Assembly (NCBI GenBank): GCA_013373105.1
Contig: JABXIJ010000004.1
Span: 21,451-85,450, forward strand
Direction of reading: 5' to 3'
Length of the DNA: 64,000 nucleotides
DNA from: Flavobacteriaceae bacterium
GTDB taxonomy: Bacteria; Bacteroidota; Bacteroidia; Flavobacteriales; Flavobacteriaceae
The translations under genes were made by a program, and so were the position numbers. Below are positions 1-64,000 of the stretch, in pieces (the first letter of the stretch is position 1; the number at the start of each line of letters is the position of its first letter). The notes beneath the pieces were generated by a model. The model was not told the DNA's origin, ran no database searches, and worked only from the letters and a program-made list of their open reading frames with translations.

Positions 1-210
1 TGGTACCTGTATCTACATACTCTGCTCTTAGTTCTCGCTTCTTTTTATTCAAATCAGAGATTTTAATTACTTTTTTATCAGCATTATGTGCGCTTGTTAT
101 CATAATTAACAACAACACCACTACAAAAATGATAAGCTTCCAGTTTTTTAAAGCTGTATCATCTGTAAGAAAACTTCCTTTTAAAAAAGCATAAATCCCT
201 TTCTTCATGT
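1..210 (-). CDS. FtsL-like cell division protein (partial, runs off window start)
   Basis: Minus-strand translation MKKGIYAFLKGSFLTDDTALKNWKLIIFVVVLLLIMITSAHNADKKVIKISDLNKKKRELRAEYVDTGT; one TM helix plus heptad-like region, directly downstream of mraZ-rsmH. Confidence 0.75.
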
Positions 211-212
211 TA

Positions 213-1112
213 TTATTTTAAAGTTGCAATTCTCAACTTTGCACTTCTAGCTCTATTATTAATTTTAATTTCTTCTCTACTAGGTATTATTAACTTTCCA
301 ACTTTTTTCAGTGGTTCATTAGTGTTACCAAACACATCTTTTTCTGCTTCACCATCGAACAAACCTGTTCGTATAAATCTTTTCACCAACCTATCTTCTA
401 ATGAATGATATGAGATTACACTCAACCTTCCTTTTTCATTAAGCAACCCTGGTACTTGTTCTAAAAACTCTTTTAAAACTTCTAATTCCTCATTAACTTC
501 TATTCGAATAGCTTGATAAATCTGAGCTAAAATTTTATGTTCTTTACTTTTTGGTAAAAACTGTTGTAATACTTCTTTTAACCTAAAACTTGTTTCTATA
601 GGATTATTAGACCTATGATGAACTATTGTTCTTGCTATTTTTCTAGAATTTCTTAACTCCCCATACAGAAACAAAATCTCTGCAAGTTTTTCTTCTGTAT
701 ATTCATTTATAATTTTCTTCGCAGAATTTTTTGATTTTTGATTCATTCTCATGTCTAAATCTCCATCAAATCGTGTTGAAAAACCTCTATCAGCTTCATC
801 AAATTGATGCGAGGAAACTCCCAAATCTGCTAAAATTCCATCTACTTTTCTTACACCATGAAATCTTAAAAAACGAGAGATATATCTAAAATTCTCTGGT
901 GTAAATACAAATCGATCATCGTTTATTTTGTTTGCAGCTGCATCTGGATCTTGATCAAATGCAAACAGCTTTCCACCTTTACCTAATCTTTTTAAAATCT
1001 CTCTTGAATGGCCACCTCCACCAAAAGTAACATCTACATAAACACCACTTTCTTTAATTGCTAGGCCATCTATACTTTCTTTAAGTAAAACTGGATTATG
1101 ATAATTCATCAA
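213..1112 (-). CDS. rsmH: 16S rRNA (cytosine1402-N4)-methyltransferase
   Basis: DVTFGGGGHSREIL, LADLGVSSHQFD, SYHSLEDRLVKRF motifs; follows mraZ. Confidence 0.97.
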   Translation of the reverse strand: MMNYHNPVLLKESIDGLAIKESGVYVDVTFGGGGHSREILKRLGKGGKLFAFDQDPDAAANKINDDRFVFTPENFRYISRFLRFHGVRKVDGILADLGVSSHQFDEADRGFSTRFDGDLDMRMNQKSKNSAKKIINEYTEEKLAEILFLYGELRNSRKIARTIVHHRSNNPIETSFRLKEVLQQFLPKSKEHKILAQIYQAIRIEVNEELEVLKEFLEQVPGLLNEKGRLSVISYHSLEDRLVKRFIRTGLFDGEAEKDVFGNTNEPLKKVGKLIIPSREEIKINNRARSAKLRIATLK

Positions 1113-1563
1113 AATCTTGATTACCCATTACTTCTTCTGCTAAATCTGCAAAATCTTCTGCAGCATCATCAATTGCTTTTTCATATAAATCTTTATCCCA
1201 GATTTCAACAATATTTATTGATGACGACATTACTACCTGCTTTTTAATTCCTGCAAAATCACATAAATCTTTAGGAATTAATATTCTACCTGTAGTATCT
1301 AACTCAACCATTTTTACCCCAGCTGTAAACCTTCTTATAAAATCGTTGTTCTTTTTTTTGAACTTATTAAGCTTACCTACTTTCTGCATCATTGCATTCC
1401 ACTCTTGCATTGGATATAACTCTAAACAAGGTTGAAAAACAGCTCTTTTTAAAACAAAACCTTCTTGTAAAATAGGTTGCATTTGCTTTTTTAGTGCAGA
1501 AGAAACTAGTATTCTGCCTTTAGCATCTGCTTTACATTCATATGTACCTATTAGGTTTATCAC
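1096..1563 (-). CDS. mraZ: Transcriptional regulator MraZ
   Basis: Two SpoVT/AbrB-like halves (ECKADAKGRILVSSALK and VELDTTGRILIPKDLCDFAGI); overlaps rsmH. Confidence 0.96.
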   Translation of the reverse strand: MINLIGTYECKADAKGRILVSSALKKQMQPILQEGFVLKRAVFQPCLELYPMQEWNAMMQKVGKLNKFKKKNNDFIRRFTAGVKMVELDTTGRILIPKDLCDFAGIKKQVVMSSSINIVEIWDKDLYEKAIDDAAEDFADLAEEVMGNQDFDELS

Positions 1564-1586
1564 GTTAAAAATTAGTTATGGCTAAT

Positions 1587-1594
1587 CAAAAATA
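1587..1594 (-). promoter_or_regulatory. Bacteroidetes-type -7 box (TATTTTTG) of mraZ
   Basis: Plus CAAAAATA = minus TATTTTTG (TAnnTTTG), between mraZ start and the repeats. Confidence 0.6.
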
Positions 1595-1603
1595 TATAAA
1601 AAA

Positions 1604-1629
1604 TACCACTTTTTACCACTTTTTACCAC
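1604..1629 (-). promoter_or_regulatory. Putative MraZ operator: three direct repeats GTGGTA at 10-bp period
   Basis: Plus strand TACCACttttTACCACttttTACCAC at 1604, 1614 and 1624, just upstream of mraZ. Confidence 0.75.
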
Positions 1630-1767
1630 ATTGTTAATAAATTTTTGGAATCTTAAGATTTTTTAGTTTTGAATAAGCTCGATTAAAAGACCTCTTTTCT
1701 CTAAAAAATGTATATTTTGCAAAAAAGAATTACATTTGCCAATTAAATAACAACCAAAGAAAAATAG

Positions 1768-2532
1768 ATGACTGATAAGCTTATTACTGAGGGCAAGTTT
1801 ACATATGCTGAGGCTGGTGAAGGACCTGCAATTGTTATTTTACATGGACTTATGGGTGCTTTAAGTAATTTTGGTGAAACCTTTGATTTTTTCTCTAATA
1901 AAGGCTATAAAGTTTTAATTCCTGAATTACCTCTTTATACACTTCCTCTAATAAAAACTAACGTTAAAAACTTAGCTAAGTTTCTCAAAGAATTTTTAGA
2001 ACACAAGAATATAGATAAAGCTATTTTACTTGGTAATTCTCTTGGTGGTCATATAGCCTTATATTTTACAAAACATTATCAAGAAAAAGTATCTGCTTTA
2101 GTATTAACAGGTAGTTCTGGATTATATGAAAAAGCAATGGGTGATAGTTTTCCAAAGAGAGGTAACTATGAATATATAGAACAAAAAACAAGAGATGTTT
2201 TTTATGACCCTGCAATAGCAACTAAAGAACTAGTTGATGATGTTTATGGTATAGTAAATAACAGAAATTCAGTTATAAAAACTTTAGCCATTGCTAAAAG
2301 TGCTATAAGACATAACATGGCCAATGATCTGCCAAATATGAAACAAACTACTTGTATAATTTGGGGTAAACAAGACAATGTAACTCCACCAGAAGTAGCA
2401 GAAGATTTTCATAAATTACTTCCTAATTCCGATTTATTTTGGATAGATAAATGTGGACATGCAGCTATGATGGAAAGACCAGAGGAATTTAACCAAGTTC
2501 TTTACAAATGGCTTACTGCTAAAAATATATAA
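1768..2532 (+). CDS. Alpha/beta hydrolase
   Basis: ILHGLMGALSNF, GNSLGGHIAL nucleophile elbow, CGHAAMMERPEEF. Confidence 0.9.
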   Translation: MTDKLITEGKFTYAEAGEGPAIVILHGLMGALSNFGETFDFFSNKGYKVLIPELPLYTLPLIKTNVKNLAKFLKEFLEHKNIDKAILLGNSLGGHIALYFTKHYQEKVSALVLTGSSGLYEKAMGDSFPKRGNYEYIEQKTRDVFYDPAIATKELVDDVYGIVNNRNSVIKTLAIAKSAIRHNMANDLPNMKQTTCIIWGKQDNVTPPEVAEDFHKLLPNSDLFWIDKCGHAAMMERPEEFNQVLYKWLTAKNI

Positions 2533-2542
2533 CTATCTTTTT

Positions 2543-3154
2543 GTGAAAATAAAGACAGCAGAATTTGTAATGAGTAATAGCAATGTTACTAATGCTCCTA
2601 AAGATAGAATTCCTGAATATGCTTTTATTGGGCGTTCTAATGTTGGGAAGTCTTCGTTAATAAATATGTTAATGGAGAAAAAAGATCTTGCAAAAACTTC
2701 TGGAAAACCTGGTAAAACTCAGTTAATTAATCATTTTAAGATAAATGACAACTGGTTTTTGGTTGATTTACCAGGCTATGGTTACGCTCAAGTTTCTAAA
2801 AAGAAAAGACAAATTTTTCAGTACTTTATAGAAAATTACTTTAAAGAAAGGGAGCAATTGGTTTGTACTTTTGTATTAATTGACTCTAGGCACGATCCTC
2901 AGAAAATAGATTTAGATTTTATGCGCTTTTTAGGCGAAAATCAAATTCCATTTTGCATTGTTTTTACAAAATCTGACAAATTAGGTAGCTCAAAATTAAA
3001 TAAACAAATTACTTCCTATAAAAAGAAGTTACTCAATTATTGGGAGAGTTTGCCACAAACGTTTATAACATCATCTACCACAGGCATGGGTAGAAAAGAG
3101 TTTTTAGAGTTTATTGATGCTGTTAATGAAGATGTTGCAAATGATTTTAAATAG
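2543..3154 (+). CDS. engB: Ribosome biogenesis GTP-binding protein EngB/YsxC
   Basis: FIGRSNVGKSSLIN, KTQLINHF, LVDLPGYGYA, FTKSDK. Confidence 0.95.
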   Translation: MKIKTAEFVMSNSNVTNAPKDRIPEYAFIGRSNVGKSSLINMLMEKKDLAKTSGKPGKTQLINHFKINDNWFLVDLPGYGYAQVSKKKRQIFQYFIENYFKEREQLVCTFVLIDSRHDPQKIDLDFMRFLGENQIPFCIVFTKSDKLGSSKLNKQITSYKKKLLNYWESLPQTFITSSTTGMGRKEFLEFIDAVNEDVANDFK

Positions 3155-3157
3155 TCT

Positions 3158-3844
3158 ATGCATTCTACAAAAGACAATCTACAAGTACTTTTTGAAGACA
3201 ATCATATAATTGTTATAAATAAACGATCTGGTGATATTACACAAGGTGATAAAACTAATGACAAACCCTTAAGTGATGTAGTTAAAGACTACATAAAAGA
3301 CAAATACAACAAACCTGGTAATGTGTATTTAGGTGTGGTTCATAGATTAGACAGACCAACTTCTGGTATTATTATTTTTGCTAGAACTTCTAAAGCTTTA
3401 GAGCGATTAAATAAAATATTGCGCGATAAAAAAATTACTAAAACCTATTGGGCAATTGTAAAAAATACACCAAAAAAAACAGAAGAAACCTTAATTAATT
3501 ATTTAAAAAAGAACCCTAAAAACAATAAATCTTCTGTGTTTTCTAAAGAAATAAGTGGTTCTAAAAAAGCAATTTTACATTACAAAGTTTTAAGGAGTTT
3601 AGACAATTATTATCTTTTAGAAATAAACTTAGAAACAGGAAGGCACCATCAAATTAGAGCACAACTTTCTGCTATTGGATTACCAATTAAGGGCGATTTA
3701 AAATATGGTTTTAATAGAAGCAACAAAGACGGTAGCATTCATTTACATGCAAGAAAAATAGAATTTACTCATCCTGTAAGTAAAGACAAAATTATTATAA
3801 CAGCACCAACTCCTAACGATGTAATTTGGAAAGCTTGTGAGTAA
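3158..3844 (+). CDS. RluA-family pseudouridine synthase
   Basis: VVHRLDRPTSGIIIFARTSKA catalytic motif; ETGRHHQIRAQL. Confidence 0.92.
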   Translation: MHSTKDNLQVLFEDNHIIVINKRSGDITQGDKTNDKPLSDVVKDYIKDKYNKPGNVYLGVVHRLDRPTSGIIIFARTSKALERLNKILRDKKITKTYWAIVKNTPKKTEETLINYLKKNPKNNKSSVFSKEISGSKKAILHYKVLRSLDNYYLLEINLETGRHHQIRAQLSAIGLPIKGDLKYGFNRSNKDGSIHLHARKIEFTHPVSKDKIIITAPTPNDVIWKACE

Positions 3845-3876
3845 TATAGTATATTTAGGATGTAATTTTAAACTAT

Positions 3877-4911
3877 ATGAAAGCCTTAAAATATTTTTCT
3901 ATCCTAATTTTACCCTTAGTTGTATACATTTCCTTTACAAGTAAAGGTTGGTTAACACATTTACCTGCAATAGTTTTCTTTGGTTTTGTGCCGTTTATAG
4001 AACTTTTTATTCCTCCTAATAAATCCAATTTTACAAAAGAAGAAGAAAAAGAAGAAGAAGAAAATAGAGTTTATACCTATATTTTATACTTAACATTACC
4101 TATTCAAATTGGTTTTTTAATTTTCTTCTTTTATGCAATTCAAGAACCTAATTTAACAACAAGTGAATTAGCTGGTAGAATTTTTGGCATGGGAATTATG
4201 TGTGGTGTTTTAGGTATTAATGTTGGCCATGAGTTAGGCCATAGAAACAATAGATTTGATGAGTTTATTGGAGAAATTCTTCTATTAAGCTCTATAAACA
4301 CACACTTTTTACCTTATCATAACGCTGGTCATCATTATAATGTTGCAACTCACGATGATGCTGCCACTGCAAGAAAAAATGAAATCTTATTTGTTTTTTG
4401 GATTCGTTCTCATTTTACAAGTTACTACCAAGCTTGGAGTTTAGAAAATAAACGTATGAAAGATTTGGGAAGAAGTTGGTTTCATTATCAAAATAGAATG
4501 CTTGTTTATACATTTTGTAATATTATATTATTATCAAGTATTTACTTTTTTTTCGGTGGTTTTGTATTACTAGCCTTTATAGCAGCAGCTGTTTCTGGAA
4601 TTTTATTATTAGAGACTGTAAACTATATAGAACATTATGGTTTGTTACGCAAAAAAAACGAACATGGTCGTTATGAAAGAGTAAAAAGAATTCACTCATG
4701 GAATTCAGATCATCAAGTTGGACAAGTTTTATTATTCAATTTATCTCGTCATTCAGATCATCACTACAATGGTTCTAAACATTATCAATTACTAAAAACA
4801 TTACCAGAAAGTCCACAAATGCCTACAGGTTATCCAGGCATGATGTTATTATCATTATTTCCTCCTTTATGGTTTATTGTGATGAATAAAAAACTAAAAA
4901 AATTCTCTTAA
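3877..4911 (+). CDS. alkB: Alkane 1-monooxygenase (AlkB-like membrane di-iron hydroxylase)
   Basis: GHELGHR, HNAGHHYNVATHDDAATARKNE, NYIEHYGL, LSRHSDHHYNGSKHYQ histidine boxes and TM segments. Confidence 0.85.
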   Translation: MKALKYFSILILPLVVYISFTSKGWLTHLPAIVFFGFVPFIELFIPPNKSNFTKEEEKEEEENRVYTYILYLTLPIQIGFLIFFFYAIQEPNLTTSELAGRIFGMGIMCGVLGINVGHELGHRNNRFDEFIGEILLLSSINTHFLPYHNAGHHYNVATHDDAATARKNEILFVFWIRSHFTSYYQAWSLENKRMKDLGRSWFHYQNRMLVYTFCNIILLSSIYFFFGGFVLLAFIAAAVSGILLLETVNYIEHYGLLRKKNEHGRYERVKRIHSWNSDHQVGQVLLFNLSRHSDHHYNGSKHYQLLKTLPESPQMPTGYPGMMLLSLFPPLWFIVMNKKLKKFS

Positions 4912-4919
4912 CTCACTTT

Positions 4920-5657
4920 ATGACACAAGAAAAAACAGTATCTGAGGCTGTACAATACAGACGTTCAGTACGAATTTATGATGATAAAAAACAGATTGAT
5001 GAAACAATTGTGAAAGAGTGTTTAGAAAATGCAGCTCTTGCACCCAATAGTAGTAACATGCAATTGTGGGAATTTTATCATATTACTTCAAAGGAAACAA
5101 TTGCTAAAATTGCCCCATTTTGTTTTAATCAAAATGCAGCAAGAACAGCACAACAATTAGTAGTTTTTGTGGTTAGAAAAGATTTGTGGAAAAAAAGAGC
5201 AAAAGCTAATTTAAATTATTTAGACAGTGTTTATGGAAAAAATAATCCAAAAGAAAAACAAAGTAGTAGAGAAAAAGTAGCAAGAAATTATTACGGTAAA
5301 CTTATCCCTTTTGCATATGGAGAATTTCTAGGCATTTTTGGATTTTTAAAGTATGTAATGGTTTCAGTTTTAGGATTATTTAAACCTATGTACAGACAAG
5401 TAACCAAAAATGACATGAGAATTGTTGCTCACAAAACATGTGGTTTGGCTGCACAAATATTTATGTTATCTATGGCTGCAAAAGGTTATGACACTTGCCC
5501 AATGGAAGGTTCAGACACTTTAAGAATTAATCGCGTATTAAAGCTACCTAGAAATGCAGAAATAAACATGATTGTTTCTTGCGGCATTAGAAAACCAGAA
5601 GGTGTTTATGGAGAACGTTTTCGAATTCCTTTTGATGAGGTTTATAAACAAATTTAA
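4920..5657 (+). CDS. Nitroreductase family protein
   Basis: VQYRRSVRIYDDKKQID, APNSSNMQLWEF, CPMEGSDT motifs. Confidence 0.88.
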   Translation: MTQEKTVSEAVQYRRSVRIYDDKKQIDETIVKECLENAALAPNSSNMQLWEFYHITSKETIAKIAPFCFNQNAARTAQQLVVFVVRKDLWKKRAKANLNYLDSVYGKNNPKEKQSSREKVARNYYGKLIPFAYGEFLGIFGFLKYVMVSVLGLFKPMYRQVTKNDMRIVAHKTCGLAAQIFMLSMAAKGYDTCPMEGSDTLRINRVLKLPRNAEINMIVSCGIRKPEGVYGERFRIPFDEVYKQI

Positions 5658-8035
5658 TTTTTAGGTCTCAACACCAATACATTTTCACTTTGTTTAATAT
5701 TTGCCTCATTGAGGCTCATTTTTACAAATTCTCCATCTACATATTTTTGAGCTTGGTCATTGTAATGCTTACTAAACACATTTCCAGATTGTCCCGTAGG
5801 CAAAATAGATAATGAGTTTTCAATATCTGAAAAATCGATTACTCTTCTAGTAGAAGGCCCTGCAGTTATTTTATAAACTCCTGTGCTATCTAGTTTAAAA
5901 ATCTGATTGTTTATTACTTCATTTCCTCCTATTGTTTCAAAAGGACCAACGTTAAAAATTTTACGTAAAATTCCTCCAGTTTTTCCAATAGCATGTTCAT
6001 GCTCTAAAGAAATTACTCTTTTCCAATGCCAAGATTCGATGTTTGCTCCAAGTTGATTCTCTAAAAAAGAAAAAGCTTCTAAAAATGATTTTGTAATAAT
6101 TTCTGTTTTGGTTTCTATTTTATTTTTAGTTAAAACATTATCCCACCAAACAGAATTGGTTCTGTTTACTTGATTAGGCAAAACCTGATCTTGTAATTGC
6201 GAATTGATAAACAAATCAAAACTATCACCAATTTCATCTTTATAAGTATTCTCTAAAAACTCGTATAAAAATCGATTGTAAATAGTTGGAGCAACAGCAT
6301 CTTTACTGTATGTTCCATCCCAAGTTTTTAAGCTAGTTATAGCTTGCTTTTGTGAAAGAGATAACGTTCTTTTATCGATTGAAGCAATCAATTTTTTAGC
6401 AATTTCTGAAACAGTTGCAGACTTAACATCATAAATCATATTAGCAACATCTTCTTTAGTAAAATCATTTTTTGCTTCTAATAATTCCACAATTCTTTTA
6501 GATCTGTCTTTTGGTTGATAATACCCAGGAATTAATTTGCCTCTAACAGAATCTGGTTGATGATTTGCAGAGTACACATATTTTATTTTTGGATTTATTG
6601 CTTGCGGATTTTCATCAAAAGGCAATATCTCTAAAATTTCATCCTTGCCTGATGCTCCATTTAAGTATGTTTTTGTTGAAACACTATCTCTAATTTCATA
6701 CAATTTAGCAGCAGAAAACCAAGCTATATTATCTTTAGCATCACCATACATTACGTTTAATCCTGGGGCATGAATTTTAGATACATGATTCCTAAAATCA
6801 GCTAAAGAAGTAGCATGAGAAATTCCATGAGAAACTGATAACATTTTATTCTCTAATTGTGTGTACAACCAATGCATAGCTATTGGTCTATCATCTTTTA
6901 AATGAAGAATTAACCCATTCATAATTGGCCCATGTTTGCTCACTTTTACTGTAAAAGTTGTATCAGCCTCATCTTTTATTTTAATGGTTTTACTAATTAA
7001 ATCATAAGCTTTATAGCCATTACTAGTTTTGTATTCATTTTCATTATTAGGATTGTTTTCTTCGATATAAAAATTTAAATCATCATTTGCTAGCATAGTT
7101 AATCCATAAGCATAATCTCTGTTATGACCCAGCAATGGAAAAGGCATTAAAGCAATATTATAACCATAAATTTCATAATCTGGAGTTTTTATATGATTTT
7201 GATACCATACAGATGGTTGTGCAAATGCAATATGTGGATCGTTTGCAAACAATACTTTTCCATTTTTGGTTTTTTCTGGAGCAATTACCCAAGAGTTACT
7301 TCCAATAAAAGGTGATACTGGAAGTTTATCAATAAGTGAACTTACAGCATTAGAAAGCTCGGCTTTTATTGGTTGAATATCTGTTTTGTTAATTGTTAAA
7401 TTTTGCTCATAAGCAGACATTAATTCATTAAAATAAGCATCACCTAATTTTTCTTTAATTTCAGTCAACAAAGGATCTGTTTTATGAGCAACTGCAAAAC
7501 TAAAAGACATATAACCAAAAACATTGTAAATGTCTTTTAATGTATATTCTTCTTTTTCTAAACCAACTAAAGTAAATTCTAAGGGTGTTTTTTCATTTTT
7601 TATATATTGATTTACTCCATCTAAATACGCCATACTCATTAGGTAAGCATCAGAATCTTTATCAAGCGCAATAATGGCTTTTTCAGCTGCTTCTTCAATA
7701 CCAAGACCAGCAAAAAAGACATCTGTTTTAAGTAAATCTTTACCAAAAACCTCAGCTAATCTACCTGGAGCAATTCTTCGAATTAATTCCATTTGCCATA
7801 ATCTGTCTTGAGCATGAACGTAACCTAAAGCTACATAAGCGTCTCGTTGATTTTTAGCATTAATATGTGGCACACCATTTTTATCAAAAAACACTGTTAC
7901 TTCATCAGAAATATTTTCTATTTCTAATTCTCCATCGTAATTTGGATAATAGGTTCTAGAATATAACCAACCACCAATAAATATTAAAACTAGAAGAATT
8001 GCAATAAATTTGAGAAGCTTTTTTAGGAAATTCAT
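5654..8035 (-). CDS. Penicillin acylase family (Ntn-hydrolase) protein
   Basis: GSNSWVIAPEKTKNGKVLFANDPH with autocatalytic Ser. The track ORF extends to 8125, but a -7 box at 8056-8063 (-) favours the start at MNFLKK (8035). Confidence 0.9.
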   Translation of the reverse strand: MNFLKKLLKFIAILLVLIFIGGWLYSRTYYPNYDGELEIENISDEVTVFFDKNGVPHINAKNQRDAYVALGYVHAQDRLWQMELIRRIAPGRLAEVFGKDLLKTDVFFAGLGIEEAAEKAIIALDKDSDAYLMSMAYLDGVNQYIKNEKTPLEFTLVGLEKEEYTLKDIYNVFGYMSFSFAVAHKTDPLLTEIKEKLGDAYFNELMSAYEQNLTINKTDIQPIKAELSNAVSSLIDKLPVSPFIGSNSWVIAPEKTKNGKVLFANDPHIAFAQPSVWYQNHIKTPDYEIYGYNIALMPFPLLGHNRDYAYGLTMLANDDLNFYIEENNPNNENEYKTSNGYKAYDLISKTIKIKDEADTTFTVKVSKHGPIMNGLILHLKDDRPIAMHWLYTQLENKMLSVSHGISHATSLADFRNHVSKIHAPGLNVMYGDAKDNIAWFSAAKLYEIRDSVSTKTYLNGASGKDEILEILPFDENPQAINPKIKYVYSANHQPDSVRGKLIPGYYQPKDRSKRIVELLEAKNDFTKEDVANMIYDVKSATVSEIAKKLIASIDKRTLSLSQKQAITSLKTWDGTYSKDAVAPTIYNRFLYEFLENTYKDEIGDSFDLFINSQLQDQVLPNQVNRTNSVWWDNVLTKNKIETKTEIITKSFLEAFSFLENQLGANIESWHWKRVISLEHEHAIGKTGGILRKIFNVGPFETIGGNEVINNQIFKLDSTGVYKITAGPSTRRVIDFSDIENSLSILPTGQSGNVFSKHYNDQAQKYVDGEFVKMSLNEANIKQSENVLVLRPKN

Positions 8036-8055
8036 TTTAAAAATTTTAATCATAT

Positions 8056-8085
8056 CAAAGTTAAACAATTTATGTTGTATTTTTG
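8056..8085. promoter_or_regulatory. Divergent -7 boxes for penicillin acylase (8056-8063, -) and DegT aminotransferase (8078-8085, +)
   Basis: CAAAGTTA (minus TAACTTTG) and TATTTTTG, both TAnnTTTG. Confidence 0.5.
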
Positions 8086-8110
8086 AGTCATTATAATATT
8101 GAAAACGTTT

Positions 8111-9274
8111 ATGAAAAAAATTCAAATGGTTGATTTACAGTCTCAATATGAGAGAATTAAAGACAGTGTAGACCAATCTATTCAAGAGGTTTTAAATACA
8201 TCAACATACATAAATGGACCTTTAGTTCATGAGTTTCAAAAAGATCTAGAAAACTATTTAGAAGTAAAACATGTAATACCATGTGCTAATGGAACTGATG
8301 CTTTACAAATTGCAATGATGGGCTTAGGACTTCAACCTGGTGATGAAGTTATTACAGCAGATTTTACTTTTGCTGCCACAGTAGAAGTTATTGCATTATT
8401 GCAACTTACTCCAGTTTTGGTTGATGTAGACCCAAATACTTTTAATATAGATATTAATGCTATAAAGAGCGCTATTACTCCAAAAACTAAAGCTATTATT
8501 CCTGTACATTTATTTGGACAAGTTGCTAATATGGATGCTATTTTAGAAATTGCAAATAAACACAACTTATACGTAATAGAAGATAATGCACAAGCTATTG
8601 GAGCAAACTACACCTTTAAAAATGGTAAAAAACAAAAAGCTGGAACAATTGGTAATGTTGGTACAACTTCATTTTTCCCTTCTAAAAATTTAGGTTGTTA
8701 TGGTGATGGTGGTGCCATTTTTACTAACGATGATGAACTAGCACATACCATTAGAGGAATTGTAAACCATGGTATGTACACTCGTTATTATCATGATGTT
8801 GTTGGTGTTAATTCTAGGTTAGATTCTATACAAGCAGGGGTTTTAAAAGCTAAACTACCTAATTTGAATGAATATTGTAATTCAAGAAGAAATGCAGCTC
8901 GTTTTTATAATAATGCATTTAAGAATAACCCTAATATAATTACTCCAACTGCAAAATCGAATCATACAAATAGCTGTAATGAAATTTGTGAATTTTGCGA
9001 TTGCCATGTTTTTCATCAATACACACTTCAAATTACAAATGGCAAACGAGATGAATTGCATAAACATTTGTTAGATAAAAAAATACCAAATGCCATCTAT
9101 TATCCTGTAGCATTACACAAGCAAAAAGCTTATGCTGATGAAAGATATAATGAAGCAGATTTTCCTGTTACAAACGAACTAGTAAAAACAGTAATCTCTT
9201 TACCAATGCATACAGAATTAGATGAAGAACAGTTGAATTTTATTACAGAAACTGTGAATAATTTTTTAAATTAA
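8111..9274 (+). CDS. DegT/DnrJ/EryC1 family PLP-dependent sugar aminotransferase
   Basis: FPSKNLGCYGDGGAIFTN, VVGVNSRLDSIQAGVL, HQYTLQI; start placed at MKKIQMVDLQ. Confidence 0.92.
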   Translation: MKKIQMVDLQSQYERIKDSVDQSIQEVLNTSTYINGPLVHEFQKDLENYLEVKHVIPCANGTDALQIAMMGLGLQPGDEVITADFTFAATVEVIALLQLTPVLVDVDPNTFNIDINAIKSAITPKTKAIIPVHLFGQVANMDAILEIANKHNLYVIEDNAQAIGANYTFKNGKKQKAGTIGNVGTTSFFPSKNLGCYGDGGAIFTNDDELAHTIRGIVNHGMYTRYYHDVVGVNSRLDSIQAGVLKAKLPNLNEYCNSRRNAARFYNNAFKNNPNIITPTAKSNHTNSCNEICEFCDCHVFHQYTLQITNGKRDELHKHLLDKKIPNAIYYPVALHKQKAYADERYNEADFPVTNELVKTVISLPMHTELDEEQLNFITETVNNFLN

Positions 9275-9296
9275 AACCCCTATAAATAAGTAAAAA

Positions 9297-10307
9297 GTGA
9301 AGAAAATTTTAGTTACAGGAGGCTTAGGTTTTATAGGCTCTCATACTGTAGTTGAACTTCAAAACGAAGGTTTTGAAGTTGTAATTATAGATGACCTTTC
9401 TAACACAAGGCTTTCTGTTTTAGACAGTATTTCAGAAATTACAGGAAAAAAACCCGATTTTCATCAACTTGATGTTCGAAAAAAAAGCGATTTAAAATCT
9501 TTTTTCGATAATAATTCAATTGATGGAATCATACACTTTGCAGCCTTTAAAGCTGTAGGTGAAAGTATGGAAAATCCTCTAGACTATTATGAAAACAACT
9601 TAAGTTCATTAGTTTATATTTTACAAGAAATTAGAGATAGAAAATTAGATAATTTTATTTTCTCATCATCTGCAACTGTATATGGTGAAGCAGATTCTTT
9701 ACCATTAACTGAAGATGCACCTGTAAAAAAAGCAGAATCTGTTTATGGAAATACTAAGAAAATTGGTGAAGAAATTATAAGAGATGCTAGTGCAGCTCAT
9801 GGTATTAATACAATTGCATTACGTTATTTTAATCCAATTGGAGCACATGAGTCTGCCAAAATTGGAGAATTACCTCTTGGTGTTCCAGCGAATTTAATTC
9901 CTTTTGTAACTCAAACTGCAGCTGGTATTCGAGAGCAATTATCTGTTTTTGGAGATGATTATCCTACAGAAGATGGAACTGCAATTCGAGATTATATTCA
10001 TGTAGTAGACCTTGCAAAAGCACATATTGCTGCTTTAAAAAGATTATTAAATAAAAAAAATAAAAAAATTTTTGAATACTTTAATGTAGGTACAGGTAAG
10101 GGTAGTTCAGTTTTAGAAGTTATAAAAACTTTTGAAAAAGTAAACAACCTAAAACTAAATTATAAAATTGTAGATAGAAGACCTGGTGATGTTATGGCTT
10201 CTTATGCAGATACTACCAATGCCAATAAAGAGTTAGAGTGGAAAACAGAAAAAACTCTTGAAGAAGCTCTAGCATCTGCCTGGGAATGGCAATTGAATCA
10301 GAAATAA
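9297..10307 (+). CDS. galE: UDP-glucose 4-epimerase
   Basis: TGGLGFIGSHTVVEL, SSSATVYGEADSLPLTE, ALRYFNPIGAH. Confidence 0.95.
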   Translation: MKKILVTGGLGFIGSHTVVELQNEGFEVVIIDDLSNTRLSVLDSISEITGKKPDFHQLDVRKKSDLKSFFDNNSIDGIIHFAAFKAVGESMENPLDYYENNLSSLVYILQEIRDRKLDNFIFSSSATVYGEADSLPLTEDAPVKKAESVYGNTKKIGEEIIRDASAAHGINTIALRYFNPIGAHESAKIGELPLGVPANLIPFVTQTAAGIREQLSVFGDDYPTEDGTAIRDYIHVVDLAKAHIAALKRLLNKKNKKIFEYFNVGTGKGSSVLEVIKTFEKVNNLKLNYKIVDRRPGDVMASYADTTNANKELEWKTEKTLEEALASAWEWQLNQK

Positions 10308-10340
10308 ACTTATTAATATCATCAAGAAAAACTTGAATAA

Positions 10341-10369
10341 AAGAGAAGCAAAAATGCTTCTCTTTTTTT
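10341..10369 (+). terminator. Rho-independent terminator after galE
   Basis: AAGAGAAGCA-AAAA-TGCTTCTCTT then T run. Confidence 0.85.
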
Positions 10370-10415
10370 GTATTTTCGAAAACTTAATTATTGATACTGA
10401 ATAAAAATCAGATTT

Positions 10416-11753
10416 ATGAACTGGGAACAACTCCTTTCTTTAAAACGTTTTGGTGATACAGAAAAAAGACATCGAGCATTACAAGATGAAACACGCCTTG
10501 GTTTTGAAGTTGATTTCGATAGAATTATTTTTTCATCAACTTTTAGAAGCTTACAAGACAAAACTCAAGTTATACCACTTTCTGAAACTGATTTTGTTCA
10601 TACTCGTTTAACACACAGTTTAGAGGTTTCTGTAGTAGGAAGAACTTTGGGCAGAAAAGTTGGTAAAGTATTGTTAGAACGTCATCCAGAATTAGAAAAA
10701 CTTGGTTATACTTTTAACGATTTTGGCGCTATAGTTGCAGCTGCTTCAGTAACTCATGATATTGGAAATCCACCATTTGGACATTCTGGTGAAAAAGCTA
10801 TTGGCGAATATTTTAAAACTGGTAATGGTTTGCAATATAAAAATCAGTTAACTGAAAAAGAATATCAAGATTTAATTGATTTTGAAGGAAATGCCAATGG
10901 TTTTAAAATTCTAACTGAATCTAGAGAAGGAATTTCAGGTGGTTTACGATTAAGTTATGCAACCTTGGGTGCTTTTTTAAAGTATCCAAAAGAAAGTTTA
11001 CCAAAAAAACCTTCTAGACACATATGTGATAAAAAATATGGCTTTTTTCAAACTGATAAAGAAGCATTTTTAGATGTGGTAAGCGAACTAGGAATGTTAA
11101 AAAAATCAACTCAAAACATTTCATATTTCAGACATCCACTAGCTTATTTAGTAGAAGCAGCAGATGATATTTGTTATACTATAATTGACTTTGAAGATGG
11201 AATAAATCTTGGGTTAATAGAAGAAGAATTTGCCTTAGAGTACATGATAAAGTTAGTAAAAGATGTAATCGACAGTAAAAAATACCATTCTCTACAAAGC
11301 AAAAAAGATAGAGTTAGCTATTTAAGAGCACTAGCAATTGGTGTATTAATTAATGAAGCTGTTGAAATTTTCTTACAAAATGAAACAGCAATATTAGATG
11401 GTACTTTCGACAAATCTCTATTAGATAAATGTAAGTATGAAGCTCAAATTAACGACATAATTAAAATAAGTATCAACAAAATTTACGAAAGTAAAGAAGT
11501 CATTGAAAAAGAGATAGCTGGCTATAAAATAATTGGCGATTTACTCGATGTTTTTATTACTGCAGTAAACAACAAATTCAATGGTAATGAAACTAATTAT
11601 GATTATCTAATTATTAATCTATTACCTGATGAATGCATTGTAGATTTTGAATCTACTTATCAAAGAATTATGAATATTACAAGTTATGTAGCAGGCTTGT
11701 CTGACAGTTATGCCATGCGTTTGCATAAAAAATTAACAGGTAATATTATTTAA
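10416..11753 (+). CDS. dgt: dGTP triphosphohydrolase (dGTPase)
   Basis: HSLEVSVVGRTLGRKVG, HDIGNPPFGHSGEKAI HD motif. Confidence 0.93.
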   Translation: MNWEQLLSLKRFGDTEKRHRALQDETRLGFEVDFDRIIFSSTFRSLQDKTQVIPLSETDFVHTRLTHSLEVSVVGRTLGRKVGKVLLERHPELEKLGYTFNDFGAIVAAASVTHDIGNPPFGHSGEKAIGEYFKTGNGLQYKNQLTEKEYQDLIDFEGNANGFKILTESREGISGGLRLSYATLGAFLKYPKESLPKKPSRHICDKKYGFFQTDKEAFLDVVSELGMLKKSTQNISYFRHPLAYLVEAADDICYTIIDFEDGINLGLIEEEFALEYMIKLVKDVIDSKKYHSLQSKKDRVSYLRALAIGVLINEAVEIFLQNETAILDGTFDKSLLDKCKYEAQINDIIKISINKIYESKEVIEKEIAGYKIIGDLLDVFITAVNNKFNGNETNYDYLIINLLPDECIVDFESTYQRIMNITSYVAGLSDSYAMRLHKKLTGNII

Positions 11754-11782
11754 AATAATTTTTTAATCTTTATTTATAACCA

Positions 11783-12202
11783 ATGATAAAATTTCTACAA
11801 AAACCTCTTTTCTACTGTTTTATAGTTTCTTTTATGTTTGTATTAGCGTGCAAATCTAAAGTAGTTTCAAAAAAGAAAGAAAATGATGTAACTATGATTA
11901 AAGAAAAACTAATAACTCAAAAAACCTATAATGAAGATAGTACGTATCTATTAATAGCAAACTACTATCAAAATATAGAGGTTATTAAAAACTTTAAATT
12001 TAAAGTGATGGAAAGTTCATCAAAAAAAATAATTTTTGAAGGTGAATTTAATGGAACTAAACTAGAGTGGCACTCAAAAACTGAATTAAAAGGTCACTTA
12101 TATGTGGGTATGGTTAAAGAAGATGATGCTTCTGTTCTTGAAGGTAATACAAAAAACAATGAGGATAAAAACTCATACAAAATTATTAAAATTAAAAACT
12201 AG
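11783..12202 (+). CDS. Hypothetical lipoprotein
   Basis: Lipobox-like FVLACKSK after N-terminal hydrophobic stretch. Confidence 0.6.
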   Translation: MIKFLQKPLFYCFIVSFMFVLACKSKVVSKKKENDVTMIKEKLITQKTYNEDSTYLLIANYYQNIEVIKNFKFKVMESSSKKIIFEGEFNGTKLEWHSKTELKGHLYVGMVKEDDASVLEGNTKNNEDKNSYKIIKIKN

Positions 12203-12205
12203 CTG

Positions 12206-15200
12206 ATGAAAAAAATTACAACGTGCATACTAGCAGTAACAACCTTACTTTTTCTTTCTTGTTCAAAAGAAAAAGAAAGTATAAAAATTAAAGAGCTTAG
12301 GTATAAGAGAGAGAAAAAGGTAGAAGGCAAGCGACATAAAATGGGTATTGAGCATATGGCCGATTATTTCAAACAAATAAGCAAGCCAATAGGTGCAAAA
12401 GAATCAGCTTACGAACCTGGTTTTCTTTACAAAGAATATTTAAAAGCTCAAACAAAAGCAAAAACTAGAGCAAAAAGCAATAATTCACCTACAGCAGTTT
12501 TTACAGAAAGAGGACCAAGTAACGTTCCTGGTAGAACAAGAGGAATGGTGGTTGACCCAAATGACAAAACAAGATGGTTTGTTGGTTCTGTTGGTGGTGG
12601 TGTTTGGTTAACTGAAGATGAAGGTGCAACTTGGACAAACTTAACTGATGGTAAAATTCCAAATTTAGCTACTTCAGTTATAGCTATAAGTCCACAGGAC
12701 AGTAATACATTATATGTTGGTACAGGTGAACCTTTTGGAAATTTAGATGCCATTGGTGGTTCTGGAGTTTTTAAAACTGTAGACGGTGGTACAACTTGGA
12801 CAAATTTAACTGCCACAGCAGACTTTGGAGATATTGGTAGAATGATTGTTAATCCAAATAACAAAAACAATGTTTTAGTTAGCTCAAAAACTGGTATCTA
12901 TAGGACTAATGATGGTGGAACTAGATGGACAAGAACCTATGATTCAAGTGGAAATTGGGTTCAAGATTTAGATGCAGATCCATCAAACTTTAATATTCAA
13001 TACGGATCTGTTAAAGATGTTGGGGTTGTAAAAAGTACAGATGGTGGAGTTAGTTGGTCTTTGATATTTGACACAGCTAATTTTAATGCAAATCATTCAA
13101 GATTTGAGTTATCAGTTTCGCCAGTAGATAATAATTATGTGTATTTAAGTGTATATTCTCCTACAGGAGGTACTTCTGTAAATACAGACTTTTATATTTC
13201 TAAAGACAAAGGAGCTAATTTTACTTCTTTAAGTCCACTTTCTGGTCAAAGTGGAAGTGCTTCAAATTTACTTACTGGTCAAGGTTGGTATGACAATATT
13301 ATTATGGCACACCCATTTCAAAAGAATGTTTTTTATGTTGGTGGTGTTGCACTTTTTAAAGTTACCATGAATGAAAATGATGATACATTTAGTTTTCAAT
13401 CAATTGCATCTGGTTACGATGGTTCTCAAATAAATACAAGTGTTCATGTAGACCAACATGGATTGGAATATATACCAGGTACATCTGCTCAAGAATTTAG
13501 AATCTTATTATCTAATGATGGTGGTGTATACAGTACTGGTTTTGGAACTAATCCTGGAGCTACTCAAGGAGATTGGTCTAGTACAAATGTTTCTAAAAAT
13601 ACTACTCAGTTTTATGGTGCAACAAAGCAAAATGGTGAAGATAATTACATTGCTGGAGCACAAGACAATGGATCTTGGATTTCATTTGACGATGATGCAA
13701 CTAAAACAAAAACTTATACAAAACTCTTAGGAGGTGATGGGTTTGAAGCTGTATGGCATTATGATAAGCCTGGAGATTTTATAGTTGCTTCTCAAAGATA
13801 TGGTAACATTGTACAATTTTTAAATTATAGTGGAAAACTCGTTTCTTTTCCAGATGCTGGAAACAGCTCTTTAACACCATTTTATTCAAAACTTTCTAAT
13901 GCAGATAACAATCCAGATGTAGTTTTTGCAATATCTACTAATGGTGTATGGCGTTCACCAGATTTTGGTACAAATTGGAATCTAAGTAGCATCTCTAATT
14001 TTACACCAAGTGCATCTAGCTCATTAAATGTAGAGGTTTCTGTAGCAAACCCAAATATTGTTTGGGCTGGAGCTGCCATGACAGAAACAGGATCTTATGC
14101 TTTACATGTTTCGCAAGATAATGGTATAACTTTTACACCTGCTTTAACTCCATATTTTAATCCAAATAATTCTCATAATTTGTTTATTTCTGGTATTGGT
14201 TTATCACCAACAAATGAAAATAGAGCTTATGCCCTATTCTCTGCTAGTGGAAAAGCTAAAATTTTGAAAACTGAAAATTTAGGAGGATCTTGGACAGATA
14301 TTTCTGGATTTTCAGATAGTTCTGGAGTTTCTCAATTTGGATTCCCAGATGTAAAAGTGCATTGTCTAATAGAAATGCCTTATGATGAAAATGTATTATG
14401 GGTTGGAACAGATATTGGTTTATTGGAAACTACAGATGGTGGTGCTAGTTGGAATTTAAGAACCGATTTTATTTCTGTTGCCATTTACGATATGCGAATT
14501 GTAAACGACCAAGTAGTCTTTGCAACTCATGGTAGAGGAGTTTGGTCTGCAACTGTAAGTGAATTAAGTAACTATACATTACCAGCATTTTTAAGACAAC
14601 CAACAGTTTCTGCTGTACAAAAATCAATTGAAAGTAATAAAGCTGTAATTTCATATAGTGTGCCATCAAACAATGTAACAAGAACGAAGCTTTTTGTAGA
14701 TGGTGTAGAAAAATCTGAAGTTACACAAACCTTTAATACATCTACAACTTACACTTTTGAAACAGAAGATTTAACAGAAGGAAAACACACTTATGCTGTT
14801 CAATTATTCGACGATAATGCTTCAATATCTACAATTGTAGATAATAGTGCAGAGGTAGAAATTATTGATTTTAATGCTAAAACTACAAACATTGCGATAG
14901 CAGAATTTACCCCTAATGATATTTATGCTTTTGATGGTACTTTTAAAGTTGATGATGCTCAACAACAATTTACTGACGATGTTATAAATAATTCAACATC
15001 TCCTTACCAAAATAGTACTACATATAGTTTTGTTTTAAAAACTCCACTTGAAGTAGACGATCAGAATGCAGAATTTACTTACGAAGACATTGCCATTGTT
15101 GAACCTTTTGATAATCCTACATCAGATTTAACTCAATTTTGGGACTACGTTACTATTGAGGCTTCAAGTGATTTAAAAGATTGGATATTGCTAGATAAAT

Positions 15201-15679
15201 ATGACGCTAGAAGATTTAATGATTGGTTAAACATTTATAACAGTGATAACCCAACTGTATCTGATACAGACTTTAAAACACAACAAATAAATTTATTACA
15301 AAAAGGAGTATTATTAGGTGGTACTTATGTTTTTAGATTTTCATTAGTAACAGATCCTGCAGTTAACAGTTTAGGTTGGTATATTAAATCTATTAATGCT
15401 ACTACTGCTTCTATAAAAGAAGTTATTGATAATAAAAAAGATTTAGTTGTTTATCCAACAATTTCAAATGGTAACTTTACTGTTTTTGCAAATAGTAATT
15501 TAGGTGAAACTAAGATTAGCATATTTGACGTTACAGGTAAACAAGTTTACAATGATAAAACTAACTTTGGTACATCTAATAAACTTGAATTAAGTGTAAA
15601 CCTTAAACCTGGTGTTTATTTTGTTAACCTTATTGGAAATACAAATACTAGAATTTCAAAAAAGATTATAATTAAGTAA
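12206..15679 (+). CDS. Large secreted BNR/VPS10-sortilin-type beta-propeller protein with T9SS C-terminal sorting domain
   Basis: Repeated TxDGGxTW Asp-box motifs; C-terminus VVYPTISNGNFTV...ISIFDVTGKQV...LKPGVYFVNLIGN...KKIIIK. Confidence 0.92.
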   Translation: MKKITTCILAVTTLLFLSCSKEKESIKIKELRYKREKKVEGKRHKMGIEHMADYFKQISKPIGAKESAYEPGFLYKEYLKAQTKAKTRAKSNNSPTAVFTERGPSNVPGRTRGMVVDPNDKTRWFVGSVGGGVWLTEDEGATWTNLTDGKIPNLATSVIAISPQDSNTLYVGTGEPFGNLDAIGGSGVFKTVDGGTTWTNLTATADFGDIGRMIVNPNNKNNVLVSSKTGIYRTNDGGTRWTRTYDSSGNWVQDLDADPSNFNIQYGSVKDVGVVKSTDGGVSWSLIFDTANFNANHSRFELSVSPVDNNYVYLSVYSPTGGTSVNTDFYISKDKGANFTSLSPLSGQSGSASNLLTGQGWYDNIIMAHPFQKNVFYVGGVALFKVTMNENDDTFSFQSIASGYDGSQINTSVHVDQHGLEYIPGTSAQEFRILLSNDGGVYSTGFGTNPGATQGDWSSTNVSKNTTQFYGATKQNGEDNYIAGAQDNGSWISFDDDATKTKTYTKLLGGDGFEAVWHYDKPGDFIVASQRYGNIVQFLNYSGKLVSFPDAGNSSLTPFYSKLSNADNNPDVVFAISTNGVWRSPDFGTNWNLSSISNFTPSASSSLNVEVSVANPNIVWAGAAMTETGSYALHVSQDNGITFTPALTPYFNPNNSHNLFISGIGLSPTNENRAYALFSASGKAKILKTENLGGSWTDISGFSDSSGVSQFGFPDVKVHCLIEMPYDENVLWVGTDIGLLETTDGGASWNLRTDFISVAIYDMRIVNDQVVFATHGRGVWSATVSELSNYTLPAFLRQPTVSAVQKSIESNKAVISYSVPSNNVTRTKLFVDGVEKSEVTQTFNTSTTYTFETEDLTEGKHTYAVQLFDDNASISTIVDNSAEVEIIDFNAKTTNIAIAEFTPNDIYAFDGTFKVDDAQQQFTDDVINNSTSPYQNSTTYSFVLKTPLEVDDQNAEFTYEDIAIVEPFDNPTSDLTQFWDYVTIEASSDLKDWILLDKYDARRFNDWLNIYNSDNPTVSDTDFKTQQINLLQKGVLLGGTYVFRFSLVTDPAVNSLGWYIKSINATTASIKEVIDNKKDLVVYPTISNGNFTVFANSNLGETKISIFDVTGKQVYNDKTNFGTSNKLELSVNLKPGVYFVNLIGNTNTRISKKIIIK

Positions 15680-15701
15680 TTTTATAAAAACTATAGTTTA
15701 T

Positions 15702-15735
15702 AAGAAAAGGCATTGTTACAATGTCTTTTCTTTTT
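15702..15735. terminator. Terminator hairpin shared by convergent BNR gene and dxs
   Basis: AAGAAAAGGCATTG-TTA-CAATGTCTTTTCTT plus T run; overlaps dxs stop. Confidence 0.75.
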
Positions 15736-17512
15736 TTAATAAGGATACCAAACTTTTAGAATCTAATTCTATATCTTCAAAAAGTAAGTTTGTATTTCCA
15801 TGGCCTAAAAACTTATCTGGAATTCCAAGTACTTTAACTGGAATTGAATAGTTTTGTTTGGCTACAAATTCTAATATAGCTGTTCCAAAACCACCATTTA
15901 TTACTCCATCTTCTATGGTGATTATCTTATTGTAATTAGTACAAATTTCATGTAATAATACTTCATCTAAAGGTTTTACAAACCTAAAATCGTAATGAGA
16001 AAAATCTATATTATTTTCAATATTTTGTAAAGTATCAAAGATTTTATCTGCTATAGTACCAACAGATAAAATGGCTATTTTATTTCCTTTTTGTAAGCAA
16101 ATACCCTTTCCTATTTCAATCTTTTGAAAAGGTTTTTCCCATTCTTTAAGTTTACCAAAACCTCTTGGATACCTTATTGCAATGGGTTGCTTAAGTTCTT
16201 GTTGAACTGTATATAAAATATTTCTAAGTTCTATTTCATTTCTAGGTGCAACAATGTTAATGTTTGGAATACATCTTAAAAAAGCAATATCAAAAACTCC
16301 ATGATGAGTTGCTCCATCTTCACCTACCAAACCTGCTCTGTCTATACAGAAAATTACTGGTAAATTTTGTAGAGCTACATCGTGTATAACTTGATCGTAA
16401 GCACGTTGTAAAAAGGTAGAGTAAATAACACAAAAAGGAATCAAATTTTGAGTAGCAAAACCTGCTGCTAAAGTAACTGCATGTTGTTCTGCAATACCAA
16501 CATCAAAAGTTCTATCTGGAAATTCTTGCATCATTCGTTTAAGTGAACTACCTGTTAACATTGCAGGTGTAATAGCAACTATTTTGTTGTTAGTTCTTGC
16601 AAGCTCTACAATTGTTTTTCCAAACACATCTTGATATTTGGTAAACCCTGCTTCATTCTTTTTAATACGTTCTCCAGAAACTTTATCGAACTTTCCTGGT
16701 GCATGATAAGTTACTTGATCTTCTTCTGCTTTCTGTAAACCTTTACCTTTTTTAGTAATTACATGTAAAAATTTAGGCCCTTTTACAGCTTTTAGACGTT
16801 CTAATTCTTCTAATATTGTTGGCAAATCATGTCCATCTATAGGCCCTGAATAATCAAATTTTAGCGATTTAAATAAGTTACCTTTTTTAGGTTTTTTCTT
16901 CTTTTTAACCTGAGTTAAATATTCTTTTAATGCCCCAACTGCAGGGTCAATTCCAATAGCATTATCATTTAAAATAACTAAAATATTGGCATTACTAACT
17001 CCAGCATGATTTAAAGCTTCAAATGCCATACCACTAGCAATAGAAGCATCACCAATTACAGCTATATGATTTGTGTTTTCATCACCCTTTAACTTAGAAG
17101 CTATAGCCATACCTAAAACTGCTGAAATTGAAGTTGAAGAATGGCCAACCCCAAAAACATCATATTCGCTTTCTGAACGAGATGGAAAACCAGAAATACC
17201 TCCAAACTGCCTGTTACTTTCAAAAATAGATTTTCTACCTGTTAAAATTTTATGACCATAAGCTTGATGACCAACATCCCAAACCAATTTATCGTTTGGT
17301 GTATTAAATACATAATGTAATGCAATAGTTAATTCAATAACTCCAAGGCTGGCACCTAAATGCCCTTCTTTAGTTGAAACAATATCAATAATAAACTCTC
17401 TTAATTCACTAGCCAATTCTGGTAGTTCGTTAGGAGTTAGTTTTCTTAAATCTTTAGGTGAATTTATATGTCTTAAAAAATTTTCCAATGTATTGCAAAA
17501 ATACAACTTCAA
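15716..17512 (-). CDS. dxs: 1-deoxy-D-xylulose-5-phosphate synthase
   Basis: LVWDVGHQAYGHKILTGR, GHSSTSISAVLGMA, AEQHAVTLAAGFA, GLVGEDGATHHGVFD. Confidence 0.96.
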   Translation of the reverse strand: MKLYFCNTLENFLRHINSPKDLRKLTPNELPELASELREFIIDIVSTKEGHLGASLGVIELTIALHYVFNTPNDKLVWDVGHQAYGHKILTGRKSIFESNRQFGGISGFPSRSESEYDVFGVGHSSTSISAVLGMAIASKLKGDENTNHIAVIGDASIASGMAFEALNHAGVSNANILVILNDNAIGIDPAVGALKEYLTQVKKKKKPKKGNLFKSLKFDYSGPIDGHDLPTILEELERLKAVKGPKFLHVITKKGKGLQKAEEDQVTYHAPGKFDKVSGERIKKNEAGFTKYQDVFGKTIVELARTNNKIVAITPAMLTGSSLKRMMQEFPDRTFDVGIAEQHAVTLAAGFATQNLIPFCVIYSTFLQRAYDQVIHDVALQNLPVIFCIDRAGLVGEDGATHHGVFDIAFLRCIPNINIVAPRNEIELRNILYTVQQELKQPIAIRYPRGFGKLKEWEKPFQKIEIGKGICLQKGNKIAILSVGTIADKIFDTLQNIENNIDFSHYDFRFVKPLDEVLLHEICTNYNKIITIEDGVINGGFGTAILEFVAKQNYSIPVKVLGIPDKFLGHGNTNLLFEDIELDSKSLVSLLKKEKTL

Positions 17513-17543
17513 TTTTTGTAATATTACTATTCAATTCATATTT

Positions 17544-17993
17544 ATGTTAGATACTTTTGATGACATTTACTTTATGAAAAAAGCATTGCAAGAAGCTGAA
17601 ATTGCTTTTAATAAAGGAGAAGTTCCTGTTGGTGCAGTTATAGTTTTACAAAATAAAATAATTGCAAGAGCACATAATTTAACGGAAACTTTGAATGATG
17701 TTACTGCACATGCAGAAATGCAGGCCTTTACAGCAGCTGCAGATTTTCTTGGAGGAAAATATTTGAGAGATTGCACTCTATATGTTACCCTAGAACCTTG
17801 CCAAATGTGTGCAGGTGCTAGTTATTGGGCACAAATTGGTAAAATAGTTTATGCTGCTACTGATTTAGAAAGAGGTTTTAAAGAATTAAAAACTACTTTA
17901 CACCCAAAAACAAAAGTAATATCTGGTATATTAGCTGAAGAGGCTTCTAAATTGCTTAAAAAATTCTTTGTTGAAAAACGAAATTTGAATTAA
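17544..17993 (+). CDS. tadA: tRNA-specific adenosine deaminase
   Basis: HAEMQAF and PCQMCAGA zinc motifs; start at MLDTFDD. Confidence 0.93.
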   Translation: MLDTFDDIYFMKKALQEAEIAFNKGEVPVGAVIVLQNKIIARAHNLTETLNDVTAHAEMQAFTAAADFLGGKYLRDCTLYVTLEPCQMCAGASYWAQIGKIVYAATDLERGFKELKTTLHPKTKVISGILAEEASKLLKKFFVEKRNLN

Positions 17994-18084
17994 TTAATTT
18001 GTTAAAGTTTTATCAATTTTTTTTATAAAATTGGCAGAACAGATTGTTTTAAAGAAATTTATGAATTAATTCCAAACTAATTAT

Positions 18085-20562
18085 ATGAAAAACTTTACTT
18101 TATTAATTGCGTTTTTGCTTGTCTTTAATAGTATAAGTGCGCAAGAAATTCCTGATCCAAACTATAATTTAGCATCAAGGTTTTCGCCTAACAAAGTTGC
18201 TAACATGGTACACTCTACTAGTGTTAGGGCTAATTGGCTTCAAAAAGGAAATCGTTTTTGGTATCAGTACAAAACATCTACAGAGGGCTCTAAATACTAC
18301 CTAGTTGATGCTGATAAAAAAACAAAAACTCCATTATTCGATAATATAAAAATGGCTAAATGGTTATCTGAAATTACAAAAGATCCTTATGAAGCTAAGC
18401 ACTTACCAAGATTCAGCTTTACATTTACCAAAGACGAAACAGCAATTCGTTTTTATGTAACATCAAATGAAGAGGTTCCAGCTAAAGAAGAAGACAGTAA
18501 GAAAAAGAAAAAAGGAAAACCAAAAATGGAAAAAAAGGTTTATCACTTAGAATATAAACTTGGTGGTAATGGTTTAACTATTTTAGGTACTGAAAAAGCA
18601 GAAAAAGAACCATGGAGAAGTTGGGCAAATATTGCACCTGATAGTTCAATTGTGTTGTTTTCTAAAAACTACAATTTATATTGGATGGACAAAGCTAACT
18701 TTCTAAAAGCTGTAAAAGATGATAAAGATTCTACTATTGTAGAAAATCAATGGACAAAAGATGGTGAAAAAGACTACAGCTATGGTGGTGGAGGATATGG
18801 ACAAACAGACAAAGAAAAATTAAAAAATAAAGATAAAAGACAACGTATTTTTGGATATTGGTCTCATGACTCTAAAAACTTTGTTTTTACTAGAACAGAT
18901 TCTAGACACATAGATGATTTATGGGTAATTCACTCAACAAAAAAAGGAAGACCTCAGCTTGAAACGTACAAATATCATATGGCTGGTGAGCAAGATTTTT
19001 ATAAGTATGAAATGCTTGTATTTGATGTTGTAAATAAAACTAAAAAACAAATTAAGCTAGATTCTGTACAACAATCTATTAGTATTTATAGGTTTCCAAG
19101 AAAAAAGAATACAAGAAGAGATGAGCATAACCCTACTAAACTATTATCTAAAAACAATAAAATTTACTTCAATACCATTAGTAGAGACCGTAAACGTTTA
19201 GACGTTCATGTTGCAGATATTAACACAGGTGAAGTAAAAACTCTAATCGAAGAACACTCTAATGTTTATATAGAAAATAGAGGGAAATCAATAGTGCTTT
19301 TTAACAACGAACAAGAGATCTTATTTTGGTCTGAACGTGATGGTTGGGGACACTTTTATTTGTACGATTCAGATGGTAATTTAAAAAAGCAAGTTACAGA
19401 AGGACCTTATCATGTAGATAGTTTTGAAGGCTTAGATGAAAAATCTAGAGAATTATTTTTTGTAGCAAATGGAATAAATAAAGACATAGACCCTTACTAC
19501 TCTCATCTATATAAAATAAATTTAGATGGTTCTGGAATGAAAGTTTTAAATGACGGCAACTTTAACACGAGTACAGATCTTTCTGATAATACAAAGTTTT
19601 TCGTTAGCAATTATTCAAGAGTAAATACTGTACCAAAATCTGAATTAAGAAATAGCAATGGTAGAGTAATTATGGAATTAGAAGAAGCAGATTTATCGCA
19701 ATTATTTGCTGCTGGTTATAAATTTCCAGAGCCTTTTAAAGCTAAAGCTGCAGATGGAGTTACAGATATTTATGGAGTAATGTACAAACCTTACGATTTT
19801 GATTCTATCAAAAAATATCCATTAATTGAGTATGTATATCCTGGCCCACAAACAGAAGCTGTAAATAAATCTTTCTCTCAGTATATGGATAGAACAGATA
19901 GATTGGCTCAAGTTGGTTTTGTGGTAATTACCTTAGGTAACAGAGGTGGTCATCCTGCTCGTTCTAAATGGTACCATACTTATGGTTATGGAAACTTACG
20001 TGATTATGGTTTAGCTGATAAAAAATACGTAGCTGAACAATTAGCTGATAGATATGACTTTATTAATATTGATAAAGTTGGAATCTTTGGCCATTCAGGT
20101 GGTGGATTTATGTCTACTGCAGCAATGCTAGTATATCCAGATTTCTTTAAAGTAGCTGTATCATCTGCAGGAAATCATGACAACTCTGTATACAATTCTT
20201 GGTGGAGTGAAACACATCATGGTATAAAAGAAGAAAAAGATGCAAAAGGTAATATTTCTTACAAATACATGATTGATAAAAACCAATCGCTAGCTAAAAA
20301 TTTAAAAGGTAAAATTTTATTAGCTACAGGTGATGTAGATAACAATGTACATCCTGCAGGAACTATTAGAATGGTAAATGCATTTATGAAAGCCAACAAA
20401 CGTTTCGATTTTATGTTATTTCCAGGAAGTAGACATGGTTTTAGCGACAGAGAATACTGGTTTTGGAGAAAAGCAGATTACTTTAGTAAACATCTTTTAG
20501 GTAAAGAAATTGAAGGTGTAGATTTAATGGAAATGAATAGAGATATTCCTCAGAAAAGATAA
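18085..20562 (+). CDS. S9 family prolyl oligopeptidase / dipeptidyl peptidase IV
   Basis: IFGHSGGGFMSTAAML nucleophile, PGSRHGF; N-terminal signal peptide. Confidence 0.93.
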   Translation: MKNFTLLIAFLLVFNSISAQEIPDPNYNLASRFSPNKVANMVHSTSVRANWLQKGNRFWYQYKTSTEGSKYYLVDADKKTKTPLFDNIKMAKWLSEITKDPYEAKHLPRFSFTFTKDETAIRFYVTSNEEVPAKEEDSKKKKKGKPKMEKKVYHLEYKLGGNGLTILGTEKAEKEPWRSWANIAPDSSIVLFSKNYNLYWMDKANFLKAVKDDKDSTIVENQWTKDGEKDYSYGGGGYGQTDKEKLKNKDKRQRIFGYWSHDSKNFVFTRTDSRHIDDLWVIHSTKKGRPQLETYKYHMAGEQDFYKYEMLVFDVVNKTKKQIKLDSVQQSISIYRFPRKKNTRRDEHNPTKLLSKNNKIYFNTISRDRKRLDVHVADINTGEVKTLIEEHSNVYIENRGKSIVLFNNEQEILFWSERDGWGHFYLYDSDGNLKKQVTEGPYHVDSFEGLDEKSRELFFVANGINKDIDPYYSHLYKINLDGSGMKVLNDGNFNTSTDLSDNTKFFVSNYSRVNTVPKSELRNSNGRVIMELEEADLSQLFAAGYKFPEPFKAKAADGVTDIYGVMYKPYDFDSIKKYPLIEYVYPGPQTEAVNKSFSQYMDRTDRLAQVGFVVITLGNRGGHPARSKWYHTYGYGNLRDYGLADKKYVAEQLADRYDFINIDKVGIFGHSGGGFMSTAAMLVYPDFFKVAVSSAGNHDNSVYNSWWSETHHGIKEEKDAKGNISYKYMIDKNQSLAKNLKGKILLATGDVDNNVHPAGTIRMVNAFMKANKRFDFMLFPGSRHGFSDREYWFWRKADYFSKHLLGKEIEGVDLMEMNRDIPQKR

Positions 20563-20583
20563 CCTGAACATTTTATTATAAAA

Positions 20584-20616
20584 AAAACTCCAACTAAAAA
20601 GTTGGAGTTTTTTTAT
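20584..20616. terminator. Bidirectional terminator between S9 peptidase and umuD
   Basis: AAAACTCCAAC-TAAAAA-GTTGGAGTTTT flanked by A and T runs. Confidence 0.85.
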
Positions 20617-21041
20617 ACTTTCTTAATGACATTTGTTACAATTCCCCAAATAATAAAATCGTTGTCTTCTGTAATTTCTATAACAGAATACGCAGGATTT
20701 TCTGGCTGTAACCAAACCTTACCATTTTCTACTCGTAAACGCTTTACTGTAAATTCGCCATCTAAAAAGCAAACAGCTATTTTATTATTAGCTGGTTCTA
20801 AACTTCTGTCTATAACTAACAAATCGTTATCTTCTAAACCAGCATCAATCATAGATTGTCCTTTAACCCTTGCAAAAAAAGTAGCATCTTTATTTTGTAT
20901 TAACTCATCATCTAAAGAAATTCTAGTTTCTCTAAAATCATCTGCAGGCGATGGAAAACCAGCTGAAATACCAGTATCTATTAAAATAGCTCCCTTACCT
21001 GAAGTTGCTTTTGGTGAAAAAAAAGTGAGATTTTTAGCCAT
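20613..21041 (-). CDS. umuD: UmuD-like S24 self-cleaving protein (translesion polymerase V subunit)
   Basis: ISAGFPSPADDF cleavage region, FARVKGQSMIDAGL Ser, CFLDGEFTVKRL Lys. Confidence 0.92.
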   Translation of the reverse strand: MAKNLTFFSPKATSGKGAILIDTGISAGFPSPADDFRETRISLDDELIQNKDATFFARVKGQSMIDAGLEDNDLLVIDRSLEPANNKIAVCFLDGEFTVKRLRVENGKVWLQPENPAYSVIEITEDNDFIIWGIVTNVIKKV

Positions 21042-22296
21042 TTTTTACAGTAATAATATCGTTAATATTAGTGGTAAATCTTTTCGACAAACGTTCTTGA
21101 CGCATTTTCCAAGTACGTTTTAAATCTTGGTTGCCTAGTTTTATTTTATCTGATTTAAATTTTCTATTCAGCTTATCTATAGCCTGCATTAAAGGTTTGT
21201 GCTTAGGGTTTTCATGAGAAAACAGATTAAGTTGATAGTTATCATTTGGTACTAAACCAGCAACAATAACACCAGCTTTTTTATACTGTATTCCCGATTT
21301 AAAAATAGATTTTACCCCTTCTACTGCAGCTTTAGAAATAGTTAATGTAGAATCTGTTGGAAACGAAAATACCACTGTTTTACTTTCTACATGCTGTGTT
21401 AATTCTTGTTTATGTCTATTGCTTGCAAGTTGTACAATTAACATATGACAGCTAGAATTTTGCTTGCGTAATTTCTCTGCACAACTTGCTGCAAAAGTAG
21501 ATACACGTTCTGTAATGTAGTTAATATCATCATACGTATAATCGAAACTACGTGTTGTAGCAATCATTTTTTTTGATGTTATTTCTTCTAAAGGTATTTT
21601 AGGAATGCCTTGTAAATCTTTCTGTAAACGCCAACCTGTAATGGTTAAGGTTTTAAGCACCCAACTACTTGGTAGCAGAGAAAAATCGTACGCAGTTTTA
21701 CAACCTTTTGCTATTAATTTTTTTTGTGATGCTTTACCTATACCCCAAATTTTGTCTATAGGTGTTGCTTTTAAGAGTGCTATTCTTTTTTCATTAGAAT
21801 CTATAACACAAACTCCTTTAGATTTTACCAAATCTTTTCTTGCCATCTTGTTGGCAACTTTACTTAAGCCTTTGGTTGGTGCAATTCCTACGCAAGTAGG
21901 TATACCTGTCCATTTTAAAATTCTACTTCTAATTTTTATAGCATAATCTTGTAAATCGTAATTTTCAAATCCTTTAAATTGTAAAAAAGATTCATCTATA
22001 GAATATACTTCAACATCAGGAGAAAATTGCGCTAAAATATTCATGACTCTTGCACTCATATCTCCATACAAAGGATAGTTAGATGAAAGTACAGTAATAT
22101 TGTTGTGTTTACAGAATTGGTTCCACTTAAAGATTGGAGCTCCAAAAGGCAAACCTATGGCTTTTGCTTCGTCACTCATAGCAATAACACAACCATCGTT
22201 ATTACTTAAAACAGCAACTGGTTTTCCTTGTAAATTAGGGTTAAAAACCCGTTCACAAGAAGCATAAAAATTATTACAATCTACTAGTGCATACAT
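21034..22296 (-). CDS. umuC: Y-family DNA polymerase UmuC
   Basis: MYALVDCNNFYASCERVFNP, VYSIDESFL; overlaps umuD by 8 nt. Confidence 0.95.
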   Translation of the reverse strand: MYALVDCNNFYASCERVFNPNLQGKPVAVLSNNDGCVIAMSDEAKAIGLPFGAPIFKWNQFCKHNNITVLSSNYPLYGDMSARVMNILAQFSPDVEVYSIDESFLQFKGFENYDLQDYAIKIRSRILKWTGIPTCVGIAPTKGLSKVANKMARKDLVKSKGVCVIDSNEKRIALLKATPIDKIWGIGKASQKKLIAKGCKTAYDFSLLPSSWVLKTLTITGWRLQKDLQGIPKIPLEEITSKKMIATTRSFDYTYDDINYITERVSTFAASCAEKLRKQNSSCHMLIVQLASNRHKQELTQHVESKTVVFSFPTDSTLTISKAAVEGVKSIFKSGIQYKKAGVIVAGLVPNDNYQLNLFSHENPKHKPLMQAIDKLNRKFKSDKIKLGNQDLKRTWKMRQERLSKRFTTNINDIITVKNG

Positions 22297-22379
22297 CAGT
22301 ATAAAAGTATCAAAAAAAGAGCTTTAAAATAGCTTTGTTAATATCTTAAAGTGTTAAAAATTGGGTACTCTTTTAACTC

Positions 22380-23873
22380 CTAACTTACTTTATGATATGC
22401 TATTTTTAGTTGTTGAACTAGAAAATCTATCTCATTAAAGTCTAAACTACCAAAACCTAAACGAATTGAGCAAGTGTTTGCATCTTGATAAAGGAGTGTT
22501 TTTGGTAAAAATAGGTTATTATTTTCAGCGGCTTTCGCCAATTGAACTAGCGATATTTTAGGTGTAAAGGTTAACCATAAAGCTAAGCCTCCAGAAGGCA
22601 CATTCCAACTTGCAATTTTTTTAAAGTGTTGATTTAGCTTTTTGCATAAATAGTCTCTTCTTTCTCTGTAAATAGTAACACTTTTTTTCATTAAACGATA
22701 TATTTCACCTTCGTTAATGAGTTCAAACAACATTTGTTCTTGAATTAAATCTCCTTGTTTATCAAGTAATTGCAGATAGTTTTTAGCTTCAGAAATTAAG
22801 TTTTGTGGTGCTACTACAAATCCTGTTTGAAAACTCGGAAATAAAGATTGCCCTAGCTTTCCTAAGTAAATTACCATCCCTTTTTCATCTGCTGTAGCTA
22901 GAGGAGGCATTGCATAACCATCGAATTGAAAATCGTAATCGTAATCATCTTCAATAATGGCAAAATTATATTCTCTGGCTAAAGCTAGTAATTTTAATCT
23001 ACGTTCTATGCTTAACATCGCTGTTGTTGGATAATCTCTTTGTGAGTTTACATACACACATCGAATACTTTGCTTGGTAAAGTTTTCTTTAATATAATCT
23101 ACATTTAAACCTTCATGATCTACAGGTATAGTTTTAATATTAGCTCCCACTTGTTGAAAAATCATATTTGCTGCATAATTACTCAAATGCCCAACTATTA
23201 CTACATCCTTGGGTTTTATAAGTAGCTGTGAAACAATATATAAACTCATTTCTGTACTACGTGTATTCACTAAATTTGTTGGGTTTATATGAAACCCTCT
23301 AGTGATATTTAAATAATTACACAACTGATTTTGAAATAATGCATGTGAAACACCTAAAGGATTACTCCATTTTTTAATGAGTGTTTTACGTTTCATAGAT
23401 GAGCTATACCATCTACTAAATTGATGTACAGGATGTAGCCTTAAATCAGGTTTACCTTCATTAATAATCAGTTTTGCGTCTGATGATTCTGATGTAGAAG
23501 ACAAATGAAAAGACTCTTGAAAAGGGAAACCTGTTTCAATTGCATGACTGTAAGGAGTATTTCTGGTCTCTGAAGTCGATTTAATTTTTAAGGATTTATT
23601 ATTGTTTTCTAAAACATAAGTACCTTTATTAGGTATAATCTCTACCCAGCCTTGTGATGCCAATTCATCGTAAATAGCAACAGCGGTATTTCTATGAATT
23701 TGCAATAACTCACTTACTTTTCTGGTTCCAGGCAAAAGAGAACCTTTGTGTAAATAACCACGTTGAATAGCATTAATTATTTGCTGAGAAACCTGAATAT
23801 AAACTGGCTGAGGTTGAGTTTTATCGAAAGTAATAGATTTCTCAAAAAATTTAAAAACCGGACTATGAGACAT
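22380..23873 (-). CDS. MocR-type (GntR wHTH + class I aminotransferase-like) transcriptional regulator with degenerate PLP site
   Basis: N-terminal wHTH (PVYIQVSQQIINAIQRGYLHKGSLLPGTRKVSELLQIHRNTAVAIYDELASQGWV) and AT-like domain (IIEDDYDYDFQFDG, VIYLGKLGQSLFPSFQTGF). Confidence 0.92.
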   Translation of the reverse strand: MSHSPVFKFFEKSITFDKTQPQPVYIQVSQQIINAIQRGYLHKGSLLPGTRKVSELLQIHRNTAVAIYDELASQGWVEIIPNKGTYVLENNNKSLKIKSTSETRNTPYSHAIETGFPFQESFHLSSTSESSDAKLIINEGKPDLRLHPVHQFSRWYSSSMKRKTLIKKWSNPLGVSHALFQNQLCNYLNITRGFHINPTNLVNTRSTEMSLYIVSQLLIKPKDVVIVGHLSNYAANMIFQQVGANIKTIPVDHEGLNVDYIKENFTKQSIRCVYVNSQRDYPTTAMLSIERRLKLLALAREYNFAIIEDDYDYDFQFDGYAMPPLATADEKGMVIYLGKLGQSLFPSFQTGFVVAPQNLISEAKNYLQLLDKQGDLIQEQMLFELINEGEIYRLMKKSVTIYRERRDYLCKKLNQHFKKIASWNVPSGGLALWLTFTPKISLVQLAKAAENNNLFLPKTLLYQDANTCSIRLGFGSLDFNEIDFLVQQLKIAYHKVS

Positions 23874-23902
23874 TTTAATACTGGACTATTTTAATAGTCC
23901 AG
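23860..23902. promoter_or_regulatory. Putative MocR operator: direct GGACTAT repeats plus inverted ATAGTCC
   Basis: GGACTAT at 23860-23866; 10-2-10 perfect inverted repeat CTGGACTATT-TT-AATAGTCCAG at 23881-23902. Confidence 0.75.
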
Positions 23903-23939
23903 AAAGTTAAGAATTTTGCAGCACTTTAAAATAAGACTC

Positions 23940-25757
23940 ATGAAATTAAAATTTACACTTGTTTCAGCTATTTTATGCAGTATTCTTTCTTTAAATGCTC
24001 AAGAAAAAAATGAGATTCAAAAACTAGATACTGTGCTAATAAAATCAACAAGAATAGATGTACCCTTTAAAGAAAGTGCTAGAACTATTCAAATTATAAC
24101 TGCAGAAACTATAAAAAGAAGTGCAGCTACTAATGTTGCAGATTTATTACAGCAAGTTGCTGGTGTAGATATTAGAAGAAGAGGTACAGGTGGTAGCCAA
24201 GCAGATTTATTTATAAGAGGTGGTGGATTCGATCAAACTTTATTGTTAATTGATGGAATTAAAATGGATGACGCTCAAACAGGACATCATACCTTAAATG
24301 CAGCTTTACCTATTGAAGTTATAGAAAGAATTGAGATTGTAAAAGGTCCTGCTGCAAGAATTTTTGGTCAAAATGCATTTACTGGTGCTATTAATATTGT
24401 TACCAAAAAGAAATTAAACAGCACTTTATCAGCAAATGTAGAAGGAGGTTCTTTTGGACAAATTAATGCATCTGCAACATTTGCTAAAGAAACTGAAAAC
24501 AGCACATTTATTGCTCATTTTGGTACTTTAAATTCTGATGGGTATAATACTAATTTAGATTATAAAAATTACAATTATTTCTTTAAAGGAATCTTTAATA
24601 AAAATAAGCAGTCTATAAATGTAATTGCTACTTTCTTCGATAAAAAATTTGGAGCTCAAAATTTTTATACACCACCAAGCTTTGGTTTAAATGAGTATGA
24701 AGAAACACAAAATAGTTTAGTAGCAGTATCTACTACTTTTAGGTCAGAAAACTTTAAAATTACACCAAGAGTATACTGGAGAAGAAGTCAAGATATTTTT
24801 TTATTACAAAGAGATAATCCTGCATTTTACAGAAACTTACACATAACAAATAAAGTGGGTGCAGAAGCAAATGCTTCTTATTCATCAAAATTAGGAGTTA
24901 CTGGTTTTGGATTAGATGTTTCTAGAGTATCAATCAGCAGTAATAATTTAGGAAAAAGAGACAGAATTATGGCTAACTTATTCTTAGAACATCGTTTTAA
25001 AACAGGCCCAATTGATATAACTCCAGGAGTAGCTGTTACTTATTTTTCAGATTTTAAATTCCATGCCTTTCCTGGTTTAGATTTAGGTATGCAACTATCA
25101 GATAAATTAAGGTATTATTGGAATTTTGGTTATACTTATAGAATTCCAACTTACACAGATTTATATTATAACGATAGTTCAACTTCAGGTAATCCAAACT
25201 TACTTCCAGAAGAAGCGATTGCTCAAGAAATGGGTCTTAAATACAGCAATAATAACTTCTTTGCATCTTTTGCGTTATTTACAAGAGCATCAGATAATTT
25301 AATCGATTTTATTAGACCTGATGCAAATACCAATGTATTTATGGCAACTAATATTGCGAAAGTTAATACTCAAGGATTTGAATTTGACGCAAATTATTCT
25401 TTTAAATTCAAAGGATTTAATCAATCTTTAGCAGTTGGATATACTTTCCTAGAAGATGATATCCAAGATCAAAATAGAGATTTATCACGTTATAGCTTAA
25501 ATACATTAAAGCATCATTTTACAACAGGCTTAAGAACTCAATTGTTTAAAAATGTTTCACAGAATATTATTTACAAACATGCAGAACGTATAGATGGGCA
25601 GAGTTACAATGTTTGGGATGCTTCTATTATTGTTAGCTTAAATAAATTAGAGTTTAATTTTACTGCAAATAACATCTTTAATGCAGAATATGTAGAGTCA
25701 GGATTTTTACCTATGCCTTTAAGCAATGTTTTATTTGGTTTACGCTATTCATTTTAA
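23940..25757 (+). CDS. TonB-dependent outer-membrane receptor
   Basis: Plug domain (NVADLLQQVAGVDIRRRGTGGSQADLFIRGGGFDQTLLLIDGIK), barrel, C-terminal aromatic RYSF; start placed at MKLKFTLV. Confidence 0.93.
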   Translation: MKLKFTLVSAILCSILSLNAQEKNEIQKLDTVLIKSTRIDVPFKESARTIQIITAETIKRSAATNVADLLQQVAGVDIRRRGTGGSQADLFIRGGGFDQTLLLIDGIKMDDAQTGHHTLNAALPIEVIERIEIVKGPAARIFGQNAFTGAINIVTKKKLNSTLSANVEGGSFGQINASATFAKETENSTFIAHFGTLNSDGYNTNLDYKNYNYFFKGIFNKNKQSINVIATFFDKKFGAQNFYTPPSFGLNEYEETQNSLVAVSTTFRSENFKITPRVYWRRSQDIFLLQRDNPAFYRNLHITNKVGAEANASYSSKLGVTGFGLDVSRVSISSNNLGKRDRIMANLFLEHRFKTGPIDITPGVAVTYFSDFKFHAFPGLDLGMQLSDKLRYYWNFGYTYRIPTYTDLYYNDSSTSGNPNLLPEEAIAQEMGLKYSNNNFFASFALFTRASDNLIDFIRPDANTNVFMATNIAKVNTQGFEFDANYSFKFKGFNQSLAVGYTFLEDDIQDQNRDLSRYSLNTLKHHFTTGLRTQLFKNVSQNIIYKHAERIDGQSYNVWDASIIVSLNKLEFNFTANNIFNAEYVESGFLPMPLSNVLFGLRYSF

Positions 25758-25814
25758 AAAGAGTTTCTAATTTAAAATTTGGTAACGTTTTATTAACTTT
25801 GTGTAAATTTTTTA

Positions 25815-26672
25815 ATGCACATGAGTTTGAATTTATCAGAAATTGATAGGGTAAAAACAATTACCAAAGAAGAATTTTTACAAAACTATTTTAAGCCTCA
25901 AAAACCTGTTGTTATTGAGCGATTTATCGAAGATTGGCCTGCTTTTAAAAAGTGGAACCTAGACTACATGAAAGAAATTGCAGGTGACAAAACAGTTCCT
26001 TTATATGATGACAGACCTGTAGATTATAAAGATGGTTTTAATGAACCTCATGCAACTATGAAAATGTCTGAGTATATAGATTTACTCAAAAAAGAACCTA
26101 CAAAATTTAGAATTTTTTTGTGGAATATTTTAAAAGAAGTTCCAATTTTACAGAAAGACTTTTCCTATCCAGATTTTGGTTTAAAGCTTATGAAAGGTTT
26201 ACCTATGTTGTTTTTTGGTGGTAAAGATTCTTATACTTTTATGCATTATGATATTGATTTAGCTAATATTTTCCACTTTCATTTTCATGGAAAAAAACAA
26301 GTAATTTTATTCGATCAACAACAAAATAAACACCTATACAAAATACCTTTTTCTTTAATTACTAGAGAAGATATAGATTTTGCAAATCCAGATTTCGAAA
26401 AATGGCCAGCATTAAAAAAAGCAAAAGGACATATAGCAAATTTAGAACATGGTAATGTTTTATACATGCCAGAAGGTTATTGGCATTACATGCGATATGT
26501 AACACCTGGCTTTTCTATGAGTTTAAGAGCCATAGCTAGAAATCCAAAGAATTTAGGAAAGGCTATTTATAATGTTTTTATAATGCGCAGTATAGACAAT
26601 CTAATGCGCAGAATCAGAGGGCAAAAATGGATTGATTGGAAAAACAACCAAGCTTTAAAAAACACAATTTAG
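25815..26672 (+). CDS. Cupin-like / JmjC-domain protein
   Basis: TFMHYDIDLANIFHFHFHGKKQVILFD and EHGNVLYMPEGYWHYM. Confidence 0.88.
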   Translation: MHMSLNLSEIDRVKTITKEEFLQNYFKPQKPVVIERFIEDWPAFKKWNLDYMKEIAGDKTVPLYDDRPVDYKDGFNEPHATMKMSEYIDLLKKEPTKFRIFLWNILKEVPILQKDFSYPDFGLKLMKGLPMLFFGGKDSYTFMHYDIDLANIFHFHFHGKKQVILFDQQQNKHLYKIPFSLITREDIDFANPDFEKWPALKKAKGHIANLEHGNVLYMPEGYWHYMRYVTPGFSMSLRAIARNPKNLGKAIYNVFIMRSIDNLMRRIRGQKWIDWKNNQALKNTI

Positions 26673-26771
26673 AGCTCCTTAATTTTTTATTTATTAATTT
26701 ATTCTTAACAGAATTAGGTCATTTTGAAATATTTTAACTATTGTTAGAGACTCATTTGAAACTTCTAAAAC

Positions 26772-26924
26772 ATGATTTGCATTAATTGCAGCTCATCTTG
26801 AACGAGCTTACTCAGAAGAAAACCTTTTGTAAAGTTGATTCCAGAAACAAAGTCTTACGCTTGTAACGAGTGTAATACAAATTACACTTGGTTTAAACAT
26901 GTAAAACTTTCTTGTAAAGTATAG
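26772..26924 (+). pseudogene. Zinc-ribbon microprotein paralog interrupted by in-frame TGA (26799-26801)
   Basis: MICINCSSS*TSLLRRKPFVKLIPETKSYACNECNTNYTWFKHVKLSCKV; gapless alignment to the next ORF. Confidence 0.7.
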
Positions 26925-26974
26925 TTTACATTTTATTCACGCTTATTCTCTGATTTTTAGTACATTTAAAAAAA

Positions 26975-27139
26975 ATGAGAATGAAGAGATGCCCAAAATG
27001 TAAATCTGACTCTAAACATAGGTTAAAGAGATCAGATTTCATTCGCATAATACCAACTACCAAGAGCTATGGTTGTGATAAATGCAATACAAAATACACA
27101 TGGATTGGTTTAATTAATAGATCGTTTAGAATATATTAA
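26975..27139 (+). CDS. Small zinc-ribbon protein (54 aa, absent from ORF track)
   Basis: MRMKRCPKCKSDSKHRLKRSDFIRIIPTTKSYGCDKCNTKYTWIGLINRSFRIY; two CxxC pairs. Confidence 0.7.
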   Translation: MRMKRCPKCKSDSKHRLKRSDFIRIIPTTKSYGCDKCNTKYTWIGLINRSFRIY

Positions 27140-28482
27140 TTAAACAGTCTAAAAATATCATTACCATTTGCAAAAAGCAACAATGCAATAAGTATAATAA
27201 AACCTGTTACTTGCGCATATTCTAAGAATTTATCGCCAGGTTTTTTTCCAGTAATCATCTCCCATAAAGTAAACACTACATGACCACCATCTAAAGCTGG
27301 TATTGGTAATAAATTCATAAAACCTAACATAATAGATAAGAATGCTGTAATATTCCAAAAGGATTGCGCACTAAATTCTTCAGGAAAAATACTACCAATT
27401 GAAATAAAACCTCCTAAACCTTTATAGGCACCAGTACTTGGATTAAAAATCTTTTTTAATTGTTTTACATAGTCTGTAAGTGTTTTCCAAGACTTATTCC
27501 AACCTGCTGGAATTGCTGCTAAAAATGAGTATTCTTTATCAGCTAAATTGTAATAGCCTAGCTTTTCCAAATCTCTAAAAGAAACTGCAGAGAATAAAAC
27601 ACCTATTTTACCTTCATTAGTTATTTGAAGATTAATTTCTTTAGTTTCATTACCTCTTAATATAGTTACAGGAACATTTTGACCTTTATATTTAGCTAAA
27701 ATAGTTTCAGCTTCATCATAATACTTTAAAGGTTCTCCATTTACACCAGTAATAATATCTTTTACTTTTAATTCTGAATTTACATTTGGTGAATCTTCAG
27801 ATATATTACCAATTACAAAAGGATATCTTGGAAATAAAAACGGACCAGCATCTTTGCCTCTATCCATTAATTGAGATATAAAATTAGTTGGTATTTCTTT
27901 TTCTAAAACTTCTCCATTTCTTTCAATAGAATATTTTTCACCATTAATAAATTCAAGTGATAATGCAGAGAATTTTTCAATTGCATTACCATCAACAGTT
28001 AAAATTTTATCTCCTGTTTGTAATCCTAAATTCATTGCTAATGAGTCTTGAACCCAAACACCATCTTTTACATTTTGATTTGGTAAATACTGTTCACCAT
28101 AAGCCCACATTAACATAATGTATATAAAAATTCCTAAAACAAAGTTTACAAAAACACCACCTAACATAATAATTAAACGTTGCCAAGCTGGTTTTGCTCT
28201 AAATTCCCAAGGTTGTATGGGCTGTTTTAGTTGCTCTTTATCCATACTTTCATCAATCATACCAGCAATTTTTACATACCCGCCTAGTGGAATCCAACCA
28301 ATTCCATAAACAGTTTCTCCAACTTTTTTCTTGATTAACGAAAACTTATAATCAAAAAATAAATAGAATTTTTCAACTCTAGTTTTAAATAATTTTGCAG
28401 GTATAAAATGTCCTAATTCGTGTAAAACAATTAGTAAGGATAAGCTTAGTATAAATTGAGAGGCTTTTATTAAAATTTCCAT
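27136..28482 (-). CDS. rseP: RIP metalloprotease (site-2 protease)
   Basis: LLIVLHELGHFIPAKLF, PDZ domain, MNLLPIPALDGGHVVF. Confidence 0.95.
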   Translation of the reverse strand: MEILIKASQFILSLSLLIVLHELGHFIPAKLFKTRVEKFYLFFDYKFSLIKKKVGETVYGIGWIPLGGYVKIAGMIDESMDKEQLKQPIQPWEFRAKPAWQRLIIMLGGVFVNFVLGIFIYIMLMWAYGEQYLPNQNVKDGVWVQDSLAMNLGLQTGDKILTVDGNAIEKFSALSLEFINGEKYSIERNGEVLEKEIPTNFISQLMDRGKDAGPFLFPRYPFVIGNISEDSPNVNSELKVKDIITGVNGEPLKYYDEAETILAKYKGQNVPVTILRGNETKEINLQITNEGKIGVLFSAVSFRDLEKLGYYNLADKEYSFLAAIPAGWNKSWKTLTDYVKQLKKIFNPSTGAYKGLGGFISIGSIFPEEFSAQSFWNITAFLSIMLGFMNLLPIPALDGGHVVFTLWEMITGKKPGDKFLEYAQVTGFIILIALLLFANGNDIFRLFN

Positions 28483-28650
28483 TCAGGTATAATCAAATAG
28501 TTAAAAACGCACAAATGTACGTTTTTAGTAAGAGTTTCAAAAGTCTAATCTTATTTAGATTTTTCTTTTAACAAAGATTTTAGAGCTTTTTTACACTACT
28601 AACTTTCTTAAGAATTTGGTAAGCTTTAAATTTGCATAAAATTCATATTT

Positions 28651-29331
28651 ATGAGAGGTAGTTTACTTGGTAAGAATAAATCAATTTTACTTTTTTTTGT
28701 TGTTTTTACGGCTATTTCACTTCCTATTTTTTATCATTTATTAAAAGTTGATAAAAAACTTAAAGTCTATAATCCTGCAGATGTTAATCCAAGTTTGGTT
28801 CACGAATCTATAAAACACATCACAAGAGATCATACTATTGCTGACTTCGAGTTAACGAATCAAAATGGAGAAACTATTACTCAAAAAAATTATAAGAATA
28901 AAATATATATTGCCGATTTTTTCTTTACACGTTGCACAAACATTTGTATAGCAATGGCATACAACATGAATGAATTGCAAGATTACTATAAGAATGATGA
29001 TGATATTATGTTTTTATCGCACTCTGTAACACCAGTTATGGATAGTGTTCCTGTACTAAGAAAATATGCTGATGAAAAAGGTGTTATTGATGGTAAGTGG
29101 AATGTTACAACTGGACCAAAAAAACATATTTACGAATTAGCTCGTAAAAGCTATATGGCTGTTATTGATGAAGGTGATGGTGGTGAAGACGATTTTATTC
29201 ATACAGAAAATTTTATTTTAGTAGATAAAGAAAGACGCATTAGAGGTTTTTATGATGGTACTGATAAAAAGGATATGGAAAAATTAAAAAAAGATATCAT
29301 TTTGTTAAAAGATGAATATAGCAGAAAATAA
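28651..29331 (+). CDS. SCO1/SenC family copper chaperone/thioredoxin-like protein
   Basis: DFFFTRCTNICIAM (CxxxC), DEGDGGEDDFIHTENF. Confidence 0.88.
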   Translation: MRGSLLGKNKSILLFFVVFTAISLPIFYHLLKVDKKLKVYNPADVNPSLVHESIKHITRDHTIADFELTNQNGETITQKNYKNKIYIADFFFTRCTNICIAMAYNMNELQDYYKNDDDIMFLSHSVTPVMDSVPVLRKYADEKGVIDGKWNVTTGPKKHIYELARKSYMAVIDEGDGGEDDFIHTENFILVDKERRIRGFYDGTDKKDMEKLKKDIILLKDEYSRK

Positions 29332-29335
29332 CTTG

Positions 29336-29363
29336 TTTAGAATCATTCTAAATGATTATCTTT
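29336..29363 (+). promoter_or_regulatory. feo promoter: overlapping palindromes (Fur/DtxR-type operator candidate) and -7 box TATCTTTG
   Basis: TTTAGAAT-C-ATTCTAAA (29336-29352) and AATCATT-CTA-AATGATT (29341-29357), then TATCTTTG. Confidence 0.7.
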
Positions 29364-29382
29364 GTTTCCCAAAATTAAATCC

Positions 29383-29607
29383 TTGAGCACAATTGCAAAC
29401 TTAAAAATTGGTGAAACTGCTTATATAGCTGAAGAAACTCTAGATAATATTCCTTTAAAATTATTAGAAATGGGTTGCTTACCTGGTGCTGAGGTTCAAT
29501 TAATTCAAATAGCTCCTTTAAAAGATCCTTTATATATATGTGTTAATGGTAGTCACTTAGCTATTAGAAGAGAAACTGCAATAAAAATTCATGTTTTAAA
29601 GCAATAA
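29383..29607 (+). CDS. feoA: Ferrous iron transport protein A
   Basis: LKLLEMGCLPGAEVQLIQIAPLKDPLYICVNGSHLAIRRETA; TTG start at LSTIANLK preferred over 29362, which overlaps the -7 box. Confidence 0.9.
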   Translation: MSTIANLKIGETAYIAEETLDNIPLKLLEMGCLPGAEVQLIQIAPLKDPLYICVNGSHLAIRRETAIKIHVLKQ

Positions 29608-29610
29608 TTA

Positions 29611-31722
29611 ATGAGTACAAACACAATAAAAGTTGCTTTAATAGGTAATCCAAATACAGGTAAAACATCATTATTTAATCAGTTAACAGGATTAAAACAA
29701 AAAGTTGGAAACTACCCAGGAGTAACTGTAGATAAAAAATTAGGTAATGCTAAATTATCTAACAGTTACAATGCAATAATTACAGATTTACCAGGTACTT
29801 ATAGCATAAACCCAACTTCTTTAGACGAGAGCATTGTACTAAAAACACTTTTAAATAAAGAGATTAGAACATCTCCTGACGTAATTTTAGTAATTGCAGA
29901 TATCGATAATTTAAAGCGAAATCTACTCCTATTTTCACAAATTAAAGATTTAGAAATTCCTACTGTTTTAGCCATTAATATGGTAGATCAAATGGATAAA
30001 AAAGGAATTTCAATAGACATTAATTTACTTGAAAAAGAACTGAATACTGAAATTGTATTAATAAGTGCTCGTAAAAACAAGGGAATTCAAGAAATTAAAG
30101 AAGCAATAATTCGTTGTCATGTAGCAGCAAAAGCTTCTCCATTATGTAATATTAACAATAGAATTGATGCTGAATATTTTAAGGAATTAAAAAAAGTAAG
30201 CTCCAATTATACTTTGTATGAACTATGGTTAATGGTTACTCAAAACAACTTTCCAGACTCAATTACTGAGCAAGAAAAAGAGCAGCTTATTAAATTTCAA
30301 GAAGACACTACTAAACTTAAAAAATATCAACATAAAGAAACTATATATAGATACCAAGAAATAAATAAAATTCTTAAAAAAACATATATTTTAGATAGAT
30401 CTAAAGCAACTGATTTACGAAGTAAATTAGATAAGATTTTTACACATAAGATATTTGGTTACCTTATTTTCTTTTCAATATTATTAGTCATTTTTCAATC
30501 TATTTTTGATTGGGCATCAGTTCCTATGGACTTTATCGATGCAACTTTTGCAGATCTTTCTAATTATGTAAAAGAATCGTTACCTGCAGGTATTTTTACA
30601 GATTTACTAACAGAAGGTGTTATTGCAGGAATTGGAGGTGTAGTTATTTTTATTCCACAAATTGCAATTCTATTTTTATTTATAGCCATTTTAGAAGAAA
30701 CTGGTTATATGAGTAGAGTCGTTTTTTTAATGGATAAAATAATGAAACGCTTTGGTATGAATGGTAAGAGTGTAATTCCATTAATATCTGGAACAGCTTG
30801 TGCAATACCAGCAATAATGGCAACCAGAACTATAAGTAATTGGAAAGAAAGGTTAATTACCATTTTAGTAACACCTTTTGCAACATGTTCTGCAAGGTTG
30901 CCTGTTTATGCAATTTTAATTGCGTTAGTTATACCTAATACTCAAATATTTGGTTTTCTAAACCTACAAGGTTTAGTATTATTATCATTATATGCTTTAG
31001 GTTTTTCAATGGCAATTTTATCAGGATATATTCTACATAAAGTTTTAAAGATAAATACCAAGTCTTTCTTTGTAGTTGAAATGCCAGATTATAAATTACC
31101 TTCTTTTAAAAATGTTTTTTATGAAGTTGTAGAAAAAACGAAAGCATTTGTAATTGGAGCAGGAAAAATAATTTTAGCGCTATCAATTGTTTTATGGTTC
31201 TTAGCATCAAATGGTGGTGAAGATTATAAAAATGCTGAACAAAATGTTATATCTAAAACTCAAAATAAAAATCTAAGTTCTATTGAGCTTGATAAAAAAA
31301 TAGCATCAGAAAAACTAGAAAAATCGTATATAGGTATTTTAGGTAAATCTATAGAGCCAATTATAAGACCTTTAGGTTATGATTGGAAAATTGGTATAGC
31401 TTTAATAACATCATTTGCAGCTCGTGAAGTTTTTGTTGGTAGCTTGGCAACCATATATAGTGTAGATGCTGATGATGAAGATACTACAACTATTAAAGAA
31501 AAAATGGCTGCAGAAATAAGACCTTCTACTGGCGAAAAACTATTTACACTACCTGTTGGATTATCATTACTAGTTTTTTATGCTTTTGCTATGCAGTGTA
31601 TGGCGACTTTAGCTATAGTAAAAAGAGAAACCAAAAGCTGGAAATGGCCAATAATTCAATTAGTTGCTATGGGTATTTTAGCATATATATCTTCATTAAT
31701 AACCTATCAAATTTTAAGTTAA
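29611..31722 (+). CDS. feoB: Ferrous iron transporter FeoB
   Basis: GNPNTGKTSLFNQLTG, NYPGVTVDKK, DLPGTYSI, Gate motifs SGTACAIPAIMATRTI. Confidence 0.97.
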   Translation: MSTNTIKVALIGNPNTGKTSLFNQLTGLKQKVGNYPGVTVDKKLGNAKLSNSYNAIITDLPGTYSINPTSLDESIVLKTLLNKEIRTSPDVILVIADIDNLKRNLLLFSQIKDLEIPTVLAINMVDQMDKKGISIDINLLEKELNTEIVLISARKNKGIQEIKEAIIRCHVAAKASPLCNINNRIDAEYFKELKKVSSNYTLYELWLMVTQNNFPDSITEQEKEQLIKFQEDTTKLKKYQHKETIYRYQEINKILKKTYILDRSKATDLRSKLDKIFTHKIFGYLIFFSILLVIFQSIFDWASVPMDFIDATFADLSNYVKESLPAGIFTDLLTEGVIAGIGGVVIFIPQIAILFLFIAILEETGYMSRVVFLMDKIMKRFGMNGKSVIPLISGTACAIPAIMATRTISNWKERLITILVTPFATCSARLPVYAILIALVIPNTQIFGFLNLQGLVLLSLYALGFSMAILSGYILHKVLKINTKSFFVVEMPDYKLPSFKNVFYEVVEKTKAFVIGAGKIILALSIVLWFLASNGGEDYKNAEQNVISKTQNKNLSSIELDKKIASEKLEKSYIGILGKSIEPIIRPLGYDWKIGIALITSFAAREVFVGSLATIYSVDADDEDTTTIKEKMAAEIRPSTGEKLFTLPVGLSLLVFYAFAMQCMATLAIVKRETKSWKWPIIQLVAMGILAYISSLITYQILS

Positions 31723-31841
31723 TGCAAGAAGTTTTAGTTTATATACTAGTATTTTTAGCAGTGTTATTTTTGGTTAAAAAATATATATTACCATCAAAAA
31801 AAGGCAATAATTCATGTAGTTCAGATTGTAATTGCCATTAA
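31722..31841 (+). CDS. FeoB-associated Cys-rich membrane protein
   Basis: MQEVLVYILVFLAVLFLVKKYILPSKKGNNSCSSDCNCH; ATG overlaps feoB stop (TAATG). Confidence 0.85.
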   Translation: MQEVLVYILVFLAVLFLVKKYILPSKKGNNSCSSDCNCH

Positions 31842-31915
31842 TTTCTTAACACAAAATTAGCAGTACAGCCTTAGACTATTTTCTAAATTTGATAAATTTT
31901 TAAAAAACCATTACA

Positions 31916-32464
31916 ATGAAAAAAATATTCCTTTACGTAAGTATTTTAAGTGTTTCTCTATTAACTACAATAGATACTAATGCACAACAAAAATTCCCAA
32001 AGATGGATGTTAGTCCAATGGACGCAGCTTCTTATCCAACAAATTGGAGAGAAGCTAACAAACTGGTAAAAGTAGTTTACAGTAGACCTCAATTAAAAGG
32101 TAGAGAATTAGAAAAATTAGCCCCAAAAGGTAAAGTTTGGAGAACTGGAGCTAATGAAGCTGCTGAAATTACTTTTTATAGCGATGTTAATTTTGGAGGA
32201 AAAGATATTGCTGCTGGAACGTATTCATTATTTAGTATTCCAGGTGATGACGAGTGGACAGTAATAATTAGCAACCAAAGAAATATTTGGGGTTCGTATT
32301 TTTATAAAGAAGCAGAGGATGTAGCTAGAGTTACTGCATCAGTTTCTGAATCAGATGAAAATATAGAAGCTTTTTCAATTGTTTTTGATGGTGAAGAAGA
32401 TAATGCAACCATGCATATGGGTTGGGGAAAATTAATTGTTTCTGTACCTGTTGAGAAAAAATAA
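31916..32464 (+). CDS. DUF2911-like secreted protein
   Basis: Signal peptide; MDVSPMDAASYP, VVYSRPQLKGRE, KVWRTGANEAAEITF, AGTYSLFSIP. Confidence 0.85.
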   Translation: MKKIFLYVSILSVSLLTTIDTNAQQKFPKMDVSPMDAASYPTNWREANKLVKVVYSRPQLKGRELEKLAPKGKVWRTGANEAAEITFYSDVNFGGKDIAAGTYSLFSIPGDDEWTVIISNQRNIWGSYFYKEAEDVARVTASVSESDENIEAFSIVFDGEEDNATMHMGWGKLIVSVPVEKK

Positions 32465-32481
32465 CACTACAAAAACCAAAT

Positions 32482-32518
32482 AAAAAAAAGAGAAGCAAAA
32501 TGCTTCTCTTTTTTTTTA
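32482..32518. terminator. Bidirectional terminator between DUF2911 gene and nrdA
   Basis: AAGAGAAGCA-AAA-TGCTTCTCTT flanked by A8/T9 runs. Confidence 0.85.
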
Positions 32519-32543
32519 TCAAACTTTTAATTTTTAATATTTT

Positions 32544-34331
32544 CTAGCCTTCGCAACTAGCACATTCTTTCTTTTGTTTAAATTTCTGTGCAGCATTCAT
32601 ACTGTGTTGATAGTACATAGATTTTACACCTAACTTCCAAGCATTTACATACACTTTATTTAAATCTTTAATTGGCATATCTGGATGCACCATTATGTTT
32701 ATAGATTGCCCTTGATCTATATAGTTTTGACGGTTTGCAGCTTGATATACAATTACATTCTGATCGATTTCAGAATACGTTTTAAACACGTCTTTTTCGT
32801 GCTCAGTTAAGAAATCTAAATGTTGTACAGAACCATCATTATCTCTAATACTTTTCCATACATCAGATGTGTTTTCACCTTTTTCTTCTAAAAGTTTTTC
32901 TAATATTGGGTTCTTAATAGTTGTTTTAATTTTAGCAATATCTTTTACATAAATATTAGACCAAATTGGTTCTATACCTTGTGAAACTTGACCTAAAATA
33001 AATGCAGAAGACGTTGTTGGTGCAATTGCATTTAAGGTAGTATTACGTCTTCCATAACCTTTTAAAATTGCTGGCTCACCATATTCTTTTGCCATTTCTT
33101 CTGAAGCTGCATAAGATTTTTCTTTAATCACCTTAAAGATTTCATTATTTAAATTAAATGCTTCTTGACTATCGAATGCTAACATTTTAGACTGTAATAA
33201 AGAGTGCCATCCTAATGCACCTAAACCTAAAGCTCTATTTTCTTTAGCAAACTTGTAGGCTTTTTCCATGAAAGAAAAAGTAAGTTGATCGTCTTTGTTT
33301 GGTGAGTCTTTATACACTTCTAATTTGGTAATAAACTCTTCCATCACTGCATCTAAGAAGTAAGTAAGTGTTTCAACTGCATCAGTATCTTTCCACTTGT
33401 CATAGTGTAACAAGTTTATAGATGATAAGCAACAAACAAAAGACCACTCTTCGTTAGAAGGTAACATAATTTCTGTACACAAATTACTAGCGTGAATAGT
33501 TAGGTTTTTGTCTTTGTATACATCAACAGTTTCGTTATTTGCATTATCTCTAAATAAAATATATGGATAACCTATTTCTCCTCTTGATTGTAAAACTTTA
33601 GCCCAGATTGTTCTTTTTTCTACATCACCATCAATCATTTCTTGCATCCATTGGTTACCAACAGTCACACCATGAGTTAACTCTTGAATTGGATTCCCTT
33701 CTTTACCTATTTCTAAGAATTCTTTAATATCTGGATGATCTATAGGCAAGTATGGTGAAAATCTACCTCTTCTTACAGAACCTTGACTAACTACATCAAC
33801 CATTTTTTCGAACAATTGCATAATATGTACAGAACCTGAAGAAGAACCATTATTTTTTACTTCTGCACCTCTAGGACGCAATTTCCCAAAATAACCTGAA
33901 GTACCTCCTCCTAATTTAGACATCATTCCTACTTCTGATTGAGAGAATAGAATATCTCCCATATCATCTGCTATGTGCGACCCAAAACAGCTAATTGGTA
34001 AACCTCTTTTTTTACCAAAATTCGACCAAACAGGAGAGGCTAAAGAGAAAAAACCTTCTGCCATATATTTATAAAACTTGTCAGCAAAACCTGGTTTCTT
34101 TAAAATACGTTCAGCATTTTCTGCTATTTCTCTAATTCTTCCTTCAGGTGTAGCACCTTCTGTTAAGTAACCAGATTCTAAAAATTTACGGCTATTTTCT
34201 GTTAACCATTCAATTTTTGGTTGGTCGTACATTTTATCTAGAATTTCCTGTCTAGAAGAATTTCTTGCTGCTTTTAACTTCTCGAAGTCAGAAGTTTGCT
34301 CTGTTTGGGTTTTTGTAGTGTTTTGGCTCAT
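32544..34331 (-). CDS. nrdA: Class I ribonucleotide reductase catalytic subunit (no N-terminal ATP-cone)
   Basis: SPVWSNFGKKRGLPISCFGS, NLCTEIMLPSNEEWSFVCCLSSINL, C-terminal CASCEG. Confidence 0.95.
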   Translation of the reverse strand: MSQNTTKTQTEQTSDFEKLKAARNSSRQEILDKMYDQPKIEWLTENSRKFLESGYLTEGATPEGRIREIAENAERILKKPGFADKFYKYMAEGFFSLASPVWSNFGKKRGLPISCFGSHIADDMGDILFSQSEVGMMSKLGGGTSGYFGKLRPRGAEVKNNGSSSGSVHIMQLFEKMVDVVSQGSVRRGRFSPYLPIDHPDIKEFLEIGKEGNPIQELTHGVTVGNQWMQEMIDGDVEKRTIWAKVLQSRGEIGYPYILFRDNANNETVDVYKDKNLTIHASNLCTEIMLPSNEEWSFVCCLSSINLLHYDKWKDTDAVETLTYFLDAVMEEFITKLEVYKDSPNKDDQLTFSFMEKAYKFAKENRALGLGALGWHSLLQSKMLAFDSQEAFNLNNEIFKVIKEKSYAASEEMAKEYGEPAILKGYGRRNTTLNAIAPTTSSAFILGQVSQGIEPIWSNIYVKDIAKIKTTIKNPILEKLLEEKGENTSDVWKSIRDNDGSVQHLDFLTEHEKDVFKTYSEIDQNVIVYQAANRQNYIDQGQSINIMVHPDMPIKDLNKVYVNAWKLGVKSMYYQHSMNAAQKFKQKKECASCEG

Positions 34332-34333
34332 GG

Positions 34334-35608
34334 TTAAAATAAATCGTCGCTAGTTATACTTTTTGTTCTTTTACTGTAGTTTATAGATCTTTTTACAAAG
34401 AAATCTCCGTGTTTGGTTCCAATTATTTCATCATCAAACCATTCAGTTTCTGCTAATAATTTTTCGTCTATATCAAATACTTTTGGAATATCTATACTCT
34501 CTAAAGAGTTGTTAAATCTGTTTTTAATGAATTCATTAATTACATCTTTTGGTAAAAAATCTAACTCTCCTTTTTCAAAAATCCAATCTATAATTTTACT
34601 TTCTGCAAAGTAAGCTTCTTCACAAATTTCTTGAATTAGCTTTGTGTAATCATCATCAAACCAATCAGGATTTTCTTCTTTAATTATTTTAATAATATCT
34701 ATACCAAAATCTCCATGAATTTGCTCTTCTTTAGAAGTTGCTTCAACAACATTAGAAATACCTTTTAATGCATTTTTATACTTATTAAAAGCCATTATAA
34801 TTAGGAATTGAGAAAATAACGATACGTGCTCTATGAATAATGAAAATAATAAAACAGACTCAGCGAAATCTTTATTTTCTTCGCTTTTAACATTTTTTAA
34901 TGCAGTTTCAAGATAGTTTACACGACGCATTATTACAGGATTTTTCTTTAACGACTCAAATTCGTTGTTTAATCCTAAAATTTCTAATAAATGAGAATAT
35001 GCATCATGATGACGAACTTCACTTTCTGCAAAAGTTGATCCTACAGAACCAATTTCTGGTTTTGGCATTCTTTTGTAAATATCTCCCCAGAAAGATTTAA
35101 CGGCAACTTCAATTTGAGAAATAGCTAACATAGTATTTTTAATGGCATGTCTTTCTGTTGAAGATAAATGTGTTTTAAAATCTTGAATATCACTTGTAAA
35201 GTTAAACTCTGTATGAATCCAATAAGAATGTCTAATTGCGTCTACATATTCATATAAAGCTGGATATTCGTAAGGCTTTAAGTTTAACCTTTTCTCAAAT
35301 ATGTTAGATTTTCTATTTCTAGCCTGTTCATCTCTATATAAAATGTAGGCTTTTGCCACATCACGAAAAGGGCTATCCATTAATTTTACCTCTACAATAT
35401 CTTGTACTTGTTCTACTGTAGGAACATAGTTTGGTTCCATAAGTTTCCTCTCCAATAATGTACCGTAAACAATTTTTGAAATTGCAATAGCATCTTCTCT
35501 TGTACCATTGTCAACAGAATTCATTGCTTTTTCGATAGCATGTGTTATTTTGTCGAGCTCAAAAGTACAAGTTGTGTAGTCTCTTTTAATGATGTGCGTT
35601 ATTTCCAC
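34334..35608 (-). CDS. nrdB: Class I ribonucleotide reductase radical subunit with N-terminal ATP-cone
   Basis: N-terminal IIKRDYTTCTFELDKITHAIEKA...VEQVQDIVEVKL (ATP-cone); ferritin-like core ESEVRHHDAYSHLLEIL, ATSKEEQIHGDFG. Confidence 0.93.
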   Translation of the reverse strand: MEITHIIKRDYTTCTFELDKITHAIEKAMNSVDNGTREDAIAISKIVYGTLLERKLMEPNYVPTVEQVQDIVEVKLMDSPFRDVAKAYILYRDEQARNRKSNIFEKRLNLKPYEYPALYEYVDAIRHSYWIHTEFNFTSDIQDFKTHLSSTERHAIKNTMLAISQIEVAVKSFWGDIYKRMPKPEIGSVGSTFAESEVRHHDAYSHLLEILGLNNEFESLKKNPVIMRRVNYLETALKNVKSEENKDFAESVLLFSLFIEHVSLFSQFLIIMAFNKYKNALKGISNVVEATSKEEQIHGDFGIDIIKIIKEENPDWFDDDYTKLIQEICEEAYFAESKIIDWIFEKGELDFLPKDVINEFIKNRFNNSLESIDIPKVFDIDEKLLAETEWFDDEIIGTKHGDFFVKRSINYSKRTKSITSDDLF

Positions 35609-35987
35609 TGTAAAATGTAATTAAAATGTTAATTTCTGTCCCTAACAAAGATTGTTATTTTTGTTTTTATAGGAAAGACATTTTTATTCACAAATTCCAT
35701 GAAGTTTTTAACAAATCAATATTTTTTTACTTTTCTTTGTGAAAAATTATTTTTTATAACTATCTAATTACATGTATTTTACAAATTTAAATCTTGCTAG
35801 ACTACTGATTCTATTGACATTCTAGTAAAGCACTTTTTTGAATCAAAAAAATTAAAATATTTATGCTAAAACAGCAAAATTTTTAAAAACTTACATCCAT
35901 TAAAAACTTAATACATTAAAATTTATTTAGAATTTGTTTACATAGCACTCTTTACTGTTATTTCTTTATAAAATTTCTTTTTTGCAG

Positions 35988-35995
35988 TATTTTTG
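35988..35995 (+). promoter_or_regulatory. -7 box TATTTTTG upstream of ctaA
   Basis: TAnnTTTG match 15 nt before the ATG. Confidence 0.45.
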
Positions 35996-36010
35996 TGAAA
36001 ACTTTTTTGA

Positions 36011-37033
36011 ATGAAAAATAGATTCCCAAAAATTATAAAAATTGCAATTATTTCTGTTTATCTGATTTTTTTAGCAGGATCTGTTGTAAGAATGACTGGT
36101 TCTGGAATGGGTTGTCCAGATTGGCCAAAATGTTTTGGATATTACATTCCTCCTACATCTGAAGAACAAATTACTTGGAAACCTAATACCAAGTTTAAAA
36201 AAGGCTATATTATTGTAAAAGATGAAGAGTTATATGTTGCAGAAAAAGACTTAACAACAAACGCTGAATTCAACTTAAAGAACTGGACTAAATACACAAA
36301 ACACGATTACGCAACTTTTAACAAATTCCATACTTGGACAGAGTACATCAATAGACTTGTATCTGTTTTAGCTGGTTTTGTGTTCTTGTTTTTAATATAT
36401 GGTTCTACTAAATTTTGGAAAGAAAAAAAGAGCATAACATTATTATCTTTTGTGTCTTTCTTTTTAATGTTATTTGAAGCTTGGTTAGGTAAAACTGTTG
36501 TAGACAGTAACCTAACACCAACTATTATAACCATTCATATGGTGGTAGGTCTTATTATAATTGCCCTATTATTATGTTTAAATTATATCATTTCAGAAAA
36601 GAAAACCTATTCCTATCATAGTTTATTTAATAAGCTATTAATTGTAGCTATAATATTCTCTTTAGTACAAATTGCAATGGGAACTCAGGTCAGACAATTT
36701 ATAGATGAGCAAGTAAAATTATTTGGCTTTGAAAATAAAAACTACAGTTTAATGGATCCTAATTGGAAATTTTATTTTCACAGATCTTTTACCATAGCTA
36801 TAATTCTTGTAAACGTTGGAATGTTTTATATAAATCAAGTTAATAACTTAGGTTACAAACTTGTTAATTGGATTCTATTTTTAATCTTTTTGGAAACTAT
36901 TACAGGAATCTTAATGTATTATGCAGAAATTCCATTTGGCACACAAGCCATACATTTAATGTCTGGTGCTATTTTATTTGGTTTGCAATTTTACCTTTGG
37001 ATTCAAAGTAGAAAAACTGTTGCAATAAATTAA
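36011..37033 (+). CDS. ctaA: Heme A synthase (COX15/CtaA)
   Basis: AGSVVRMTGSGMGCPDWPKCFG, FHTWTEYINRLVS, HMVVGL. Confidence 0.93.
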   Translation: MKNRFPKIIKIAIISVYLIFLAGSVVRMTGSGMGCPDWPKCFGYYIPPTSEEQITWKPNTKFKKGYIIVKDEELYVAEKDLTTNAEFNLKNWTKYTKHDYATFNKFHTWTEYINRLVSVLAGFVFLFLIYGSTKFWKEKKSITLLSFVSFFLMLFEAWLGKTVVDSNLTPTIITIHMVVGLIIIALLLCLNYIISEKKTYSYHSLFNKLLIVAIIFSLVQIAMGTQVRQFIDEQVKLFGFENKNYSLMDPNWKFYFHRSFTIAIILVNVGMFYINQVNNLGYKLVNWILFLIFLETITGILMYYAEIPFGTQAIHLMSGAILFGLQFYLWIQSRKTVAIN

Positions 37034-37041
37034 TACACTTT

Positions 37042-37464
37042 TTAAGGATGTGCATTTACCCAAACTTCGCCATCAGAAAAATATTCTTTTTTCCAAATTG
37101 GTACAGTTTGTTTAAGGGTATCTATAGCAAATTCACAAGCTAAAAAAGCTGCTTTTCTATGTTTTGCTGAAACAGTAATAATTACAGGAACATCTCCAAT
37201 TTGTAATAAACCTTCTGCATGATGAATGGCAATTTTTTTGATGTCGAAATCTACTAAGGCTTTGTCAGCTATTTTTTGCATTTCTTTAATCGCCATTGGT
37301 TTATAGGTAGAAAAATCTAATTGCTGTACTGCTTTTCCTTTAGTATCATTTCTAACAGTGCCTACAAAAACAGCAATACCACCACAAGTATCATCTTCTA
37401 CGAAATTATAACAACTCTGAAGATCTAATTTTTTGGAAGTTATTTTAACAGAAGTATTCTTCAT
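37042..37464 (-). CDS. moaE: Molybdopterin synthase catalytic subunit
   Basis: GGIAVFVGTVRNDTKGK, HHAEGLLQIGDVPVIITVSAKHRKAAFLACE, PIWKKEYFSDGEVWV. Confidence 0.95.
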   Translation of the reverse strand: MKNTSVKITSKKLDLQSCYNFVEDDTCGGIAVFVGTVRNDTKGKAVQQLDFSTYKPMAIKEMQKIADKALVDFDIKKIAIHHAEGLLQIGDVPVIITVSAKHRKAAFLACEFAIDTLKQTVPIWKKEYFSDGEVWVNAHP

Positions 37465-37525
37465 AATATCACAAATTTAATAATTCAGAACGTATCTTTG
37501 CGTTGCTTTTATAAATGATTTTTTA

Positions 37526-37798
37526 ATGAAAATTTTCTTTAGAATTGTTAGCTTTTTAGAAGGTATTTCTTATCTATTATTAATGTCTTTAGGGCTTTAT
37601 TTTAAATATGTTTTAAACGACCCAAGTTTTGTTAAGCTTTTTGGTATGCCTCATGGTATATTATTTATGTTATACATAATTTTGGCTGTACTCTTTAGGT
37701 CTGAAATAAAATGGAAAAGTAAAGATTTTACTATTATTTTATTAGCTTCAATAATACCTTTTGGTACTTTTTATGTAGATAAAAAATACCTGAGATAA
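37526..37798 (+). CDS. DUF3817-like membrane protein
   Basis: FRIVSFLEGISYLLLMSLGLYFKYV, GMPHGILFMLYI. Confidence 0.85.
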   Translation: MKIFFRIVSFLEGISYLLLMSLGLYFKYVLNDPSFVKLFGMPHGILFMLYIILAVLFRSEIKWKSKDFTIILLASIIPFGTFYVDKKYLR

Positions 37799-38041
37799 TT
37801 AACCTCCACTAACAGGTGGTATGATTGCTACAACATCATTAGGTTTTAAGAAAATATCATAACTAGCATATTCTTCGTTAACTGCAATTGCATACGAATT
37901 TAGATTATTCAAATCTTTGAATTTTTCTTTTAAAATTTCTTTTAAATCGTTTACAGAACAATTATCATTTACTTCTAAATTGATGTTGCTTTCCCCAGTT
38001 AAATCTTTAGTAATTCCAAAAAAAAGTATCCTTACATTCAT
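37799..38041 (-). CDS. moaD: Molybdopterin synthase sulfur-carrier subunit
   Basis: VRILFFGITKDLTGES; C-terminal VVAIIPPVSGG. Confidence 0.93.
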   Translation of the reverse strand: MNVRILFFGITKDLTGESNINLEVNDNCSVNDLKEILKEKFKDLNNLNSYAIAVNEEYASYDIFLKPNDVVAIIPPVSGG

Positions 38042-38047
38042 TACTAT

Positions 38048-40516
38048 TTACTGAAATAAATTAATTCTAAACACAAAACCATCTTCTTTAATTCCACCAT
38101 AATTAGCTCTAACATATTCAAATCTAAAAAACTTCCACTTTCCAAAACCAATATTACTTAAACCAATAGAATATTCTGAGTAAGGGTGTTTATCTGCCAT
38201 AAATAATATTTTGCCACCAGTAACTAAATGTAAGTTCAATTTATTTAATAATGGAATTCTTCCTAAGATAGATCCTTTAAAATTGTGTTCTATATGTGCT
38301 TCTGCATATTTATCGTTCGTATAATATTTATAATACTCTAACAAATTAAAACTATTTAATTGCCTATCTATAGGAAATAACAATTGATTTCCATTAGCCT
38401 GAAGAAAATCCATAAAAGCAATATTTTTTTTCTTTAAAAAAGCACCAGCTCTTAGATAATAACTAAAGTTACCAAAGTTACCAGTATTTAAATACTGTCT
38501 TATATTAGCAATAAATACATCTGAATTTAAATTAGTGTTACTTGCACCAAATCTTTTAACATAATTTAAACTGATAGTTGGGTACTTATTATTACCAATA
38601 TTTACTTTTCTATTTGGGTACGATAAATATTTTTGACCAAAAACAAATGTTGCACCAACATTTAACGTTGCAATTGTGTGTTCATTAAATGGTGCATTTA
38701 CAAAATCTGTAGGGTTTAATGGATTATTAGAAGTATAGGGGTCATTTGTTCTTTGTTTAGCAAATGAATAGTTTGTGGTATTAAATAACGGACTTCTCTT
38801 AGCATATTCTAATGATGATGAAAAATAAAGTCCATTTTTTATTTCTTCTGAATAGTCTATTCTTGCAAAAGTTTTTTCATAAATTTTCATGTAGTTTTTT
38901 CTATAAAACAATGAACTAATTGTATTGTTGAGTTTTAAAATAGGCTCTCTTCCATTAAACTGTCTAATAGCTGTACCACCTGAAATAGATAATCTTGGTC
39001 TAGTTATATTATCCCATTTTTTTGTAAAATAGAATGTTGGTCTTGCAATTTTATCTGAGAAACCATAATTTACATTAAAACCTGCATTCCACCATTTTCC
39101 ATTATCGTTTAAACTTTTAAAATAACTAAGACCTAAAGAGAAATTAAAACCCTGTACTGTATTAAAACTAAAATTACTTATTAAACCACTAAATGACAAC
39201 GACCAATCTTCATAAGAGTTTCTAAAAGTATACCCTGTAAATGGCGAAATTAAATTGAATTTATTTTGAATATGATCTACAGAATCTAAATATTTTTTAG
39301 ATTTTCTAACCACTTTTATACTGTCTTTAATTTTATAGTCTTTAACTTCTTCTTTTGTTAAAGGAACTGGCCTTAAGTGATTCCAATAAACACTATCTTT
39401 TTCTGTAGCATTTTCTTCGAAAGTTAATACCTCATTGGTAAAGGTATTTGCTATAAAATTAGGCGTAAAGTTATAATTTGAATAAGCAGATGAAAAACGA
39501 CCATCAAGTTTAAAACCTAAAAAGTTTACTTTAAAATCTATGCTCTGGCTAATTAATACCCAAGCATCATTTGTAGAAGAATAGTTGTAATCTTGTTTTA
39601 ATTTTAATCTATCTACTGCAGGAATATTTACTTGAGCACCAGTTACAGTTACATCAATACCATAAATTTCCCAATCATCTTCTACTATATAAATAGCACC
39701 TTCAAAAACTCTATCATTTTTTCGTTTAGGAATAATTTTAATCTTATTTATTAGCTTTCCACTCTTATCATATAAGGTACCTATTAACTTATAGGAATAA
39801 TGGGCAAAGGCATTGTCTGAAATTGGTGAAATTAAATCGTTTCCAAACTCAACATTATTGTTGTAAAAATTAATATTAGTATCTTCTGCTCTATTAAAAC
39901 TAATACCATTATCTTCTCCTGAAACTTTTGAAGCTATTATGTTTTCTTTAAATGCTTTAGGATTTTTTTTAAATTTAATTTCTGAAACAGTTTCAGATAA
40001 ATAAATAATACCACTTCTTGTAGAGTCTAAACCTCCACCAAAATCACCTAAGTTTTGCCCTAAAATATTTTTTGGAGCATCTTTAATTCTATACAAACCT
40101 CTTGAATAAAAATTTGCTGTATAGTTAGCATACTTATTTGTGTTTTCTTCTTTTTTTGCAATTACATTTCGAATAATTCTGTTAGCAGGATTATCTTTAG
40201 TGGATATAACTATTTCTGCTAAATCAACCTTTTCTTCTTGTAAATTAATATTTATTGTATAAGGAAATTTGGTAATAGATACCTTTCGCACTTCAGTTTT
40301 ATAACCTAAGTATTTAAACACTACTTCATAAGTTCCAAGCTTATTAATCTCTAATACAAATTCTCCATTATCATTACTAGTTGTTCCTGTAACAATGCCT
40401 TGCAAATAAACGCTTACAAAAGAAAGTGGCTCATTCTTAGTGTTAGTAACTTTCCCTTTTATTTGAGCATAGGATGCAATAGAAAAAAAGAATAAAACAA
40501 AAAAGTACTTTTTCAT
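38048..40516 (-). CDS. DUF5686 / carboxypeptidase-like regulatory domain outer-membrane protein
   Basis: N-terminal IKGKVTNTKNEPLSFVSVYLQGIVTGTTSNDNGEFVL plus beta-rich C-terminus. Confidence 0.85.
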   Translation of the reverse strand: MKKYFFVLFFFSIASYAQIKGKVTNTKNEPLSFVSVYLQGIVTGTTSNDNGEFVLEINKLGTYEVVFKYLGYKTEVRKVSITKFPYTININLQEEKVDLAEIVISTKDNPANRIIRNVIAKKEENTNKYANYTANFYSRGLYRIKDAPKNILGQNLGDFGGGLDSTRSGIIYLSETVSEIKFKKNPKAFKENIIASKVSGEDNGISFNRAEDTNINFYNNNVEFGNDLISPISDNAFAHYSYKLIGTLYDKSGKLINKIKIIPKRKNDRVFEGAIYIVEDDWEIYGIDVTVTGAQVNIPAVDRLKLKQDYNYSSTNDAWVLISQSIDFKVNFLGFKLDGRFSSAYSNYNFTPNFIANTFTNEVLTFEENATEKDSVYWNHLRPVPLTKEEVKDYKIKDSIKVVRKSKKYLDSVDHIQNKFNLISPFTGYTFRNSYEDWSLSFSGLISNFSFNTVQGFNFSLGLSYFKSLNDNGKWWNAGFNVNYGFSDKIARPTFYFTKKWDNITRPRLSISGGTAIRQFNGREPILKLNNTISSLFYRKNYMKIYEKTFARIDYSEEIKNGLYFSSSLEYAKRSPLFNTTNYSFAKQRTNDPYTSNNPLNPTDFVNAPFNEHTIATLNVGATFVFGQKYLSYPNRKVNIGNNKYPTISLNYVKRFGASNTNLNSDVFIANIRQYLNTGNFGNFSYYLRAGAFLKKKNIAFMDFLQANGNQLLFPIDRQLNSFNLLEYYKYYTNDKYAEAHIEHNFKGSILGRIPLLNKLNLHLVTGGKILFMADKHPYSEYSIGLSNIGFGKWKFFRFEYVRANYGGIKEDGFVFRINLFQ

Positions 40517-40602
40517 GGGTTAGTTTTATTGATAGACGCAAACTTAAATGAATTGTTACCACTAAATCTTAAAAAATTGTAAAACAACACACAATAGTTT
40601 CT

Positions 40603-40610
40603 TAATTTTG
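40603..40610 (+). promoter_or_regulatory. -7 box TAATTTTG upstream of queG
   Basis: TAnnTTTG 9 nt before the ATG. Confidence 0.4.
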
Positions 40611-40618
40611 ATTTTATC

Positions 40619-41542
40619 ATGTCTAAAGCAAAATATACACATTTTATAAAACAAGAAGCTAAAAAACTAGGTTTTTTAAATTGCGGTATTGCTAAGGCAG
40701 AATTTTTAGAAGTAGAAGCACCTAGATTAGAAAAATGGTTAACTAATGGTTTCCATGCAAAAATGCAATACATGGAAAATCATTTTGACAAACGTTTAGA
40801 CCCAAGACTACTTGTTGATGATGCTAAATCTGTAATCTCACTTTCATTCAATTATTTTCCAAACAAAACTCAAAATTCAGAGAGTTATAAAATTGCAAAA
40901 TATGCTTATGGGGAAGATTATCATCATGTCATCAAAGAAAAACTTAGAGAATTACTACAAGCTATCCAAGATGAAATTGGCGAAGTTTCTGGTCGTTGTT
41001 TTGTAGATTCAGCACCAGTTTTAGAACGTGCTTGGGCAGAAAAAGCAGGAATTGGTTGGAATGGTAAACACTCCTTACACATTCAAAAACAAGCTGGCTC
41101 CTATTTTTTTTTAGCAGAATTGATAATTGATTTAGAGTTGAAGTATGATACACCTACTACAACTAACCATTGTGGTACTTGTACCAAATGCATAGATGCT
41201 TGCCCTACAGAAGCTATTTTACCAAATAATGTTATAGATAGTAATAAATGTATTTCATATTTAACCATTGAATTAAAAGATAATATCCCCAATCAATTTA
41301 AAACCCAAATGAACGATTGGATGTTTGGTTGCGATATTTGTCAAGAAGTTTGTCCTTGGAATCGTTTTTCTTCACCTCATCAAGAATCATTATTTAACCC
41401 AAAACAAGAACTTTTAGACTTTTCAAAACAAGATTGGCAAGAACTCACTGAAGAGACCTTTAAAAAGGTGTTTAAAAAATCTGCTGTAAAAAGAACAAAG
41501 TTCAATGGATTGAAGAGAAATATTCAATTTTTAAAAGAATAA
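40619..41542 (+). CDS. queG: Epoxyqueuosine reductase
   Basis: [16 protein letters not shown] and [11 protein letters not shown] 4Fe-4S motifs; [13 protein letters not shown]. Confidence 0.95.
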
Positions 41543-41607
41543 AAATATCCTATACTCTTCTATTGAAAACCATATATTTGTATGCCAAACAAGCAAACAA
41601 CTAACTT

Positions 41608-43884
41608 ATGAGTAATTCAAGAAAAAGACATGAAGCTTTGGTTTATCATGCTAAACCAAAACCAGGAAAAGTTGAAGTTGTCCCTACAAAAAAATACGCT
41701 ACTCAACATGACTTAGCATTAGCATATTCGCCAGGCGTTGCAGAACCTTGCCTTGAAATTGAAAAAGATAAAAACAATGTTTATAAATATACATCTAAAG
41801 GAAATTTAGTTGCTGTAATTTCTAATGGAACAGCAGTTTTAGGACTAGGAGATATTGGCCCTGAAGCTTCAAAACCTGTAATGGAAGGTAAAGGGGTTCT
41901 ATTTAAAATATTTGCAGATATAGATGTTTTTGACATTGAAGTTGATGCTACTGATGTCGATAAATTTATAGAAACTGTAAAAGCTATTTCACCAACTTTT
42001 GGTGGAATTAACTTAGAAGATATTAAAGCTCCAGAAGCATTTGAAATTGAAAGAAGGCTAAAAGAGGAATTAGATATTCCTGTAATGCACGATGATCAAC
42101 ATGGAACTGCTATTATTTCTGCAGCAGCTTTAAAAAATGCTATAGAAATTGCAAATAAAGATTTATCTAAAGCCAAAATTGTAGTAAATGGTGCAGGTGC
42201 TGCAGCTATTTCTTGTACTAGATTGTATTTAAAGTTGGGTGCAAAGAGAGAAAATATCATCATGTGTGATAGCAAAGGTGTTATTAGAAAAGATAGAGAT
42301 AACCTTACACCTCAAAAAGCAGAGTTTGCTACAGATCAAGATATAAACTCACTAGATGAAGCAATGGAAAACGCTGATGTATTTATTGGACTTTCAATGG
42401 GAAATGTTGTTTCAGCGAAAATGCTAAAATCAATGGCCAAAAACCCAATTGTGTTTGCAATGGCAAATCCAGTTCCTGAAATAGATTACGATTTAGCTAT
42501 TGCAACTAGAGATGATATTATAATGGCCACAGGAAGATCAGATCATCCTAATCAAGTAAACAATGTTTTAGGTTTTCCATTTATTTTTAGAGGAGCTTTA
42601 GATGTTAGAGCTACCAAAATAAACGAAGAAATGAAGTTGGCAGCTGTACATGCTTTAGCAGATTTAGCAAAAAGATCTGTACCAGAACAAGTAAATATTG
42701 TTTATGATGAAGTAAGCTTGACATTTGGTAGAGATTATATAATTCCAAAACCTTTTGACCCAAGATTAATTTATGAAATACCACCAGCTATTGCAAAAGC
42801 AGCAATGGAATCTGGTGTAGCTCTAAAACCCATAGAAGATTGGGATAAATACAGAGATGAATTAATGGAACGTTCTGGTTCTGGAAGTAAAGAAATTAGA
42901 CTTATTCATAACAGAGCAAAAAGAAGTTTAAAACGAATTGTTTTTGCAGAGGCAGATCATTTAGATGTTTTAAAAGCTGCACAAAGAGTACAAGAAGAAA
43001 GGTTAGGTAAACCAATTTTATTAGGTAGAAAAGACGTTATTCTGGCTTTAAAAGAAGAAATTGGTTTTACAGATGATGTACCAATTTTTGACCCAAAAAC
43101 AGACGAAGAAGCAGATAGAAGAAAACGTTATGGAGAAGTATATTGGAAAAATCGCCAACGAAAAGGAAGAACTTTATCTGAAGCTGTAAAGTTAATGAGA
43201 GAACGAAATTATTTTGCAGCAATGATGGTAAATGAAAATGAAGCAGATGCTTTAATTACAGGCTATTCAAGACCTTACCCAACTGTTGTAAAACCAATAT
43301 TAGAGCTTATTGAAAAAGACAAAGGTATATCTAAAGTTGCTGCTTGTAACCTTATGTTAACTAAGCAAGGCCCAATTTTTTTAGCAGATACTACAATAAA
43401 TATAAATCCAAGTACAGATGATTTGGTAAAAATTACGCAGCTAACCACCAAACTAGTTAAAATGTTTGGTATGAAACCAAATATTGCTATGCTGTCGTTT
43501 TCAAATTTTGGCTCATCTAATAAAGAAACTTCAAAGAAAATTAGTAATGCAGTGTCATACATGCATAGTAATTATCCTAATGTTGTTGTTGATGGTGAAA
43601 TACAAGCAGATTTTGCTTTAAATCCAGAAATGCTAGCTAAAGAGTTTCCGTTTTCTAAATTAAATGGCAAAAAAGTAAATGTTTTAATTTTTCCAAATTT
43701 AGAATCGGCAAACATTACTTATAAGTTACTAAAACAAGTAGATAAAGCTGAGTCAATAGGTCCTGTAATTTTAGGTTTAAGTAAAGCTGTACACGTTTTA
43801 CAACTAGGAGCCAGTGTAGATGAAATGGTAAATATGGCTGCTTTAGCAGCAGTTGATGCACAACAACGTGAAAAGAATAAATAA
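41608..43884 (+). CDS. maeB: NADP-dependent malic enzyme with C-terminal phosphotransacetylase-like domain
   Basis: [40 protein letters not shown]-like C-terminal half. Confidence 0.95.
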
Positions 43885-43915
43885 ATTGTTACATTAGAGC
43901 CTAGAAAAAAAAAGG

Positions 43916-44497
43916 ATGATTACACAAATAAGGGGGAGACTTATTGAAAAAAATCCAACAGAAGTAGTTGTTGACTGTAATGGTGTTGGGTATTTATTAC
44001 ACATTTCACTAAATACATTTTCTAAACTACCAAGTGATGAAAATGTAATTTTATACACGCATCTTAGCATAAGAGAAGATGCTCATACCCTTTTTGGATT
44101 TATTGATAAAACAGAAAGAGAAGTTTTTAAGTTATTAATTTCTGTTTCTGGTGTTGGGCCAAGTATTGCAAGAACTATGTTGTCTTCTATGACATCAGAA
44201 GAAATTCAAAATGCAATAGCCTCTGAAAATGTACAATTAATTCAGGCTGTAAAAGGTATTGGTGCCAAAACAGCACAACGTGTAATTGTAGACTTAAAAG
44301 ATAAAATTCTCAAAACCTTTAATATTGATGAAGTTTCTATGTCTGTAAGCAATACAAACAAAGATGAAGCGTTATCTGCTTTAGAAGTTTTAGGGTATAA
44401 CAGAAAGCAATCTGAGAAAATTGTAAATGCTATTGTTAAAGAAAACCCTGAAACAAGTGTTGAGAACATTATAAAATCAGCTTTAAAAAACTTATAA
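43916..44497 (+). CDS. ruvA: Holliday junction helicase subunit RuvA
   Basis: MITQIRGRLIEKNPTEVVVDCNGVGYLLHISLNT, VSGVGPSIARTMLS, VKGIGAKTAQRVIVDLKDK. Confidence 0.96.
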   Translation: MITQIRGRLIEKNPTEVVVDCNGVGYLLHISLNTFSKLPSDENVILYTHLSIREDAHTLFGFIDKTEREVFKLLISVSGVGPSIARTMLSSMTSEEIQNAIASENVQLIQAVKGIGAKTAQRVIVDLKDKILKTFNIDEVSMSVSNTNKDEALSALEVLGYNRKQSEKIVNAIVKENPETSVENIIKSALKNL

Positions 44498-44501
44498 TCA
44501 G

Positions 44502-47500
44502 TTGTTTAGAATATTAAAGAAAATATTTTTTTTAGTTCTTTTTACTGTTTTAGTAAACTTTAATTTATACTCCCAAAATACAAGCAAAGACACAACTACA
44601 GTTAAAAAAGATACGCTTCAGTTAAAATACGATTTTAAAAACACTCAAAAAGGTGGATTGTTTTTAGATGATTTAGCTAAAAAGGAGGTGATTTTTGATA
44701 AAGTACTTAACAAATATGTTATAGTAGAAAAAGTTGGCGATTACTTCACAAAGACACCAATTTTTTTAACTAGAAAAGAATATGCTAGATATCGTTTAAA
44801 AAGAGATATGTATCTCTATTTTAAACAGAAAGTAAGCGCAACCAACAGTAAGAAAAAAGGTTCTGAAGAAGCGCAAAAAGATTTACTACCAACTTTATAT
44901 GTTAATTCTAAGTTTTTTGAAGATATTTTTGGCGGTAATACAGTTACGGTTACACCAACAGGTAATTTAAACTTAAGACTTGGATTTATTTATCAGAACA
45001 CAGAAAACCCACAAATTTCTGAAGAAAACAGAAGTAACTTTGTTTTCGATTTCGACCAACAAATAAATGCTAGTATTCGTGCAAAAGTTGGAGAAAGACT
45101 AGAGTTTACCGCTAATTATGACACTCAAGCCACATTCGATTTTCAAAACTTAGTAAAAATTGATTACAACCCAACAGAAGACGATATTTTACAAGATGAA
45201 GACGATATTTTACAAGATATAGATGCAGGTAATGTTTCTATGCCAATTAAAAACTCACTTATTAATGGAGCACAAACGCTTTTTGGTGTTAAAACAAGAT
45301 TAAAGTTTGGTAACACCAATATTACAGCTGTTTTTTCTCAACAAAATTCAGAGAGTAATACAGTTATTGCAGAAGCAGGTGCATCAATTCAACCTTTTGA
45401 GTTAAGAGCAACAGATTACGATACAGATCGTCATTTTTTCTTATCGCAATTCTTTTTCGATAACTATGCCAATTCTCTTAAAAATTACCCTTTAATAAGT
45501 AGCCAAGTTAATATTACTCGTATTGAAGTTTGGATTACCAATAGAAATGCAACTACAGATGATTTTAGGAGTATTGTTGCTTTTGCAGATTTAGGAGAAA
45601 ACAACAACCCAAACACAAATTACAATAATTTAGTTGACGATTCTGGTAATGTGCAACCTTCAAATCCTGTAAGTATTAATACAAATGGTCAAGTTTTATT
45701 TTTACCACAAAATAATGCCAATAATATTTACACACCTAATATTTTAACTGGTGTTAGAGATATCTCTAACGTAGATAATACCTTAGTTTCTAACTTTCAA
45801 ATGCAACAAGGAACAGATTACTCGATTCTTGAAAATGCAAGAAGACTAAATCCTAATGAATATAGATTAAACCCTCAACTAGGTTATATTTCTTTAAATA
45901 GAAGATTAAATGATGGTGAAGTTCTTGCTGTTGCATATGAATATACTGTTGCAGGTTCTGTTAATGGTAGCACTTCAAAATCTTTTAAAGTAGGTGAATT
46001 TTCTAACGATGGTGTTCAAGCACCAAACAATTTAGTTGTAAAATTATTACGTTCAGAAATTTTACAAACTAAACGAACTAATACTACAACTAATACAGAC
46101 GAATCTTTTCCTACTTGGCGTTTAATGATGAAGAATGTATATGCATTAGGAGCTTTTCCATTAACTAGAGAAGGTTTTCGTTTTGAAGTTCAATATAGAG
46201 ATGATGATACTGGTATACCTTCTAATGTATTACAAAATACTTCTACTCAAGGTGTTCCAAACACTCCATTAATACAATTATTAGATTTAGACCAATTAGA
46301 CCAAAGTCAATTTAGAACTCCAGATGGATTTTTCGATTATGTAGAAGGATTAACAGTAAATTCTGAAAATGGATATGTTATTTTTCCTCATCCAGAACCT
46401 TTTGGTAGTGGTTTAGAAGATGATTTAACTAGTCCTTTAGATCAAAAATTTCTGTTTAGTGAGTTGTATTTAAATACTAAAATTAATATTCAAAATAATT
46501 TTCAGAATAAAGATAAATACTTTCTAAAAGGGTATTTTAAATCAGACAATGCAGCTGGTATACCTATTGGTGCATTTAATGTTCCTAGAGGTTCTGTAAC
46601 AGTTACAGCAGGAGGAAGACAACTTGTTGAAGGTATAGATTTTGTAGTTGATTATTTACAAGGTAGAGTGCAAATTATAGATCCTGGTTTACGTTCTTCA
46701 GGAGTACCCATTAATGTTACTACAGAAAATAACGCTGTTTTTAATCAGCAACGTAAAACCTTTATGGGAATAGATGTTGAGCACAAATTTTCTGATAAAT
46801 TAACTATTGGAGGAACCATATTAAATGTATTAGAAAGACCGTTAACTCCAAAAGTTAATTATGGATCAGACCCAATTAACAATACCATGTTTGGGTTTAA
46901 TTTAGACTATTCTACAGAAGTTCCATTTTTCACAAAACTTGCAAATAAACTCCCTTTTGTAGACACAGATGTTCCATCAAATTTATCTGTTAGAGCAGAT
47001 ATGGCTTATTTATTACCTGGCACACCTAGAGGATTAGATGTAACTGGAGCAGCAACTTCGTATATCGATGATTTTGAAGCTTCGCAGATTCCAATTAGTT
47101 TAATATCTCCTCTAGAATGGTATGAAGCAAGTACTCCAAGATACGAAACCAATGATATATTTAATGGGAGCAACAACGATTTATCTTATAATTATAAAAG
47201 AGGAAAATTAGCTTGGTATAGCATAGATCAAATTTTTTATGGCTTTGGTGAAACACCACCAAATGTAGATGCAGATGAATTGTCTAGAGCAGAAACCAGA
47301 CAAATTAATTTTGCTGAATTGTTTCCAAATCAACAGTTAGACATTACTCAAAACCAACAAATAAGAACATTAGATTTAGCCTATTTTCCAAGAGAAAGAG
47401 GTTCTTATAACTTTAACCCTAATGCAATTTTGCAAAATGGTGAAGCGTTTTTACCCAATCCTCAAGAAAATTGGGGAGGAATTATGAGACCTTTAAATAC

Positions 47501-50500
47501 TAATAATTTTGATGTTGCCAATGTTGAGTTTATTCAGTTTTGGATTATGGATCCTTATGATAATTACTCAATAACTACTGAAGAGGGTTTACCTCAAGGA
47601 GTTAATCCAAATAATCCAGCAAATCAAGTTGGAGATTTATACATTAATCTTGGAAATATTTCAGAAGATATTTTAAAAGATAACCGTAAAATGTTTGAAA
47701 ATGGTTTACCACTAGATGGTTTAAAGGTAAATGGTAATAACGTAAATAGAACACTTTGGGGAGATGTACCAAGAAACCCTTCTATTATTTATGCATTTAG
47801 TGAAGAAGATGATGCAAGATTAAATCAAGATTTAGGTTTCGATGGTTTAAACAATCAAGAGGAACAAAATTTAGCTAATATTGATCAAAAATTTAGAACC
47901 TTACTTGACCCAGCAGCAGATGATTATCAGTTTTTTAGAGGTACACAATTAGATAATTTAAATGCATCAATAATTAGGCGTTATAAGAATTTTAACAATA
48001 CTCAAGGGAATTCACCAACTATTAATCAATCTTCAGAACCTTACCCTACTTCATCAACAACATATCCAGATGCAGAAGATATCAACAGAGATCAAACTAT
48101 GAATACTGTTGAAAGTTTTTTTGAATATAAAGTGTCTTTAAATAAAGCAGATTTAGTAGTTGGGCAAAATTATATTGTTGATGAAAAGACAACTACTGTT
48201 ACACTTGAAAACGGTAACACTCAACAAACAAAATGGTATCAATTTAGGGTTCCAATTAGAAATGGTACACCTATAAATGGTATTACAGATTTTAATAGTA
48301 TACGTTTTATAAGAATGTTTTTAACTAACTTTAAAATACCTGTAGTAATTAGGTTTGGTGAGTTAGACTTAGTACGTGGAGATTGGAGACGTTATACAAG
48401 AACCATTGACCCAAATATAAATCCTGATAGAGAATTAACTCAACAAGAATTAGAAGGTTTTGAAGTTGGTGTTGTAAGTATAGAACAAAATGATGGAACT
48501 TACATTCAACCTCCAGGTATTGAGCGTGAGCGCTTACAAGGAAGCACCACAGTACAATTACAAAATGAACAATCTGTTACTTTAAAAGTTAACAATTTAG
48601 CACCAGGTAAAACAAGAGCTATTTTTAAAAATATAAGTACAGATCTTAGACGTTTTAAACGTCTTAAAATGTTTATGCACTTAGAAGGTGATTCAGATTT
48701 TTCTGGTGTAATTCGTTTAGGAACAGATTTAGATGAAAATTACTATGAACTTGAATTGCCATTAACTGTTAGCCAAGGTGGTACTGGACAGTTAGATATC
48801 TGGCCAGAAGCCAATAACTTAGATGCATTTTTAGAAGATTTTGGTAAGGTAAAACTCGAAAGAGATGCTGCAAATGCTCCTATTAATCAATTGTATACTT
48901 CTAGTACAATTGGTGCAAATTCACCTTATAAAATAAGTGTAAGAGGTAATCCTACTTTAGCACAGATTAGAACTTTAGTTTTAGGTTTAAAAAATACTGG
49001 GGTTGTAGCTAAATCTGGTGAAATTTGGTTTAACGAATTACGGGCTGCAGGTTTTGATAACGATCCTAGCTGGGCTGCTGTAATTAACGCTGATGCAAAT
49101 TTTGCTGATGTTGCAAACTTATCACTTTCTGGTAGTGTTCAAACTATAGGATTTGGTAATGTAGAAGACAGAGTAAACCAAAGAACTTTAGATGAAACCA
49201 AAGAATATGGTGTTTCTACTACTTTAAATTTAGGTAAAGTTATTACCCCAAAAAAATGGGGTATACAAATACCTATGAGTTATAGTGTTGGTGAGAAATT
49301 TATAGATCCTAAGTTTGATCCACAGTATCAAGATGTACTTTTAGAAGATGCTATTGGACAAAATCCAAACAGTGAATTTTCTAGAGATTATACTAAAAGA
49401 ACAAGCATTAGTTTTAATAATGTTAAGAAAAATAGGAATCCAAACTCTACAAAAAAACCAAAGTTTTACGATGTTGAAAATTTAGCTTTTTCTTATGCAC
49501 ATAATAGAGAATTTCATAGAGATTATAATATTGAAAAATACATTAATGAAAATGTAACAGCTTCTGTAAATTATAGTTTTAACTTTAATGCTAAACCTAT
49601 TGAACCTTTTAAAAAGAACGATTCTATTTTTAGAAGTAAATATTGGAAATTTATTAAAGATCTAAACTTTAATCCTATTCCATCAACCATAGCTGTAAAT
49701 TCAAGAATTAATAGAAGTTATAATGAACAACAATCTCGAAATCTTGTTTCTGGTTTATCTCCTCAACCAGAATTAAAACAGCGTAGGTTTTTATTCGATT
49801 GGGATTATACCATTGGTTTCGATTTAACCAAATCACTTCAACTGAACTTTAATGCTACAAACAGTTATATATATGATACTTTTGGTGGTGGACAAGATTT
49901 ACAGATTTTTGATAATTTCTTCAACATTGGTCGACCAAATCAATACCATCAAAAACTAAATGCAACTTACAACTTGCCTCTAGATAAGTTTCCGTTTTTA
50001 GATTTCTTAAAAGCAGATTATGCATATACTGCAGATTTCGACTGGCAAGTGTCTTCTCAAGATCAAACCATAGTTGAAAGAATTGGTAATGTTATTCAGA
50101 ATGCAAACACACATAATTTAAATACCACTTGGTCTTTCGAAAAAATATATAGAGCTATTAATTTTGATAAATTATTACTCACTAAAACTCAACGTGAAAA
50201 TGCAAATTCTGGTAACAGATCTAGAATTACGCCAAATAAAAAACTACCTATAGGTAAGAAAATTTTAAAAGGATTTTGGGATGTTTTAACTTCTGTTAAG
50301 CAAGGAAAAATTAGCTATACAGAAAATAACGGCCAATATTTACAGGGTTATAATCAAGGAATTGGATTTTTAGGGGGTGCTACTACAGCTTTTGCTTTTG
50401 GTAGTCAAGTAGACATTAGAAATACCGCTTTAGAAAATGGCTGGTTGGTATCAAGAGCAGCTAATGATGAATATTTTAATAGAAACTATAGTAGAACTCA

Positions 50501-51581
50501 TTACAACAAGTTAGAATATACATTTACACTAAAACCTATTGCAGATTTAAATATAGATGTAAGAGGGAATAAAATTAAAACTAGCGATATTTCTCAGCAA
50601 ATAGACCTAATACAAGGAAATAATAACCTAGAAGATACTCCAATTTTTGAAACTGGTAATTTTAGTACAAGTCACTCCATGTTATCTACAGCATTTAAAG
50701 ATGGTGATGCTCTTTTTCAAACTATGAAAGATTATAGAGCAACCATAGCTAATAGATTATCAACAGAAACAGGAGCTCCAATTTCTGGTTTTGGTGAAAA
50801 TAGTCAACAGGTTTTATTCCCTGCTTTTATGGCTGCGTACTCAGGTAAAAATCCAAACAAAGTAAATACAGGATTATTTAGAAATATACCAATTCCAAAT
50901 TGGACATTACGTTATAGTGGTTTAATGCGTTATAATTGGTTTAAAAAGAATTTTTCAACTTTTGTTGTTTCACATGGTTACAGATCTTCTTACACCATTT
51001 CTGGGTTTACTAATAATTTACAATTCGATGCAAATAACCCATATACTAATACTAATGCTTCTGGTAATTATGAAGCTAATAGACTTATAGCTAGTGCAAC
51101 TTTAGTTGATGAATTTTCACCATTAATTAAAGTTGATATGAAAATGAAAAACTCAATTTCATTTAGAGGAGAAATAAAAAGAGATAGAACCTTAACCATG
51201 AATTTTAACAATAGTACTTTAACAGATATAAATGGTACAGAGTATATTTTTGGAATGGGCTATGTCTTTAAAAATGTTTCCATGAGCACACGTTTTACAG
51301 GTAAAAAAACTACCCTAAAAGGTGATATAAATTTAAGAGCTGATGTATCTTTGCGAGATAATATTACACAAATTAGATATGTAGATGAAGATAATACTCA
51401 AATAAGTGGTGGTCAAAGATTATTTTCTATTAAATTTACAGCCGATTATATTTTAAGTAGAAATTTAACTGCGTCATTTTATTATAATCATCAAACGTCA
51501 AATTATGCAATATCTACAACCTTTCCAAGACAAGCAATTAATGGAGGGTTTAACATAGTTTATAATTTAGGAGGAAATTAA
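44502..51581 (+). CDS. sprA: Gliding motility / type IX secretion translocon protein SprA
   Basis: 2359 aa; [71 protein letters not shown], terminal [12 protein letters not shown]. Confidence 0.95.
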
Positions 51582-51594
51582 AATAAAAAAACAA

Positions 51595-51975
51595 ATGAAT
51601 ATTCCAGCAGATTTAAAATACACAAAAGACCATGAATGGATAAGAATTGATGGTGACACAGCAACAATTGGCATCACTGATTTTGCGCAAGGTGAATTAG
51701 GTGACATAGTATACGTAGATGTAGATACTTTAGATGATACTGTAGAAGAAGGAGCAGTTTTTGGATCTGTAGAAGCTGTTAAAACAGTATCTGATTTATT
51801 TATGCCACTTACAGGTGAGGTAATTGAATTCAATGAAGAATTAGAAGATGAACCAGAATTAGTAAATTCTGATCCTTACCACAAAGGTTGGATGATTAAA
51901 GTTACTATTTCTGATCCAGATCAAATAGATAACTTACTAGATGCTGAAGCATATAAAAACCTTATCCAAGGATAA
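51595..51975 (+). CDS. gcvH: Glycine cleavage system H protein
   Basis: [62 protein letters not shown] (lipoyl Lys). Confidence 0.97.
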
Positions 51976-52309
51976 TTTCATAATTTTTGCTATCGCTGTA
52001 ACCTTAGGTATCTTATACCTAAGTCTTATAAAGATGCCTAAAACTCAACTAGACTTTTCTAATATAGACAAAGTCTACCATACTACTGCCTATTTTGTAC
52101 TAACCTTATCCTGGTTAATTACATTTTATAAAAACCCTAATAGAAAATACATAATCGTAATCTTATGTATTATTCTTGGCATAGTTGTTGAAGTGCTACA
52201 ATATGCACTAACATTGTATAGAACAGCAGATTATTTAGATGTTCTTGCAAATACAACTGGTGTGTTGCTTGCTTTAGCTTGCTTTAGCTATTTTTTAAGA
52301 AAAAAATGA
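51941..52309 (+). CDS. VanZ-like membrane protein
   Basis: [47 protein letters not shown]; 35-nt overlap with gcvH. Confidence 0.85.
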
Positions 52310-52382
52310 GTTAATTAACATTAAGGCTTGCATGTAACACAATAAATTAATTAAATTAGCAACCTATTAAAAACTCTTTAGT

Positions 52383-53102
52383 ATGGAAATTAAGAAAAAT
52401 CCTAAGTCTAACTTAGAAAACTTTAGCAAGATTTTTATGCAAATTGGGCTTGTATTAGCTCTTTTTGTTACCTATGCAGCCATTGAACAAAAAACATATG
52501 ACAAAACCTATGGAGATTTAGGTACTGTTAATATGACTGCTGAACTAGAAGAAGAAATTCCTATTACCGAAGTTAAAGAACCTGAAAAACCAAAAACTCC
52601 ACCACCACCAACTCCAGAAAAAATTGAAGTTGTTGAAGATGAAAAGGAGATTGAGGAAACTGTAATTGAGTCTACAGAAACAGATGAAACTGAAGCTGTT
52701 GTTGTAGAAGAAATTGAAGAAGTTGAAGAAGTTGAAGAAGTTGTAGAAGATGTATCTTTTATGATTATCGAAAACGTTCCTGTATTTCCTGGTTGTAAAG
52801 GGAATAATAAAGAGTTAAAAGCATGTTTTAGTAAAATGGTTCAAAAACATTTTTCTAGAAAATTCGATGCTGAATTACCAAATGAATTAGGATTATCTCC
52901 TGGTAGAAAAAGAGTATTTATAGGCTTCAAGATAGACAAGAACGGAAACGTTGTAAACATTCAAGCAAGAGCACCACATCCAAAAATTAAGAGTGAGGTA
53001 GTAAGCGTTATGAAGCAGTTACCAAAAATGCAACCTGGTAGACAAAGAGGTAAAGCAGTTGGTGTTAAATACAGTATTCCATTTACTTTAATTGTTGAGT
53101 AA
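52383..53102 (+). CDS. tonB: TonB-family energy transducer
   Basis: N-terminal TM, Pro/Glu-rich linker, C-terminal VFIGFKIDKNGNVVNIQARAPHPKIKSEVVSVMKQLPKMQPGRQRGKAVGVKYSIPFTLIVE. Confidence 0.93.
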   Translation: MEIKKNPKSNLENFSKIFMQIGLVLALFVTYAAIEQKTYDKTYGDLGTVNMTAELEEEIPITEVKEPEKPKTPPPPTPEKIEVVEDEKEIEETVIESTETDETEAVVVEEIEEVEEVEEVVEDVSFMIIENVPVFPGCKGNNKELKACFSKMVQKHFSRKFDAELPNELGLSPGRKRVFIGFKIDKNGNVVNIQARAPHPKIKSEVVSVMKQLPKMQPGRQRGKAVGVKYSIPFTLIVE

Positions 53103-53129
53103 CAAACACAATTAAACAATAACAAATAA

Positions 53130-53163
53130 AAAAGCGATTAGAAATTCTAATCGCTTTTTTATT
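53130..53163. terminator. Terminator after tonB (bidirectional)
   Basis: AAAGCGATTAGAA-A-TTCTAATCGCTTT flanked by A/T runs. Confidence 0.85.
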
Positions 53164-53187
53164 TAAGTTGAGAGTTATAAAATAATG

Positions 53188-53541
53188 TTATTCGTTATTT
53201 ATAGCAACACCAGTATCTTCATTAATTACTTTAACGTTTTGTACGATATTGTTATCATAGATTATTTCTTTTATTCCGTTCTTTGTCCAAACAATCCATT
53301 TACCAACTTTTTTACCAGCTTCATAATTAGCTATACTAGTTTTTACACCAGCTTTATTATAACTTACCCACTTACCTGTTAACTTTTTATCTTTAAAGAA
53401 ACCTTCAGTTTTAATTTTACCATTATCATAATAATAAGTAGCCTTAACTAAATCTCCTACCTTTTCAAACTTTGTCTCTTTTGACTGTGCATAAACAACT
53501 GAACCAATCGCTAATGCAATAATTACTACTAAATTTCTCAT
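53188..53541 (-). CDS. MORN-like repeat (YwqK-type) secreted protein
   Basis: YYDNGKIKTEGFFKDKKLTGKWVSYNKAGVKTSIANYEAGKKVGKWIVW. Confidence 0.8.
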   Translation of the reverse strand: MRNLVVIIALAIGSVVYAQSKETKFEKVGDLVKATYYYDNGKIKTEGFFKDKKLTGKWVSYNKAGVKTSIANYEAGKKVGKWIVWTKNGIKEIIYDNNIVQNVKVINEDTGVAINNE

Positions 53542-53694
53542 GATTTTTATCTTTTAAATTAACATTACGTTTACAAATATATACATTATGTAACTATTTA
53601 GCAACTTTTTCTTAACATTAAGTTTACATTAAAATAGTTTTTATCTGATTATCAGCATATTATATTTATTACTTTTAACAAAAAATGATAACAT

Positions 53695-54051
53695 ATGAGT
53701 CTTTTTGTAATTATTTTAATTGGTTTTGTAGCAATTATTCATATTTATATAGTTGTGTTAGAGATATTTCTATGGACTACAAAAAAAGGTATGAGAGCAT
53801 TTGGATTGAAGGACAAAACTTTTGCGAATGATACTAAAGTGTTAGCAGCAAATCAAGGGTTATATAATGGGTTTTTAGTAGCTGGTTTATTATGATCTAT
53901 AATTAGTGTAAACACAGATGTAGCATTATTCTTTTTATCATGTGTTTTTATTGCTGGATTATATGGAGCCTATTCAACAAAAAAAATTAGAATACTATAC
54001 ATACAATCTATTCCTGCTTTCTTGGGAATAATTGCAGTTCTAATACAATAA
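53695..54051 (+). pseudogene. DUF1304-family membrane protein interrupted by in-frame TGA (53893-53895)
   Basis: MSLFVIILIGFVAIIHIYIVVLEIFLW...NQGLYNGFLVAGLL*SIISVNTDVALFFLSCVFIAGLYGAYSTKKIRILYIQSIPAFLGIIAVLIQ; same frame after the TGA. Confidence 0.8.
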
Positions 54052-54101
54052 TTAATTTATTTTCTCTTAACTGTTTAGTATTTTTATACAAAATTTAAAC
54101 C

Positions 54102-54908
54102 ATGGAAAAATATTTAGAAACTCTTTTATCAAAATTATTAGAATACGCACCTAGTGTAATTACAGCATTATTAATTTTAATTGTTGGTCTTTACATCATT
54201 AAGTTAGTTATAAGATCTGCTAAAAAAATAATGACTAAAAAAAATGTAGATATTACACTTCAAAAATTCTTAGTAAATCTAGGTGGTTGGGTTTTAAAAA
54301 TTTTATTGTTCATTACAGTTATTTCTCAATTAGGTATAGCAACTACTTCTTTTGCAGCCATTATTGCAGCTGCAGGTTTAGCAGTTGGTTTAGCTTTACA
54401 AGGATCATTGTCTAATTTTGCAGGTGGTGTTTTAATAATGATTTTTAGACCATTTAAGATAGGTGATTTAATTGAAGCACAAGGTGAAATTGGCTCAGTT
54501 AAAGAAATTGAAATATTTACAACTAAACTTATTGGCTTATCTAATAAAGAAATTATAATCCCAAATGGTTCATTATCTAATGGTAATATTGTAAACTATA
54601 CCACACAAGGTACAAGACGTGTAGATTTAGTTATTGGCGTGTCTTACGACGCTGATATAAAACAAACAAAAGAAGTTTTAATGAATATTTTAACTTCTAA
54701 TGATAAGGTGTTGCTAGACCCAAAACCCTCTGTAACTGTTTTAGAATTAGCAGATAGTTCAGTGAACTTTGCAGTAAGACCATGGTGTAAAACTGAACAT
54801 TATTGGGATGTTTATTTTGAAACCACCGAAAATGTAAAACTTGAATTAGATAAAGCAGGTATTGAAATTCCTTATCCACACAGAGTTAACATTAATAAAA
54901 CTGAGTAG
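54102..54908 (+). CDS. Small-conductance mechanosensitive channel (MscS family)
   Basis: FAAIIAAAGLAVGLALQGSLSNFAGGVLIMIFRPFKIGD; TM3 Ala/Gly motif. Confidence 0.95.
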   Translation: MEKYLETLLSKLLEYAPSVITALLILIVGLYIIKLVIRSAKKIMTKKNVDITLQKFLVNLGGWVLKILLFITVISQLGIATTSFAAIIAAAGLAVGLALQGSLSNFAGGVLIMIFRPFKIGDLIEAQGEIGSVKEIEIFTTKLIGLSNKEIIIPNGSLSNGNIVNYTTQGTRRVDLVIGVSYDADIKQTKEVLMNILTSNDKVLLDPKPSVTVLELADSSVNFAVRPWCKTEHYWDVYFETTENVKLELDKAGIEIPYPHRVNINKTE

Positions 54909-54913
54909 AAAAG

Positions 54914-55594
54914 TTAAAAAGATTTTTTCTTTTCTGGTATTACAATAAAGTCTTTTAAATAAAAAGGCTCAAAATAAGCGACATTTTCTATGTCGCTTTT
55001 TTTATACTTTAGGTATGATAATTCTGCCATTTGGTTAGCTGATGGAAATTTATCATCAATAAAAACAGCATTTTGGTGTTTAATTACCTCTTTACATTTC
55101 ATTGAACCATCTCCTAAAAAATAAACTTTATTTTCATTAAGATATTCATCATATAAATTTGTTGTAACTACCACTGCTTTTATGGCTCTTACTTTTTCGA
55201 AATTTGCAGAATAAACACAAGAATAAACTTCCATTCTTCTTGCATCTATCATTGGTACAATAAAACCTTCATCAATAGACACACTATGAGCTAATGAATG
55301 TAAGGTATCTACAGATATTAATGGTTTGTTAATGGCAAAACATAAACCCTTAGCAGCAGAAACACCAATTCGTAAACCTGTATAAGAACCTGGTCCTTTA
55401 CTAACTGCTACAGCATCTATTACTTTTAATTCTATAGAAGTTTTCTGTAAAACTTCCTTTATAAAACCATGTAATACTTCTGCATGAGAATAATTACCAT
55501 TGTTAAGTTCTTTTAGGGCTAAAATATTACCATTTTCTGCAATACTCACAGAGCAGTTTTTGGTAGATGTTTCTATGTTTAATATAATAGCCAA
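54914..55594 (-). CDS. tsaB: tRNA threonylcarbamoyladenosine biosynthesis protein TsaB
   Basis: ILNIETSTKNCSVSIAENG, HAEVLHGFI, VSKGPGSYTGLRIGVSAAKGLCFA. Confidence 0.95.
   Translation of the reverse strand: MAIILNIETSTKNCSVSIAENGNILALKELNNGNYSHAEVLHGFIKEVLQKTSIELKVIDAVAVSKGPGSYTGLRIGVSAAKGLCFAINKPLISVDTLHSLAHSVSIDEGFIVPMIDARRMEVYSCVYSANFEKVRAIKAVVVTTNLYDEYLNENKVYFLGDGSMKCKEVIKHQNAVFIDDKFPSANQMAELSYLKYKKSDIENVAYFEPFYLKDFIVIPEKKKSF
54976..55003 (+). terminator. mscS terminator embedded in 3' end of tsaB coding sequence
   Basis: Perfect stem AAGCGACAT-TTTCT-ATGTCGCTT followed by T run, 68 nt past the mscS stop. Confidence 0.7.
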
Positions 55595-55628
55595 TTAAAA
55601 GTTTTTTGCAAAGATAGTTTATCAAAAA

Positions 55629-55660
55629 AAAACCTCATAAGATTTACTTATGAGGTTTTA
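55629..55660 (-). terminator. Terminator downstream of tolC-like gene
   Basis: AACCTCATAAG-ATTTA-CTTATGAGGTT; T run on minus strand. Confidence 0.85.
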
Positions 55661-55679
55661 AATTTTTATGGATATAATT

Positions 55680-57011
55680 TTATTCAAAAACTAATTCACC
55701 TGAATAAAATTGTAAAACTTTAGTTTTAAAAACATAATCGTATTTCGATCTAATTAAAGCAGCTTGTGCATTTACTAATCTGTTTCTAACTTGATCAAAG
55801 TCAAATAAAGTAGTTGTACCAAAATTAAAACTTTCTTGTGCATTTTTAAATGCCTCTTCTTGTGCAGCTAATGAAACTTTTGAAGCTTCATATGTTTTTA
55901 AGGCTGTTTTTACATCTAAAAATGCTTGTTCTATTGTTTGCTTTAAATTTAACTTTTCACTCTCTAATCTAAATTCTATAATATTTTTATTAATCATAGA
56001 TCTAGCAACTCTATTTTTAGTTTGTAGTCTATTAAATATTGGAATATTTAAATTGAATCCAAAACCATAACCAAAGTTGTCGCTTAACTGATCTCCAAAA
56101 CTTGTGTTCGAAATACCTGTAGGTGGGTTTAAATTAAAACCATAGTTTGTAGACAAACCAGCTGAGGCAGATAAAGTTGGTAAAAAGGCACCTTTAGAAA
56201 GTTCTATATTTATATCTGCGTTTTGAATAGCTAATTTTGCTCTTTCTATTTGAGGCATATTTTCTAAAGACCTATTATAAACGTAAGATGAGTTTTTATA
56301 AAACAAGTCTGCTGAAGGAGTACCTACATCTACAGGAGCAACATCAAAACCTTCTGATGGAACTTGTAGTAATTGTGCTAAATTTAATAATGCTAAATCT
56401 AAAGCATTCTCTTGTGTTACAACTGTTTGTAAATTTGTAGCTGCAGTAGATTCTACATTTAACTTATCTCCCTTAGGAATTACACCGTTCTTAAAACGTA
56501 AGTCTGCTGCTTCAATTTGCTTTTTACTAATTTCATACTGAATTTTTGCAGCTTCTAAATTTTCTTTAGCAAATAACACGTTTAAATACGAGTTAACAAC
56601 TAATAAAGAAATATCATTTTCAATTACTTTAAGATCTAGCATACTACTTTCTACCCCAAGTTGTGCTTGTTTGTAAGTATTTGTATTTCTAAATCCATTA
56701 AAAACAGTAATACCAGAACTAACATTCATAGAACCTCCAAAGAAACTAGTACTAATTCTATCGTTTGTTCTCGGGTCGAAACTGGTACCAAAGTTAAAGT
56801 TACCACCAGTATTTGCATTTAAGTTTGGTAAAAAGTTACCTTTTGCAATATCTACATCTTTTTTGGCTAATTCTAAGTTTAGCTTATTTTGCTGAACGGT
56901 AATGTTCTTTTTTAAAGCTTCATCTACACATTCTTTTAAGGTCCATTTTTTCTGAGAAAATGTAGCAACAGAAGTAAATAATGCTACAATTACAACAAGT
57001 TTGATTTTCAA
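55680..57011 (-). CDS. TolC-family outer-membrane efflux protein
   Basis: WTLKECVDEALKKNITVQQNKLNLELAKKDVDIAKGNFLPNL; duplicated OEP domain. Confidence 0.93.
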   Translation of the reverse strand: MKIKLVVIVALFTSVATFSQKKWTLKECVDEALKKNITVQQNKLNLELAKKDVDIAKGNFLPNLNANTGGNFNFGTSFDPRTNDRISTSFFGGSMNVSSGITVFNGFRNTNTYKQAQLGVESSMLDLKVIENDISLLVVNSYLNVLFAKENLEAAKIQYEISKKQIEAADLRFKNGVIPKGDKLNVESTAATNLQTVVTQENALDLALLNLAQLLQVPSEGFDVAPVDVGTPSADLFYKNSSYVYNRSLENMPQIERAKLAIQNADINIELSKGAFLPTLSASAGLSTNYGFNLNPPTGISNTSFGDQLSDNFGYGFGFNLNIPIFNRLQTKNRVARSMINKNIIEFRLESEKLNLKQTIEQAFLDVKTALKTYEASKVSLAAQEEAFKNAQESFNFGTTTLFDFDQVRNRLVNAQAALIRSKYDYVFKTKVLQFYSGELVFE

Positions 57012-57139
57012 AACGTATTTATTTTTGGTTGGTTTATCTTTTATAATTAAGTTGAAATAAACCTTTAATTTAAAGGTAACAACATTAATAAGACGACCAA
57101 AAGTAAAATTTGTTACAAGATTTTGTTCTTATTGAAATG

Positions 57140-57358
57140 TTAATTTTTAAGCTTCTTTTTATATCTATAAATTGTGTACAACAATGCACCAACCAATAAG
57201 TATGGAAAAACCATTAAATATGTAATTCCGTTGTTTACACCTTCTGCCATATCTACATCGCCATTTTCTACCACTGCCTTACACATTGCACATTGAGCTA
57301 TTGCAGAATTTGTGGTTAACAAAATAAACGAAAAAAGTAGAAAGGTTTTTTTATACAT
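57140..57358 (-). CDS. Small exported membrane protein with CAMC motif
   Basis: Signal peptide then QCAMCKAVVENG, one further TM. Confidence 0.7.
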   Translation of the reverse strand: MYKKTFLLFSFILLTTNSAIAQCAMCKAVVENGDVDMAEGVNNGITYLMVFPYLLVGALLYTIYRYKKKLKN

Positions 57359-57890
57359 AATATGGTGATATCATTAAGTAAACTACAACTCCAGTTACTG
57401 CTACATAAAGCCATATTGGAAAGGTAAGTTTTGCAATTTTTCTATGCTTATCAAACTGTCCTAATTTAGCTCTCATTATGGTTGTTAGCACTAATGGAAT
57501 TACTGCAATAGATAATATAATATGAGATATTAATATAAAATAATAGATATATTTAATAAATCCTTCTCCTCCATAAGTTGTAGAATCAGAAGTCATATGA
57601 TATGCTATATACATTAAAAGAAAAGCTAATGAACATATAATAGCTACTGTATTTAATTGTTCGTGTAACTTTCTTTTTCCATTTTTTATTGCTACAACAG
57701 CAGTAACTAATACAACTGCTGTTATACCATTTATAGTGGCATAAATAGGTGGTAAGAAAGTAAGTGGTTCAACATCGAAACCTAATTTTCTTAGGTTTAT
57801 TCCAAAAAGAGCAGCTACCGCAACTGGTATTATTACAGACATTGCTGTAATTAATTTTCTATACTTTTTTTCTTCTGCAATATTATTCAT
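57351..57890 (-). CDS. DUF420-like membrane protein
   Basis: TM protein FLPPIYATINGITAVVLV, KRKLHEQLNTVAIICSLAFLLMYIAYH, ILSHIILSIAVIPLVLTT. Confidence 0.85.
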   Translation of the reverse strand: MNNIAEEKKYRKLITAMSVIIPVAVAALFGINLRKLGFDVEPLTFLPPIYATINGITAVVLVTAVVAIKNGKRKLHEQLNTVAIICSLAFLLMYIAYHMTSDSTTYGGEGFIKYIYYFILISHIILSIAVIPLVLTTIMRAKLGQFDKHRKIAKLTFPIWLYVAVTGVVVYLMISPYYV

Positions 57891-58527
57891 TCAACAACAA
57901 TTTAATATCTTCTTTTAATTCTTTAATTTGGTCTGGAAAACCTTGTTCTTCTAAGGCTCTATAATACATAATGGGATTTCCAAATTCATCTTTTCTCGAA
58001 CGTATGTAACCGTTTTTATCTACTAAAGCAAATAATCCTGAATGCTCAAAACCACCATGATCTTCATCTCCTTTTCCTGCATATAATTTAAAACCTTTGT
58101 TAGATAAAGCATAAACAACATCATCTGATTTACCTGTTAGTAAATGCCAGTTTTTATGAGTAATACCATTGTTTTTAGCATATTCTTTTAAAACTTGAGG
58201 AGTATCTATATCTGGAGTTATTGAAATAGAAGCTATACCAAACTCTGGATTTCCAAAAAATGCATCTTGTAAGGTTAGCATTTTTTTATTCATGATTGGG
58301 CAAATAGTAGGGCAAGTAGAAAAGAAAAACTCAACAACATAAACTTTTCCTTTATAAGTATTATTGGTTATGGTTTTTCCTTCTTGATTGGTAAATTCAA
58401 AATCTGGTACTTTAGAAAATTTTAATAAATCAGATTTTTGAAAACGACCTACAATTTTTGGAATGGCATAAATACCAAACAATAATATAACAAATGTAAT
58501 TCCTATATATGAATACTTTTTATTCAT
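57883..58527 (-). CDS. SCO1/SenC copper chaperone
   Basis: VEFFFSTCPTICPIMNKKM (CxxxC), DEDHGGFEHSGLFALVDKNG. Confidence 0.92.
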   Translation of the reverse strand: MNKKYSYIGITFVILLFGIYAIPKIVGRFQKSDLLKFSKVPDFEFTNQEGKTITNNTYKGKVYVVEFFFSTCPTICPIMNKKMLTLQDAFFGNPEFGIASISITPDIDTPQVLKEYAKNNGITHKNWHLLTGKSDDVVYALSNKGFKLYAGKGDEDHGGFEHSGLFALVDKNGYIRSRKDEFGNPIMYYRALEEQGFPDQIKELKEDIKLLLNE

Positions 58528-59192
58528 AATCCTACCTCTTTTCTATCAGCTTTATTTTTGTTTCTATTTTTAAAGGCTGCGTAATATTCGTAAAACAGCA
58601 CATTAATATCGTCTTTCATTTTACTTTTCAATTCTGATACAGAATTCAAATTATATCCTTCTAACCTGCCATCAGCAAAATCTTCATCATTTATTCTTCC
58701 TCTTAAGTTTAGGTTTTTATCTAAAATAAAAGCCTTGGCAATTCCTAAATTAGTTAATGAATCTTTTACACAAAGGCTTTTATAAAAAGCATTTATAGTA
58801 TTATCATCTAATGCAAGAAACTTCCATTTTTGCATGTTTTGTGTGTACTTACTAACTGTTTCTTTTAATTCATCTATATTAGATTGGTTCTTATTTGGAT
58901 AAATGCCTATAACTTGAAAGTCATTATAGTCTAAAAACTTCTTGTAAATTTTTTCATTTAAATTAAAGATTCCTGTCTTTAGTGCTTCTACATCTTCCCC
59001 TAAAAAACAAATAATAGACACCTTATTATTAAAAACTGGCTTATTAAGTGTTTCTTCTAAATTATAAACCCCTTCTGTTAAAATGGGTAATTTTTTAAAA
59101 TTATTTTCTCCTGTAGATAATATTAAAAAACAAATTAGAGGGAAAATAAACAGCAAAAATAAAACTACTCTCTTTTTGGTAAGATACTTCAT
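58524..59192 (-). CDS. Thioredoxin-fold SCO-like protein lacking CxxxC
   Basis: VSIICFLGEDVEAL in place of the CxxxC segment; C-terminal FILDKNLNLRGRINDEDFADG...ELKSKMKDDINVLFYEY resembles SCO end; 4-nt overlap with SCO gene. Confidence 0.55.
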   Translation of the reverse strand: MKYLTKKRVVLFLLFIFPLICFLILSTGENNFKKLPILTEGVYNLEETLNKPVFNNKVSIICFLGEDVEALKTGIFNLNEKIYKKFLDYNDFQVIGIYPNKNQSNIDELKETVSKYTQNMQKWKFLALDDNTINAFYKSLCVKDSLTNLGIAKAFILDKNLNLRGRINDEDFADGRLEGYNLNSVSELKSKMKDDINVLFYEYYAAFKNRNKNKADRKEVGL

Positions 59193-59226
59193 TTAGTATA
59201 ATAAATGTTGAAAAAAGATATAAAAA

Positions 59227-59246
59227 AAGGTGGTTAACACCACCTT
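59227..59246 (-). terminator. Terminator of ctaB-cox gene cluster
   Basis: AAGGTGGT-TAAC-ACCACCTT with T7 on minus strand, just after the subunit IV stop. Confidence 0.75.
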
Positions 59247-59252
59247 AAATTT

Positions 59253-59594
59253 TTACCATCTAACTAGTGGTGATAATGTATCGTATAAATAACCTCCTTC
59301 AATTAAAAGTAAAGTTACTAAGTAACAGATTAAGAAAACTGCTGTCCAAACTACTGCTCTTCTAAACCATTTCTTTTCACCTTCCATATGCATGAAAGTC
59401 CAAGTAATATAATAAGCTTTAACTAAGGTTAAAATAATGAAAATCCAATTTAAAGGACTTGTACCTAAAAAACTAGTGGTATGTAATATAGCTGGCTTAA
59501 CAATACCTAAACCAACTTCTACAATAGTTACTATAGACAGTAAACCAAATACCATCCATATTCTTTTTACATTTGATTCGTGTGCGAGTGACAT
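59253..59594 (-). CDS. Cytochrome c oxidase subunit IV
   Basis: IWMVFGLLSIVTIVEVGLG, AYYITWTFMHMEGEKKWFRR. Confidence 0.88.
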   Translation of the reverse strand: MSLAHESNVKRIWMVFGLLSIVTIVEVGLGIVKPAILHTTSFLGTSPLNWIFIILTLVKAYYITWTFMHMEGEKKWFRRAVVWTAVFLICYLVTLLLIEGGYLYDTLSPLVRW

Positions 59595-59610
59595 GCTTAT
59601 TTTTTTATAA

Positions 59611-60594
59611 TTAAACTAAGTAGAAGAATGTGAATACAAATACCCAAACTAAATCTACAAAGTGCCAATATAATCCTACTTTTTCTACCATTTCATAATG
59701 TCCTCTTCTTTCATAAGTTCCTAAGATTACATTAAAGAAAATAATGATATTTATTACAATACCTGAGAATACGTGAAAACCATGGAAACCTGTAATAAAG
59801 AAGAAGAAATCTGCGAAAATAGTATTTCCATATTCGTTAACTTTTAGGTTAGCACCTTCAACTACCATTTTACCTTTAGCAAGTTCTGCTAAACCTTTTT
59901 CTCTAGATAAAAGAATCTTTTGTTTCTCATCTAAATTAATTTCTTCACTTCTTATTTGAATTGATGGATCTGCTTTATAAGAAGCTACAACTTGTGCAAC
60001 TGAATATTGAGGTAAAGTTTCATCTGCTTTATTCCACCATAAACCATTTTTTCTGGTATGTTGTACTCTTTCATCCATTCTATCGCCAACCACAAAATCA
60101 GCTAAAGCTATTTGTTTACCATCTCTAGCAAACTGTAAAATTTTGCCATCAGTAGTTTTTACAGCTCCATAAGAACCTTTAATAAACGTATTCCACTCCC
60201 AAGCTTGAGAGCCTACGAAAATTAAACCACCAATAATTGTTGCAAACATGTACCATGCAACTTTATTCTTTTGCATTTTATGACCAGCATCTACTGCTAA
60301 CACCATAGTTACAGAAGAAAAGATTAAGATGAACGTCATAAACGCTACATAATACATAGGATATTCTCCATGTATAAATGGGATGTGTGTAAACACTTCG
60401 TCTGCTATTGGCCAAGAGTCAATAAACTTAAATCGAGTTAAACCATAAGCAGCTAAAAAACCAGAGAATGTTAAGGCATCAGATAAGATGAAAAACCACA
60501 TCATCATTTTACCATAACTTGCCCCAAAAGGTCTTACACCACCACCATTCCAAGTGTTTTTTCCGTCTGAAGGTATAGCAATGTTTGCTTCCAT
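59611..60594 (-). CDS. Cytochrome c oxidase subunit III (with ~110 aa insertion)
   Basis: GGGVRPFGASYGKMMMWFFILSDALTFSGFLAAYGL, FFFFITGFHGFHVFSGIVINI, YWHFVDLVWVFVFTFFYL. Confidence 0.93.
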   Translation of the reverse strand: MEANIAIPSDGKNTWNGGGVRPFGASYGKMMMWFFILSDALTFSGFLAAYGLTRFKFIDSWPIADEVFTHIPFIHGEYPMYYVAFMTFILIFSSVTMVLAVDAGHKMQKNKVAWYMFATIIGGLIFVGSQAWEWNTFIKGSYGAVKTTDGKILQFARDGKQIALADFVVGDRMDERVQHTRKNGLWWNKADETLPQYSVAQVVASYKADPSIQIRSEEINLDEKQKILLSREKGLAELAKGKMVVEGANLKVNEYGNTIFADFFFFITGFHGFHVFSGIVINIIIFFNVILGTYERRGHYEMVEKVGLYWHFVDLVWVFVFTFFYLV

Positions 60595-60644
60595 AAATAA
60601 ATTTTATTATTTCTTAAAAGTTTGTCAAAATTAATCAATTTTCA

Positions 60645-61232
60645 TCATCTAATAAAATAGAAAAAGAAAAATAGATAAATCCATAAAATATCTACAAAAT
60701 GCCAGAATATAGCGCCCAACTCAAAGCCAAGCAAATCATTGGGTTTGTATTTAAATCTAAAATGATTATAAATAACAACTAAAAGCACAATTATTCCTGC
60801 TAGTATATGCAAAACATGCATAAATGTTATGCCAATTATAAATGAGGTAGACACTGTGCTTTCTGGTCCTGTAAAATATAATCCTATACTTTTTAATTGA
60901 TTAAAACCAACATATTGTTGCCAAACAAATACAAGTCCTAATACAAATGTTGCTACCACAAGTAAAAGCGATAGTTGTCTTTTTGATTTTTTTAAAAAAT
61001 ATTGCGATAATAATAAAGCAATACTACTTAATACAATTAAAACAGTGCTAACATAAAAAGCTTGAGGTAACTCAAAAGACACCCAATCATCACGTTTCAT
61101 ACTTATTACGTATGCACTTGTTAAACCTGCAAAAAACATTACCATACTAATAATGGCAATCCACAACATAGGTTTTGCTGACTTGTTTTTTGCTACAATA
61201 TATTCTTGCTCTAAAGTTTGCTCTTTCATCAT
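60645..61232 (-). CDS. Cytochrome c oxidase subunit III-like protein
   Basis: MLWIAIISMVMFFAGLTSAYVISM, GITFMHVLHILAGIIVL, FWHFVDILWIYLFFFFYF. Confidence 0.92.
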   Translation of the reverse strand: MMKEQTLEQEYIVAKNKSAKPMLWIAIISMVMFFAGLTSAYVISMKRDDWVSFELPQAFYVSTVLIVLSSIALLLSQYFLKKSKRQLSLLLVVATFVLGLVFVWQQYVGFNQLKSIGLYFTGPESTVSTSFIIGITFMHVLHILAGIIVLLVVIYNHFRFKYKPNDLLGFELGAIFWHFVDILWIYLFFFFYFIR

Positions 61233-61235
61233 TCT

Positions 61236-62138
61236 TTATTGTAAAAATTTATCAACTACGTATATTATTTGTACCATTGTAATGTATAGTACACTTGACA
61301 ACATTAATTTTCTTGCTTCTTTATTTTCTTGTGTTTTATATAGTTGTACAGCATAATACAACATTATAAAGCCTAAAAATGCAACTATTACAGCAGTAAT
61401 AGGATGAATCATAAAATTACCAGACAATTTTAAAACTGGCGAAACAGAAACCAATATCATTATAAAAGTATATAATATAATTTGTTTAACTGCTCCTTTA
61501 TCTTTTGTATTCATAGGTAACATGTTGTACCCAACTTTTTTATATTCTTCGAACTGCAACCAACCAATAGCCCAAAAATGTGGAAATTGCCAAAAAAACT
61601 GAATCATAAATAGAAAACCAGCTTCTATGCCAAAATTACCTGTTGCAGCAACCCAACCTAACATAAAAGGAATAGCTCCTGGTATAGCACCTACAAACAC
61701 TGCTAAAGGTGTAACTCCTTTTAAAGGTGTGTATACACTAGTATATAAGAAAATTGAAACAGCACCAAATAAAGCTGTTTTTGGATTTATACTATATAAA
61801 ATTGCTATACCAATAACTGTGAGTAAAATAGCAATTGTCATTGCAAAATTAACAGACATTCTTTCTGTTGGTAAAGGTCTGTTTTTGGTTCTTTGCATTA
61901 TTGCGTCTACATCTTTTTCTATAACTTGATTAAATGTATTTGAAGCACCAACCATACAGAAACCACCTAATGCTAATAAAGAAAGTATGCTAAAGCTTAT
62001 AACTTCTACAGCTAATAAGTAACCTGCTATAGAAGAAAAAACAACGCTTAAAGACAAACCAACTTTTAATAGTTGTCTTAAATCTGAAATAGTTGTTTTC
62101 ATTATTGTTTTTGTCTCAGAAACTAATGTGGTATTCAT
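61236..62138 (-). CDS. ctaB: Protoheme IX farnesyltransferase
   Basis: GASNTFNQVIEKDVDAIMQRTKNRPLPTERM, YTPLKGVTPLAVFVGAIPGAIPFMLGW. Confidence 0.95.
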   Translation of the reverse strand: MNTTLVSETKTIMKTTISDLRQLLKVGLSLSVVFSSIAGYLLAVEVISFSILSLLALGGFCMVGASNTFNQVIEKDVDAIMQRTKNRPLPTERMSVNFAMTIAILLTVIGIAILYSINPKTALFGAVSIFLYTSVYTPLKGVTPLAVFVGAIPGAIPFMLGWVAATGNFGIEAGFLFMIQFFWQFPHFWAIGWLQFEEYKKVGYNMLPMNTKDKGAVKQIILYTFIMILVSVSPVLKLSGNFMIHPITAVIVAFLGFIMLYYAVQLYKTQENKEARKLMLSSVLYITMVQIIYVVDKFLQ

Positions 62139-62156
62139 TCAATCAAAAATGGTTTG

Positions 62157-62164
62157 CAAAGATA
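62157..62164 (-). promoter_or_regulatory. -7 box TATCTTTG of ctaB
   Basis: Plus CAAAGATA = minus TATCTTTG, 19 nt upstream of ctaB start. Confidence 0.5.
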
Positions 62165-62214
62165 CTTGATAATTATGTATTTACCATAGCAAATTATACA
62201 TTTTGATTGTTAAA

Positions 62215-62291
62215 AACATAAAAAAACCCACTCAAAACTTGAGTGGGAAAATTGCTATGAAAAAGAAAAAGTGTGGTTAATGAATAACCAC
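62215..62291 (-). ncRNA. Candidate small RNA (5' hairpin, U/C-rich linker, rho-independent terminator)
   Basis: GTGGTTA-n5-TAACCAC (62273-62291), linker, CCCACTCAA-n3-TTGAGTGGG (62227-62247) followed on minus strand by T6+; own -7 at 62295-62302. Confidence 0.55.
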
Positions 62292-62294
62292 GGT

Positions 62295-62302
62295 CAAATA
62301 TA
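62295..62302 (-). promoter_or_regulatory. -7 box TATATTTG of candidate small RNA
   Basis: Plus CAAATATA. Confidence 0.45.
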
Positions 62303-62445
62303 AGTATATATTTCATTTAACCTTATAAATGAGATAAAATTTTTAATTTTTTTATAAAATTTATGATAAAGTTATGATATTCATAATCTTAACTTTAAAT
62401 TTTTCTAAATAAATAATCTTAAACTATTTTAGGAGAAGGAAAATT

Positions 62446-62991
62446 TTATTTTGATTTTATTTTAATAGTACTTTTTAGTGTATCTTTTTTTTGATACAAG
62501 AACCTTTCTTTCAAGCTTTTAGTGTTTTCATTAAAAAAAGCTAGGTAAATACTATCATTTTTAACTGTATAGTTACCTATGAAGTAGCAAGATATTTTAT
62601 CACTAATTTTTCTATATTCAAAAGTACTGTCATCAAACAAACATAATTCTAGTACATAATCTTGTTCATCTTGAACTACTTCATGAACTTTTGTTTTAAA
62701 AACATTTTCATTGTGGTATTTTAACGCAATATAAAGTGCTGAAACATTGCTTATAAAAATAATTACAAGCACTATGTTTATTGATTCCTTTTTTATAGAA
62801 ACCTTATATAGATTATAAAAAAATATAACTAAAAAAGGTATTAGAAATACCACAAAGTAAATACCTATTACAACTAAATCTGCATCACCAAAACAATAAT
62901 CATCATCATGAAAAAACTTATAATAAGGCAAAACTGCCAAAATTATTAAGAAGATATACCTAATATAATATCTATTGTTTTTTTCATTCAT
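62446..62991 (-). CDS. Hypothetical membrane protein
   Basis: ORF with three predicted TM stretches; no recognised family. Confidence 0.6.
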   Translation of the reverse strand: MNEKNNRYYIRYIFLIILAVLPYYKFFHDDDYCFGDADLVVIGIYFVVFLIPFLVIFFYNLYKVSIKKESINIVLVIIFISNVSALYIALKYHNENVFKTKVHEVVQDEQDYVLELCLFDDSTFEYRKISDKISCYFIGNYTVKNDSIYLAFFNENTKSLKERFLYQKKDTLKSTIKIKSK

Positions 62992-63551
62992 TATAACAAA
63001 CCTTTTTCTATTTTTTGTTGATGGTATAAATCTGCAATAGTTGTGTTTGTATCGCCATCTTTAATTTTTTCTAAAATATCATTTACCTGAACATTACCAG
63101 TTTGTATAACTTTAAAACAGACTCCACACATTGTTGTATTCCAAAATTTCTTAACAATGGTCATATCATTAAAACGTATACCTAATTTAAAACATGGGTT
63201 TCTTTGAAGTGTAGCTTCTATAACTGCATTTCCAACTTTAAAAGTGTCGCCAACTTTAATTTTTGTTTCATCTAAATCGTCTATGGTTAGATTTTCTCCA
63301 AAAATTCCAAATTGCCAATTTACATTTGGATATATTTCTTGCCAATAAAAGTAATGTTTTTGCGAATACCCATAAACAGCTTGGTTTTCGCCTCCATGAT
63401 GTTTTCTGTCTGAAATTTCATCTCCCTGAACTTGTTCTTTATCTAAAAATATAGGTGAATTTATTGCATCTTTAAAAATACCAGTAACAACTGTTTTGCC
63501 TTTGTAAGTAACCTCTTTTGGTTTAGCAATATTCGTTGATACTATTTTCAT
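62991..63551 (-). CDS. MOSC-domain protein
   Basis: SDRKHHGGENQAVYGYSQKHYFYWQ, FGENLTIDDLDE, LQRNPCFKLGIRF. Confidence 0.92.
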   Translation of the reverse strand: MKIVSTNIAKPKEVTYKGKTVVTGIFKDAINSPIFLDKEQVQGDEISDRKHHGGENQAVYGYSQKHYFYWQEIYPNVNWQFGIFGENLTIDDLDETKIKVGDTFKVGNAVIEATLQRNPCFKLGIRFNDMTIVKKFWNTTMCGVCFKVIQTGNVQVNDILEKIKDGDTNTTIADLYHQQKIEKGLL

Positions 63552-63554
63552 TCA

Positions 63555-64000
63555 CTATTTTTTTGAAAATTTTGCTAAGGCATTTTTAGTGAAATTAGAA
63601 AGTACTAATTCACCAGATATTTTTGCTCTTTCAATTAATAATTCATCCCAATGATGAGTGTTTTGCCATAACACTTTTTTCATTTCTGCTAAAGCTTGAG
63701 GATTGTAAGAAGCTAATTTATTTGCCAATAAATCTACTTCTTCGTCAAGTTCTGAAATACTTTCAAAAACTCTAGCAAATAATCCCTTTTCTTTTGCCCA
63801 ATATGCATTTTTCGATGAAGTTGCATCTAGAGTAAGCTCACTTGTTGCTGCTAAACCAATTTTCCTTTTTACAGCAGGCTCAATAACAAAAGGGCCAATA
63901 CCAATTGTTAATTCAGATAATTTTATTGAAGCTGCTTCAGTAGCCAAAGCATAATCACAAGCTGCTGCTAAACCAACACCACCTCCAACAGTTTTTCCTT
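63555..64000 (-). CDS. Enoyl-CoA hydratase/isomerase family protein (partial, continues past window)
   Basis: Frame remains open upstream of the track ORF: GKTVGGGVGLAAACDYALATEAASIKLSELTIGIGPFVIEPAV. Confidence 0.88.
   Translation of the reverse strand, partial: GKTVGGGVGLAAACDYALATEAASIKLSELTIGIGPFVIEPAVKRKIGLAATSELTLDATSSKNAYWAKEKGLFARVFESISELDEEVDLLANKLASYNPQALAEMKKVLWQNTHHWDELLIERAKISGELVLSNFTKNALAKFSKK

Follow-up and report, generated by a model that had tools for sequence, protein, structure and literature searches.

A Flavobacteriaceae clade of MocR regulators, most likely BioL orthologues, has lost the PLP Schiff-base lysine

MocR regulators are described as PLP-dependent, and in a survey of 1331 MocR domains the Schiff-base lysine was reported to be conserved in all clusters (PMC6677901). 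Its loss in laboratory mutants inactivates or locks the three regulators EnuR, MpaR and EmBioL: MpaR K314A is inactive (PMC10790758), EnuR Lys302His is a constitutive repressor (PMC8739950), and EmBioL K340A, like R50A, shows an approximately 4-fold rise in expression and phenocopies the auxotrophy of the deletion (PMC12915131). In Elizabethkingia and Chryseobacterium, bioEFD and bioBA are repressed by BioL, a MocR-family regulator that binds palindromic probes from the promoters of both and whose signal is said to be the intermediate AON (KAPA) (PMC12915131). No natural MocR regulator without the lysine was found in a search of the openly accessible literature.

The gene considered here lies in the window, the whole 64,000-nucleotide stretch of Flavobacteriaceae DNA that was analysed, as a minus-strand open reading frame at positions 22380–23873 whose product of 497 amino acids contains the segment VIYLGKLGQSLFPSFQTGFVV. 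A GntR-type wHTH was recognised at residues 25–87 (PF00392, 34.5 bits against a cut-off of 27), together with an aminotransferase I/II domain of fold type I (PF00155, 35.1 bits against 19.7), and the closest NCBIfam model was that of PdxR (NF052282), at 269.9 bits under its cut-off of 320. An AlphaFold model computed with 56 aligned relatives as input (pLDDT 85.8, pTM 0.74) found its best PDB matches in GabR and PdxR, with a TM of about 0.85–0.88 for the aminotransferase domain, in agreement with a preliminary description of this DNA in which the aminotransferase fold had been taken to be kept. The wHTH, the aminotransferase domain and the counterparts of GabR D279 and Y281 are present and the Schiff-base lysine is absent; the protein is a MocR member by architecture and descent, not a lysine-anchored PLP regulator. 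With the PLP-binding Bacillus regulators GabR and PdxR it has in common the fold, the wHTH, the Asp279/Tyr281 counterparts and DNA sites made up of direct and inverted repeats, but it differs from them in having neither the Schiff-base lysine nor the phosphate arginine, at an identity of about 22–24%. The regulator is followed directly, on its own strand (20613–22296), by UmuD-like and UmuC-like (Y-family polymerase) genes, and this pair is syntenic next to the regulator across many Polaribacter-type loci.

Residue correspondence to GabR and PdxR was obtained with phmmer against PDB chains. The segment aligns gap-free with GabR and with PdxR (VIYLGAFSKSLIPSVRISYMV), which places Q342 at K312 of GabR, Q349 at R319, K339 at T309, D309 at D279 and Y311 at Y281. 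Codon 342 (minus strand, 22848–22850) is CAA and puts Gln at the PLP Schiff-base lysine position (GabR K312, EmBioL K340), and codon 349 (minus strand, 22827–22829) puts a second Gln at the position of the PLP-phosphate arginine (GabR R319). Both replacements had been proposed in the preliminary description from an alignment without gaps, and both were confirmed here. A contig scan of genomes yielded 80 loci, and more genomes were added for the aligned set. Position 342 was Gln in 91 of 92 sequences and His in the remaining one, all of which form one Flavobacteriaceae clade, and in the other 64 aligned MocR proteins it was Lys (56) or Arg (8). Codon usage at this position in the clade was CAA in 63, CAG in 28 and CAC in 1; the codon drifts between CAA and CAG with the residue held, and thus the Gln persists through synonymous change. 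Conservation of the Gln among orthologues beside the TonB receptor had been suggested as a check, and at 91 of 92 it proved to be lineage-fixed. A sporadic mutation or sequencing error at codon 342 was ruled out, the Gln being common to 91 sequences. No replacement Schiff-base lysine was apparent in the pocket among the 92 clade members, in which the sole lysine gained, K339, swaps with Arg. The loss of the Schiff-base lysine is fixed in the clade and, as a matter of chemistry, Gln in its place precludes an internal aldimine. The same lysine is missing from EnuR Lys302His, MpaR K314A and EmBioL K340A, but these are loss-of-function changes in unaltered pockets, whereas the Gln clade is natural, clade-wide and changed in its pocket. 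The lysine-less regulator must sense its signal in a way not known for its family, plausibly through a ligand other than that of the lysine-type MocR proteins.

The origin of the clade was examined in a quick tree with SH-aLRT supports and no bootstraps, computed with the trait columns removed. The Gln/His sequences form a single group (SH-aLRT 100) on a stem of 1.18 changes per column, nested within a 53-row group (support 100) together with lysine-bearing proteins from genus g130, Sphingobacterium and Pedobacter. These lysine-type relatives carry Arg50 and a Lys at 337–342, matching R50 and K340 of EmBioL. A bioF-bioD-bioB-bioA operon stands divergent to the regulator at the lysine-type loci of g130 and also in G311 and G325, with a bioE-like gene ahead of the operon in g130 and G311, not in G325; bioD, bioB and bioA are over their NCBIfam cut-offs, bioF is under its own, and the 207-amino acid bioE-like gene had no family match. 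The group was called BioL on account of this operon layout and the Arg50/Lys numbering, and the window gene is most likely the Flavobacteriaceae BioL orthologue, identified via the tree, operon layout and R50/K340 numbering and not via the EmBioL sequence. Like BioL, it combines MocR architecture, Arg50 and the 340-position numbering, and a biotin context with a predicted palindromic operator between divergent genes, it nests in the bio-operon-adjacent group, and its lysine-bearing relatives adjoin the bioE-like/F/D/B/A operon. Unlike BioL, it has Gln342 where EmBioL has the essential PLP lysine at 340, and Lys/Arg339 and Arg279 in place of Ser and His, and the Gln clade adjoins a TonB receptor (with at most bioB or bioF) and not the synthesis genes bioE-F-D or bioB-A. 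The loss of the lysine is real and conserved, and the window regulator appears to be a lysine-less variant of BioL. The preliminary description had made no mention of BioL, of the likely operator or of a link between the TonB receptor and biotin.

Arg is found at the lysine position in Apibacter (L080), in L146 and in a Flavobacterium-centred group with mixed Lys/Arg, and the lysine was therefore probably lost more than once. The regulator reading frames with Arg at this position, from the BioL group or related to it, are L080, L132, L134, L135, L146, L147, L148 and L151. Close Flavobacterium relatives of the Arg-bearing regulators still have Lys, and the Pedobacter regulators have kept the Lys and lost the phosphate Arg (Ser).

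Replacements in the pocket extend beyond position 342. Substitutions specific to the Gln clade are Ser339 to Lys/Arg, His279 to Arg and Arg349 to Gln/His, together with C276, where relatives have Thr and the window protein itself has Asn, and Y233, where relatives have Phe. Codon 339 (AAG; minus strand, 22857–22859) encodes Lys in place of a Ser/Thr phosphate contact of the relatives and is Lys in 87 and Arg in 5 clade members, and codon 279 (minus strand, 23037–23039) encodes an Arg that is invariant in the clade and His in the lysine-bearing relatives. The Asp of codon 309 (minus strand, 22947–22949), equivalent to the pyridine-nitrogen contact D279 of GabR, is kept in 91 of 92, and position 311, the counterpart of GabR Y281, is Tyr or Phe. 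Codon 471 (minus strand, 22461–22463) encodes an Arg that we take to stand where class I aminotransferases have their carboxylate-binding arginine; R471, D310, G341, S343 and R279 are invariant across the clade. The pocket is better conserved than the domain as a whole (mean entropy 0.42 at its positions versus a domain average of 0.83, permutation p 0.016), and sites with different fixed residues in the two clades are over-represented in it (5 of 27, hypergeometric p 0.006), both p-values being indicative only because the pocket list was picked by the author from published contacts. Three more PLP motifs had been described as altered at the outset. Two of these, TRSTEMS and GxLSxY..NM, occur equally in lysine-bearing BioL relatives and are thus ancestral and not tied to the loss of the lysine; the third stands in part, with TPHHHYPTT in the relatives and the invariant R279 in the Gln clade.

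The 66-bp intergenic region upstream of the regulator carries the 22-bp perfect palindrome CTGGACTATTTTAATAGTCCAG (23881–23902), with the arms CTGGACTA and TAGTCCAG on either side of TTTTAA, and pattern search, shuffles and conservation suggest that it is likely to be the operator. No match to the pattern turned up among 100 shuffles of the window. The window's genome has it nowhere else, other Gln-type genomes usually have it once, and 67 of 68 Gln-type intergenic regions retain it. A third half-site, ACCGGACTA, was located by repeat search in the first codons of the regulator (23857–23865), where it repeats the palindrome arm in direct orientation at 23 nt; its form TAGTCCGG is present in 65 of 68 loci, and the lysine-type loci show a related half-site arrangement. 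The consensus of the Bacteroidota −7 element is TAnnTTTG, to which GAATTTTG (plus strand, 23911–23918) is a 7/8 match, making it by position a possible receptor promoter, and as this element comes after the palindrome, binding of the regulator could block it. A lysine-bearing PdxR-type paralogue (36% identity) was seen in two same-genus genomes (L204:4493–5971, minus strand, with upstream sequence at about 5975–6020, and L206:5116–5146). The half-sites CTGGACTA and CTGGACGATTTAAATAGTCCAT are found upstream of it, and hence both regulators may share DNA specificity; the adjoining small genes look pyridoxamine-oxidase-like. A lysine-type paralogue in G643 passes the PdxR model NF052282 (326.3 bits versus 320).

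On the other side of the palindrome lies the divergent partner of the regulator and its predicted target, a BtuB-like TonB-dependent receptor (plus strand, 23940–25757). Of the 80 loci, 78 have such a receptor divergent to the regulator, and the other two loci end at contig edges. The best named models for the window receptor are of the B12 type and far under their cut-offs, so that its cargo rests on context, which makes it a putative receptor for a vitamin, probably biotin, or for a precursor. Its identity to the receptors beside lysine-type Sphingobacterium regulators is only 31–33%, which does not establish that receptors of different clades are orthologues. A Cupin_8 (JmjC-like) protein (plus strand, 25815–26672), found after the receptor at 25 of the 80 loci, is a possible operon member; in many loci a gene of this kind stands behind the receptor or behind bioB. 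At Gln-type loci bioB comes after the receptor in several species, and bioF does so in five. A lead towards heme receptors, taken from bfpR/hfpR of F. psychrophilum, was dropped, as neither a GntR nor an aminotransferase regulator is named in the paper.

Model searches of the window's genome (2.37 Mb, 99.9% complete by tool estimate) found no bioB, no bioA over cut-off, no BioY and no true bioF, the two matches to the bioF model being a glycine C-acetyltransferase (700.9 bits, TIGR01822) and a serine-palmitoyltransferase/Kbl-like enzyme. The biotin ligase of this genome (243 amino acids) has no BirA HTH, and BirA therefore cannot be its biotin regulator. Neither BCCP (TIGR00531) nor a biotinyl-domain protein was found in this assembly, in which the ligase is present and a gap is possible, so that biotin demand is not shown for the window's genome; a same-genus genome contains a 163-amino acid biotinyl-type protein beside fabH and accC. 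BioY, considered as an inner-membrane partner, was absent from 35 of 35 genomes searched. In 21 Gln-type genomes bioA was over cut-off in 1 and bioB in 6, and bioA and bioB were both present in 10 of 10 sampled g130 lysine-type genomes, an association of bio genes with residue type that is confounded by phylogeny and has exceptions in G107 and G573. G107, of the Gln type, has a cluster of bioB, a ketosynthase-like gene, bioA, bioD and bioF (L207:5700–11328) with no exact BioL half-site, and its biotin synthesis may thus lie outside the regulon; G573, of the lysine type, is without bioA and bioB. The proposal that the lysine was lost because KAPA is no longer made was set aside as too simple in view of these two genomes and the five Gln-type loci with bioF.

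We favour, as reasonably probable, a BioL-type autorepressor of biotin uptake that works without an internal aldimine and binds its effector non-covalently. The regulator would bind the palindrome and the third half-site between itself and the receptor, and when biotin is sufficient the receptor, in some species also bioB or bioF, and the regulator's own gene would be repressed. The reshaped pocket, with K339, R279 and the retained D309 and R471, would bind the effector, most simply biotin, whose carboxylate R471 could hold. Lacking a primary amine, biotin forms no aldimine, so a direct biotin sensor would have no use for a PLP lysine. In this scheme we infer the repression, the cargo of the receptor and the effector, which would be biotin or non-covalent PLP/PMP. 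Against this reading count the receptor's sub-threshold B12-type matches, the missing BCCP, the bioB/A/D/F genes of G107 without an operator, and EmBioL, which is reported to sense AON, not biotin, and loses repression as K340A (PMC12915131). That a whole natural MocR clade gave up PLP, uses the former cofactor pocket to sense biotin directly, or some other biotin compound without an amine, and controls a TonB-dependent biotin receptor is put forward only tentatively, as the less probable, wider claim.

Some of the same pocket changes would suit a PLP-dependent BioL without an internal aldimine, in which PLP or PMP is still used but bound non-covalently, or a preformed PLP adduct of an amine (KAPA, DAPA) is captured, with K339 and R279 replacing the phosphate contacts and D309 holding the pyridine nitrogen. 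D309 and Tyr/Phe311 are kept, positive charge was gained at 339 and 279 while R349 was lost, and with bioF beside the receptor in five loci and bioF/A in G107, KAPA may be made in some of these organisms. However, lysine-bearing MocR proteins lose PLP with the lysine, EnuR Lys302His being colourless (PMC8739950), and the EDDYD segment is invariant family-wide and may be structural; we regard this reading as unlikely. It is more doubtful still that the regulator is blind to ligands, its aminotransferase domain a mere dimerisation scaffold, and acts as a constitutive autorepressor. EnuR Lys302His does dimerise normally and repress constitutively (PMC8739950), but the Gln-clade pocket is more conserved than its domain, with clade-specific fixed replacements and invariant R279 and R471, and a blind repressor of an uptake gene gives no regulation. 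Transfer of the Schiff-base lysine to K339, with PLP still covalent, seems very improbable: K339 is the only newly conserved pocket lysine, but the position is Arg in 5 of 92 sequences, all with Q342. In fold-type-I enzymes, the residue at the 339 position contacts the phosphate, not C4′, which also counts against a shifted lysine.

A naturally fixed and remodelled clade without the lysine indicates that a cofactor-dependent sensor can be rebuilt, and nature offers Lys, Arg and Gln forms of a single regulator with which to test how. Were the autorepressor to sense biotin directly, it would be an aminotransferase-fold biotin sensor; BirA, BioR and BioQ likewise control biotin acquisition genes, but their sensor domains are unrelated to that of this regulator. 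For marine flavobacteria that neither make biotin nor have BioY, the TonB-dependent receptor is a candidate for the uptake of biotin or its precursors, a point of interest for the exchange of vitamins in the sea. In G573 a DUF5690 transporter-like gene (PF18943, 512 bits) has a perfect palindrome, CCGGACTATTTCTATAGTCCGG (L205:4828–4849), just upstream and is a candidate for an inner-membrane transporter of biotin.
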